From Rhabditoides inermis (Eukaryota > Nematoda > Chromadorea > Rhabditida > Rhabditidae), in assembly GCA_963966185.1 (NCBI GenBank), contig CAWZYM010000401.1, positions 600,001-664,000 on the forward strand: a stretch of DNA of 64,000 nt, in the 5' to 3' direction. Numbering within the stretch: the stretch's first letter is position 1; each line of letters opens with the position of its first letter. Under the pieces are notes generated by a model. The model ran no database searches, was not told the DNA's origin, and saw only the letters and a program-made list of their open reading frames with translations. The translations under genes and the position numbers were made by a program. Positions 1 through 64,000 of the stretch are shown here, piece by piece.

Positions 1-204
<204 letters not shown>

Positions 205-410
205 TAGTGATTTATCCATAGGTGAACACAAAACACAAAGTACAAACTTAGGGTGGAATTTATGTACAAAGGTTTAGTGTTTCGTCCCGGTTGGATCCTT
301 GAAGCTTGAAGGGTACTGTTTTCTATAGCAAAGCCCCATCCGGTGCGTAGCATCTTTCGAGAACTTTGTTTCCATCGATAATTGTATTTGAATAAAAAAC
401 ATCATTGAAG

Positions 411-3110
411 TCGTGCGAGCTGTCGAATCCGTACTTCAACATTCTCTCGTCGCTGTTCTCGTTCTTTCTTCCCTGCACTGCGATGATCGCCCTGTACACG
501 GTCATCTTCCGCCGCCTCAAGCAGAGGGAGCGGGCGCGCAGCATGCGACAGGCACACCACGGAGAAGTCGACAAGGTGGGCAAATGTGTAGCCTTTACTG
601 TTATTGTATAGGTAAAAGCTAAGGTAGCCGCCGATTCAAGGTTTGCAGCCGCATGGGTAGAGGTCAGGGGCACGATAGTTTATCAATGAGGCACTTTATG
701 AGGCACTTTCTGAGAGGAGCGCGTTCTGAGATAAGCACGCGATGCTTTGACGCTTTCAGATCTCGACAGCGCTGCTGGGTGGGGCGCGGATGGCGCGCCA
801 GATGGGCCGCCACTTCAAGAACAAGACCGACCAGATACTGCTGGAGATCTCGTTTCAGGTATGGTTCTATGCAATAAGTTGCGCGCGGTGGGGTAGATCA
901 GAGGAAGAAGGAGAGTCAGCACTCGGCTAAATAGCGCGCGCCAAACAAGAGAGGCATACGGTTATGGCACCGTATTTCGAACTGCAAGCGAGGTAGATCG
1001 GAAACTATCGCTCTGGCGCAGAGTTTATGTGAGGTGTGCCTTCGAAAGGACACCAGCGATCGCTCTCGTCGGTCGGCTGTAGATGGCAGGTCTCCGGGCC
1101 TGTCACCAGCACACATCAGCCAACTGCAGAAGAAATCCATAGGATGGGGGGAAATCAGCGTTACGCATGTTCGCGTTGAGAGTTGTGGAGTAAGTGCAAC
1201 TCAAGACGTCGGTGCGCATACCACGAAGAAGTGGAGAATGGATGAATGATGAACATAAAACATAAATGATGAATCACGGTACCACCGAATTCCGTACAGT
1301 ATGCGTTGTAATACTGCACTTTTCCGTAACGTTACGATAAACTACAATAGCATGTGCTACTTGGTTCGAGAAGAACGTTCTGATTCTGGTTCTGGACGTA
1401 CCATACTTGCAGACGTCGTCGTTTCCCACCAACTCTAACTCGTCGGAGGATCCTTCCAGCATTTCGCCGTCGCCCTATTTACCTGATCAACTGGACATTA
1501 CGCCAAAGGTTGGCTATTTGATTTTCATTTCAATTGATCTTTGGTAATGAAGTCTACCACCTAAACCACTTTCGATGTAAAACTGTTTCCTACATTTCAT
1601 TTTGAACTAGTGAGTACCGTAACCCGCCGTGACTCTAGATCTCAATGGCGCACACAGAACCGCAGTGCCTACCGTCACTCAGGGAGCTACAAGAATCTCT
1701 ATCTATTCTTGACAGCACGATTAGCAAGAATGCGAGGTGAATTTCGTTTATTGATTATTGATTTTTACATTGTTTTGATGTATAAAATGCACATAAGAAT
1801 GTATTTAATGCTTCAATCTGTCAGATCGTTCGGCGAGAATCTCGAGGAGTTTTTCCCATTCATCGATTTGGATGAGGAGGACAGGTGATTGAATAGCCTC
1901 ATAATGCGAATCACCAGTATATCGCACGCACAGAACACTAGCGGAATTGGCTTCACAAAAATTTGTAGTTATAATTATGACACTTGAAATTCGAAAGTTG
2001 AAAGTTGAATTTTTAGCAACAAGAGTTCGCAACCGGCGCGCACACTGATCGCAAACGGCTCGTTGAAACGGGTGGCGGTGAGGTGAGCATTTATTACGAG
2101 TTTTTTTTTAAATATTTTTTTTAATTTTCATTCAAGTATTCAAGTAAGTATATTTTTTTGTGTGAGTTCATTGCCTACCGCATGTAGTTTGCTCCGTTTG
2201 CTCGTAAACCTGTCTATTTACTGTTCCCTGGTGCTATTCAAATTTTCAAATTTCAAAATAGCCTATAATTCTGTCTCAATAAGTTGCGCGAGGTAGGGTA
2301 GATCAGAGAAAGACGGAGAGTCAGCCTACGGCAATAACGCGCAAAACAAAAGAGGCAGACGGTTATGGCACCGTGTTTCGAGCTGCAAGCGAGGTAAATC
2401 GGAAACTATCGCTCTGGCGCAAGCTATATGACACTCACGCTCGAAAACTTTGCAGCGCGATTCCCATCGCCTCAGCGGACACGCCGCGGATCCACGTGAG
2501 CGCGAGCCAGCACTCCGCGCCCTGCCCCCAGACACACACCACGCTCGAGCTGAAGCTCGACAAGAAGGTATTTAATCGATTTAGACAGTGTTTAATTTCA
2601 TTACCAGGTTTAACTATCGTGTTTGTATTTAGTTGAACTAGAAGCTAGAAGGTGTCGTTTTCAGCTACCTTTATCTTCACTTGTTTGCATTGAATTGCAG
2701 GAGGAGCAGATAGAGCGGCGCAAGCACTCGGCGCGCGATCGGCTATGGAAGAGGTGATTTCTTATTTCTTATGCTATAATTCTCTTATGCTGCGTTCATG
2801 CCCATATTTCGTGTTTCGGGTGCATTTCGGGTGTCCGAAACACACACGAAACGCACAAGCATACCGAAAGCGACACGAAACGGTCGGTTTCGGGCGTGGT
2901 TTCCGTTTCGGGCGTTTCGTTTTCGTTTCGCCACCGTTTCGGAAAAAAAACTCGCACACACACGGAATCTACGGCGAAACCCTCCCGAAAGACGCCCGAA
3001 ACCGTTGTCCGTTTCGGCGAAAGCTACTTATTGGTGGGTTGATTTCGAGGGTGACCGGTCGGTCTGGTGTTCTGCTGGCTCGAAATGATGTAGATTTGAA
3101 AAAGTATATT

Positions 3111-3150
<40 letters not shown>

Positions 3151-4754
3151 CCGAAACGGTGGCGAAACGGAAACGAAACGCCCGAAACGGAAACCACGAC
3201 CAAAACCAACCATTTCGTGTCGATTTCGGTATGCTTTCGTGTGTGTTTCGGACACCCGAAACGCATCCGAAACACGAAATATGGGCATGAACGAAACATT
3301 ACATAATTTCACTGTCCTCGTTGTACTTCTGTGTGTTTCAGGATGACCGCCGGTCTGACAGTCCGTCCTTCCAGACGCCTCGCAAAGAAAGCTAGCAAAC
3401 AAATGCGGCGAGAGCACAAAGCCACCGTCACGCTCGCAGTCGTTCTAGGTATGCGATTTTTTTGTTTGTTTGTTTACTATTAATAGACATTACCTTTTTG
3501 TTTCGTGTATGGAACATGTATGACTATGCAACATCCTTGATTCAGGTGCTATGCGTGTGTCCATTTAGAGATTTAGAGGTTGTGATAATGATATTATTAC
3601 ACCGTTACATAGCCCGATCTCAAAGTGCACGGGACTATCACATTATCACAACTTTATTATTCCAGAAATAGTGTTTGATATTTGATTTGATGATGTCGCA
3701 CCATAACTTTCAAACAAGTGAAGTTAAAAAAAGGGAAATGTTATTTTCATCCACGCACCCTGCACTCTCTGAAAATTATTTTTCCAAAATAACGTATGTA
3801 GACCAGAGTTGTTTATGTTTATGTGATAACAAAATGCCAAAACGTCAGCCGTTAGCCTATCAAGATGGTCTACTCTAACTCTATTGTATGCTTTCTAGTG
3901 TTGTGGATTGCGATGTCATGTTCACGTATGAGTGCGACTCGGAGGTAGATCAGTTTTCTACAATGACGCGGCCAACTGAATACTACGATCACAGTACAAA
4001 AGGCAATAAATATAACACTACAGTCGTAATCCTGTTCTCTATTCATTTATTTAAAACAATCACAACCCCTCCGTAGCCGTGTTCCTGTTCTGCTGGCTGC
4101 CCTTCTTCGTGTTGCACCTGTCCAACTCGCTCTGCGCCCTGCGCACCGCCAACGCCTGCATCAACCCGCTCGCCTTCCTGCTAGCTACCTGGCTCGGATA
4201 GTGAGTTTTTCATATTGCCTATTACCTTGAAATGTCTACTGCCCGCTGGGTTGTAACAATTAGTTTAGTAATACGAACATTTCTCAATTTAAAGATGCTT
4301 GGCGAAACCACCTTGATCCATATTCGCGTTTCCTTAGTACTTTATTGCGTGTTATTGATTAGTGTTATTGGTTATGTAGTTATGTAGTTATTGAGGTATG
4401 TTAGTCTAAACTCGGCAAGTTTCGCGGTTCTTTGAATTTCGGTTCGGCGGTGCTAGGTAGACGCATCTTCCATTCATCATGAGATAGTTGGCACGTGCGC
4501 AGCGCCTACGCAGTCATCTCTCGAACGCGGCAAAAGTCACCCGAATCCATTCAAAAAATCCATTCTCACCATCAACCAGAGATCACGCCGCCGTGACCAA
4601 AAAAGGGCGAACGCAGAGAACGATTTCATATTAAAACGATTATAAACCTAATTTCAGTCTCAACTCGTCCCTCAATCCGCTGATCTACACGGTGTTCGAT
4701 CAGCGGTTTCGAAACGCGTTCCGAGTGCTCCTGCACTGCACCCGGTCAAAATAG
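411..4754 (+). CDS. D2-like dopamine receptor (GPCR), 5'-truncated by window edge
   Basis: This is the C-terminal 358 residues of a rhodopsin-family amine receptor; TM1-TM4 lie beyond the left edge. Exons: 411-575, 760-858, 1413-1508, 1639-1736, 1825-1884, 2017-2082, 2456-2567, 2701-2753, 3342-3448, 4077-4200, 4658-4754, all phase-consistent. The first exon is TM5 with the serine pattern SSLFS, matching the catechol-binding serines of D2 receptors (SSIVS). A long third intracellular loop of roughly 240 residues follows. TM6 has FLFCWLPFF and TM7 has NSSLNPLIY. The protein ends abruptly at FRNAFRVLLHCTRSK, like the short Cys-ending tail of D2. A long loop plus short tail is typical of Gi/o-coupled D2-like receptors (worm DOP-2/DOP-3 class). 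I cannot decide which paralogue it is. The loop exon at 1639 has a weak acceptor (CTCTAG) and is the least certain. Confidence 0.88.
860..1028 (+). repeat. Dispersed ~165-bp element, copy 1
   Basis: First of five related copies. The consensus begins TATAGTTCTATGCTCGCAAT, continues through TTGCGCGCGGTGGGGTAGAT and CGGTTATGGCACCGT, and ends TATCGCTCTGGCGCAGGCTA. This copy starts essentially at the 5' splice site of the receptor intron at 859. It is in the sense orientation of its host gene. Confidence 0.9.
2270..2430 (+). repeat. Dispersed ~165-bp element, copy 2
   Basis: The second, most diverged copy of the element at 860, in another intron of the same receptor gene and again in sense orientation. 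It ends about 25 bp before the 3' splice site of the exon at 2456. The first bases of the consensus (TATAGTTCTATGC) are poorly conserved here. Confidence 0.85.
2789..3297. mobile_element. Foldback/MITE-like element with ~150-bp inverted arms
   Basis: The left arm starts near GTTCATGCCCATATTTCGTG. The right arm is its reverse complement, ending near 3297. The arms share long blocks such as TTTCGGGTGTCCGAAACACA and TGGTTTCCGTTTCGGGCGTT. The centre contains a (GT)n run at about 3112-3148. It lies wholly within a receptor intron (2754-3341). No transposase is seen, so it would be non-autonomous. I could not assign a clear target-site duplication. Confidence 0.85.
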
Positions 4755-5659
4755 GCTCCTCCTCCTCATTTGCATATTCTTGCTAGGTCGCCGATCTCCC
4801 CCACCCCTCCTGAATACGCGGTATCGAAGCTACTCAACTCAGGATCTCCCTTCCATTTCTGTCTCTCTTGTCATCCCCCCAAACCGATTCCATAGCACCC
4901 TTTCCCCAAGCAGAGCATTTCATATAAAATTTTATTAATCGTTTTTCTTTGATATGGGTGCCGTGTGTGTGTCATTTCTTTACCTGTTTCTATATTGCCA
5001 AAAACACAGAGAAAGATTGTTGACAATATATGCACGATGAATGATAAAGAGATCGTTATCATCTTCAAAGAGCAACAGCAGGTGAATACAGTACATCAGT
5101 AGAGTGTAGACTACGTGTGACTGTGCACTTTGGAAGATCGATATCACTTGTGTAATTATCCCATAGTATTAGGAATTCAAGAAGTCAAGAATACTTAAAA
5201 GGAGAGGGATCGCTGATCGCTGATTTTCGCTCGCCGCCCGTTTGTCAGAAGCTGTCGGTATGCATTGCACGCAAGCGCAACCGGTACATGATCGTTCACG
5301 ACGTTCACAGACCGAATTAGCCGTTTGCCCGCAGGTGTGACACCGTTGTTGCCCTCCGATCTCGTTTCTCCCCTGCCACTCACATCACTATCACTACCGT
5401 GTCGCATTGTGTTACCAATACTGATCGCTGATCTCTCATCTCTCATAGTCGCTCTCTCTCTCTCTCCCTCTCTCTCCCCCTCTCTCTCTCTCTCTCTCTC
5501 TCTCTCCCCCACTCTCTCTATCCGGTCTGACCCGCCGCCCGGGGGCAATCGCTATTGTGTTGTTGCTTGTAATTCTACCACGCCATCTCTGAGCGATCAC
5601 ATACACACATAGACCGCGAGATCATGACGTATGGCTAGGGTGGGCGCGGGGTGTTGGGA
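4755..5659. other. Intergenic spacer
   Basis: This is the region between the receptor stop codon and the next promoter. It probably includes the receptor 3' UTR. A CT-rich low-complexity tract lies at about 5450-5520. I see no coding exon in it. Confidence 0.7.
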
Positions 5660-5757
5660 GAGTGTTAGGGGGCGGGGGGCCGCCTCCATATAAGACCGAC
5701 GCGCACCGACGGTCAGCCATCACTTACACACACACAACACCTTGCTAATTCCGAAAC
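5660..5757 (+). promoter_or_regulatory. Core promoter and 5' UTR of the small secreted-protein gene
   Basis: A G-rich stretch (GGGGGCGGGGGGCC) is followed by TATAAG at 5689-5694. About 60 bp of leader, including a run of CA dinucleotides, then leads to the ATG at 5758. This spacing fits a TATA promoter initiating at roughly 5715-5725. The initiation site is inferred. Confidence 0.6.
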
Positions 5758-6544
5758 ATGCACGCTTCGGCTGTTCTCGTTCTGCTCGCGACGCTACTCG
5801 TGCAAGGTGAGAGAGGGGTTTCCCCGTTCAGTCTATACATTCCCATGGATCAGTCGCTTACCGTACGCATTTGCAGAGGTGACGTCGATTTCGATCAGCG
5901 ACATCTACAGTCGCATTCTGGAGAAGGAGCGCAACGTCGACGACACGTTCGCCTTCCAGTTCATCCGTCCCATTGGATCCGTCGCAGGAGAGCTGGTGAG
6001 CACATCATCATCATCATTTCTCTTTTTCATCATCATCTCTCCCACTCATATCAGTTACTGATTTTTTTCAAGCAAATCATCATTTTTTCGCATCATTGAT
6101 CATTTCATCATCATCACTTTTATCAGTAACTGATAGTTCTTTTTTTCTCTCGAGCAAATCGGTCTAATACATCATATACCTTTTTCACATCTTCACATCA
6201 TGAAACTTTTCATCACGCTTATCAGTTACTGCTCGTGCAAATCATCATTCTATCATACCTTTTTTATCATTCTTATCAACTGAATGCAAATCATTATATG
6301 CTCTATCACATCTTATACTTTTTTATCACGTTTATTAACTGGAACCATCGCTCTCATCAACTGATCCTGTTTGCAGATCTGGCCGCGCTCGTACTCGGAG
6401 CCGTCGGAGCTCGTCTTCGACGAGAACGGCGCGGCGTTCAACGTGCGTCCGCGTCCCTCGCTCTCCCAGATCCTGCGCACCCGCTCCCGACCCTACTACT
6501 CCAACGCCGGCACCGTCAACTCGAACGACCTCCGCCGCGCCTGA
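5758..6544 (+). CDS. Small secreted protein, 111 aa, function unknown
   Basis: Three exons (5758-5806, 5877-5995, 6377-6544) join in frame to give 111 residues. The N-terminus MHASAVLVLLATLLVQ is a good signal peptide. The mature part contains ISDIYSRILEKERNVDD, an aromatic stretch IWPRSYSEPSELVFDENG, and an Arg/Ser-rich C-terminal part with LRTRSRPYYSNAG that ends in LRRA. No cysteines are present, so it is unlikely to be a disulfide-rich effector. Length, signal peptide and scattered Arg pairs would fit a neuropeptide precursor or a secreted hormone-like protein, but I recognise no known peptide. The second intron is rich in ATCATC repeats. A TATA box 69 bp upstream supports this start. Confidence 0.75.
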
Positions 6545-7199
6545 GCTCTCGGCAGACGTCCGACGGTTGTCAAAGTCAAGAATCAGTCGTCACGCAGACG
6601 TCATCTTCATCAGACGTCCGTCAGACGTTCGTCAGACCGTATTTGAGCCGTGCCGCCTCTCATTCCACCCTCTCTCTCTCGCCCAGCTTTACTCTTGTCT
6701 GTATATATTTGTGGTCGCTCAGCTTTTACACACACGCCTAATAATCGCCTAGTCAGTGTCATATATGTTTCATGTACGGTTTTTTGTGATAAACATTTTG
6801 AATGATGATGGTCACTAGAGAAGCGCTGGGGACAAGGAAGTGTGGGTTGTGGGTGATCGAATTAGCTGCCACACCCCGGTCTCTTTCGCGCGAACAAGGG
6901 GGGAGGGTTTATGTCGTGTGAATCTGTGAACTCGCGTAAAACCGTTTGTTGCATGTACACACTTACACAAACGACATGGAGAGAAGGAAACGCCCACCAT
7001 TTGTCATTGCAATTGTGTAGTAGTCGATTCTCTGCAACATTGTGATCGAAAAATCGAATCAGCTGACAACTGCAGCCAAACTTTCTGCAAGATTGATCTG
7101 CAGAAGATATCGGGGGAAAAAACAGCGACTATCAAAAGACAGATGATCAGACGATCAACCGTCGCGCTTATCTCTCTCCAGTATTTCTTTTGGGGAGTG

Positions 7200-7202
<3 letters not shown>

Positions 7203-7241
<39 letters not shown>
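7203..7241. repeat. (GA)n microsatellite
   Basis: About 20 uninterrupted GA dinucleotides in intergenic DNA. Confidence 0.95.
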
Positions 7242-8069
7242 AAGAAAACACGGGTGGTGGAAAAGATGGGGGGACATGGCGCTCGCGTGGCCACACACGG
7301 TCTCTGCAAGAGTGGTGATGGATCGCCGATGGTCGCGCCCCCTCCCATAGACCACAACAACGTGACGTCGCGCTCCCGCGGTCTCCCACATGCATATGCA
7401 AATCAAAAGAGGGGGTGAGTAGCAGCGATTAGGTAGTGAGGCGTGCGTCGGACGTCGCCTCCGGCCCCACGTTGTTTTGAGTTGTGTGGCTGAGCAGCGC
7501 ATTTCCTCACTCACTCACTCACCCACTCCAACCACAATCGATCCCGGGCTCACACACACATACCTAACTATATTCGGGTTTTGGCAGAGTTTCTTTTTGA
7601 TTTGGAGTGACTATATTTCCGGCGCTGGCGCAGTGATCCATGCATCCATATGACTTTGCTCTGCGCGAGGCTGTCGCTTTTTTTTTGAAGTGCACGACAT
7701 TTACGTGCTTGTGAACTGCTGGCAATGGTTTCGCTTGAACGTTTGTGTGTTTATTTCAAAGAGTTTCCATTATTCCTCTTGTGATGTTCCAATTCCAAGG
7801 ATTGTATGAAGGAACGCGCTTTGTGTTTTCTTCGTCTTCATCAAGATCAAATATCAAATGCAATCCTGCTAAACATTTGTGTCACTATAAAATGACACTT
7901 AAATATTTTCATCCAGTGCATTTCTCGTTGTGTGGAACCAGAATTCCTGAATTTCTTGAATCGCAGTCGTCGTGTTTTGACTCGAGGAGTTGATTCGAGA
8001 GGGTGCAAAATAGGTCTCGCGCGGCGCTCTTTCAGCTTCTTTCTGCCGCGAGAGGAGTGCTACGTGAAC

Positions 8070-8072
<3 letters not shown>

Positions 8073-8126
<54 letters not shown>
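8073..8126. repeat. (GA)n microsatellite followed by a G run
   Basis: About 26 GA dinucleotides ending in a run of G residues. Confidence 0.95.
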
Positions 8127-8132
<6 letters not shown>

Positions 8133-9539
8133 TAATCGGCCGCGCCACCACCTCCGAATCCATATCGTCGTGTTTTCGTGGTGCAGAAGGCGCGTGGTGC
8201 GTCTCCCCTGGTCACTCTAGACGCGCACAAGTACACGGACACTTTGTCCATTCTCTATACTCGAATAGAGCTTGCGAGCAGGGCGGATAATCGCTGCGAT
8301 CGCTTGCCGACGCCGGAATTGCTGAGGCATATGACCCCCCCCCTCTCTCTCTCTCTCTTTCTTCCAGGTTTCGCGCTCCGGAAACGCGCAAGTAGATAGG
8401 GGCCCGCGCGAGCATGTTTCAACTAACTGCCCCACTATAGTCAGGTGTGTGCTATTCGTTCGCCCTTCCACTCCCCTTCGCCCACCTCTCTTTTTGAGTT
8501 TCGAGTGAACGCTGAGTTGTTGCTATTTCGTCATTGCTGAATACACTTTGCTGGTTGCGGTTCTAACTCTGTTCTATACGTGATAGTCATTGCAATGATC
8601 TACTTCCACTACTAGTACACCTTTCGCAGCCTTTTGCGCGCGCGGCTCTTTTATTATCCCCCCTCTCTCTCCCTCCCTACCTCCTCGGAATAGCAAGGGT
8701 GGGGGGCAATATTTATCTATGCGATTGTGGGTTGTGTTATTATACACCCGAGTGCTGTCGACTTTTGAGGGGGCCCAGCGATGGCTAGCCGGAGAAGTGC
8801 TCCGGCAGCAGCCCATAATTGGCCTCTCCCTCCCTCCCTCTCCCTCCCTCTCTCTCTCGCTGCAATCTGAGGGGCGCTCCACCTGACCCAAGAGGCCAAC
8901 AGACTATAGTCGAAATGCCAGTGACCGAGCCCCATTTTTTTCGCGAACGCATGACTTTGTGTGTGTGTCGCGAGCTAGTCTCGTCTTCCGGTCATACGCA
9001 ATTCCGTATTGTTGCGTTATGGTATGTTGTTATGCAAGGATGGATCATTTATTTTCGGCGCGCCGCGTGAAGAGACCATGAAGTAGTCTTTATCGCTCTA
9101 TTTCTATTTCTACTACGACAGGGATTACTGTTTGCCGCGCATTTTGCTTCCACTTGAGTGACTCGATTTTCGCAAACCTATACTCTCACATGCATTTCTC
9201 TGATTTCTCTTTACTACCCTCGACTTGACTCATTATCTTCCCGCGCGCATCGTTTTTTTTCTTTTTTCCTCTATGTGTCATCCTTCGATTTTCTATCTGT
9301 CTTTTTTCAAATGATCGTGTGTAATTTGAAAATAAAAAAAATTCTAAATTTTAAATACGCTGTATTTGATATTTGATGCTTCATTAGAGAGGGCGCGCAG
9401 CGCCCTCTCTCTTGGGTTAAAATAAGGCTCGCGCCAGAATTTTCAAGTAGCGATATCCAAAGGACATGTTAGCAACAATGTGAAGTCTTCCAATTTATGT
9501 CGTTTCCAGTCACGCTAGCTGATAGCTAGCCCTCTGCTG

Positions 9540-11690
9540 GCGGGCGAGCGCGAGAGCACGCGAGAGAGCACGCTGTTTGGAGAGAGACAGATGTACTTTG
9601 GTGGCTGCGATCAGTAGGAATTTAGTAAGGGGAGAGAGAAAGAGAGAACGAGAGAACGAGAGAACGAGAGAACGAGAGAACGAGAGAACGAGAGAACGAT
9701 ATAACGAGAGAAAAGGTGAAAAAGAGAGGAGGGAAGGAGGGAAGGAGAGACGGAGAGAACGAGAGAACGAGAGAACGAGAGAAGGATAGAAAGAGAGAAC
9801 GAGAGAACGAGAGAACCAGAGAAAGAAAGAAAGATATAAAAAGAGAACGAGAGAGCTAGAGAACGAGAGAAAGAGAGAAAGGGAGAAGGAGGGAAGGAGG
9901 GATGGAGAGAAGAAGAGAAGGATAGAAAGAGAGAACGAGAGAACTAGAGAACGAAAGAAAGAGAGAAAGAGAGAAAGAGATAAAGAGAGAACGAGAGAAA
10001 GCGAGAACGATATAACGAGAGAATTAGAGAACGAGAGAAAGAGAGAATGGGAGGAGGAGGGAAGGAGGGAAGGAGAGAAAGAGAGAAAGAGAGAACGAGA
10101 AAACGAGAAAACGAGAGAAAGAGAAAACGAGAGAAAGAGAGAACGATATAACGAGAGAGCTAGAGAACGAGAGAAAGAGAGAAAGGGAGAAGGAGGGAAG
10201 GAGGGATGGAGAGAAGAAGAGAAGGAGAGAAGGAGAGAACTAGAGAAAAAAGAGAAAGAGAGAAAGAGAGAAAGAGAGAAAGAGAGAAAGAGAGAAAGAG
10301 AGAAAGAGAGAAAGAGAGAAAGAGAGAAAGAGAGAAAGAGAGAAAGAGAGAAAGAGAGAAAGAGAGAAAGAGAGAAAGAGAGAAAGAGATAATGAGAGAA
10401 CGAGAGAAAGAGAAACCGATAGAAAGAGAAAACGAGTGAAAGAGAGAACGATATAACGAGAGAACTAGAGAACGAGAGAAAGAGAGAAAGTGAGAAGGCG
10501 GGAAGGAGGGAAGGAAAGAAGGAGAGAACGAGACAACGAGAGAACGAGACAACGAGACAACGAGACAACGAGAGAACGAGAGAACGAGAAAACGAGAGAA
10601 CGAGAGAAAGAGAGAAAGAGAGAAGGAGAGAAGGAGGGAAGAAGAGAAGGAGAGACGGAGAGAACGAGAGAACGAGAGAACGAGAGAACGAGAGAAGGAT
10701 AGAAAGAGAGAACGAGATAAAGAGAGAACGAGAGAACGAGAGAACGAGAGAACGAGAAAACGAGAGAAAGAGAGAACAAGAGAAAGAGAGAACGAAAGAA
10801 AGAGAGAACGATATAACTAGAGAACGAGAGAACGAGAGAAAGAGAGAAGGAGGGTGGTAGGAGGGAAGGAGGGAAGAAGAGAAGGAGAGACGGAGAGACG
10901 GAGAAAACGAGAGAACGAGAGAACGAGAAACGAGAGAACGAGAGAACGAGAGAACGAGAGAACGAGAGAACGAGAGAAAGAGAGAAAGAGAGAAAGAGAG
11001 AACGAGAGAAAGAGAGAACTGGAGAACTAGAGAAAAAGAGAAAGGGAGAAGGAGGGAAGGAGGGAAGGAGAGAAGAAGAGAAGGAGACACGCGAGAACGA
11101 GAGAACGAGAGAACGAGAGAACGAGAGAACGAGAGAACGAGAGAACGAGAGAAAGAGAAAACGAAATAACGAGAGAACTAGATAACGAGAGAACGAGAGA
11201 ACGAGAGAAAGAGAGAAAGGGAGAAGGGGGGAAGGAGGGAAGGAGAGAAGGAGAGACGGAGAGACGGAGAGAACGAGAGAACGAGAGAACGAGAGAACGA
11301 GAGAACGAGAGAAAGAGAGAACGAGAGAAAGAGAGAAAAGAGAGAAAAGAGAGAACGAGAGAAAGAGAGAAAAGAGAGAAAGGGAGAAAGAGAGAACGAG
11401 AGAACGAGAGAACTAGAGAACGAGAGAAAGAGAGAAAGGGATAACGAGAGAACGAGAGAAAGAGAGAACGAGAGAAAGAGAGAACGAGAGAAAGAGAGAA
11501 GGAAAGAAGGAGGGAAGGAAGGAAGGAGGGAAGGAGAGGAGGAGAGGAGGAGAGAAGGGGAGAAGGAGAGAAGGAGGGAAGGAATGGGAGGAGAGAAGGA
11601 GGAAAGGAGAGGAGGAGAGAAGGAAAGAAGGAGAGAAGGAGGGAAGGAATGGAAGGAGAGAACGAGAGAACGAGAAAATATCGAATAAAT
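9540..11690. repeat. 2.1-kb purine-rich minisatellite array (GAGAGAAC/GAGAGAAA)
   Basis: This is an array of 8-bp units, mainly GAGAGAAC and GAGAGAAA. It is punctuated every 150-250 bp by blocks of GGAAGGAGGGAAGGAG type, giving an irregular higher-order structure. A perfect (GAGAAA)n-like stretch lies at about 10255-10390. The long Ser/Leu/Phe/Arg reading frame on the minus strand is just this repeat in translation. The array ends where unique AT-rich sequence begins near 11680. Confidence 0.95.
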
Positions 11691-11783
11691 TTGAAATGAA
11701 ATTGATGAAATAATGAGAGAAGAACATGTTACATGTATGAAGACGAGAGAGAAAATTTCTATGAAATTCAACAAAAGGACATA

Positions 11784-12276
11784 TATTATCTTTTAAAAGT
11801 ACTTCCGTAAAAAGTGTTGTTTGTGTTAACCTGATTCAAGAAAAGCGCATGCATATATTATTAATTTTCGAAAAATCAAATCGTAAACACCTGAACATGA
11901 AAACTAACACAAACTTGCTCTTTCAAAACGTTGAATAATTTTTGAATAATTAATGTTGAATAATTCCATGTTTTATTTTTTTGACATTTTTATACCTGAA
12001 ACATTGAGTCAAACAACATCACGAATAACATTTTATTTTACTGATAAACCATAAATAATAAACCGCAAAAAACACTAAATAAACAAAACAATCGTATTAT
12101 TCTGAATGTTACGTGTAACTATTCTATATTCGTTTGAAAGAGCAAGTTTGTGTTAGTTTTCATGTTCAGGTGTTTACGATTTGATTTTTCGAAAATTAAT
12201 AATATATGCATGCGCTTTTCTTGAATCAGGTTAACACAAACAACACTTTTTACGGAAGTACTTTTAAAAGATAATA
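11784..12276. mobile_element. Inverted-repeat element with ~147-bp arms
   Basis: The left arm is 11784-11930 and the right arm 12131-12276. They are near-perfect reverse complements; I see essentially one indel near the inner end. They share, for example, AAAAGTACTTCCGTAAAAAG and TGATTCAAGAAAAGCGCATG. A 200-bp AT-rich loop separates them. No coding capacity is present. The near-identity of the arms suggests a recent insertion or arm-to-arm gene conversion. A MITE or a palindromic foldback element would fit. Confidence 0.9.
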
Positions 12277-12704
12277 GATGTTTTATTATTGCAAAAACAC
12301 GCGAAGAAAATCAAGTATAGTAAATAAAAGTGCTGGTACACTCTGATCCCTTTTTGCGCATTTCTATCGTATCTTCGGATCCCAGCTCCCACGCTTGCGT
12401 TTTCTACCACCTTGCGTCATGTTATCATTATCGTCTCTGTTATCGTTACGTTGAGCCTTACATTTAAGTTATCGCCTCAATCCTCAAATGTTGCTCTCAA
12501 GTGATTTGCGGGCACTGTTATCATTATCGTCTCTGTTATTGTTACTTTGAGAGTTGAGAGTTACTTTCAAGTTGTCGTTTCTATCCTAAAAAATTGCTCT
12601 CAATAGGTTTGCAGGCGGTCGAGATCGTTGAGGTGTGGAAGAGAGCAGAGAGTGTATACGTAGAGGCGCGTGGGTGTATGGCTCGATGACTCGTGTTTCG
12701 TCCG

Positions 12705-15177
12705 ATGCGGCCGACTCTGCTCCTACTGGCAGCACTCGCAGCCGCCATACATGCACAGTTCCCCAATTTTGACGGTGAGAGAACGAGCGATGTGAATGAT
12801 ACGTGATACCGTACTATTGTAGTAGACGAATCACAGACTGAGGCGCTATGTGCACTAGAAAGTGAAAATTTTAGCAGGATGTGTCTGAGCGGTCATGTAG
12901 TTTCGAATCAGACTTTGAACCATATGAAAAACTAACACTGAAAAAAAAATATTTCCATAATAAAAGCAAACAATTAATCATGTCAAGGTTTCAATTAAAA
13001 ATGAATTTTTAAGTGCTGCGCTCGCGTCTGCCGGGCGGCTGTCGACCCGGCGAGTTCCAATGCGGACTCGGACAGGTGAGACATACCTGCAATCCACGAA
13101 CTCACCTGCAACCTTTGTGTTGAACTGATGAGGTTTCCCGATGATAAGAGTTCAGACAATTCCGTCATAGAGGGACACCATTCTTACAAAAGGCCGAAGT
13201 GTCATCATCACCTTTTTTTCAGTGTATTTCCATACTCAAGTTTCACGATGGTCGACCGGACTGTTTCGACGGCTCGGATGAATGTGAGCTGTGTTATTCT
13301 CGTGTTTGTATTTCTCTTCGCTTTTTTCCATCGCGAATTCACGTTTTTGTAACCATCTGCAAAAGCGTATTCTCCCACAGCGATTGCGCGTTGTGTTCTC
13401 TTCGCGTTTTTTTCGTTATGTAGTAATGTTTTTTTCGTTATGTAGTAATATTGCATTTTTCTGCTCACAACACGTGTTTGTTGATCATCATTGATTCGCG
13501 GGGTGTGATCTAATCAAAAAACTGTTTACTGCTAGTTTGAGACAGTCTATCGTGAACTTTAGTAAACTGTATGGTTTGAATGTGAGCGTTCATTTCGTGA
13601 TGTGAAATGCGGGAGAAAAACAGTGACCGCAGAAGCCATCCATCATAACCTTTCGATCGAACGAAGCGCAGCAATGAAAAAAACTTCATACCGAAAATCA
13701 CACTTGTTCGGAGTTCGGACGTTTTGCAAGAAACTGTGCACTTTTTGTAATAACTGACAACAAAAAGTTCGACCTGAAATCGAAATCATAACCACTGTGC
13801 ACACCCGATTAAATCAAATGCGTATCGCGATATTTCATCCCATTTCTTTGCTTTCTGTAGTCTTTCTTTTCATAATCTGTGAAGTAGTGTTTGTCATGCA
13901 CGGCGAAAACAACGAAAAAGTTCAGCGACAATTATGAATGTCAATTTTTCAACAACAAAAAATGCTTGCAGACTGTTTTCCGGGGCACATCCGGTGTGGC
14001 TCGTACTGCGTGGAGCTGCGCTTCGCCGGACAGTGTCTGTTCAACCCGCGCTGCGATGGCAGCCACACACAACCCGACTTCTGCGCAGTGTCCAGTGAGC
14101 AAATCACATTCAGATAAACAAAAAAAAGTGTCAAATCAAATACTCAAGCCAAAGGTTTTTCGAATGGGTGTCTTTCAGAAAAAGATGCTGTCCAGTGTCA
14201 GTGAGACAGTCACAACAACATTTCCAATCACGATTTAGTTATTTTATAAAAAAACGAACGTATTGCAGAGGAGAAGCTGTGTTCAGTGAGCGTTATCAAA
14301 CGTTTATATAAACATGAATTGAAGTGATGTTAAACTTTTTACAAGTATAAAATAACATTTTGCAGAGGAGAAGCTGTGTGGGGAGCAGCCGCGCTTCCCG
14401 TGCAAGGGCTACGGCGAGTGTGTGCTGTGGAAGTGGGTGCTCGACGGAAACCAGGACTGCATCGACGGCAGCGATGAAGGTATGTATGTTGTATGTAAGC
14501 TAATTTATAGTTCTATGCACGCAATAAGTTGCGCGCGGTGGGGTAGATCAGAGGAAGACGGAAAGTCAGCTCTCGGCAATAGCGCGCAAAACAAGAGAGG
14601 CAGACGGTTATGGCACCGTGTTTCGAACTGCGAGCGAGGTAGATCGAAAACTATCGCTCTGGCGCAGGCTATATAGAGATTGTTCGCACAGAATATTTTG
14701 AGCAGCTGCAATCTAACTGATGATTTATAGATTTTTTTCGCACACTTTTATAGAGCTGCACACTTGCATTCCTTTGCTTTCACACCATTGGTTATGATTA
14801 TACTTCCTTGAGACTCAGGGAATAGAAAATGTGTGTTGTATCACCCGCAGGCCGCGAGTTTATAGCATGCTGTAGGGCCAAAATCTTGACAGAGAAAGGG
14901 CGTTGGAATCGTAATAGATCCATAATATCTATATATCTATAATATATATTATGTGTAATATATGTACATTATGTATAATATATATTATCCTACACCGTCA
15001 TCATTGCAGACCCGGACTACGCGCTGGCCCTCGAACGCGGCTACCTCGCGCACTTTGCCAACGCCGGACAGCACGTGGCACTCATCGAGAGGAACGGCAG
15101 CGTCGCCGACGACGCCTATCCACGACCGCCTGCTATTGGGGGAGGGAGGACAGGTGACTTGGTTACCTTCTCTCTCG

Positions 15178-15256
<79 letters not shown>

Positions 15257-18200
15257 ATTACACCTCATTACAGGTGTGGCGGTGTTGCCGAGTCTGGCGC
15301 CGCCAGTGAACATCTTCATCTTCCCGCAGCACCCTGTCCGTCCCGCAGTCGCAACCTTCACCACTCCACCCGCGCCCTACGTACCCCGCACCCCCATCGT
15401 ACCCATCCTCCTGCCCACTTTGATTCCACAGTCGGAACTGCCCGCACAGATCACGCCCCGCGACCCATTCGAAGAACCTATAGAAGAGGGACAGGTGCCG
15501 AGCACGGACGCGCTGCCACCCACGACGACGTCAACGACGACGTCAACGACGACGAGTGACGACTCGACGCCGCCGCCGAAGACCCCGGCCGCTCAACCAT
15601 CGGGGAGCATCACGCACGTGGATGTGGGCAGTGGCGAGGTGCGCGGCGGGAGTCGACCCACCGAGGCGTTGTCGGGTGCTGGGCAGGCACCGGCGCAGCC
15701 GATAGTGCCGACGCGGGTGGGAGTGCAGCAGCCGGCGCGACCATCGCAAGGTGTACCTGGCGTACCTGGTACCTCTCCTATTTCGCCGGTGGTCAGCACA
15801 GACCGCGGCGGAGGCAGTGGCTCAGGAGGCTCATGGACATCTGGTGAGAAGAGCGTGTGGACTCCTGTCATCAATGCGGGACAGGCCGGTCAGCAACCCT
15901 TTCCCACCGACTGGCTCACCCGCGCCACTCTCCCTCCCGACCCCTTTGGTCCGGTCGGCCCAGTGATTGTGCCATTCGGCGCGATCCCACCGCTGCGACC
16001 GCAACCCAGCATGGTCACTCCCATCCAACCCTCGCTGCCGTCGCCGTTCAAGACAACGTCGCGACCACCGTCATCTGCTACGCTTGCCACGTCTTCTGGC
16101 ACGTCAACACCCGACGAGCCGACGGTCATAGTGGAGACTGTGACAGTTGAGACGGTGACAAAAGGGGCGACAACGGGTGAAGAGACGGAGACAGAGGAAG
16201 CGACAGAGGGCGAAATGGAGAGAGCGACGGAGGAGACGCCGAAGGCAGAGGTGGTGTCAGTGCCGCTGTCGAAGCCGGTACGGGAGGAGGAGGCGGGGCA
16301 GAGCGGCAGCAAGCCGTTCACTACTCCGTCCCCCGCTCCCGTGGCAGATGCGTCCACCCACCTCAACAAGTGCGCACAGCAGCAGCTGACGAGGTATTGA
16401 GTTTGTCTGTTAGGAAAATATGAGACACAGTAACGCAACGTGTATGCGGCAACTATAATGAGACAAATCAGGGAACAAACGCTGTCGAAATGCTCACCTC
16501 CATTATTTGCAGGGCCCAGGAGAAGTTCCCGATCACCGAGTGCGACTGCCCGGCCGGCGAGAGCATGCGAGAGGGAAGATGCAAGGGTGGGTTAGAATTT
16601 AAAAAAAAATATATATATATATATATCACATCACAAGGATGACACATGAAATGCCTCTGAACAATGGCAATGGAGGGGCTGACATAGAATCATCTTGCAG
16701 CTGCATTGAAACATGAAGCAAAATGAACAACACCATATATAATCAAACCGCTGCATGGAAATCTAAAGCAAATCAACCGATACTATATGATCCAACCTTT
16801 TCTTCCAGCCGCGTCGAACGCTCTGCTGCGCGTGGAGCTGGACGAGGTGTGCGGGCAGGCCGGCCTCACCAACAGCGAGGCCGCCGCATTGATCATGTAC
16901 AAGGTGGGCGAAGCTAAAAGCGCAAACAGGTCATCTTGTTATCTTACCCTTAGTTCTTGCTACTAGGTGACTTATCGTTTTATCATTCGATTTGCAGTTT
17001 TCAAGAAAGTGAAATTCTGACATTTTCCTTTCAACCTTGACAACATAAACGCTGATTTCTCTTACCTACATTAAAGATGAATTGATTACATACGACATAC
17101 CGTTATCAAGAAGATAGAGTTCTACGGCCATGTTCAGCTCAACTCTACCCTGCCCTACCCACTGTGCGTGCTGCGCGTCGGCACTCCGGCGGTCGTCTCA
17201 CTCGACTGCTCCGACTGCGACATCAACACCATCCTCCACCAGTACCGAGCGGACCCCGACCGGACCGTGCGCCTCAACATTGACAGTGAGTGAATTTGCA
17301 AATCTACTAGGCGAAAACGTATGCTATGCAACTCGCGAAAGGCTGCGTGTTGTTAGGATCGGATTTGTTCACACGTTAGGAGACAGTTAGGGTCAACTGC
17401 CTTCAGAAATCTAATGTGACCCCATTTAGCCCTGGGCGCTTCGATGTGCGACGACGCGCACCTCACCGGCTGCGACGCGCACAGCATGTGCGTCCACTAC
17501 GAGCTGCACTATCGGTGAGAACCTGGAGGGTTTATATTCGCTTCCGATGCCTTCTGAATACCCCTGAAATGCGCTACTTTTTTCGACACTCTTTGAACGA
17601 AAGACTGACCACCCTAACATCCTATCCTCCAAGACCTTTCTAATGGTCACTGAAACACACCCAAAAATTTATGACAAGTGTATGTTGAGGTGCGAGTGTG
17701 TGCCGGGTTCGCGCGACGAGTCCGGCGGGTTCGGCAGGGTGTGCACCGGAGAGGCAATGAAGATGGAGTAAGTAGATACGAGTATGCCTTTTCTTCGAAG
17801 AAAGCACTTGAAGATGAGTATAACATACTTTTTTGCAGTTGCATCATGGTCTACGACGTGTGCCTGCTGTTCTGGCTGCTGCTACTGTTGGGTGAGTCTT
17901 GTGTGCGCATGAAGTCCTCTCCGATTCTCCCAGAGCACAACATTGCATGCGAATACTTTTTTTATGAGAACATCTCAAATGACCAGCGCATCCGAACAAT
18001 GATTGCTTATTTGCTTTCCGAAGTTGCATGTTTGATCTTGAAAAATGACGGTAGATGTACTGTATTAACTTGTGTTTAGGAATTCTCGTGTTTTGTCCGG
18101 TGTTTTGGTGCGGCTGCATCTACTGCTGCCACAAGTACAAGGTGGACTAGATTTTTTTTCACACAAAGTATAAAATTGTTTCACATTTTCAGGCAAATAC

Positions 18201-19476
18201 GATCCACCCTGATGAGAATGCGTTCATGCGAGTCAAGGTGGGAGTGTTTTTATTCAACAATAGCGGGGACATAGTGGATTGAGACACATTACACATAAAC
18301 AATAAGTAACTGGTTCAATCGATTTTGAATTATGGAGTTGGAAACTGAAACCTCAGAAAAGCATTTGAGTGTTTGACAAAGTGTTGTGATCAGCGTCACG
18401 ACGGAATTTCTTCAAAACCCGCGAGTACGCAAATCTCCAAATATCTCGCCAATATCTCACCGGTAGGAGTTTGAGCTAATACTTAACTTGTTTCCAGCCA
18501 AGGAGCCCGAATACCCCACTGTAGGATTGTGTATGCCTTCAGATAACCCATCATGCTACCACATGTACATGTCGGAATCAGGCTGATAAACAAACAAACA
18601 AACTTAACTTGAGCTGTTTGCGAAAATATGTGTTACGGTAGAAGAAGAACTTGATATTTTTGCGAACATAAGTGTTACGGTAGGAGAATAATTTGATCTT
18701 CTTGCCAAAATAAGTGTTACGGTAAGAGAATAGTTTGATCTAATGTTGTTTGTTTGTTTGTTTATCAGCCTGATTCCGACATGTACATACAATGGTAGCA
18801 TGATAGGTACTGCCCGCGAGGGTAATAGAACCAGCGACCTTTCACTTAGCAAAATGTGACGCTATCTACTTGGCCAACCCGCCCTCAGTTTGATATAATG
18901 GCAGAAATAAGTGTTACGGTAAGAGAATAATTTGAGCTGCTTGAAAAAAGTATTAATATCTAGTGCGGAGGCGCGCGCCGAAGCGCTAAAGCCGTCTGAA
19001 TGAAATTTCATCAAGCATTAGAATTAGAATGTTTGACAAAGTGTTGTATTCAGCGTCTCGACGGTGACCCGTCACTCTCGCGCACTGCCAACGTCATGCG
19101 AGCTGCTATCGACTCGTCTGCCAAAGGTAAGACCTATTTAAATGCAGATAGGATATCTTTGTGGTGCCATAGTCTTTTTTGGTACTCGTCAAAGTACTCA
19201 TAAGTTTCTTGAATCCGAGATAACCTTTAGTCATTTTTTTTTCTTTCATTCATGCATTATTCACGCTGACTGCGCATAACATTCAACTATTCTATTCGTA
19301 CTTTTACTTCCCTGGGTGAAGTGAAGCATTTCCTCAACTGATATCTTCTCAGCGGTAGATCTATTCAATTAGCATTAGCACTCTCGTATCGTGCGCGCCG
19401 TCTGTTTTGGCTAGCTAGCTGACCCGTCACATTCATTTACATAGCACAGGAATAGGGGAAGATGAGTGATGGAATT

Positions 19477-19515
<39 letters not shown>

Positions 19516-22500
19516 AGATTGATAACTTGCCATAAGGCGATAGTAATAATATCGTGATGTCGTGATCTCAGAAGTTTGAAACTCACGAAATAGGCAAACA
19601 AATAGGCAACGTGTGAAGGCAATACATAATTAAAACGACTAAAAGATAGCTTTGTATGTATTTCTTGCAGGAACGTGGGCGCAGAGTGTGGCGATCACGC
19701 GCTTCCGAAACTCGGTCAAGCATCACGACGACGGCACGAGAGTGACGGAAGTGGTGGACGAGGTAGGAGCACGTTTTTTTCATTAAAAAGAGGCTGGTGG
19801 CGCGGAAGTAGATGAAGGAATCGGAGCATTCAACCATTCTTATTCATTGCTCCCGTGCCTATCCTTTTCGAAGTAAACATTACATTACATTGTTTGCAGA
19901 CGGTGCCGCCGCACGCGGTGCCGCCGCAGTCGTCAGCCAAGTCGCGTCGCTCGGACCGCGTCGAGTCGCCGCCGCCGCCTCTGTCCCCCGACCACTCCAT
20001 ATCCATAGCTGTGCCCGAGAGGGAGCCGCCGGTCCTGGTAGGTGGTGATGTCCTATTTGAGGAGAACTTAGATAAGATCAGACTTTAGTTCAGCAAAAAA
20101 ACCGCTTTATGATATCAACAAAGCATTTTTTCAAATCGAGATTCTTTCTGCGGAGCGCGGTCTTTATGAGGGTCTTTCTGAGGATCTTTTGCCAGCAAAT
20201 TCTGACGTCTATTTTTCAGGCGTCGTCGTCGAGCGCGCCGGGATACATGCCGCTCGCCACGCTGGCTGTTGATGAGGATAGAAGGTACCGGGGGTACCGG
20301 GGCCCTTCTGGGGAAAAACAATTGATTGATTTCACATCGAGAATTTGAGTTTAATGTAATGAAACAGGTGATTCTTTTCTAAAAAAAATGTGTTTTCTGC
20401 AACACGTATGAATTGTATGATCAATTGATTCCTACAGATCTCTTGCGGGCGCGGCTAGCCCGCCACCGAAGGCGCAGACTCCGCCGCCGCCGCACACCGC
20501 AGTGCCCACCGCCCCCTACCGATCCCTACCAGCCACCGCACACAACACGCCTATAGTCGACTTCAAGGTGGGCGAGGATCGGCGAGATACGAGACAATAC
20601 GTGTATTGAGCATGTATTATAACACACCCCTCATAGCATTTTCGACTTCAAGGCGGGCAATAGAGAAAGAGAAATGGCGAGATACGATTCAGTATCATAC
20701 AGTTCGCAACGACCTGGTGTAGTGTCCTAGTCTTCCCTCGAGAGAACTTTTTTTTACCATAAAACATATTATGAAACTATGATAGCTGATTGTTTCTTGG
20801 AAGAGTTGCACCCCCTGCAGGTGAACCCTCTGGACGCGTCTCTCGCGGCGGCCACTGCGGCTGCCGCGTCGACTGCGGTCGACTCGCACAAGTCCAGTGT
20901 GATGACCATCCCGCCGCTGCCACTAGAAAAGGTCGGTGGAGTAGACAAGACGGGAAGGTCATTTATGAGATCGGGCATTTTTACGACAAAATAGACCATG
21001 AGAAATGATTATAGACAGGCAAATGAGAAAGACTAATTGAACTTGACCCAGCAATCGACTGTTTTACAAGGAGTAATGATGTGGTAAGTCTATTTGAAAC
21101 AGCTCCTTTCTGAGCGCTTTCGAGCACACATTGTTTGGTTTTTGTGTTTCGAATTTTGTGTCTAAGAGACCAACTGCTACTTGAAGTAATAGGCAAGTAG
21201 ATACCCATACTTGCAATAATTCACCTCTGTTTTGAAGAAAAAACACTGTGCCCATAGCAGTACCATAGCAGGATTCGAACATTCGTAGTGATGCTTGAAA
21301 AACGTGAACACATTCACTATGCCTATGCAGAGTGATGATACTGCAAAAAAAAATCATTCGAGAGATGCGCGAGAGGCGTTACGCACTGGCGAAAATATTG
21401 AATCAAAACCGGGTGTTCTCGTAAAAGATGCGGTGTGGAACGCTCTAATAGAAGAGTAATAACTCGCCAACACAATCTCTTGCAGGTGGAGGACGTGACG
21501 CAGACGAGCCGGCCCGCGTCCGCCTACTCGGTCGGCGTGGAGCAGACGCCGTGGGAGGTGTACCGAGTGCTCGGCGACAACTACGTGGACACGGCAGAAG
21601 CAGGTGAGAGCAACTTTCTCATCACAGGTGTCCACACTCTCTATGAACTTATTTTGTTTCCACTTGTTTTCACGATCATCTCTATGGACCTCTTTTATGA
21701 AAAACTTGTCCTCGCCACCGATCACTGTCCAAAATATCTATGACATTTTATATTACGTAGAACACTGAGATTTGAGCGAGGCGTAATTGTTCTCGCACTC
21801 ACCCTCCAGCTATTTCCTTCCTGCGAGCCGAAAACGCTCAAGTGGTGTGCATCTAGTAGAGATGGATTTGGATTTGGGAGAGCCGGCCATTCCCTCTAAC
21901 TCGAGGCATTCAGCGCGCAACGACTCCTCTCACTCGCTCGATGATCTCATCGAGAAAGAGTTCGCCGCACCGCCGCAGGTAAGCTAGCATAACCTGTTGA
22001 TCTTTCCAAAGAATATACGTCAGGCCGTGAACGTGAAAGCCTTACCAAATGCTAAACTATACTTTATAGTTTGTATCAAAATTGAAAGGCCTTACTAAAC
22101 GTATTCAGCCCGTCTCGCTGTCTGCCACCAGCGCGTCTCCAGCAGAGGTGGTGGAGGATGAGGAAGTCTCGCGTGAGCTGCCCATCGACGCCGCGTCTCC
22201 TGAAGCCGACGAGCAAGCCAAGTCACGGCCGCACAGTGCCGCGCAGAGTGCGAGGTACCAGTTCAGAGAACTATACGAAATCGTTAAAGAGTAGATACAG
22301 TTTCCAGAGTTACGAAACAACAAAAACATGGCTATATATATTCCGTTTCAACGCAGTCAGCTCAACATTTCTCGTCAGAAACATTAAGCATAAGCAGTAA
22401 ACTGAATTGTTGGACATTGAGAATTGCAAACTGATTTGCGTGCCCACTAGTCCACTCTACGGTTTGAATCGAACTCAATTTCAGGTCTGTCGCGAGCAAA

Positions 22501-25500
22501 CTCGCCGACATGCTGGGCGTGAATGTGGACAGCGATTCGGGCAGCGCCGCCGTGCAGCAGGTAAATCGTGAAACTCTGGATGATCTTTGGGAAGACCTAA
22601 ATACCTATCTTTGGCGAACAAAAACGTTGTCTCTCAATGACCGCAGAATAACTAGGCTGCACCTGGCCGCAGAACCCGAGAAATCTATAATCGATCAATA
22701 ATCGATCAATAATGTTGAGGTGATGCTGGACGAGGACGAGGGCCACTACCTGCAGGGCATCGACGACGCCTCCGATGATGTGGCCCTTGCGGAGCTGACT
22801 GCGGCAGGAATGGAGGTTATTTACTAAAATTATGTTCATTAAATTTTTTCATTAATATTCATTTTACAAGAAGGTTTACAAGCGGCTTGTGTTACAGGAA
22901 CAGAAACGTTTTAAAAAAAAAAAACAAGAGTACGCCATAGTTATTATGGTTGCATCAAGAATCCTTTCACGAAAACGATGTTGAGGAAACTCTTACATAC
23001 CTCGTACATGCGTGTTCAGATCGCACTGCCCGAGCCGGCAGCGCTGCCGATGGTCGTCGCCCCTCTGCCGCGCCCCGCCACCGCCTCCACAACCGCGTCG
23101 CGATCGTCCAAGGATGACACGCAACAACAGCAGATGGAGGAGGAGGAGGAGGAGGAGGAGGTTAGACGGCCCGTCATTTTGTTTGATTACTAGGGAACGA
23201 GTCTGCAGTACATTCCAAGTGTTCACATCAGCCGAAAAATGGAGTTTTGAATCTTTGAGAACGACTTTGAGAACCTCCACAATCATTCCACAATCAGCTC
23301 CGACATCAAGTGTTCTGACAAAAGTCAAATATAACGACTGTGAGAACGTCCACATTCGTTCAGGAGACGTCGGAGCTGGAGATGGACCGGTTGAAGACGC
23401 CGTCGGTGACGGACGAGGGCGAGTGGACGGACGCGCCGGCTGGCGGCAGACTGCGCGACATGAACCTGGGGGGAAAGGTGAGAGGGGTCCCTTGAAATAC
23501 AAGTGTGAGGGTCCCTTGGAACACAAGAGGATCCCTTGGAACACAAATGTGAGAGTCCCTCGGAACACAAAACAAGATTATTTGTTTCTAAATAGGATGT
23601 TTCACGTTGTGATTTCCCGCAAAGCCGCACAATAGAGGGAGATAGGTATCTGCAAAAGGTTGCGCGCGTCTTAAGCAGCGTTTTAATTAACAGACGCACT
23701 CGCCATTCAACTGGTATTCAATGCAAAGCAGTCGCGTGATAATCCGCTGGTGCAAATGCAAATGTTGTTATTTATTATGTAAGGCATCATCGTGTACACA
23801 CATTTTTGCAGCTGCATTCGCCGACGCAGGGCGCTGCGTCGCTGCGCCGCAAGCCGGCTCCGTCGCCGCCGCGGCCCGCGTTCCAGCGCAAGATCGTGCG
23901 CCCCAACGAGTTCACCCACGATCCCGAGCCGTTCCCGCCCTCGCCGGTGGGTACGAGGCAAAAACAAATCGAGATAACAAAACGCAAAACATGTTTCAAA
24001 ATACTAAACTGTTGAAGTCGTATAGAAGAAAACAAAATCAGTGGATATACATGTGCGTGAGTAATCACAACAATTCGTAGTCGAATGCACGTTTGTAACC
24101 ATGGTTCGTTTTGAGTACGCGCGCAAGGACGCGTCCCCTGTTCGCGTGCCGCCCGCCTTCTCGTCCGACAACGACGAGAGCGACCCGGAGACGGCGTTCT
24201 TTCAGCGAATGCAGGGCTTGAAAAAGAAAGACGCACTCGAGGTGCGTGTCAACAACGCTGGTGGTGTGAATGGAGGGCGATTATGGAGGGTGGTTGAGCC
24301 TGGCTGTTTTTCTCTCCTCACACTAGTGTTGTGCAGGTGCCGCGACGGAGCGCGAAGAAGGGCGCCGTGTCGCGCCAGCTGTCTGCTATATCGGAGAAGA
24401 GCAGTGAAGTGGAGCTGCGCAAGCCCGTTCCATCTCTACCTCCGCTACCGCAGCCACAGCCGCACCGAGAAGTGGTTCCCAGCACTGCGCGGTGAGTTTG
24501 GCTGTTTGGCACTACACAGTATCAACAAACCTGTTTCGAATCCATAGTTGTAAAAGGACGTGATATTTTGTGGTTTTTAACTGTGATATCCAATTTTTTT
24601 AAATGTCTAGAATTATCTTGCATTGATTCGTTCAGGTCGACGAGTGAGCTGTCTCGCAAGGGCCGACGGGTGCGTGTTGTCAAGAAGTGAGTGTTTTCAC
24701 TTTAGGCTTCCGCTGATTTAGCATGAACACCCAAAAACAGGCTTTGAAATGTGTGTGAGTGATATGTGTGTATGTCTTCCCGAAACTCGCTAATTATCTG
24801 CAAAATCTCATGTACGTAAACACCCCCGCAGGAGTTGCAGCTCGGTCGAGATTTAGCCGAACCGAGATTTTCCAAGTAAAGCTGTTAAAAAATGTAGACG
24901 GACAATGAGACATTTCCTGATCTTCGGAAAGGGGTCGTTTTCTTCAATGAAGACAAGTTTTAAGTCTTGTTTGCGCCAAAAATTGGTTAAAAAAATACAA
25001 ACATTTTTTCCACGTTCATACCAGTTTAAAAAATAACCTAAAATAAAATCAGGCAAGATAACATTATCCGGATTCATCATTTAAAAGTGTGCACGCACAT
25101 ATCTGCTGCAGCGATCGAACTAGCAATAGCCATGACACAGTTGAATGATTCTCAGACATTCAGAGTTCTTCGAATCGTAATAGTGTTTTCAACACCGCCT
25201 CGATTGTAGGAAGGCGATAGCAAGTGCGAGGATGGCCGACTCTGACGTCGACGTACCTTCAACATCCGATAAGACGCAGCACGCCGCACACGCGATCGAA
25301 GAGCTACAGGTTCGTTCCAATACCCAAAACCCGAACCTCAACTTCCTGATGACCATGGTGTACTTCGATATTTCGATCTCCCAAACCCCATATTCCTGAT
25401 GCACTTGGGTATGTATCAGCAGTTATTTATAGAAGTTGGTTTCTTTATTACTGGCACTAGTGATGTGAGAACTATGTGGTCTGTTTCAGGGCGTCCCCCT

Positions 25501-27143
25501 TTTTCCATTTACGCCTAGCCACATGTGACATTGTTGGAAATTCTCACCTCTTTCGAATTATCCCGTCTACTGCGCTGAAGCGAAAGGCCGTATAGCGCGG
25601 AGGCGCACAAATTGAATATTGAATGAATCATAAGACATCTACACTTCTCGTGCGTCCGTCCCCCTCGCTCTTATTTTTCCCAGAAGGCGTTATCGCGCAT
25701 GAATTTCATCAGGTGATTTTGTCTCGACGAATCGCCCCCGATAATTCCATAATCTCTACGCTAGCTACGGTGAATATAAATTTCCAACTCGTATTCATCC
25801 CTGCGAGTATACAACCGGCAGTCGTGGCACAGAGTTGATTACTGGATGTCATGGAAATGTGTGGAAACTGGAAAAGTCGTTTCGAAACTTTGGTACTTCA
25901 GTAGTACAACGGTGTTTGCAGCGTACGAGACTCATCCCGACACGACTCGCTACTCCAGAGACGAGTTACGAAGAGAGCAAGGGGCTCGATTTCACGGATG
26001 ATGATAAAGTGGGAAAACGACGTTGACAAAGTTGATGTCAGACATTTAGGACGTCGTGGAAGTGCGAACCAAGTCGCCATCGCCACCTTTCCGGTCAGAC
26101 ACGAACGCAGCGGCCGAGTCTATAGACCCTGCCATAGCCGAGGTTCTCACGGAGAGTGTGCTGATGGATGATAAAGTATGATAAGGTTGTCATAAAGTAT
26201 AAAGTACAATGTATTTCAGCCTGACGAGGAGGAGTTGGAGGAAGCTATTCAGTCGGCGCGATCAACGAAAAGCACGTCGCGCGCGCGACAAAGGTACGTG
26301 ATTGTCTTTGAACCCCATCGCAACACGAACTTAGGACGCGCGCGGCGCACGGGTTCGGCTCCATGGAGAACGTGAGCCGGCACCGACCCACCACCACCAT
26401 CGCCTTGAAGATCTCGCATCGCAAGAAGGTAGTATTTCTAAGATATGGCAATCAGCAGTTCTCTGTACTCATGCATTATACACGCCACACACAGTTTGAT
26501 CTCAGATTCAACCCGCAAAATTGTATCTTTACGCATGTTGTTGCAGCACATCTCACAGTCAGCGCGCTCGCTGCAAGACGACTCCAGCCCGTCCCGAGAC
26601 TCGGTAGGGGAGAGACTTGATAAGCATATCTAGTGTCATTTCCAGCTGCACACTCCGCGGCACGCTCGCTCGATGGAAAACCTGCGCGCGCGTCCGCCGT
26701 GGAACTCCACTCCCTTCTCCGAGGCGGATCGAAAGGCGCTCTACGAGCCGCAGCCAGCCTACCTCCCCGCTCTCAAGGCACCCCGGAGTAGCGGCGGCGG
26801 ACGGTGAGAGAGAGATAGCAGAACATGATTGAATTAACTACCTAACTATTAAGTAATGTTAAGTTATACGTGTCTACAGAATAGTAAGTAAGAGTATAAC
26901 TGGAGTGTCACAGCAAAACTATCAGAGCTAAACAGTGTGTTCAGGCACCAGTCAGCCGCCGCGTCCCCGGGTCCATCGCGTGCGCACTCGAAGAGCAGCG
27001 TGCGCTTCTCCAACATCTCCATGTCGTCGCTGCCGTCGGCGCGCGGCGGCAGCCAGTTCGAGATGTCGCCCTACTTCGACCCCGACCACGACACCCACAA
27101 ACCGCCCAAGGAGAACCTGTGGTGGGGCGCGCCGCCCTACTAG
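12705..27143 (+). CDS. Type I membrane protein with LDLa modules and ~940-aa cytoplasmic tail (40 exons, ~1712 aa)
   Basis: I could join 40 exons in one frame: 12705-12774, 13014-13075, 13223-13283, 13972-14094, 14366-14479, 15010-15153, 15274-16393, 16513-16586, 16809-16903, 17114-17285, 17430-17514, 17690-17767, 17839-17891, 18080-18141, 18193-18237, 19054-19126, 19671-19762, 19900-20037, 20220-20284, 20438-20567, 20821-20931, 21486-21603, 21860-21978, 22109-22254, 22485-22560, 22720-22815, 23020-23160, 23364-23477, 23812-23946, 24116-24241, 24337-24491, 24636-24686, 25210-25309, 25922-26008, 26050-26175, 26220-26293, 26335-26428, 26547-26603, 26646-26803, 26945-27143. Order: signal peptide (MRPTLLLLAALAAAIHAQ); LDLa-type repeats at about 33-64 and 108-143 with the calcium-cage ending DCFDGSDE / DCIDGSDE; a degenerate Cys-rich unit between them; a Pro/Thr mucin-like stretch (about 200-560); Cys-rich juxtamembrane region with EGF-like CECVPG; TM at about 738-765 (VCLLFWLLLLLGILVF) followed by CGCIYCCHKYK; then a tail rich in Ser, Pro, Arg and acidic clusters. 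It ends NLWWGAPPY. I do not recognise the family; a receptor or scaffold is likely. Confidence 0.85.
14505..14674 (+). repeat. Dispersed ~165-bp element, copy 3
   Basis: A full-length copy beginning TATAGTTCTATGCACGCAAT, 25 bp downstream of the 5' splice site at 14480 of the LDLa gene. It is in sense orientation and ends at CTATAT. Confidence 0.92.
15171..15252 (+). repeat. (TC)n microsatellite acting as polypyrimidine tract
   Basis: About 38 TC/CT dinucleotides in the LDLa-gene intron, ending about 20 bp before the 3' splice site at 15273. It effectively supplies the polypyrimidine tract. The reading frame remains open through the intron (encoding Ser/Leu), so intron retention would not truncate the protein. 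Confidence 0.9.
18520..18602 (+). mobile_element. SINE-like fragment (3' end)
   Basis: A plus-strand copy of the 3' part of the element at 18738. The shared blocks include CATGCTACCA, TACATGTCGGAATCAGGCTG and the tail ATAAACAAACAAACAAAC. It forms an inverted pair with the next copy about 140 bp away, both in one LDLa-gene intron. Confidence 0.7.
18603..18940. repeat. Diverged short tandem repeat (GTGTTACGGTARGAGAATAA)
   Basis: At least four spaced units of about 55-60 bp share GTGTTACGGTA followed by AGAATAATTTGA. A SINE copy is inserted between the third and fourth. All lie in intron 18238-19053. Confidence 0.7.
18738..18893 (-). mobile_element. tRNA-headed SINE
   Basis: Read on the minus strand, it opens with a tRNA-like head: an A-box-like GGTTGGCCAAGTAGATAGC and a B-box-like GGTCGCTGGTTCTATTACC. 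It continues with a short body shared with the fragment at 18520 and ends in an (AAAC)n tail. The tail domain CGGAATCAGGCTGATAAACA resembles that of the SINE at 30143 (CGGATTCAACCGGCTAAACA), so both probably belong to one SINE superfamily. Confidence 0.75.
19481..19513. repeat. (GA)n microsatellite
   Basis: About 16 GA dinucleotides in an LDLa-gene intron. Confidence 0.95.
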
Positions 27144-27746
27144 GCCACGCCCATCACGCCATCCCTGATTCTTTCACACTGATCTTTCACACTATGTCTC
27201 ATCACCATTGTCGCGCGCCGGTGCCTTCCGTTGTCATAAGTAGAGTTTTTTTGTTATGCACACATTTTGCCATATATACACGTTCATCGATACACTCCCA
27301 TTGCAAACGATTCCCGGTCTCTGCCCACACACTTTCGCCCGATCTCCATTTCATGTACGTATATTTACCAACTGTTCACCACACTGCCGCTGAACACTCA
27401 TTCTTTCCGATAAACCGTGTTTTTCAACAACTGCCTCCAGAAGTTAATCCCAAATTGCCGTTGCACCGTACTTTGCAAGCGAAGGAGGGGAGATTAACAC
27501 AACACGCCGTTTATATATTGCGACACAGCACATACGCACACGATTCACACAGACACACACAAAAAGCATCACTGCAATATGTAAGAGAGAGCACGGCGTT
27601 GGGGGAGAATCATACATCGGGGAAGAGTATAGTGTCAAAGTGCGTGGCAAGCCCGGAACAATGAGAGAGTGTGGGGGAAGGAGAGAGAGAGTGTGTGTGG
27701 GTGGGGGGGGGAGGTGGATTGAGATCTATAGTCGATGGGGAAGGCT
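27144..27746. other. Convergent intergenic spacer
   Basis: This is the 3' flank shared by the LDLa gene (+) and snet-1 (-). It holds a GA/GT/G-rich low-complexity stretch at about 27660-27720. No exon is visible. Confidence 0.6.
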
Positions 27747-28944
27747 CTAGTTCATGACGGAGATCTGGTGCGAGAGCACCTTGACGATGAACTCCTTGTT
27801 CAGCGGCTGCATCAGGTCGTACGACATCCGACGGATGTGCTCCACGGCTGACATGTCGAGCTCGAGCTGAAGAAGGGAGGGTGAGAGCGAGAGAGAGAGA
27901 GAGAGAATGAGAGAGAGAGAGAGAGAGACGCTCACCTGGAGTAGCTTCTCAGCCTTGGCCTCCAGCTCGGCATCAATGGGCGCCGCTCGCTTCAGCATGA
28001 TGCCTCTGCACGCCGGCGCGAACGAGAACTTCCTTTAAGGAGAACGTCGTGGGTGGTCTCTCTCTCTCTCTCTATCTCTCTCTCCCTCTCTCTGTCGGAA
28101 CCACTGGCTATTCGTCAACGAGTCTACCAGGAACTACGGCACAGCAATTTCACTGTCACGCGTTAATCTCAATTTCGAAGGCAGCTGCGCAGCGTGGCTT
28201 TCGACAATCTATCAGGACGCCGGATCTCGAGTGTGTGTGTGGCAATGACCATTAGGCTGCGTAGTCATGGCACTTTCTATGAGTGTGGTGTGGTGTGGAA
28301 TTCTCTCGAAGCTCTCATGGTGACGAGTGGAAACTGTCGCTGAATGACCGACGCGCATTTGCAGCCGGGATTAGCTCCGTGTTTACAAGCAACCTTGGCG
28401 TAGGAAGGCGAATTGTCACGCCCTCGCGATTCGTTCATTCGTTTGTGTCTAATGCCACATTGTCGGATTGGCCTAATGCGATCGCTGCGCGTGTGCTAAT
28501 AATATATCGCTTCTTTGACCGCTGAAACCTCACCACGCGTTACGCTTTCGGACAGAAGCCATTTTCATATAGAGACTTCCTGCGCGTGTCGCTTTGACAC
28601 GTATTATGCAAATGGATATTGCGCGCATCCCATAATACGCGTTGCGGACAATAGCAGCGTTGCAGAGGTGACCAAAAACCAATGGAATTAAACATGACAC
28701 TAACCTACCCTTTGTCACTCATCCAGCCACCTACAGTACCACTAAGCTACATAGTTACAGTCGGTCATCGTACACGCAAAACACCTACACTGTTCACATG
28801 CGCCAAAGACTCACACGCAGTCCCTGTCACCTAGCCACTACAGTACCCCAAGATACAGTACCCCAGGCTACCGTACCTGCAGTCGAGTGCGTGATAGAGG
28901 GGCACAAGGGCCAGGAGGACAAGGAGGAGTCGGGCGGCGGACAT
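27747..28944 (-). CDS. snet-1: Elevenin / SNET-1 neuropeptide precursor, 94 aa
   Basis: Minus-strand exons 28944-28877, 28032-27936 and 27866-27747 give 94 residues. The signal peptide is MSAARLLLVLLALVPLYHA. It is followed directly by DCRKFSFAPACRGIMLKR: two cysteines enclosing KFSFAPA, then the RGI motif and a KR processing site. This is the elevenin signature (molluscan L11 peptide). The worm member is SNET-1, a precursor linked to pheromone-modulated olfactory plasticity and antagonised by the neprilysin NEP-2. The remainder is an acidic/helical propeptide ending HQISVMN. The first intron splits the Arg codon after the first cysteine and ends in an unusual TTAAAG acceptor. The peptide is therefore assembled across the splice, which strongly supports the model. 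The gene is convergent with the LDLa gene. Intron 1 is about 840 bp. Confidence 0.92.
28045..28100. repeat. TC-rich microsatellite in snet-1 intron 1
   Basis: CT dinucleotide runs (GA in the transcribed sense) just upstream of the acceptor of snet-1 exon 2, so they replace a normal polypyrimidine tract with purines. Confidence 0.8.
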
Positions 28945-28974
28945 CTTCCAGCGAGCGAGCGTGGTGCGAATGGC

Positions 28975-29125
28975 GAGTCGAGGGGGAGGGACGAGAGGGA
29001 GGGAGAGGGGGGGAAGGGAGGGAGAGAGGGGGAGGGAGGGGGAGGGAGGGAGAGAGAGAGGGAGAGAGGGAGGGAGGGAGGAGGGAGAGGGAGGGAGAGA
29101 GGGGGAGAAAGAAGGGGGAGGAGAC
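28975..29125. repeat. GGGAGA low-complexity tract
   Basis: 150 bp of nearly pure purine (GGGAGGGAGA type), directly upstream of the snet-1 start codon region. On the transcribed strand it is C/T-rich. It may lie in the promoter or 5' UTR. Confidence 0.85.
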
Positions 29126-30142
29126 ACGCCACAGCCTATCAAGATCAAAACGAGGATACGAGAGGATAGAGCGTATCCCGAAGACGAAGTGCCCTTACGG
29201 AAAGTCGTCATCTAGTAGCTAAACTGTATTGGGAAGGGAACTTGATGTGATGTAGTCACTGGATGCTGCTGATTCATGGTTGCTACGCATGTGAACTCGT
29301 AAACAGTAAGTGAGTGAATGCATGATATGTCAGTACAATAGATAATAGAATTTGTGATCTGGAGAGAGAAAAACAATTGTGCGGAAAAACAAAACCACGG
29401 AGAAGTCTAGAGAACGCAGGGTAGCACATCGCACAACGAATGGCTTGACGAGCTCTGATATGTTCAACGCCGGAAGAGTCTCACGAGATGACTGGGTCAA
29501 CGTTGCTAAATTGTTCCTATATTAAGTAGAGAACATACGCAACTTTTGATGAGAAAAGACGATCAGAAAGATTTCCCAGAAAACCCCCAGAAAGATCTCC
29601 AGATCGCCTTTTTGTATCAAGAAGCGGCTTTCTGATGCTTAATCGAGTCTGAACTAGCATTTAGTTCCAATGCTCTTTCTCTACCGCTTTGCACTATCTT
29701 TAAGATCGTGATGATGTTGATGATGTACTCATGACGTTGTATCTAGATATGCTATTTGCTAGTTTAGTAATATACATAATTGCAACTTGCTTGTTGTGTT
29801 TCACTTTTTATTTTCGTATTTGATTCTAGATAAAAGACTTGATAACCTTTCGAGTTGTTTCACTTATAGAATATTTACTATACTGTCACAACAAACATCA
29901 GTTTACCTACAAGTGACGCATTTCATTGATTAACTAACACATAAAATGTGCTATTGAACAGGTGCCTATATATCTTCGATATATATGTACAAAAAGTGCA
30001 TGTATTACAAAAGTAACACATTTCATCAGTAGAGTGGAAATAAAAGATGTTTTGCCAATGGCGTTAATATTTCAGTAACTGATACTATTATTGACATATA
30101 TCACGCAGTTTAGCAATGCACAAAAGTGAATTTCGTATGCAA

Positions 30143-30438
30143 GCCGGGGGCGCGGCTCAGTGGATAGAGCAATCGTCTCTCAAACTCATGGTCGCTGGTT
30201 CGATCCCCCTCGGAGTCAATCATTTTTGCGAAATTCACCAAGCCCCTGTGGTGTGGCAAACCACTTTCATGGTAGCCAGAAGGCGTCACAGCACCATCTT
30301 CGGACTCAGGAACGGAATTCAAGACGTTCGACGCCACCAAACCCAACTACCTCTGCTGACGTCGTCGTAATCCAAGATGCCTATCTTGTTCTCGACTAGG
30401 AGGACCCCGGATTCAACCGGCTAAACAAAAAAAAATCT
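30143..30438 (+). mobile_element. tRNA-derived SINE
   Basis: A tRNA-like head has an A box (GGCTCAGTGGATAGAGC) and a B box (GGTTCGATCCC). A body of about 200 bp and a terminal ACCGGCTAAACAAAAAAAAA tail follow. The T-arm and acceptor do not pair as in a functional tRNA, so this is a retroposon rather than a tRNA gene. Confidence 0.75.
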
Positions 30439-30804
30439 TATAACAGTCAAAAAGAGAGCGGCCTCGATTCAAAGAACGTTTACAGTGAAATCAACTAAGC
30501 AAAGAAAACTTTTTGAACAGAAAAAGGTAATAGTTCATGTTCATCCGCTTTGGAACTGTAAAGGTCATCTACTCACAGATCAAAACTATCGTGACATTTC
30601 CTCTCTTTTATTAGTAGCCAATAAAAAGAACAGTTTGACAAGATGTATATTTCCGGGGAATTTTCACCTGCGGCCACACAAAATGCGCGTATCGTGTAAA
30701 GTTGGCAAAAATTTAAAAAGACCCACTATCTCCCCATGGGGGAACAGACCACCAACGGGTGGTACGGTAACTAAGAGCACTGCCGAATTTGAAAGAACGT
30801 AAAA

Positions 30805-30897
30805 CACGAGCGGTAGCAGGACTCGAACCTGCGACAGAGCGCAGTCCGCAGATTTCTAGGTTAACAGCTAAACGACTTCGCCATTGAGGACGTGGCA
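30805..30897 (-). repeat. tRNA-like sequence (SINE head or tRNA pseudogene)
   Basis: On the minus strand there is an A-box-like TGGCGAAGTCGTTTAGC and a perfect T-arm GCAGG-TTCGAGT-CCTGC. The acceptor arms do not pair, so it is not a standard tRNA gene. Confidence 0.6.
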
Positions 30898-31104
30898 TGA
30901 TCCTTTCATTGAACGATGATTTACTGCGCGCTTGTGGTTTTTGTGAAGAAAAGTAGACAATAATGAGACACAAGCATGAAAGACGATTTGATTGTTTTTG
31001 AAAGCATACGTTTCAGCTGAAAATGAATGGTTTTCCTTCGCACAGTCCGTCTTCGATAGATCGCAAACCAACTAGATGTCTCAATACTAGCAAATTGCAC
31101 ACAT

Positions 31105-31195
31105 CGCCCATATGGCGCAACCGGTAAGATATTCCCCTAGCAATCTGTTCGGCTGGTTTCTTGTCGCGGGTTCGAATCCACAGGTGTTTTGCTGA
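31105..31195 (+). repeat. tRNA-like sequence (SINE head or tRNA pseudogene)
   Basis: It contains an A-box-like TGGCGCAACCGGTAAGA and a B-box-like GCGGGTTCGAATCC about 45 bp later. The stems are incomplete. Confidence 0.55.
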
Positions 31196-32411
31196 AGCCT
31201 TGCTACTGTAGCAATCTGCCTGCGAATCATAACTTGTGTAAGATTCAGTCAATCCTTTGGGATTTTTGTCCACTTTAGCGGTCTGCGCGTAGGGGTCTTC
31301 CGCAACGTCAATTCTCTCTGGTAGCAAAGAAGAGCGTAGACCACCCACAAGGAAGCAGTTGTATTTTTCTTCAGCCACAGCAGGATTGTGCGTTATCATA
31401 AGACGTGTGAAGGTAGATTACCAGTACGAAGCACACCTTTCTTGCGTGCGTGCGCTCACTTGCTCTTCTCTTCTGTCCAGCGCGCGGCTCAGTGTTATCT
31501 AATCGCTGCGCAGATCACCCCATGTCTCGCCGCCTCGCCGCCCTCCCGTTTCGCCGCGCTCTCTCCGCTCTCTCACCACACGCATTGTCATTTTTTCGAC
31601 GCGCTGCCCCCTATCGCCCCGGCTGCCGCGGCCAGACAGTCTTGGCTCCTGATGGCCCGCGCACTCACTGGACTACCATCACACCGTGTCTGTACATTGC
31701 TCGCGTTACCAGTATTATTAATAATAGTTTGATGTAGTTATGTCGTGATAGTACAACAAGCTTCTAGAAGCTGGATGAAACGTACACAACGTTTGCGCCA
31801 TTTTCATCGCATTTTCACAGTGTACTAGCTTTGTTATTATTTGTTGTGGGTTGTAGGTACCCTCATACGTCCTCATTCGTATACAAAAATGCACGCGCGC
31901 CTCGCGATCTCTGTTCCGATGGCGTGTTTCGTTTCGCTGCTGCGGTTTTTTTTCGTGGTCCAGTTGCGCGATCGATGCCCCCACTTCCTTTATCTCGTCC
32001 GCTCTCTGCCCTCTTCGCTCATCGCTCACTCTCTCCCTCGCCCTCTCTCACTCACACGCTGTGGCCACACTTTCTCACATGAGCAAAGCAGTTTGTGGTT
32101 GAGAGCAACGCGAGGCTCGCAGGTGTGAACATTCTAACCTATATATATATATACACTGTACGTGCCGCCGGGTTGCCGGGTGCCGGCGCTGGCGTGATCT
32201 GTGCGTTCTTTCACCGCCGACACTCGCTATCAGTGTGCACTCTTGTCGAACAATGAAGATCCGCGCTGGGAAGGAAGAGTGTCTAGTTGTGTGTTGTAAT
32301 TGTTCTTTTTTCCGTGTATCCTCAATGCTCGTCTCGCGATCAGTGTTGTTGGTCGATCACAGTTCTTAACTCTGTGTTGCAGCTTTTCAAACTCGGGTCC
32401 ACCGCGGAACT

Positions 32412-32962
32412 ATGCCGCCCGTCGCTCCCGTTGCAACGCAGCTTTCCAAGGTATTTTTTGTATAATATTATGTATACTTGATAATACTTGTATTTCTTGT
32501 CGGTTGTGTCGCCATCATTTTGTAACCTAGAAGTTCCTGGAACTATGTACTTATCCTTTAACATAGATCTCACTCTGCCTTTTAGATTAGCGAAATTTGT
32601 GCAGCCAAAGTTCGCTCGAATCTTGACGCACAACTTATCGCCTTTGAGTTAGATTAAGTTCTGAATGACGGAGGGATAAACTTAGAAATGTATTATGCAA
32701 ATACCATTGAAAGTCCTCTTCTTTCAGCCGACCAAGGCTGGAAAGACGGCCGAGGATCCGTTTGCAGATGTGGGTTTTGTTTATCCATGTATTTTTATTA
32801 CTCCTGCAAAATGCAAACCTGTATATAGTTATACGCGGCTGCAGCAATGTTTTCGCGCATCCGTATCCCGAAAGAAGCAATATTTCGTATATATTATTAG
32901 TCACAGATTAGCGATATTTTCGATTACCGTTCACCCTCTCATGATAGTGGAAAAGGATGAGA

Positions 32963-33007
<45 letters not shown>

Positions 33008-36000
33008 CTGTTCAGTGATGGATGGGTGGTGGGGGAGAGATTGGAAAGGTGGCGGAAGGACAAAGAACGGAGACCTTATCAGCCCACCACTTCCACAGAA
33101 AGAACGAGTAAAATAAAGTTCCGCTCAGCGCCATCTGTTTCGCTTTTTTCCACGTAAAGTTTTTGTCCACTCACTTCATCTATCAAACCGTCGGGTCGTG
33201 AGAGAAAAGTGTAAAAGTGGGATGGTCGTGGGGTGCGGGTGGTCTGAAACGTCGCGGGTGGTCCGTGACAGTTTTATATTATTCCGAAGAGAAGAAACTG
33301 ACCGAGACTGACCGCACCTTGAAGGTGCGGTCAGTCTCTTCGAGTGTTTTTTGAGGGCGATTCAAATAGCAATTCTCAAGTGTTTCGTAGATACCGACCT
33401 CAATTTATCGGTCATTAGTAAATCATACAACATACAACATACCATCATACAATCATACCATCATACCATCATACTACGGTATCATACCATCATACCATGG
33501 TATCATACCACCATACCACTATACCACCATACCACCATACCACCATACCACCATACCACCATACCACCATACCACCATACCACCATACTTACCACCATAC
33601 CACCATACCATCATATTTTCCAGCGTTTTCGGAAGCGGGAACGCCCTTGTATCTTTAACACACGCTTCACAGCGCGCTTTGTGCGGTTTACACGTTGTAA
33701 ACGCTCTGGAAGTTGTAAAACGGTCTTTGGTAACATCCGTATGTAGTCCTCGCCTCGGTCGGTTTTCTCTGTGTTGGGAAAAGCCCAAAACGTCTTTATT
33801 TGATTTCTATCTACATAGATTGACCAGTAGTATATGGTATACTACTGTATACATACGTAGGTTTAGATTTTATCATGTATAGCCTGGACCCGGGAAGGAG
33901 TCACCATAAGGAGAAGCAATAATGTTAAAGGCACAGGGGCGTTTAGCGTTACCAAGGTTCATCGAATTTTACTGATCAGAGCTTGGCAAAACTGTTTGCA
34001 CGTAGCGGGACTCGAACCAGCATAGCATGATCCATGAATCGTGAGTGTTACCACAACACCATGATGACATGACCCAACGAACTCATATCGACGAGATGCG
34101 CACAGAGCTCAACTTCCCGATAAGCATTTTGGCGCGAAGTTTGAATTCGCCTTACCAAGCTTCGCACGTGCACATATTGGTAAGCGCGTAGGCAACGAGG
34201 AATCGTCGTTCTTTCGCGCTTTCTTTGTTTGTTTCGTGTTTCTATAGATTAAGCCATAAACCAAAGTGAAAAACTAAGCGCCTCTGTTGCTTTAAGAGAT
34301 AAGACATATTGAGAATAGTGGAGGAAATGGCAAGAGATGTGTTTGTCAGAACTGACACCGTCCAGGGATGAGGCAGCAGCTTCGGCATGGGCTCTGAATG
34401 TTTTTTCTTCTCGTGTATTCTCGGGTATTCCTCCACACTGCGTGTACATGCTACGCATGCGTGACGCGAATCAGCCCGATTCTGCGTTCATTCGGATTGT
34501 ACAATACAATAATCGGGGTCTACGCATGTGGGAAGTCTTGGGAGAGCATCTTTGGAGTCAAACTCTCTCTAATATTGTTCACACAATGTGAGGATCTACC
34601 CGAGATATGATGATTTACCCGAGTTGTAGTTGTAGAGCTACTAAACTCTAGTTTCACAAAATGGAAAGACTTATCCATGCACATCGTTGTATTTTTCTGA
34701 AAAAATCGCTAAGTTCGACTTCTTTCTGGTGGCACGGCGATGCTCGCATGCATATCCATGCGAGCATCGAAGGAGAGAAGGCGATTCTGCGCGAACGATA
34801 CTCGCTTTTTGAAGATGTGTTGACACGATGGGCTTATCGGATCTAAATCAGAGTTGTGTAGCTCCTAGAAAAGGCTTAGCGTTCATTTTGTCCAAAGAAA
34901 AAAAGTCGATGGTCGGACGCGACTCCGACTGGTAGAATAAAAACAGCGGTTACTTACTCCTACATACGTTCTATGAAATATTTGCGTTTCTTCATTTCAT
35001 CTTGACTGAGTGTGAGAGTCGTTTTCGACGAGGGAGAGAGAGAGATGTTCGCGTCTCTCACATTCAAAACATGGAAAATGAAAAGAAAACGTAGAAATAA
35101 CAATGAACATGACAAAAAACAATAAAAATTTAAATGAAAAAAAAACGACTGACGCGAGACGTGATATGAAAATGCGCGCGAAAACTTTTTCGAAATCACG
35201 TGGTATGGTGGTATGGTAGTATGGTGGTATGGCAGCATTCATAGTTGTATCAGTGCAAAATTATGGTATGTTGTATGATGGTATGGTAGTACGCTCGTAT
35301 GGTGGTATGGTAGTATGGTGGTATGGTGGTATGTGGTATGGTGGTATGATGGTATGTTGTATGTTGTATGATTTACTAATTGCCCAATTTATCGTCTTTC
35401 AGCTGCCGTCCTTGGATGAGCTTCGCGCGTGCATTCCGCAAGAATGCTTCGAGAAGAACCTCGGCGTCTCGATCGCATACATGGTTCGTATTCAAATGTT
35501 ATTTGTTGTGATTTATCGATTGATTGTTTTTCAGGTGTGGGACTACTTCCTCATTGCCTGCCTCTACAAGGCGGAGCCCTACTTTGAGCTCGCCGGATAC
35601 CCTGGTATGATCTTCTGGTGAGTGCCGATTCGTTGATTGGATCATTGATTATAAATTACTTCTAGGTACTTCCTTATGGGTATGATGGGCTTCTCCATCT
35701 TTGTCGTCGGACACGACTGCGGACACACCACCTTCTCCAACTACCAAGTACTGTATTTTTTTATTTTTATTTTTTTGAAATTGAGCAAGGCAAAGTTTCG
35801 GGCAAGATGTTTTGCCAGTAGATATGAATACTCGAACATGAATGAGGATCACATGGGAATTATAAATGTGCTTATAGTTCTATGCTCGCAATAAGTTGCG
35901 CGCGGTGGGGTAGATCAGAGGAAGACGGAGAGTCAGTTCTCAGCAATAGCGCGCAAAAGAAGAGAGGCAGCCGGTTATGGCACCGTGTTTTGAACTGCAA

Positions 36001-39000
36001 GCGAGGTAGATCGAAAACTATCGCTCTGGCGCAGGCTATATGCATACTTGAACATGAATGTGGCTCACATGTGAATTATGAATGTGCTTATCAATATCAT
36101 TTTGATGATTTCGTTTCAGTGGGTGAACGACTTTTTCGGGCATGTGACGCACGGCTCTGTGCTCGCGCCGTACTGGCCGTGGCAGAAGTCGCACAGGCAG
36201 CACCACACCTACACCTCCCACCTCGACAAGGCATGCGCGCTTTTCACAAGTTATTTTATTCTATTATATTACGTATGATAAGATTTCTGCAATGTAATAC
36301 CTGAGCTTTTTTTGGAGAGATGCTAGGTTGCAGTTAGTTCCTGGTATTTTGACGAAACAATTGCATTTTTGAAGCGCACGTGATTATGATTTGTGCGGTT
36401 TACGAGCTGCTCTCGTTATCGAGAGAGATACGTTTTTCCGTTATGTTACCTTATCGGTTATCGCTGTCGCGGTTTGATTGGCTATCGCAAGAAACTAGAC
36501 CAAAAGTTCAGAGAACACTGAATAAGTTAACCTTTTCAACAGTGATGATGATACGATTGCAATATTGGTACTATTTATTGCTTGACGCAATCGTTGCAGG
36601 ACCGCGGTCACCCGTGGATCAAGGAGTCTGACTATGCCGAGTGGAACTCGGGACAGAAGTTCTACGCCAACAACCCCATCACCTCGCTCGTCAGGTTTGC
36701 TACGCGTTACGTAACTTAAAATTTATTTAAAAAAAAAAGACATTTCACAAGACGATTTTTAAATGTTATTCTTTTTGCAAAAAAACCTTTATATAATTCT
36801 ATTAGGTTCTTCCACGAAAATGTGCAGTTTTCTAAACGGATTACGGATTGTTTAAGGTGGTTTTTCTACACGATCCTCGGTGTCACTGACGGCTCTCACT
36901 TCAACCCATACTCGCCCCTCTTCACCTCCACCTCGGACCGAATCAAGTGCGTCGTCTCGGGACTTGTCTGCCTCGCCTGGGCATCGGTACGTCTGTCCGT
37001 AACGTCTTGCCCGGTCTGTCTGTCTGTCTGTCCCGTCATGCCTGTTCTTAGTGCTAGAGCTAGAGCATGAAAAAGAATGGCGTTTTTGTTTTTGTTTTCC
37101 TGTCTGCTATTAGAAGCGAAAGCGCGCTCTTTTTCCTTCCTTGTTTCGCCATCTCTCGCCTCGTCACTTCCCGCATGACTGATTCGATCTCCTCCCTCAC
37201 TCTCTTATACTCACTCTGAATGAGTACCGGCTATATGCCGGCTGTGACACTGATTAGATTGTGCCATTAGATTGTGGCGAGGCGCGAGCGAGACACTATT
37301 TAGTAGCACGCACTCGTGCGTCGAAAGAAATAGTCTTTGAGGGGAACTTGAGGGACCTGCAGAATGAGGGTGATTGATTTCATCATAACAAATTGATTGA
37401 TAACAAATTGTAGAGTTTTTTTTCAAATTGAAAATATTTACATACGCCCTAATCACAATATAAAATAATTTTTATTGGTATTTTATAACAACAAAAAGAA
37501 GAACATTCTAATTGGTATTTTTGAAGGCTGCGTTCTGGTTCGTGGACTACAACGTGTACAACTACGTCAAGTTCTACATCCTTCCGGTGATGTCGCAGGG
37601 CTTCTGGCTCACCATGGTCACCTACCTCCAGCACCAGACCGACGACATCTACGTGAGCCTTTTTGTCAAAGTCAAAGGCTTTATGTATCCAGGTTTTTAA
37701 ATACGTGAGCTGATCACTAACAAATACAATATTTATCTCGTATCAAGTAGCACCGTCAACGAGTTTCAATAGTCGCGTGGATGCGCACGTGCTATTGGTA
37801 GTGTATGTCGGATTTATAGATTATTAATTTTAGTTGTTCTCAGCATTTTGTGATTGTGTGATTTTTGTCCCATGGTTTCCGTCAAAAGTTTGAGACAATT
37901 ATTTAGAGAGATGAGAAATCAGAACTGGATCTAAAATTTGACTTTTTCGAAATGTTGTATCCCTTGTTTTCCAGTTTGCCTACACTTAGTCATTGTGTGT
38001 GATATTGTAAGTATTCTCTAGACTGTAAGTTTTCTCTGGATTGTTATTTGTTCACTCTCTCATTGGTTTACAGTATTCTGGGTACTGGAGATTAATAAGC
38101 GAACAGTTACTAACCATTGAACAGTTACCAGATGTGGGCAAATGTCATTAAATGTGTACTTCGATGTTACGGTATTGTTTTAGGAAAATTACGTTTAGCG
38201 TTCTACCACCCACACAGTAGTGCCACGTTCAGAACGAAATGATGAATTCAACTATGGGACCACCCACGAAGTTTTGTGTTTAGGTGTTCGAGGACGGAAC
38301 GTGGAAGTACGTGAAGGGACAGATGCAGACGATTGACCGGCCGTACGGCTTTGGAATCGACCAGCTTATGCACCACATCACTGACGGTGAGGGGAGGGGG
38401 AAGAGGAAGGGGGGGGGGGGGGGGGTGTGCTTCATGTATCAGTACTGTAGTGCAGACAATTTACTGACGGTGTATGGGATGAGGGAGTCGTACTTTTTCT
38501 AGCTGTACCGTAGTGCATACAGTTTCACATGTACAGTGGTGACCACGCGGCTGATTGGTAATTATTTCATTGTCTGTGCTGTCAACGCTGACACAACTTT
38601 CTTATAGTGACCATTCAACGATTCAATCACACGCGAATTGAAGAAATGTTGAGAAAATTTTAGAAATAGTTGACCACGAGTTAAATAGCGATGCCGAAGA
38701 TTGTCTAATCGAATTGATGGTGTGTTGTGACATGTATATGTGTGAGTATTTATTGTGAGATGTTAAAGGGAGTGTACACTCTGAATTTCGAAGTTGAGTT
38801 AGCACCGGGATGTGAAAATATGTTGAAAATGATGTACTTTTGTCAATGCAACTATGTGTCGGAGATACCCAAAGTCGGTGAAAAATTCTGTTGAACATTG
38901 AAAATTGGCACCAATTGGCGCTAATTTCTGCATTTTGATACATTTTGCGCTCAATTTTCACCAACTTGCGAACATTTTCAGCAAATAGTTGTATTGACAA

Positions 39001-39575
39001 AACGGAGTCGTTTTCAACATAATATGTTTTCACATCCTGGTGCTGACTCAACTTCGGAATTCAGAGTGTACACTCCCTTTAAAGCCAGGGACCACGAGGC
39101 CGGAAATGCTATTTTTCGTCAGGGATGTGGCAATATAATTACAATGTGATGCGAGACAACAAGGAACGAAACAATAAAACTCGACGCGAGTGTAACTATG
39201 AACTAATGATCTAAATGAACTATGTGCAGGCCACGTCGTTCACCACCTGTTCTTCACCGCCATCCCGCACTACAACCTCATGAAGGCCACCTACGCCCTC
39301 CAGAAAAAGCTCGAGCCGTTCGGATGCTACCGGAAAGAGGCGAGTCGGAGAGGGCGTTTGAATTCATTTAGAATCGGACTGAGCGTGTAAAAGAGTAGAG
39401 ACTACTGACGACCCACGGTTGCATTCGGGGTTCTTAGAAGAAGGGTGAACGACGTGCATGTTTTCAGACGTCGTACGACTTCCTGCTCAAGTTTGCCAAC
39501 CTGAACATGAGGCTCAAGTACCTGATCAGCAAGGGCAGCGGCATCCAGAAGTACGCGCTCGGCAAGTCGGAGTAG
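32412..39575 (+). CDS. Membrane fatty-acid desaturase, FAT-1/FAT-2 (omega-3 / delta-12) type, ~369 aa
   Basis: Twelve exons: 32412-32450, 32728-32769, 35403-35483, 35535-35617, 35666-35747, 36120-36230, 36600-36694, 36857-36986, 37527-37652, 38284-38386, 39230-39339, 39468-39575. The product carries the three histidine boxes of acyl-lipid desaturases: HDCGH in VVGHDCGHTTFS, HRQHH in WQKSHRQHHTYTSH, and HVVHH in ITDGHVVHHLFF. It also has conserved WPWQKSH, DGSHF, TYLQHQ and GQMQTIDR. These coordinate the di-iron centre that inserts double bonds into fatty acyl chains at the ER membrane using cytochrome b5. Length matches FAT-1 (about 400) and FAT-2 (376). Substrate cannot be settled by eye. 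Two introns (36231-36599 and 39340-39467) have GC donors, required to keep the frame and family alignment. Intron 2 (2.6 kb) is swollen by repeats. Confidence 0.93.
33414..35380. mobile_element. Large foldback element with (ATACCACC)n arms
   Basis: The left arm (33414-33615) begins ATTAGTAAATCATACAACAT and continues as a CATACCAC/CATACCATC minisatellite. The right arm (35200-35380) is its reverse complement (TATGGTGG), ending ATTTACTAAT. The roughly 1.6 kb between them contains a tRNA-like piece and no transposase. It fills most of desaturase intron 2, and its right end lies only 22 bp from the exon-3 acceptor. Confidence 0.8.
34000..34075 (-). repeat. tRNA-like sequence inside the foldback element
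   Basis: On the minus strand it reads TGGTGTTGTGGTAACACTCA, then GCTGGTTCGAGTCCCGC (B box). It is degenerate and is interpreted as a SINE head or tRNA relic. Confidence 0.55.
35872..36041 (+). repeat. Dispersed ~165-bp element, copy 4
   Basis: A full-length sense copy in the desaturase intron 35748-36119. It is flanked by imperfect direct repeats of about 47 bp (35828-35875 and 36045-36092, sharing GAACATGAATG and AATGTGCTTAT). Confidence 0.92.
38409..38425 (+). repeat. Poly-G tract (17 G)
   Basis: An uninterrupted G run just inside desaturase intron 10. It has potential to form a G-quadruplex in DNA and nascent RNA. Confidence 0.9.
38762..39082. mobile_element. 320-bp MITE with ~95-bp terminal inverted repeats
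   Basis: The left end is TTAAAGGGAGTGTACACTCT and the right end the reverse complement, AGTGTACACTCCCTTTAA. The arms stay similar for about 95 bp (including GGATGTGAAAA and GTCAATRCAACTAT). The ends are compatible with a TTAA target duplication or, equally, TA. It lies in desaturase intron 10 and has no coding capacity. Confidence 0.85.
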
Positions 39576-40185
39576 GCGCCCCGCTCGGACCCCGCGTCTG
39601 CCTTCTGCGGCGGGCCCAGCCCGCACCCCTATCATCCCTCACCCCGAGTGTCACCCCAAAGAGATCCTCTCTTACCATTTTGTTGTCTTCGCTATGCGTT
39701 CTTGTTTTTGCGCCCACACCCACATACCAATTCGTTTCGACTAGTATGTGTATTGTGTTTTGGTGGTTCGCCCCGTTTAGTTGCACCGAATCGTTATTCG
39801 GGTAGCAGTCTGCTAGCAGAGCGTATGCAACGTGATGTTTCTATTTTCATAAATTTGACAAATTGTGAGGACGAGAGTGAATGTGTAATGTAGATTTCGG
39901 CGGCTATTAGTAGCCGGCGACAGCTGTGGTCTCGCTTGCCCGTATAAGGGGATCGATAGAGCGGAGGGTGGGCGAGAGACGACGAGAGGGGAGGAGGAAG
40001 CAGAGAGAGGGAGTGGGAACATCCACGCAACACACGCACACATGACGTCGACTACTCGCCACCAGCGTTTCCTCCTCCGTTCCATTGACATTCGCGAATT
40101 CTCTACAGTAGTGTATGCAAGTGCGAATGTGTTATCAATCGATTGCTTTTTCAGACTTGATGGAAGCGAGGCGTGATTTGCGGAC
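39576..40185. other. Intergenic spacer
   Basis: The desaturase 3' UTR and the CCDC149 5' flank. A purine-rich stretch lies at about 39975-40015. No exon is seen. Confidence 0.6.
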
Positions 40186-41323
40186 ATGAATTTCTACGCG
40201 CCGAAAGCCAGGACGCATAACGAGGATGACTACAGGGAATTGCTAGAACAGGTTGGAAGTGTGTTTTGTGTCTTGATGTCGAAAGCCCTAAATTAGCATT
40301 ATGGAAACATTGCAGGTTCAACAGCTTCAGGCAAAATTGAGCACAAAAACGGAGACGTTGCTGCGGGTTGGACAGGACTTGGAGCGACTAGAGAATGTTA
40401 GCGTTTCCTTCCTTTTAATTTCACTGTTACTGTTCTGTAATTCTTTGGATTTCAGCCCTTAGCTACCTCGATATTAAGAACTATGTAAAACGTAATAAAA
40501 ACAAAGTAAAGAATCTGCAAAAAAACGTATCAACAATTGTCAAGCATTTGAAAACGTGAATGATGATTCAGGAGCGCAACGTGTCCGAGGCTAGGGCGAA
40601 GACGTTCGAGAGGAATCTGGAGCGAGCCGAGGCCGAGCTGCAGCGACTGACGACGGTACGTGCTTCTGTAAAGTACTGTATGCTTTTATTTACATTTTAC
40701 ATCCGATGCTCTTCGAGATTTTCAATTTCGGCTAGGGCTTGTTATGGGGCGTACAAGATTCCATCAAAACATTGAGTGAGTAGTGGGGGTGACCGGATGC
40801 CTGTTAGTATTGTGTGTGTGTGTTTTGCAGAACGAACAATCTCTGACAGCGTCATTCGCTGGCGACAGGAGCCGGCTGCAAGCCGAAATAGGGCGGCTGA
40901 AAATTGAGGTGGGTGTATGTTGATGTTGACATGAAACAAATCGAATCAAATCATTTGTCCACTTTCGCATTTCATGAACAGTAGAGTATGCGTTTGGCTA
41001 TGAATTTCAAAGTGCAGGTTCCTCGGTTGGATTGATCGTAGTGTTGAACCTTCTAACGTGCTTCAGGTGTCGTCTCTACGAAGTGAGAACGCCGAATTAA
41101 AGGCGGAGAAGAAAGACCTGCAGAAGGACTGCAAGACGCTGCGGCAGCAGATCGCCAAGCACGAGGCACGCCAGAATAATTATTTCATCTTTTTATCATT
41201 CGATGTGTAGCAGTAACTTTTTCTTTTTATCATTTGATGTGTAGCAGTAACAGTAACGTTGCGTGAATATGAGACGGGGGACTAATAAGGACTAAGGATG
41301 TGGTCTTGCCGCTAATGAGAAAT

Positions 41324-41379
<56 letters not shown>

Positions 41380-42548
41380 GGTTGAGGTCTCGTCTATGAT
41401 GCGGCAGGACTCTCTCACCACCACCCCCTCCACTCCCGTCCCCGTCTCCAAGCACAGAGACTCGCGCATGTCCGAAGACAAGCTCGAGAAGTACGAGAAG
41501 CTATACGAAGAGGTGGGATCAGTTGTGATGTAATGTTTATAAACAGTTTATCGTAATTTGTCATTTCATCTGCACTAGATCAAATGCTATTCGATCTAAT
41601 GAGTCATTTTGAGAATCGTACGTTATCATCATTTCTGTTTCGATCCAATCGATTGTTTACTAATCGATCTCATTTGCAGCACAAACAAATGGAGCGCGAT
41701 CTACAGTGCGTACTAGGCGTGAAAGAGGAGCTGGTAGTGGAACGGGATTCACTTCTCAAGAAGATCGAGAGGCTAACGAGCGAGATGAGCTACCTACTCA
41801 ATGGAGATCCCAGACGGGTAAGGGGAGAGCGAGAGAGAGAGAGAGAGAGAGAGGGAGACGCTTACAGGTGGCGGAGGATCTGGACGGTTTGGTGGCGGAG
41901 AACCGCTTTCTGAAGGCGCAGCTGTGCAACGCGCAAGAGGAGAGCGACACGATCAAGGCGTCCCTCGCCAAGTATCGACAGGTGGCTGAGCAGGCACAGC
42001 CACAGCAGGTATCGACTATAGTTCTAGGCTCGCAATAAGTTGCGCGCGGTGGGGTAGATCAGGGGAAGACGGAGAGTCAGCTCTCGGCAATAGCGCGCAA
42101 AACAAGAGAGACAGACGGTTATAGCACCGTATTTCGAACTGCAAGCGAGGTAGATCGAAAACTATCGCTCTGGCGCAGGGTATATCTCCCCCTCCATCCC
42201 TGTATCTCTCTCACCTTTTTCCTTTTCCATCCATTCTTACCTCGTGCACACCCCCAGCAGGTATCTGTCTATGTCTACTCACATAAAAAATAAAAACACA
42301 CGCCAGCTGAATTTTGTAGAAATTGCGAGCATTTCTAGGCTAATGACAAAATCGCGGCATGTGAAAAAATACGGTGACTGATTTGAGTGGAGATATCTTG
42401 AGATTGTCACCTCTTTTTTACACTTCTTCTTGTCTGAAATTCTGATTTTTTGATGATCCGTTCAGATGCAACCGTCGCCCAGCCGAAAAGAGGATGGCAC
42501 GTTCGAGGAGAAGACCAGTGTGGCGGTGATCAACATGAAGCAGAGTGA

Positions 42549-42593
<45 letters not shown>

Positions 42594-42851
42594 TCTCTTT
42601 CTCTCTCTCTCTCTCTCTCGAATTGCGGTCAGTCTCTTCAAAACATTCCCATACCTTCGGGATACTCCCGAAGCTTTCGAAGGGACTGTTCGCTACTTCC
42701 CGTCCCTTTCCAGTCCGCGAGCTGCTCACGTCTCATTCGATCGATCTCTCCGATGGAGACTATCGCGCTCTCTCCAACATCCTGCTAGATCTGTGCAACG
42801 ACAAACAGATGGCGCTCGCGCATCAGCGGAGGGCCAACAAGTAGGGATCTT

Positions 42852-42905
<54 letters not shown>

Positions 42906-42997
42906 TCTCCACATTCCTCTCCCGGCTATCCTATAGTCTAGCTATCCTCTAGTCTAGTGTCTGCTTGGCGGTTTGGTGTCGGTCTTATCAGGTTCCA

Positions 42998-43057
<60 letters not shown>

Positions 43058-43315
43058 AGCGCCATTCACGCGCTGCCCGTTTATGGTGCCGCCACGCGCA
43101 CGTGCTTCCCTTTCACCCTCCGAAATTCGATAGCGTGGAACACCCTCGGCTAGCTTCCGGTTGCCGCTCCTAAAAAAGCTCCTCGTTTCAGGATCCTCGG
43201 CAATCGTCTCAGCGAGGTGGAGACGCGGCTGTCCCAGGTGGACCTACTCAAGTCGCCGCGCGCGCTCTCGCCTCGACCAGCCGACACCGCGGAGCTCTCG
43301 GTCGACACAACTTGA
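40186..43315 (+). CDS. CCDC149: Coiled-coil domain-containing protein 149 (CCDC149) orthologue, ~383 aa
   Basis: Exons: 40186-40251, 40316-40396, 40572-40655, 40831-40908, 41067-41165, about 41378-41512, 41680-41817, 41868-42008, 42466-42544, 42714-42840, 43192-43315. The protein is nearly all heptad coiled coil. Two blocks match human CCDC149. The first is ERLTSEMSYLLNG followed by AENRFLKAQL and IKASLAKYR (human ERLNQELNHILSG, MENRYLQERL, LKSNIAKYK). The second is QMALAHQRRANKILGNRLSE near the C-terminus (human IQHQRQTNKILGNRVAE). The family's molecular role is poorly known, so I give none. The start of exon 6 is uncertain. It either begins right after a (GA)n run at 41377 with no polypyrimidine tract, or at 41297 with the (GA)n translated as an Arg-Glu repeat. 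The preceding donor would be a GC donor at 41166 or a GT at about 41206. Confidence 0.88.
41326..41377 (+). repeat. (GA)n microsatellite at an exon boundary
   Basis: About 25 GA dinucleotides ending exactly where the recognisable CCDC149 exon 6 sequence starts. The run is open in the coding frame (Arg-Glu). Confidence 0.9.
42016..42185 (+). repeat. Dispersed ~165-bp element, copy 5
   Basis: A full-length sense copy starting 7 bp after the 5' splice site at 42009 of CCDC149. The donor-like sequence CAGCAGGTATC occurs on both sides, at about 42003 and 42257. Confidence 0.92.
42549..43058 (+). repeat. Cluster of three (TC)n microsatellites in CCDC149 introns
   Basis: TC/CT runs at about 42549-42619, 42849-42908 and 42999-43058 fall in the last two CCDC149 introns on the sense strand. 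Confidence 0.9.
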
Positions 43316-43684
43316 GAGGAAGGAGGAGAGAAGAAGGAAGGGAGGCTTCCAGGCCATTGCCTCCCGCACTCACTCACTACGCCACAGAATTCTATTACAC
43401 ACACTCTCTCCCCTCCTCTCTCTCATTGTCGGGAAAGAGTGGACCTCGGTTTGTGTGCTCTTCCATTCGCTCCACATTCCACGCATTGTCATATGGTCAC
43501 TATATCTCACTCACTATGCCACCCCCTCTCCCCTCTTTAAAGAGGGGATCTTTCTTTCCCAGTCAGTCACGTATCCCGCATACACACATATCCCTGATAT
43601 CCTCCATTCCACAGAGACACTATACCTACACACACGGGCGATAAAGCGATTACAAATGTATGAGAGTTACTATTGTTTACTACT

Positions 43685-43723
<39 letters not shown>

Positions 43724-43971
43724 ACGCACACGAATCGCGACGCGGCCCGCTCGATTCGAGTGTCACGTGGAAGAGTGGTGCGGTGCGCTGTCTGCGTGTC
43801 TGCCGTTCCCGTTCGCGGCTCTCTCACTGCTTTCCTCGCCGACTCGGGGCGCATGCCGTCGCAACGGCGGCGGCAAAACATCCAGCTCGTTCCTTCGTGT
43901 TTCCGCAATCATTACTCACTTTGAATGTTTCGCGCTCCCTTCAACCGCACTTTTGGAGCCCTCCATCACCC
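43316..43971. other. 3' flank of CCDC149 up to the transposon
   Basis: A probable 3' UTR and intergenic DNA with a (TC)n run at about 43690-43720. No further exon is recognised. The transposon target site follows immediately. Confidence 0.6.
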
Positions 43972-43979
43972 CGCCGTTT
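43972..43979. repeat. Left target-site duplication CGCCGTTT
   Basis: The 8 bp CGCCGTTT immediately precede the first transposon base (GGCGCTATCC) and recur exactly at 56969-56976 after the last base. Confidence 0.92.
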
Positions 43980-44764
43980 GGCGCTATCCGTTCAGAGGGG
44001 GCAGGATGAATTAATTCCCAAGTCAAGGCACTTTTACCCTGTGCGCCAAAGGGCGCGGAAATTATTGCTTTCGGTCCCGCGCGTCTTCGGGGGCTTGAAA
44101 AGGGGTGAAATGAGTTTTAGGACCTGTTTTAAGTCGGTTCCAAAAATGTTTAAGATTTCTCACCATAAAATACTTCACTTTTTTCAGTCATTCACATCTC
44201 AGCTCAATCTTTGTTTCCAAAGCTGAAACTTTGGATTCTAGCATTATTTAGGTCAAGGAACACAATGGTAGGTATAGAAAAGGTCCATTTGATCCTGGGG
44301 ACCATCTCCTAATCGAGTGGTATATCTCAGTTCAAGTAATACCATTTGATCTGAAAAACAACAGAGGTATGTTTTCGAATCTCCTGAACAATATGTGATG
44401 GTTAATATTGTTGGCTGAGTGCTGGGGACCACTCCAGTCATACAAGGGACCATAACCTCGCCGATTCATCCCAGTTTGGCCGATTGGTCTGTAATTTGGC
44501 AGAGATATGTTTTCAAACCTTCGGAACAATTTCTCATGCTTTCTAACGCTGACTGGGTGCTGGGGACCATTGCAGGAGTAGTAAGGGACCAAAACTTCGC
44601 GAAGTGTCCCGTTTTCGGCTCCCGACTGCTGTGTAGCATGCGGTGAGTTATTAGGTGAGTAAAGATCATATATCACACTACAACAAGTTTAAGTGGACCC
44701 AAACCAAGCGCCAAAAAGAGACCATAATTGCAGGAAATACTTTTCTGGAGATGGGTCCAGCCAC
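43980..44764 (+). repeat. Left unique terminal inverted repeat (~785 bp)
   Basis: It matches 56184-56968 in reverse complement throughout, with very few differences visible (for example one C/T at the array junction). It contains GGGACCAT-type motifs at about 44297, 44424, 44445, 44562 and 44585. Confidence 0.92.
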
Positions 44765-47700
44765 CTGATTCCACAGCCATGCCGTGAGTGGAAATCAATG
44801 AAAAGACACTCAGTACACTGTATACAACCCATTTACACTCTCTCTTTTACCGGCCAGACTCGCTGCCCTCGACCTGAAGTGCCTACTGGCATTCCAGGGA
44901 GTGCGGCTGCGAAGCAGCCTATACATGAGTGAGAAGAGCGTGCCATGAGTGTGTTCGTTTCGATTAGACAGATAACCGATCACAGATCCCATCCTAGCCA
45001 TTCCTGGTCCCTCTCTCCACTCCGGGTGCCTGTAGGGACCATCCCGCTCGGATAGACTGTGTACCTACTAGTGTGAGCTACGAATGAACCCGGAACGCTA
45101 ACCCAGAGTAGCCAAACACTTTTTCGACTTGTTCTTCGATAGATCCTTCCGTTTTCTCCCTCTCTCCCCCTTCCCTCACTCTCTCTCTCCCTTGATCTGT
45201 ACGCCCAGTTATACCCATATCGCTCTATGGCTCTACCCGGCTGCCACCTGATTCCACAGCCATGCCGTGAGTGGAAATCAATGAAAAGACACTCAGTACA
45301 CTGTATACAACCCATTTACACTCTCTCTTTTACCGGCCAGACTCGCTGCCCTCGACCTGAAGTGCCTACTGGCATTCCAGGGAGTGCGGCTGCGAAGCAG
45401 CCTATACATGAGTGAGAAGAGCGTGCCATGAGTGTGTTCGTTTCGATTAGACAGATAACCGATCACAGATCCCATCCTAGCCATTCCTGGTCCCTCTCTC
45501 CACTCCGGGTGCCTGTAGGGACCATCCCGCTCGGATAGACTGTGTATCTACTAGTGTGAGCTACGAATGAACCCGGAACGCTAACCCAGAGTAGCCAAAC
45601 ACTTTTTCGACTTGTTCTTTGGTAGATCCTTCCGTTTTCTCCCTCTCTCCCCCTTCCCTCACTCTCTCTCCCTTGATCTGTACGCCCAGTTATACCCATA
45701 TCGCTCTATGGCTATACCCGGCTGCCACCTGATTCCACAGCCATGCCGTGAGTGGAAATCAATGAAAAGACACTCAGTACACTGTATACAACCCATTTAC
45801 ACTCTCTCTTTTACCGGCCAGACTCGCTGCCCTCGACCTGAAGTGCCTACTGGCATTCCAGGGAGTGCGGCTGCGAAGCAGCCTATACATGAGTGAGAAG
45901 AGCGTGCCATGAGTGTGTTCGTTTCGATTAGACAGATAACCGATCACAGATCCCATCCTAGCCATTCCTGGTCCCTCTCTCCACTCCGGGTGCCTGTAGG
46001 GACCATCCCGCTCGGATAGACTGTGTACCTACTAGTGTGAGCTACGAATGAACCCGGAACGCTAACCCAGAGTAGCCAAACACTTTTTCGACTTGTTCTT
46101 CGATAGATCCTTCCGTTTTCTCCCTCTCTCCCCCTTCCCTCACTCTCTCTCTCCCTTGATCTGTACGCCCAGTTATACCCATATCGCTCTATGGCTCTAC
46201 CCGGCTGCCACCTGATTCCACAGCCATGCCGTGAGTGGAAATCAATGAAAAGACACTCAGTACACTGTATACAACCCATTTACACTCTCTCTTTTACCGG
46301 CCAGACTCGCTGCCCTCGACCTGAAGTGCCTACTGGCATTCCAGGGAGTGCGGCTGCGAAGCAGCCTATACATGAGTGAGAAGAGCGTGCCATGAGTGTG
46401 TTCGTTTCGATTAGACAGATAACCGATCACAGATCCCATCCTAGCCATTCCTGGTCCCTCTCTCCACTCCGGGTGCCTGTAGGGACCATCCCGCTCGGAT
46501 AGACTGTGTATCTACTAGTGTGAGCTACGAATGAACCCGGAACGCTAACCCAGAGTAGCCAAACATTTTTTCGACTTGTTCTTCGATAGATCCTTCCGTT
46601 TTCTCCCTCTCTCCCCCTTCCCTCACTCTCTCTCTCCCTTGATCTGTACGCCCAGTTATACCCATATCGCTCTATGGCTCTACCCGGCTGCCACCTGATT
46701 CCACAGCCATGCCGTGAGTGGAAATCAATGAAAAGACACTCAGTACACTGTATACAACCCATTTACACTCTCTCTTTTACCGGCCAGACTCGCTGCCCTC
46801 GACCTGAAGTGCCTACTGGCATTCCAGGGAGTGCGGCTGCGAAGCAGCCTATACATGAGTGAGAAGAGCGTGCCATGAGTGTGTTCGTTTCGATTAGACA
46901 GATAACCTATCACAGATCCCATCCTAGCCATTCCTGGTCCCTCTCTCCACTCCGGGTTCCTGTAGGGACCATCCCGCTCGGATAGACTGTGTATCTACTA
47001 GTGTGAGCTACGAATGAACCCGGAACGCTAACCCAGAGTAGCCAAACATTTTTTCGACTTGTTCTTCGATAGATCCTTCCGTTTTCTCCCTCTCTCCCCC
47101 TTCCCTCACTCTCTCTCTCCCTTGATCTGTACGCCCAGTTATACCCATATCGCTCTATGGCTCTACCCGGCTGCCACCTGATTCCACAGCCATGCCGTGA
47201 GTGGAAATCAATGAAAAGACACTCAGTACACTGTATACAACCCATTTACACTCTCTCTTTTACCGGCCAGACTCGCTGCCCTCGACCTGAAGTGCCTACT
47301 GGCATTCCAGGGAGTGCGGCTGCGAAGCAGCCTATACATGAGTGAGAAGAGCGTGCCATGAGTGTGTTCGTTTCGATTAGACAGATAACCTATCACAGAT
47401 CCCATCCTAGCCATTCCTGGTCCCTCTCTCCACTCCGGGTTCCTGTAGGGACCATCCCGCTCGGATAGACTGTGTATCTACTAGTGTGAGCTACGAATGA
47501 ACCCGGAACGCTAACCCAGAGTAGCCAAACATTTTTTCGACTTGTTCTTCGATAGATCCTTCCGTTTTCTCCCTCTCTCCCCCTTCCCTCACTCTCTCTC
47601 CCTTGATCTGTACGCCCAGTTATACCCATATCGCTCTATGGCTCTACCCGGCTGCCACCTGATTCCACAGCCATGCCGTGAGTGGAAATCAATGAAAAGA

Positions 47701-50391
47701 CACTCAGTACACTGTATACAACCCATTTACACTCTCTCTTTTACCGGCCAGACTCGCTGCCCTCGACCTGAAGTGCCTACTGGCATTCCAGGGAGTGCGG
47801 CTGCGAAGCAGCCTATACATGAGTGAGAAGAGCGTGCCATGAGTGTGTTCGTTTCGATTAGACAGATAACCGATCACAGATCCCATCCTAGCCATTCCTG
47901 GTCCCTCTCTCCACTCCGGGTGCCTGTAGGGACCATCCCGCTCGGATAGACTGTGTACCTACTAGTGTGAGCTACGAATGAACCCGGAACGCTAACCCAG
48001 AGTAGCCAAACACTTTTTCGACTTGTTCTTCGATAGATCCTTCCGTTTTCTCCCTCTCTCCCCCTTCCCTCACTCTCTCTCCCTTGATCTGTACGCCCAG
48101 TTATACCCATATCGCTCTATGGCTCTACCCGGCTGCCACCTGATTCCACAGCCATGCCGTGAGTGGAAATCAATGAAAAGACACTCAGTACACTGTATAC
48201 AACCCATTTACACTCTCTCTTTTACCGGCCAGACTCGCTGCCCTCGACCTGAAGTGCCTACTGGCATTCCAGGGAGTGCGGCTGCGAAGCAGCCTATACA
48301 TGAGTGAGAAGAGCGTGCCATGAGTGTGTTCGTTTCGATTAGACAGATAACCGATCACAGATCCCATCCTAGCCATTCCTGGTCCCTCTCTCCACTCCGG
48401 GTGCCTGTAGGGACCATCCCGCTCGGATAGACTGTGTATCTACTAGTGTGAGCTACGAATGAACCCGGAACGCTAACCCAGAGTAGCCAAACATTTTTTC
48501 GACTTGTTCTTCGATAGATCCTTCCGTTTTCTCCCTCTCTCCCCCTTCCCTCACTCTCTCTCTCCCTTGATCTGTACGCCCAGTTATACCCATATCGCTC
48601 TATGGCTCTACCCGGCTGCCACCTGATTCCACAGCCATGCCGTGAGTGGAAATCAATGAAAAGACACTCAGTACACTGTATACAACCCATTTACACTCTC
48701 TCTTTTACCGGCCAGACTCGCTGCCCTCGACCTGAAGTGCCTACTGGCATTCCAGGGAGTGCGGCTGCGAAGCAGCCTATACATGAGTGAGAAGAGCGTG
48801 CCATGAGTGTGTTCGTTTCGATTAGACAGATAACCTATCACAGATCCCATCCTAGCCATTCCTGGTCCCTCTCTCCACTCCGGGTTCCTGTAGGGACCAT
48901 CCCGCTCGGATAGACTGTGTATCTACTAGTGTGAGCTACGAATGAACCCGGAACGCTAACCCAGAGTAGCCAAACATTTTTTCGACTTGTTCTTCGATAG
49001 ATCCTTCCGTTTTCTCCCTCTCTCCCCCTTCCCTCACTCTCTCTCTCCCTTGATCTGTACGCCCAGTTATACCCATATCGCTCTATGGCTCTACCCGGCT
49101 GCCACCTGATTCCACAGCCATGCCGTGAGTGGAAATCAATGAAAAGACACTCAGTACACTGTATACAACCCATTTACACTCTCTCTTTTACCGGCCAGAC
49201 TCGCTGCCCTCGACCTGAAGTGCCTACTGGCATTCCAGGGAGTGCGGCTGCGAAGCAGCCTATACATGAGTGAGAAGAGCGTGCCATGAGTGTGTTCGTT
49301 TCGATTAGACAGATAACCTATCACAGATCCCATCCTAGCCATTCCTGGTCCCTCTCTCCACTCCGGGTTCCTGTAGGGACCATCCCGCTCGGATAGACTG
49401 TGTATCTACTAGTGTGAGCTACGAATGAACCCGGAACGCTAACCCAGAGTAGCCAAACATTTTTTCGACTTGTTCTTCGATAGATCCTTCCGTTTTCTCC
49501 CTCTCTCCCCCTTCCCTCACTCTCTCTCCCTTGATCTGTACGCCCAGTTATACCCATATCGCTCTATGGCTCTACCCGGCTGCCACCTGATTCCACAGCC
49601 ATGCCGTGAGTGGAAATCAATGAAAAGACACTCAGTACACTGTATACAACCCATTTACACTCTCTCTTTTACCGGCCAGACTCGCTGCCCTCGACCTGAA
49701 GTGCCTACTGGCATTCCAGGGAGTGCGGCTGCGAAGCAGCCTATACATGAGTGAGAAGAGCGTGCCATGAGTGTGTTCGTTTCGATTAGACAGATAACCG
49801 ATCACAGATCCCATCCTAGCCATTCCTGGTCCCTCTCTCCACTCCGGGTTCCTGTAGGGACCATCCCGCTCGGATAGACTGTGTACCTACTAGTGTGAGC
49901 TACGAATGAACCCGGAACGCTAACCCAGAGTAGCCAAACACTTTTTCGACTTGTTCTTCGATAGATCCTTCCGTTTTCTCCCTCTCTCCCCCTTCCCTCA
50001 CTCTCTCTCTCCCTTGATCTGTACGCCCAGTTATACCCATATCGCTCTATGGCTCTACCCGGCTGCCACCTGATTCCACAGCCATGCCGTGAGTGGAAAT
50101 CAATGAAAAGACACTCAGTACACTGTATACAACCCATTTACACTCTCTCTTTTACCGGCCAGACTCGCTGCCCTCGACCTGAAGTGCCTACTGGCATTCC
50201 AGGGAGTGCGGCTGCGAAGCAGCCTATACATGAGTGAGAAGAGCGTGCCATGAGTGTGTTCGTTTCGATTAGACAGATAACCGATCACAGATCCCATCCT
50301 AGCCATTCCTGGTCCCTCTCTCCACTCCGGGTGCCTGTAGGGACCATCCCGCTCGGATAGACTGTGTACCTACTAGTGTGAGCTACGAATG
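44765..50391 (+). repeat. Left subterminal tandem array, 481/483-bp unit, 12 copies
   Basis: Units start with CTGATTCCACAGCCATGCCG at 44765, 45248, 45729, 46212, 46695, 47178, 47659, 48140, 48623, 49106, 49587 and 50070; the last is truncated. The 2-bp length difference comes from one CT dinucleotide in a CTCTCTCT run. Each unit holds a hairpin GGCTGCGAAGCAGCC and a GGGACCAT motif. Short reading frames repeated in every unit (62, 63, 78, 94 and 111 codons) are not genes. Confidence 0.95.
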
Positions 50392-50723
50392 AAAAGCTAC
50401 GAATGGCATCTAATGAACGGGCTCATTATATGTAGTGTCTGACCTCTTTTTTTGAGGTTACAGTAGTTTGAATGGTGGTGTCGCCTCGGGATACGAGAGC
50501 AAATATTGAAGAACAAAGGGATAGCTGCGCGCATCTCACTGACGCATGGTTTTTTTTTGCTTTTTGTTGTTGTTTTGAAACAGTTATTGGAACTGTAGTT
50601 AATACGTTCATAAGATTGCTATTGATAGATGAACCGTCAAGGGAGAAGGGGGGCCGTATCGCACCAAGGCATCGACCACCGAGAGTTCTCAACAACCTAT
50701 GGCCTCTTCCATTCACTGTTTTT
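50392..50723. other. Transposon core, 5' flank of transposase A
   Basis: Unique sequence between the left array and the first recognisable transposase A exon. It probably contains the promoter. An open frame extends upstream to 50472 but shows no recognisable domain. Confidence 0.5.
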
Positions 50724-52209
50724 ATGAAATGGTTCTCTTTCGCTTATCTCTTTTTCAAACTCTGGGCAATGAATGATCGCGATGTTCAATTCACCTTCGC
50801 TCATCTCGGTAAGTGTTTGCAAATATATGTATATGCGAAGTTTTTCATTTTCTTTTCAAGGAATACATCATAAAAGGAGAGAGTGTTCCGAGTGCCATGG
50901 AGATATGACGAAACAGAAGCACAGTGGAGGGTTAGTCGTATGAACTTTCAATTAGAAAAGAGATCAGAAGTTACACAACTGCTGATTTCAGGCACCGGTG
51001 GGAGTGCAGATGTACAGTTCCGGTTACTGGAAAGAAGCAGACTATTGGACTTTTCGTTGGAACAATTTTTACCGAGATTCCTATGGCTCTTCACAAAAAA
51101 CGATGAAGTGAGTTTTTTTTCAGTCCATCCAAGTCTCTTTTTTGTATATTTCATTTCCTCACAGGAGAAAGGGCGGATGGGCGGACAAGGCACTATTGTG
51201 CAGATCGATGAGACCAAGGTGTCTAAAACGACACAAACTCGACCGTAAGTGGTTGTCTGTATGTTTTCAAATTCTACCTTGGAAACCGCATGTTCGATTT
51301 GCCACAGTAGAGCGCAGAGCATTTGATCTACTGGTTTGCAAGGATACGATTTGTCGGTGGGATAATCTCATCCGTTCCATTATTCGGGAATACTACATCG
51401 AGGTAAGATCCATATTCCAGTCTACCTACCAAATAATTCAACTACAGGTGATGGGCAGACTGGGAGGGCCCGGTACGGTTGTGGAGGTGGATGATGTGAA
51501 AGTAGTGAAAAGGAAATACCATCGTGGACGGTCCGTTATGAATGAGAATTAATATTAATAACTAATCACTATTGCAGAATGGTAAGGAGTGACTGGATCG
51601 TGCTAGGCGCCCAACGCCACAACCAGGGAGTTCGACCGAAGGTGTTTCTCGAATTGGTCTCTCAACGCAACCCTGCAATCATCGAGGACATCATTTTGGA
51701 TCATGTTCAACCGGGGGGAGAGATACACACAGGTCAGCTGATGTACTGTAAAGTACTGTATCAGAATGGAATACTGTAATGTACCGTAATGCATGCCTAC
51801 TGGGAGCTCTAATAACACGATGGAACGATTTGTAATGAAACGATTGCATAAACTTGTAGACACCTACCGTGGATACAGTAACCTGAACCAGCATGGATTC
51901 ACCCATCGTCAAGTTGTTCGAGGGCGCCGCTTCATGAACCCCGTTAATGGAGCGCACACACAACTGGAGACCGGAATGTGGTGCGTCTCAGTTTCATTGT
52001 TAATATAACGCTTAAACTTTCCTTATTATTATGTTAATTGTTGCAGGAGTCATCTGAAAACGCATGTGAAGCTGAGGCGAGGCGTCGCCGGAGGACACAG
52101 CCGGTTCGACAACCACTTTTACGAGGCGCTGTTCTTCTACGAGTTTGAAGAAGGAAGCCGGCTGTTCGAGTTCTGGAGCATTGTCAAGCGACGCTATCCC
52201 TGCACATGA
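50724..52209 (+). CDS. Merlin/IS1595-type DDE transposase A (rearranged copy)
   Basis: Recognisable exons: about 50724-50808, 50861-50930, 50992-about 51103, about 51165-51239, about 51305-51402, 51448-51530, 51578-51732, 51860-51980, 52047-52209. The N-terminal part has zinc-ligand pairs CSEC and ECRC and the family motif GKKQTIGLFVGTIF. The C-terminal half is complete: VVEVDDVKVVKRKYHRGR (first catalytic Asp), IHTDTYRGYSN (second Asp, formed across the splice 51732/51860), NGAHTQLETGMWSHLK (catalytic Glu). Oddities: a second copy of the first motif, GTIVQIDETKV, lies upstream at about 51180. The helical segment expected between zinc and DDE regions appears only after it. My join at about 51104 meets a TGA. 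It is probably a chimaeric or decaying copy, though alternative splicing could rescue it. AATAAA follows the stop. Confidence 0.65.
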
Positions 52210-52257
52210 GCCATTCCGAAAATGTTTATGATATTGTATTCACGCACAAGTATTGCG

Positions 52258-52263
52258 AATAAA
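52258..52263 (+). terminator. Polyadenylation signal AATAAA of transposase A
   Basis: AATAAA lies about 50 bp after the TGA of transposase A. Confidence 0.6.
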
Positions 52264-52534
52264 CTGTACTCATCGACAAAACACAACAATTTCATAGTGC
52301 GCTTATAAATGAAACAACACGCACTCAACAGAATAAAATCATGATCGTGACCTGGAGTGGGATTCAAGTCCCCAGCAAAAATTGAGTGATAGATAGAGCC
52401 CCCGAAAGAGTGAGTGAAACGTGAGAAAACGAAACGTTAGCGTGAAATTCGGAATATACTCGACTTTAATCCCACTCCTGGAGAAGGATAACTACATCGA
52501 AATACACATATCAACAGTGATACACGCTTTCTGC

Positions 52535-53825
52535 TCAGGTGCAGTGGTAGCGCTCGAACACCTCGACCCAGAACTTGGTGAGCTTGTTTGCAGTGCTGCT
52601 CTCCTGCTTCCAGGCATTCTCGTACCAATGATAGGGCCAGTGATCGCCTCGCACGCCGTTCTTGCGGTGCTGTCGCCTCTTCAGCCCTCCCCTAGACATT
52701 TTGATATGTATTCCAGTTCCGTTCACCGAATCTCACCAGCTGCCTTCGATTCCGTTCGTATGGTAGCCGGTGACAGGGTCAACGAGATTCGCGGAGTGGT
52801 TGACACTCTGATGCTGGACGCCGATCGTCGGAAGCTGATTGTAGCCGGCCCAGCAGTCTGAACCATTCCAATTGAAATATTTGATCACACAAACGTTCTC
52901 TTCACCTGTACGAACGACTCCACCGGGAGCGACGTGAGACCCCACGAGGGGAACAAGGGTCGCAGTCGAGCGGTTCTGCACGGTTTCGAGGAAGAGACGG
53001 CCGCTGCCTTCCTCGAACCCCCCGACAAGCCAATCCGGACGAACGCGCCTGCAGGAAACAGATATGTCTACAAAAAAGACGGTATTGCCTACCTGCCCTT
53101 GTTGTTCGTTCGCTTTGTCACTTTCGATTCGTCGACCTGGACGACCGTGTTGGGGCCTCCCAGGGTGCGATCATTCAGCTCGATCTCCTGCATCTCCCTG
53201 ATCCACAGATCCCACTGGCACACTGTGTTCTTGTCCACCCCCAGATCAGCCGCCCGGTGAACCACCGTCCCCATGTCATTGAGGAAAAGGTATGAGGACA
53301 AAAAGAACAAACGGCGTTTCGGAATATTCGCGAAGAACGATCCAACCGCCCTGCCAATCCGCATCCTCTTTCCATTTCCCATTTTGAGGCAGTTGGCGCG
53401 CCGACATAGGAATCTGCGCGCACCGCTCTTCTCGATTGTCATTGGGAGGTTGCAGCGAGGGCAGTCATGTCCGGAACACATAAGCCCTGAATTCACTGGT
53501 ACTGGATGTACATAGATAAATTTATCTGCTGGAATCTTAGATGCACGGATGCGCAATTAACAAAATAGCAAAACTTTCAAATGTCAAATATACACTTGTG
53601 CAGAAAATTACTGCCGAAAGGGGAATCCACCATATATCCGTATCACTTCACTTGTGTAATGTATCTTGCCTAACAGGAAATACACGCGAACTCACCTCGA
53701 TCGGACAGCCACGAGTCGAAATCAGGGTCCGTCATATCCATCAACTCAGCCCACCCATTGCATAGCGTGAAGAATTTGAGACTCTTTTGGAGAAGCTTTC
53801 TCTTCTCAACGCGAGAGTCATCCAT
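52535..53825 (-). CDS. Merlin/IS1595-type DDE transposase B, intact, 327 aa
   Basis: Minus-strand exons 53825-53696, 53525-53093, 53048-52906, 52857-52737 and 52691-52535 join with perfect phase to 327 residues. The start is MDDSRVEKRKLLQKS. Next comes a zinc-ribbon-like region (CSGHDCPRC ... FLCRRANC), the motif KRMRIGRAVGSFF, and a helix-turn-helix-like stretch VDKNTVCQWDLWIREM. The ISXO2-like catalytic domain carries GGPNTVVQVDESKVTKR (Asp 1), VVRTDCWAGYNQL (Asp 2) and GYHTNGIEGSW (Glu). The Asp-2 codon and the Trp codon after the Glu are both split by introns, exactly as in transposase A, so the two genes share intron positions and descend from one intron-containing ancestor. Cut-and-paste mobilisation through the terminal repeats is the expected role. 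Because it is intact, the element could be autonomous. Confidence 0.92.
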
Positions 53826-54052
53826 GACGACTACAAATGAATAACATTATATACAACAGGAATGATAACATAAAAAAATGAAATAAATAAATAATAATCC
53901 GAAAAAGAAATGGATTTGGACAATCACACAGAAACAGACTCCTGTCCAGACTGGAAGGAATTTTCTCAGTTTCAATGTAACAGTGTTTGCGTGCTGCCAG
54001 GGGGATGGAACTGAGAATTAATATTCATATTGTGAGTTTTATGACAAGTTTG

Positions 54053-56183
54053 CTGTCTATTCGAAACGAACACACTCATGGCACGCTCTTCTCACTCATG
54101 TATAGGCTGCTTCGCAGCCGCACTCCCTGGAATGCCAGTAGGCACTTCAGGTCGAGGGCAGCGAGTCTGGCCGGTAAAAGAGAGAGTGTAAATGGGTTGT
54201 ATACAGTGTACTGAGTGTCTTTTCATTGATTTCCACTCACGGCATGGCTGTGGAATCAGGTGGCAGCCGGGTAGAGCCATAGAGCGATATGGGTATAACT
54301 GGGCGTACAGATCAAGGGAGAGAGAGTGAGGGAAGGGGGAGAGAGGGAGAAAACGGAAGGATCTATCGAAGAACAAGTCGAAAAAGTGTTTGGCTACTCT
54401 GGGTTAGCGTTCCGGGTTCATTCGTAGCTCACACTAGTAGGTACACAGTCTATCCGAGCGGGATGGTCCCTACAGGCACCCGGAGTGGAGAGAGGGACCA
54501 GGAATGGCTAGGATGGGATCTGTGATCGGTTATCTGTCTAATCGAAACGAACACACTCATGGCACGCTCTTCTCACTCATGTATAGGCTGCTTCGCAGCC
54601 GCACTCCCTGGAATGCCAGTAGGCACTTCAGGTCGAGGGCAGCGAGTCTGGCCGGTAAAAGAGAGAGTGTAAATGGGTTGTATACAGTGTACTGAGTGTC
54701 TTTTCATTGATTTCCACTCACGGCATGGCTGTGGAATCAGGTGGCAGCCGGGTATAGCCATAGAGCGATATGGGTATAACTGGGCGTACAGATCAAGGGA
54801 GAGAGAGTGAGGGAAGGGGGAGAGAGGGAGAAAACGGAAGGATCTACCAAAGAACAAGTCGAAAATGTGTTTGGCTACCCTGGGTTAGCGTTCCGGGTTC
54901 ATTCGTAGCTCACACTAGTAGGTACACAGTCTATCCGAGCGGGATGGTCCCTACAGGCACCCGGAGTGGAGAGAGGGACCAGGAATGGCTAGGATGGGAT
55001 CTGTGATCGGTTATCTGTCTAATCGAAACGAACACACTCATGGCACGCTCTTCTCACTCATGTATAGGCTGCTTCGCAGCCGCACTCCCTGGAATGCCAG
55101 TAGGCACTTCAGGTCGAGGGCAGCGAGTCTGGCCGGTAAAAGAGAGAGTGTAAATGGGTTGTATACAGTGTACTGAGTGTCTTTTCATTGATTTCCACTC
55201 ACGGCATGGCTGTGGAATCAGGTGGCAGCCGGGTAGAGCCATAGAGCGATATGGGTATAACTGGGCGTACAGATCAAGGGAGAGAGAGTGAGGGAAGGGG
55301 GAGAGAGGGAGAAAACGGAAGGATCTATCGAAGAACAAGTCGAAAAAGTGTTTGGCTACTCTGGGTTAGCGTTCCGGGTTCATTCGTAGCTCACACTAGT
55401 AGATACACAGTCTATCCGAGCGGGATGGTCCCTACAGGAACCCGGAGTGGAGAGAGGGACCAGGAATGGCTAGGATGGGATCTGTGATCGGTTATCTGTC
55501 TAATCGAAACGAACACACTCATGGCACGCTCTTCTCACTCATGTATAGGCTGCTTCGCAGCCGCACTCCCTGGAATGCCAGTAGGCACTTCAGGTCGAGG
55601 GCAGCGAGTCTGGCCGGTAAAAGAGAGAGTGTAAATGGGTTGTATACAGTGTACTGAGTGTCTTTTCATTGATTTCCACTCACGGCATGGCTGTGGAATC
55701 AGGTGGCAGCCGGGTATAGCCATAGAGCGATATGGGTATAACTGGGCGTACAGATCAAGGGAGAGAGAGTGAGGGAAGGGGGAGAGAGGGAGAAAACGGA
55801 AGGATCTACCAAAGAACAAGTCGAAAATGTGTTTGGCTACCCTGGGTTAGCGTTCCGGGTTCATTCGTAGCTCACACTAGTAGATACACAGTCTATCCGA
55901 GCGGGATGGTCCCTACAGGAACCCGGAGTGGAGAGAGGGACCAGGAATGGCTAGGATGGGATCTGTGATCGGTTATCTGTCTAATCGAAACGAACACACT
56001 CATGGCACGCTCTTCTCACTCATGTATAGGCTGCTTCGCAGCCGCACTCCCTGGAATGCCAGTAGGCACTTCAGGTCGAGGGCAGCGAGTCTGGCCGGTA
56101 AAAGAGAGAGTGTAAATGGGTTGTATACAGTGTACTGAGTGTCTTTTCATTGATTTCCACTCACGGCATGGCTGTGGAATCAA
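54053..56183 (-). repeat. Right subterminal tandem array, 481-bp unit, 5 copies
   Basis: The same unit as the left array in reverse orientation. Copy boundaries are at 54259, 54740, 55221, 55702 and 56183; the innermost copy is a 207-bp fragment. Units alternate between two sequence variants (CGAAGAACAAG versus CCAAAGAACAAG), a 962-bp dimeric higher-order repeat. Confidence 0.95.
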
Positions 56184-56968
56184 GTGGCTGGACCCATCTC
56201 CAGAAAAGTATTTCCTGCAATTATGGTCTCTTTTTGGCGCTTGGTTTGGGTCCACTTAAACTTGTTGTAGTGTGATATATGATCTTTACTCACCTAATAA
56301 CTCACCGCATGCTACACAGCAGTCGGGAGCCGAAAACGGGACACTTCGCGAAGTTTTGGTCCCTTACTACTCCTGCAATGGTCCCCAGCACCCAGTCAGC
56401 GTTAGAAAGCATGAGAAATTGTTCCGAAGGTTTGAAAACATATCTCTGCCAAATTACAGACCAATCGGCCAAACTGGGATGAATCGGCGAGGTTATGGTC
56501 CCTTGTATGACTGGAGTGGTCCCCAGCACTCAGCCAACAATATTAACCATCACATATTGTTCAGGAGATTCGAAAACATACCTCTGTTGTTTTTCAGATC
56601 AAATGGTATTACTTGAACTGAGATATACCACTCGATTAGGAGATGGTCCCCAGGATCAAATGGACCTTTTCTATACCTACCATTGTGTTCCTTGACCTAA
56701 ATAATGCTAGAATCCAAAGTTTCAGCTTTGGAAACAAAGATTGAGCTGAGATGTGAATGACTGAAAAAAGTGAAGTATTTTATGGTGAGAAATCTTAAAC
56801 ATTTTTGGAACCGACTTAAAACAGGTCCTAAAACTCATTTCACCCCTTTTCAAGCCCCCGAAGACGCGCGGGACCGAAAGCAATAATTTCCGCGCCCTTT
56901 GGCGCACAGGGTAAAAGTGCCTTGACTTGGGAATTAATTCATCCTGCCCCCTCTGAACGGATAGCGCC
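56184..56968 (-). repeat. Right unique terminal inverted repeat (~785 bp)
   Basis: The reverse complement of 43980-44764, ending GGATAGCGCC at the duplication CGCCGTTT. Confidence 0.92.
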
Positions 56969-56976
56969 CGCCGTTT
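56969..56976. repeat. Right target-site duplication CGCCGTTT
   Basis: An exact match to 43972-43979. The empty site would read CATCACC-CGCCGTTT-CTCGATCG. Confidence 0.92.
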
Positions 56977-57382
56977 CTCGATCGATTATGGATCGCCGCG
57001 GCCCCTCTCGCGCTCCGGCTTATTAGCATTCAACTCACCATTGTCTCCGAAAAGCGGCGCCCGGCAGCCTCCTTCTTTTTTTGCCCACTGCTATGTTGCG
57101 GTGTGCATACACAACTTCAAGTTCGGCGCAACGCGCGCTTTTCGTTGTTGTCTCGGTAAACATGTGTTGATAACTCAAATGTGGTTTAACCTATGCCTGA
57201 CCGGCGCTTATCATCCTATCCCTGTCTGGTCTGTACCTGATAGCACGATATCTCCAGGTAGGTCCCCCGTTCCTACCGCCGCCATCGATCACACCGCGTT
57301 TGTAGTCGTCGGAATGCGTTCCCCCCGTTTCTCCCGCAATAGTATTGTCGAGTGGCGTCACCTGCCGGCTGCTTGTTTTCTC

Positions 57383-57419
<37 letters not shown>

Positions 57420-57693
57420 ATCTCTATCTAATAACATGTTTCCGGGGGGCGATCCACGTGACTGCGACACCCCATCAATCTCCCGCCACCCTTGTGCTCC
57501 ACCAAAACTTTTTTCTCGCGCGCCGCGCTCTCTAAACTTGTCGTCGTTTCGTGATTGGATTGGAGTGTTCGTTTATATGATGTGTCCGCGATAATCATAT
57601 GGTCGAACGAGATTATCTGCCCGCATGTTTCTTCATTCGCGTTGGTTTAGGTGGGTGTCGCGGTTGCTGCTCCACGGCCGCACCACCGCAGAC
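56977..57693. other. 5' flank of the SEC14L1-like gene
   Basis: No coding exon is recognised. It holds a (TC)n run at about 57385-57430. It presumably contains promoter and 5' UTR, 720 bp from the transposon end. Confidence 0.55.
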
Positions 57694-63913
<6,220 letters not shown>

Positions 63914-64000
63914 TGAGTGGAGTGATTTTTGTTTTGTAAATAAAAAGATCTGTATCTTGATTTGTCTATATGTTTGTTCCGAGAGGAGATGTATGAGGGG

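Follow-up and report, generated by a model that had tools for sequence, protein, structure and literature searches.

A recently mobile Merlin-type transposon family with array-bearing inverted arms and up to three transposase genes

The DNA analysed here, called the window, is a stretch of 64,000 nucleotides in which positions 43980-56968 combine inverted repeats, tandem arrays and transposase sequence. The question raised by this locus is whether such a large block is a single mobile element, to which class it belongs and how it acquired its size. As described below, the block is one transposable element of 12,989 bp, and we interpret it as a copy of a recently mobile cut-and-paste transposon of the Merlin type (IS1595/ISXO2-like DDE transposase) with Foldback-type arms. 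To this interpretation, including the mechanism proposed below, we give a probability of about 0.85. The features of the element are the following:

43972..43979, left 8-bp target duplication, CGCCGTTT
43980..44759, plus strand, unique outer part of the left inverted repeat (tip), 780 bp, terminus GGCGCTATCC, with 99-100% matches at other loci
44760..50393, plus strand, subterminal array of the left arm, with 11 complete units of 483 bp and a further 329 bp
50394..54052, core, derived by deletion from the 5,164-bp core found in copy C527
50724..51254, plus strand, remnant of gene A1, in pieces 50724-50810, 50839-50931, 50990-51115 and 51159-51254
51301..52209, plus strand, remnant of gene A2, in pieces 51301-51543, 51561-51776, 51856-51984 and 52048-52206, then a stop
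52535..53825, minus strand, gene B, 328 aa, DDE triad, PF12762 domain, splice sites placed by hand; exons 53825-53696, 53528-53093, 53048-52906, 52857-52737 and 52691-52535
54053..56188, minus strand, subterminal array of the right arm, with 4 complete units and a further 212 bp, inverted with respect to the left array
56189..56968, minus strand, unique outer part of the right inverted repeat (tip), terminus GGATAGCGCC
56969..56976, right 8-bp target duplication, CGCCGTTT

An earlier description of this locus, made from its letters only (the sequence-only reading), had proposed an 8-mer at both edges and reciprocal termini, and both were read directly as CGCCGTTT and GGCGCTATCC/GGATAGCGCC. It had also proposed about 785 bp of unique inverted repeat. 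The two tips are indeed identical over 785 bp read inward, but the array starts after 780 bp, the first 5 bp of its first unit matching too. The inverted tandem arrays that it saw on both sides were recovered by Tandem Repeats Finder, with a 483-bp unit repeated 11.7 times on the left (44760-50393) and a 481-bp unit repeated 4.4 times in the opposite orientation on the right (54053-56188). These long inverted arms with internal tandem repeats correspond to a Foldback-type architecture, and the ~483-bp arrays in both of them bear out the proposal that subterminal satellites enlarged the element. The core between the arms (50394-54052) carries IS1595-type transposase sequence on both strands.

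Other copies were sought with the 780-bp tip in the assembly (172.6 Mb, 599 contigs), which gave 60 matches, the best candidates among them being scored. Ten two-ended copies and two one-ended ones (C584 and C488) were read, which represent together eight insertion loci as judged by their flanks. The two-ended copies measure 12,989 bp (window and C523), 10,161 bp (C527 and C526), 10,402 bp (C225), 6,960 bp (C226), 9,804 bp (C495), 11,723 bp (C494), 10,764 bp (C398) and 12,804 bp (C399), in such a way that the size of the element ranges from 7.0 to 13.0 kb and that of the arms from 2.5 to 6.4 kb. C527 and C526 have identical sequences once one of them is turned, C526 and C226 represent alternative forms of the insertion at a single site, and C584 is identical to C398 at 1,500 of 1,500 bases on the left. 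The GGCGCTATCC terminus was found at both ends in 10 out of 10 two-ended copies, two of them being identical to others.

Matching octamers flank the element on both sides at seven of the eight loci. At six of them the two octamers lie within one contig (CGCCGTTT, GGTTTTTT, CCGGCATG, AATAAAGG, CATTACTG and ATTGGTTG), and at the seventh the octamer AACATCTA was read on C399 for the left side and on C488 for the right; the octamer TTTTAATC was read on the left side only. Since the same ends were found again elsewhere, flanked by other 8-bp duplications, the ends of the window element are not due to chance. The true ends and the 8-bp duplication claimed from the single locus are confirmed in this way, and the search for copies with different true ends, by which that claim could have failed, found the same ends at the other loci. 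In addition, a search with joined flanks, followed by reading of the matches, revealed empty alleles with one octamer copy each on other contigs for five of the eight loci (C495 on C26, C494 on C148, C527 on C77 and C78, C399-left/C488 on C134 and C136, and C523-left on C29, in this last case with only the left side of the insertion seen). The same search of the assembly found no empty allele for the window locus, C526/C226 or C398/C584. The seven loci with matching octamers, five with an empty allele, show that the ends are real and that the family has moved recently. The youth attributed to the element holds for the family on account of the five empty alleles, but not for the window insertion, for which none was found.

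Three of the ten two-ended copies (C523, C225 and C399) have mixed flanks, with left and right sides from different loci. The element in C523 is letter-identical to the window element and its right flank equals that of the window at 376 of 376 bases, so it is not an independent copy; its left flank is the site also present on C29. In C225, the right flank is that of C527 (300/300) and the left one is of the C226 type, with 118 bases matched and no identity over 300, whereas the right flank of C399 equals that of C398 over the 20 bases present. These mixed flanks were probably produced by a switch of the assembler inside the element, and recombination could also have generated them. Given this probable switch, the array numbers of any single copy are uncertain, and the mixed flanks likewise make uncertain the assignment of cores to the TTTTAATC and AACATCTA loci. 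If the inverted arms and arrays were themselves an artefact, with repeats folded or duplicated by the assembler, such joins between loci in 3/10 copies, as well as the end of contig C398 only 20 bp beyond the element, would be expected. This explanation is scarcely credible, however, having in mind that different octamers match exactly between left and right at 7/8 loci, once across two contigs, that the empty alleles read retain exactly one octamer, and that a diverged relative, 80% identical in the tip, is built on the same plan.

The gene content was established in C527, whose 5,164-bp core, shared with C526 and C225, has three paralogous genes in the order A1>, A2>, <B, encoding 301 aa (+), 314 aa (+) and 328 aa (-), respectively. 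The complete set is present only in these three copies, all with one core sequence. Exon models were built with GT..AG splice sites placed by hand and contain 16 introns of 44-167 bp, 14 of them of 44-66 bp and the others of 127 and 167 bp. Protein identity is 44% between A1 and A2, 39% between A1 and B and 34% between A2 and B. All three models contain the PF12762 domain (DDE_Tnp_IS1595), with 58.8 bits for A1, 54.2 for B and 47.5 for A2 against a cut-off of 27, spliced models being needed for this, as the domain was found in one of five single open frames. The two transposase genes described from the window alone are consequently too few for the fuller copies, and what had been taken there for one plus-strand transposase gene is the joined remnants of A1 and A2. 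The A1 remnant lacks 131 bp inside and its 3' half, that of A2 lacks the first ~107 residues, and B alone is open, in all five exons. With two of its three transposase genes broken, the window copy is not the complete element.

The assignment to Merlin/IS1595 made in the sequence-only reading is upheld by the PF12762 domain, the GG ends and the 8-bp duplication at 7/8 loci, Merlin elements being known for duplications of 8 or 9 bp, together with the DDE triad in B and A1. A Pfam scan at E 0.1 returned PF12762 alone, apart from a match of A1 and A2 to an IS66 DDE domain that stayed below the cut-off. A P-type transposase, as in Galileo and the P superfamily, was not found, PF12762 being the only domain above cut-off, and a Mutator affiliation, as in Tm1, is not indicated either, given the 8-bp duplication and the lack of a Mutator domain in the Pfam scan.

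A diverged relative in the same genome allowed the age of the gene trio to be considered. This element, on C333, is 7,991 bp long, with ends GGTGCTATC and an 8-bp duplication, TTATGATG, and has B, A2 and A1 in the same order and orientation as C527, mirrored. Its tip is 80% identical to that of the window family over 346 aligned bp, its ~475-480-bp arm repeats are ~68-71% identical to the window-family unit over longer alignments, and its proteins are 72% (B), 49% (A2) and 46% (A1) identical to those of C527 over the aligned parts; the copy is decayed, with A1 truncated and B frameshifted. In a seven-row protein tree, B grouped with B (96/96) and A2 with A2 (98/99), the A1 pair being without resolution. 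The shared gene order and these pairings indicate that the trio probably predates the split from C333. A second diverged relative, at C280:259900-266500, has inverted arms of ~1.4 kb that are 99% identical and, on one side, some five tandem units of ~481 bp; the part read matches gene B only at the end of B, and no clear octamer was found at its edges. With repeats of ~475-482 bp in the arms of both C333 and C280, for the most part 66-71% identical to the window-family unit over longer alignments, the array-bearing arm is not unique to the window family, and the idea of an innovation of a single lineage has to be abandoned.

Three paralogous genes, one of them reversed and with 34-44% identity among them, could also be the product of two or three Merlin insertions that landed in one another, in which case the block would not be one mobile unit. 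We consider such a composite unlikely, because the whole unit is found at several loci with one pair of ends and one octamer, because the three-gene order is common to C333 and probably predates the split, and because, in C527, the window element and C333 alike, the end pattern GG[CT]GCTATC is confined to the two termini. The trio could still go back to an old nesting event whose product became fixed as a single unit. What moves now is, in our interpretation, a single Merlin transposon, whose full copies carry A1>, A2> and <B between inverted arms, each consisting of a 780-bp tip followed by ~480-bp repeats in variable number.

The catalytic residues were compared in a ten-row alignment that included B, A1, A2, the A2 of C333 and six database relatives (P0002-P0007; P0001, P0008 and P0009 were left out). 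The protein search had given one weak match with B alone and nine with a four-row alignment. Eight of the 10 proteins have E as the third acidic residue, and B and A1 have all three (D, D, E); the A2 proteins of C527 and C333 show T and C at the third catalytic column, with an E one place earlier. These residues suggest that A1 and B, with a complete DDE triad, are most likely the proteins that cut and rejoin the GG-ended termini, making staggered target cuts of 8 bp, and that A2, with its third acidic residue displaced, would more likely bind ends or partners than cut. Upstream of the DDE domain, four N-terminal cysteines are invariant in all ten proteins, including relatives without a Pfam zinc-ribbon call. 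The PF12760 zinc ribbon was not matched in A1, A2 or B, also when the N-terminal parts were searched, and the Merlins described so far are reported, in the available part of PMC8101967, to be devoid of the N-terminal zinc ribbon of IS1595; the four cysteines likely represent a diverged form of it.

The loss of coding sequence can be followed between copies. Two deletions, one of 131 bp and one of ~1.35 kb, interrupt A1 and A2 in the window copy and in C523; in the window copy, the junction of the larger one has a filler of ~20 bp matching the 3' end of A1. C226 and C526, with 250 identical bp of flank per side, differ only in an internal deletion of 3,201 bp, at which 2 bp of filler are present. 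C226 retained A1 and lost A2 and B, whereas C494, C495, C398, C399 and C584 retained B and the 3' part of A2 (for B in C494/C495, on the basis of open segments of C494 plus sequence matches). Fillers at deletion junctions fit repair after a break. For this reason, we propose that coding cores are lost by internal deletion, probably through abortive gap repair after excision, and that core-deleted copies may afterwards be mobilised in trans. The window contains a deletion derivative of this kind, with B intact.

Having in mind these losses, it is possible that the genes are redundant, in such a way that only B (or A1) matters, A2 decays by chance and the arrays are a neutral satellite growth. 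We take this possibility seriously but lean against it. It would account for the presence of copies with B only (C494 and C495) at sites for which empty alleles exist, for the lack of the usual glutamate in A2 and for the deletion of A1 and A2 in several copies. B-only copies may, however, have been moved in trans, and A2 has kept an open frame throughout the exons read from C527 and from C333, at ~50% identity and with saturated synonymous change, unlike a neutral pseudogene. Between C527 and C333, A2 gave a dN of 0.42 over 247 codons, estimated from the five later C333 exons with the first one left out, and a dS that was not computable and was taken as saturated; for B the values were a dS of 3.3 and a dN of 0.30 over 311 codons, this dN being inflated because the alignment was fragmented and partly out of frame near the C333 frameshift. 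These values indicate that A2 was probably under constraint. A more speculative extension, doubtful in our opinion, is that the element is a multi-subunit eukaryotic DDE transposon, in which A1 and B would be catalytic, A2 an altered sister, and the repeat units would multiply binding sites, so that arm length would tune activity. The presence of the altered and conserved A2 within a three-gene set in two diverged elements makes a division of labour between paralogues testable.

To compare the arrays, whose number of full units varies from 3 to 11 per arm among the six copies used, 66 full units were taken from the window, C527, C226, C495, C494 and C398, leaving out C523, C526, C225 and C399. 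They correspond to 30 distinct sequences; six C226 units repeat those of C527, as the arms of both copies are identical, and are counted twice in the comparison. On average, units from the two arms of one element were 99.0-99.5% identical in the window copy, C527 and C226, compared to 97.2-98.2% when units of these copies were set against those of other lineages, so that units are more alike within lineages; the between-arm value was lower in C495 (98.4%), C494 (98.9%) and C398 (99.0%). In the left array of the window, units 4-6 recur exactly as units 8-10, a pattern that fits unequal exchange. Arrays would grow and shrink by this process and be homogenised between the two arms. Among the matches listed for the array unit, all are on contigs carrying the Merlin family.

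The heptamer GGGACCA is present five times in one orientation in the 780-bp tip, a number not reached in any of 300 shuffles; the motif was chosen post hoc, and in 3 out of 300 shuffled tips the most frequent 7-mer also attains 5 occurrences. It occurs once per strand of the array unit, is not found in the core, appears 3 times in the C333 tip and 5 times in that of C280, and is absent from the units of both relatives. It is a candidate binding site, to be taken as a lead and not as evidence.

The family was compared with known systems through the available parts of the corresponding papers. In PMC8101967, Merlin inverted repeats measure 24-462 bp and the related bacterial IS1595 family has a single transposase gene, compared to tips identical over 785 bp, arms of 2.5-6.4 kb, a total of 7.0-13.0 kb and three genes in the family described here. 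The same source reports internal tandem repeats in some Merlin families, so repeats as such are not new in Merlin; as described there, they are not inverted arrays forming both arms, unlike those of the window family. Long repetitive or composite inverted arms of variable length, in several forms, are likewise described for Galileo (PMC3573991), Tetris (PMC4079207) and Tm1 (PMC3169594), but Galileo belongs to the P superfamily, Tm1 to Mutator, with a duplication of 9 bp instead of 8, and Tetris is nonautonomous, with an arm unit of ~220 bp instead of ~480. In the open-access literature, as covered by titles and the openings of abstracts and without Repbase, no Merlin with array-bearing inverted arms was found, and the literature search returned no paper on paralogous transposases. 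We provisionally regard the array-armed Merlin as a new form of an arm type already known, from those sources, in Galileo, Tetris and Tm1. A Merlin with repeat-filled arms, known from P- and Mutator-type elements, suggests that this plan evolves repeatedly whatever the transposase, and the near-identical copies and empty alleles in one assembly offer a system for tracking array growth and gap repair.

Other traces of related sequences were observed in the assembly. C375:464440-473222 has 17 tandem repeats of ~533 bp near decayed gene B sequence, each containing tip positions 13 to ~266 at 92-95% identity, and is apparently a satellite born from a piece of the transposon tip; in the available part of PMC4079207, the arm repeats of Tetris are described as having seeded satellites, as the tip piece may have done here. 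Pieces 77-79% like tip positions 139-483 are found at four places on C83 and at C1:347300. Partial tips on C312 and C355 keep the terminus (97% over 199 and 72 bp) and another on C209 is 92% identical over part of the tip; the three are possibly older, broken copies. The part read of C185:122800-127200 has a coding fragment resembling B, ~50% identical, that does not match the C527 element at the DNA level.

Two further features of the genome were noted. At positions 9634-11675, the window contains a 2-kb array of ~254 copies of the 8-bp unit GAGAGAAC. Fifty candidates for an SL1-like spliced-leader RNA were scored, all below the Rfam cut-off (best E 3.5e-9), and none was detected in 14 control genomes; together with the short introns, these candidates indicate a nematode host. 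Eight SL1-like RNA matches lie in C109:1419-11609 with a spacing of 1,442 bp.
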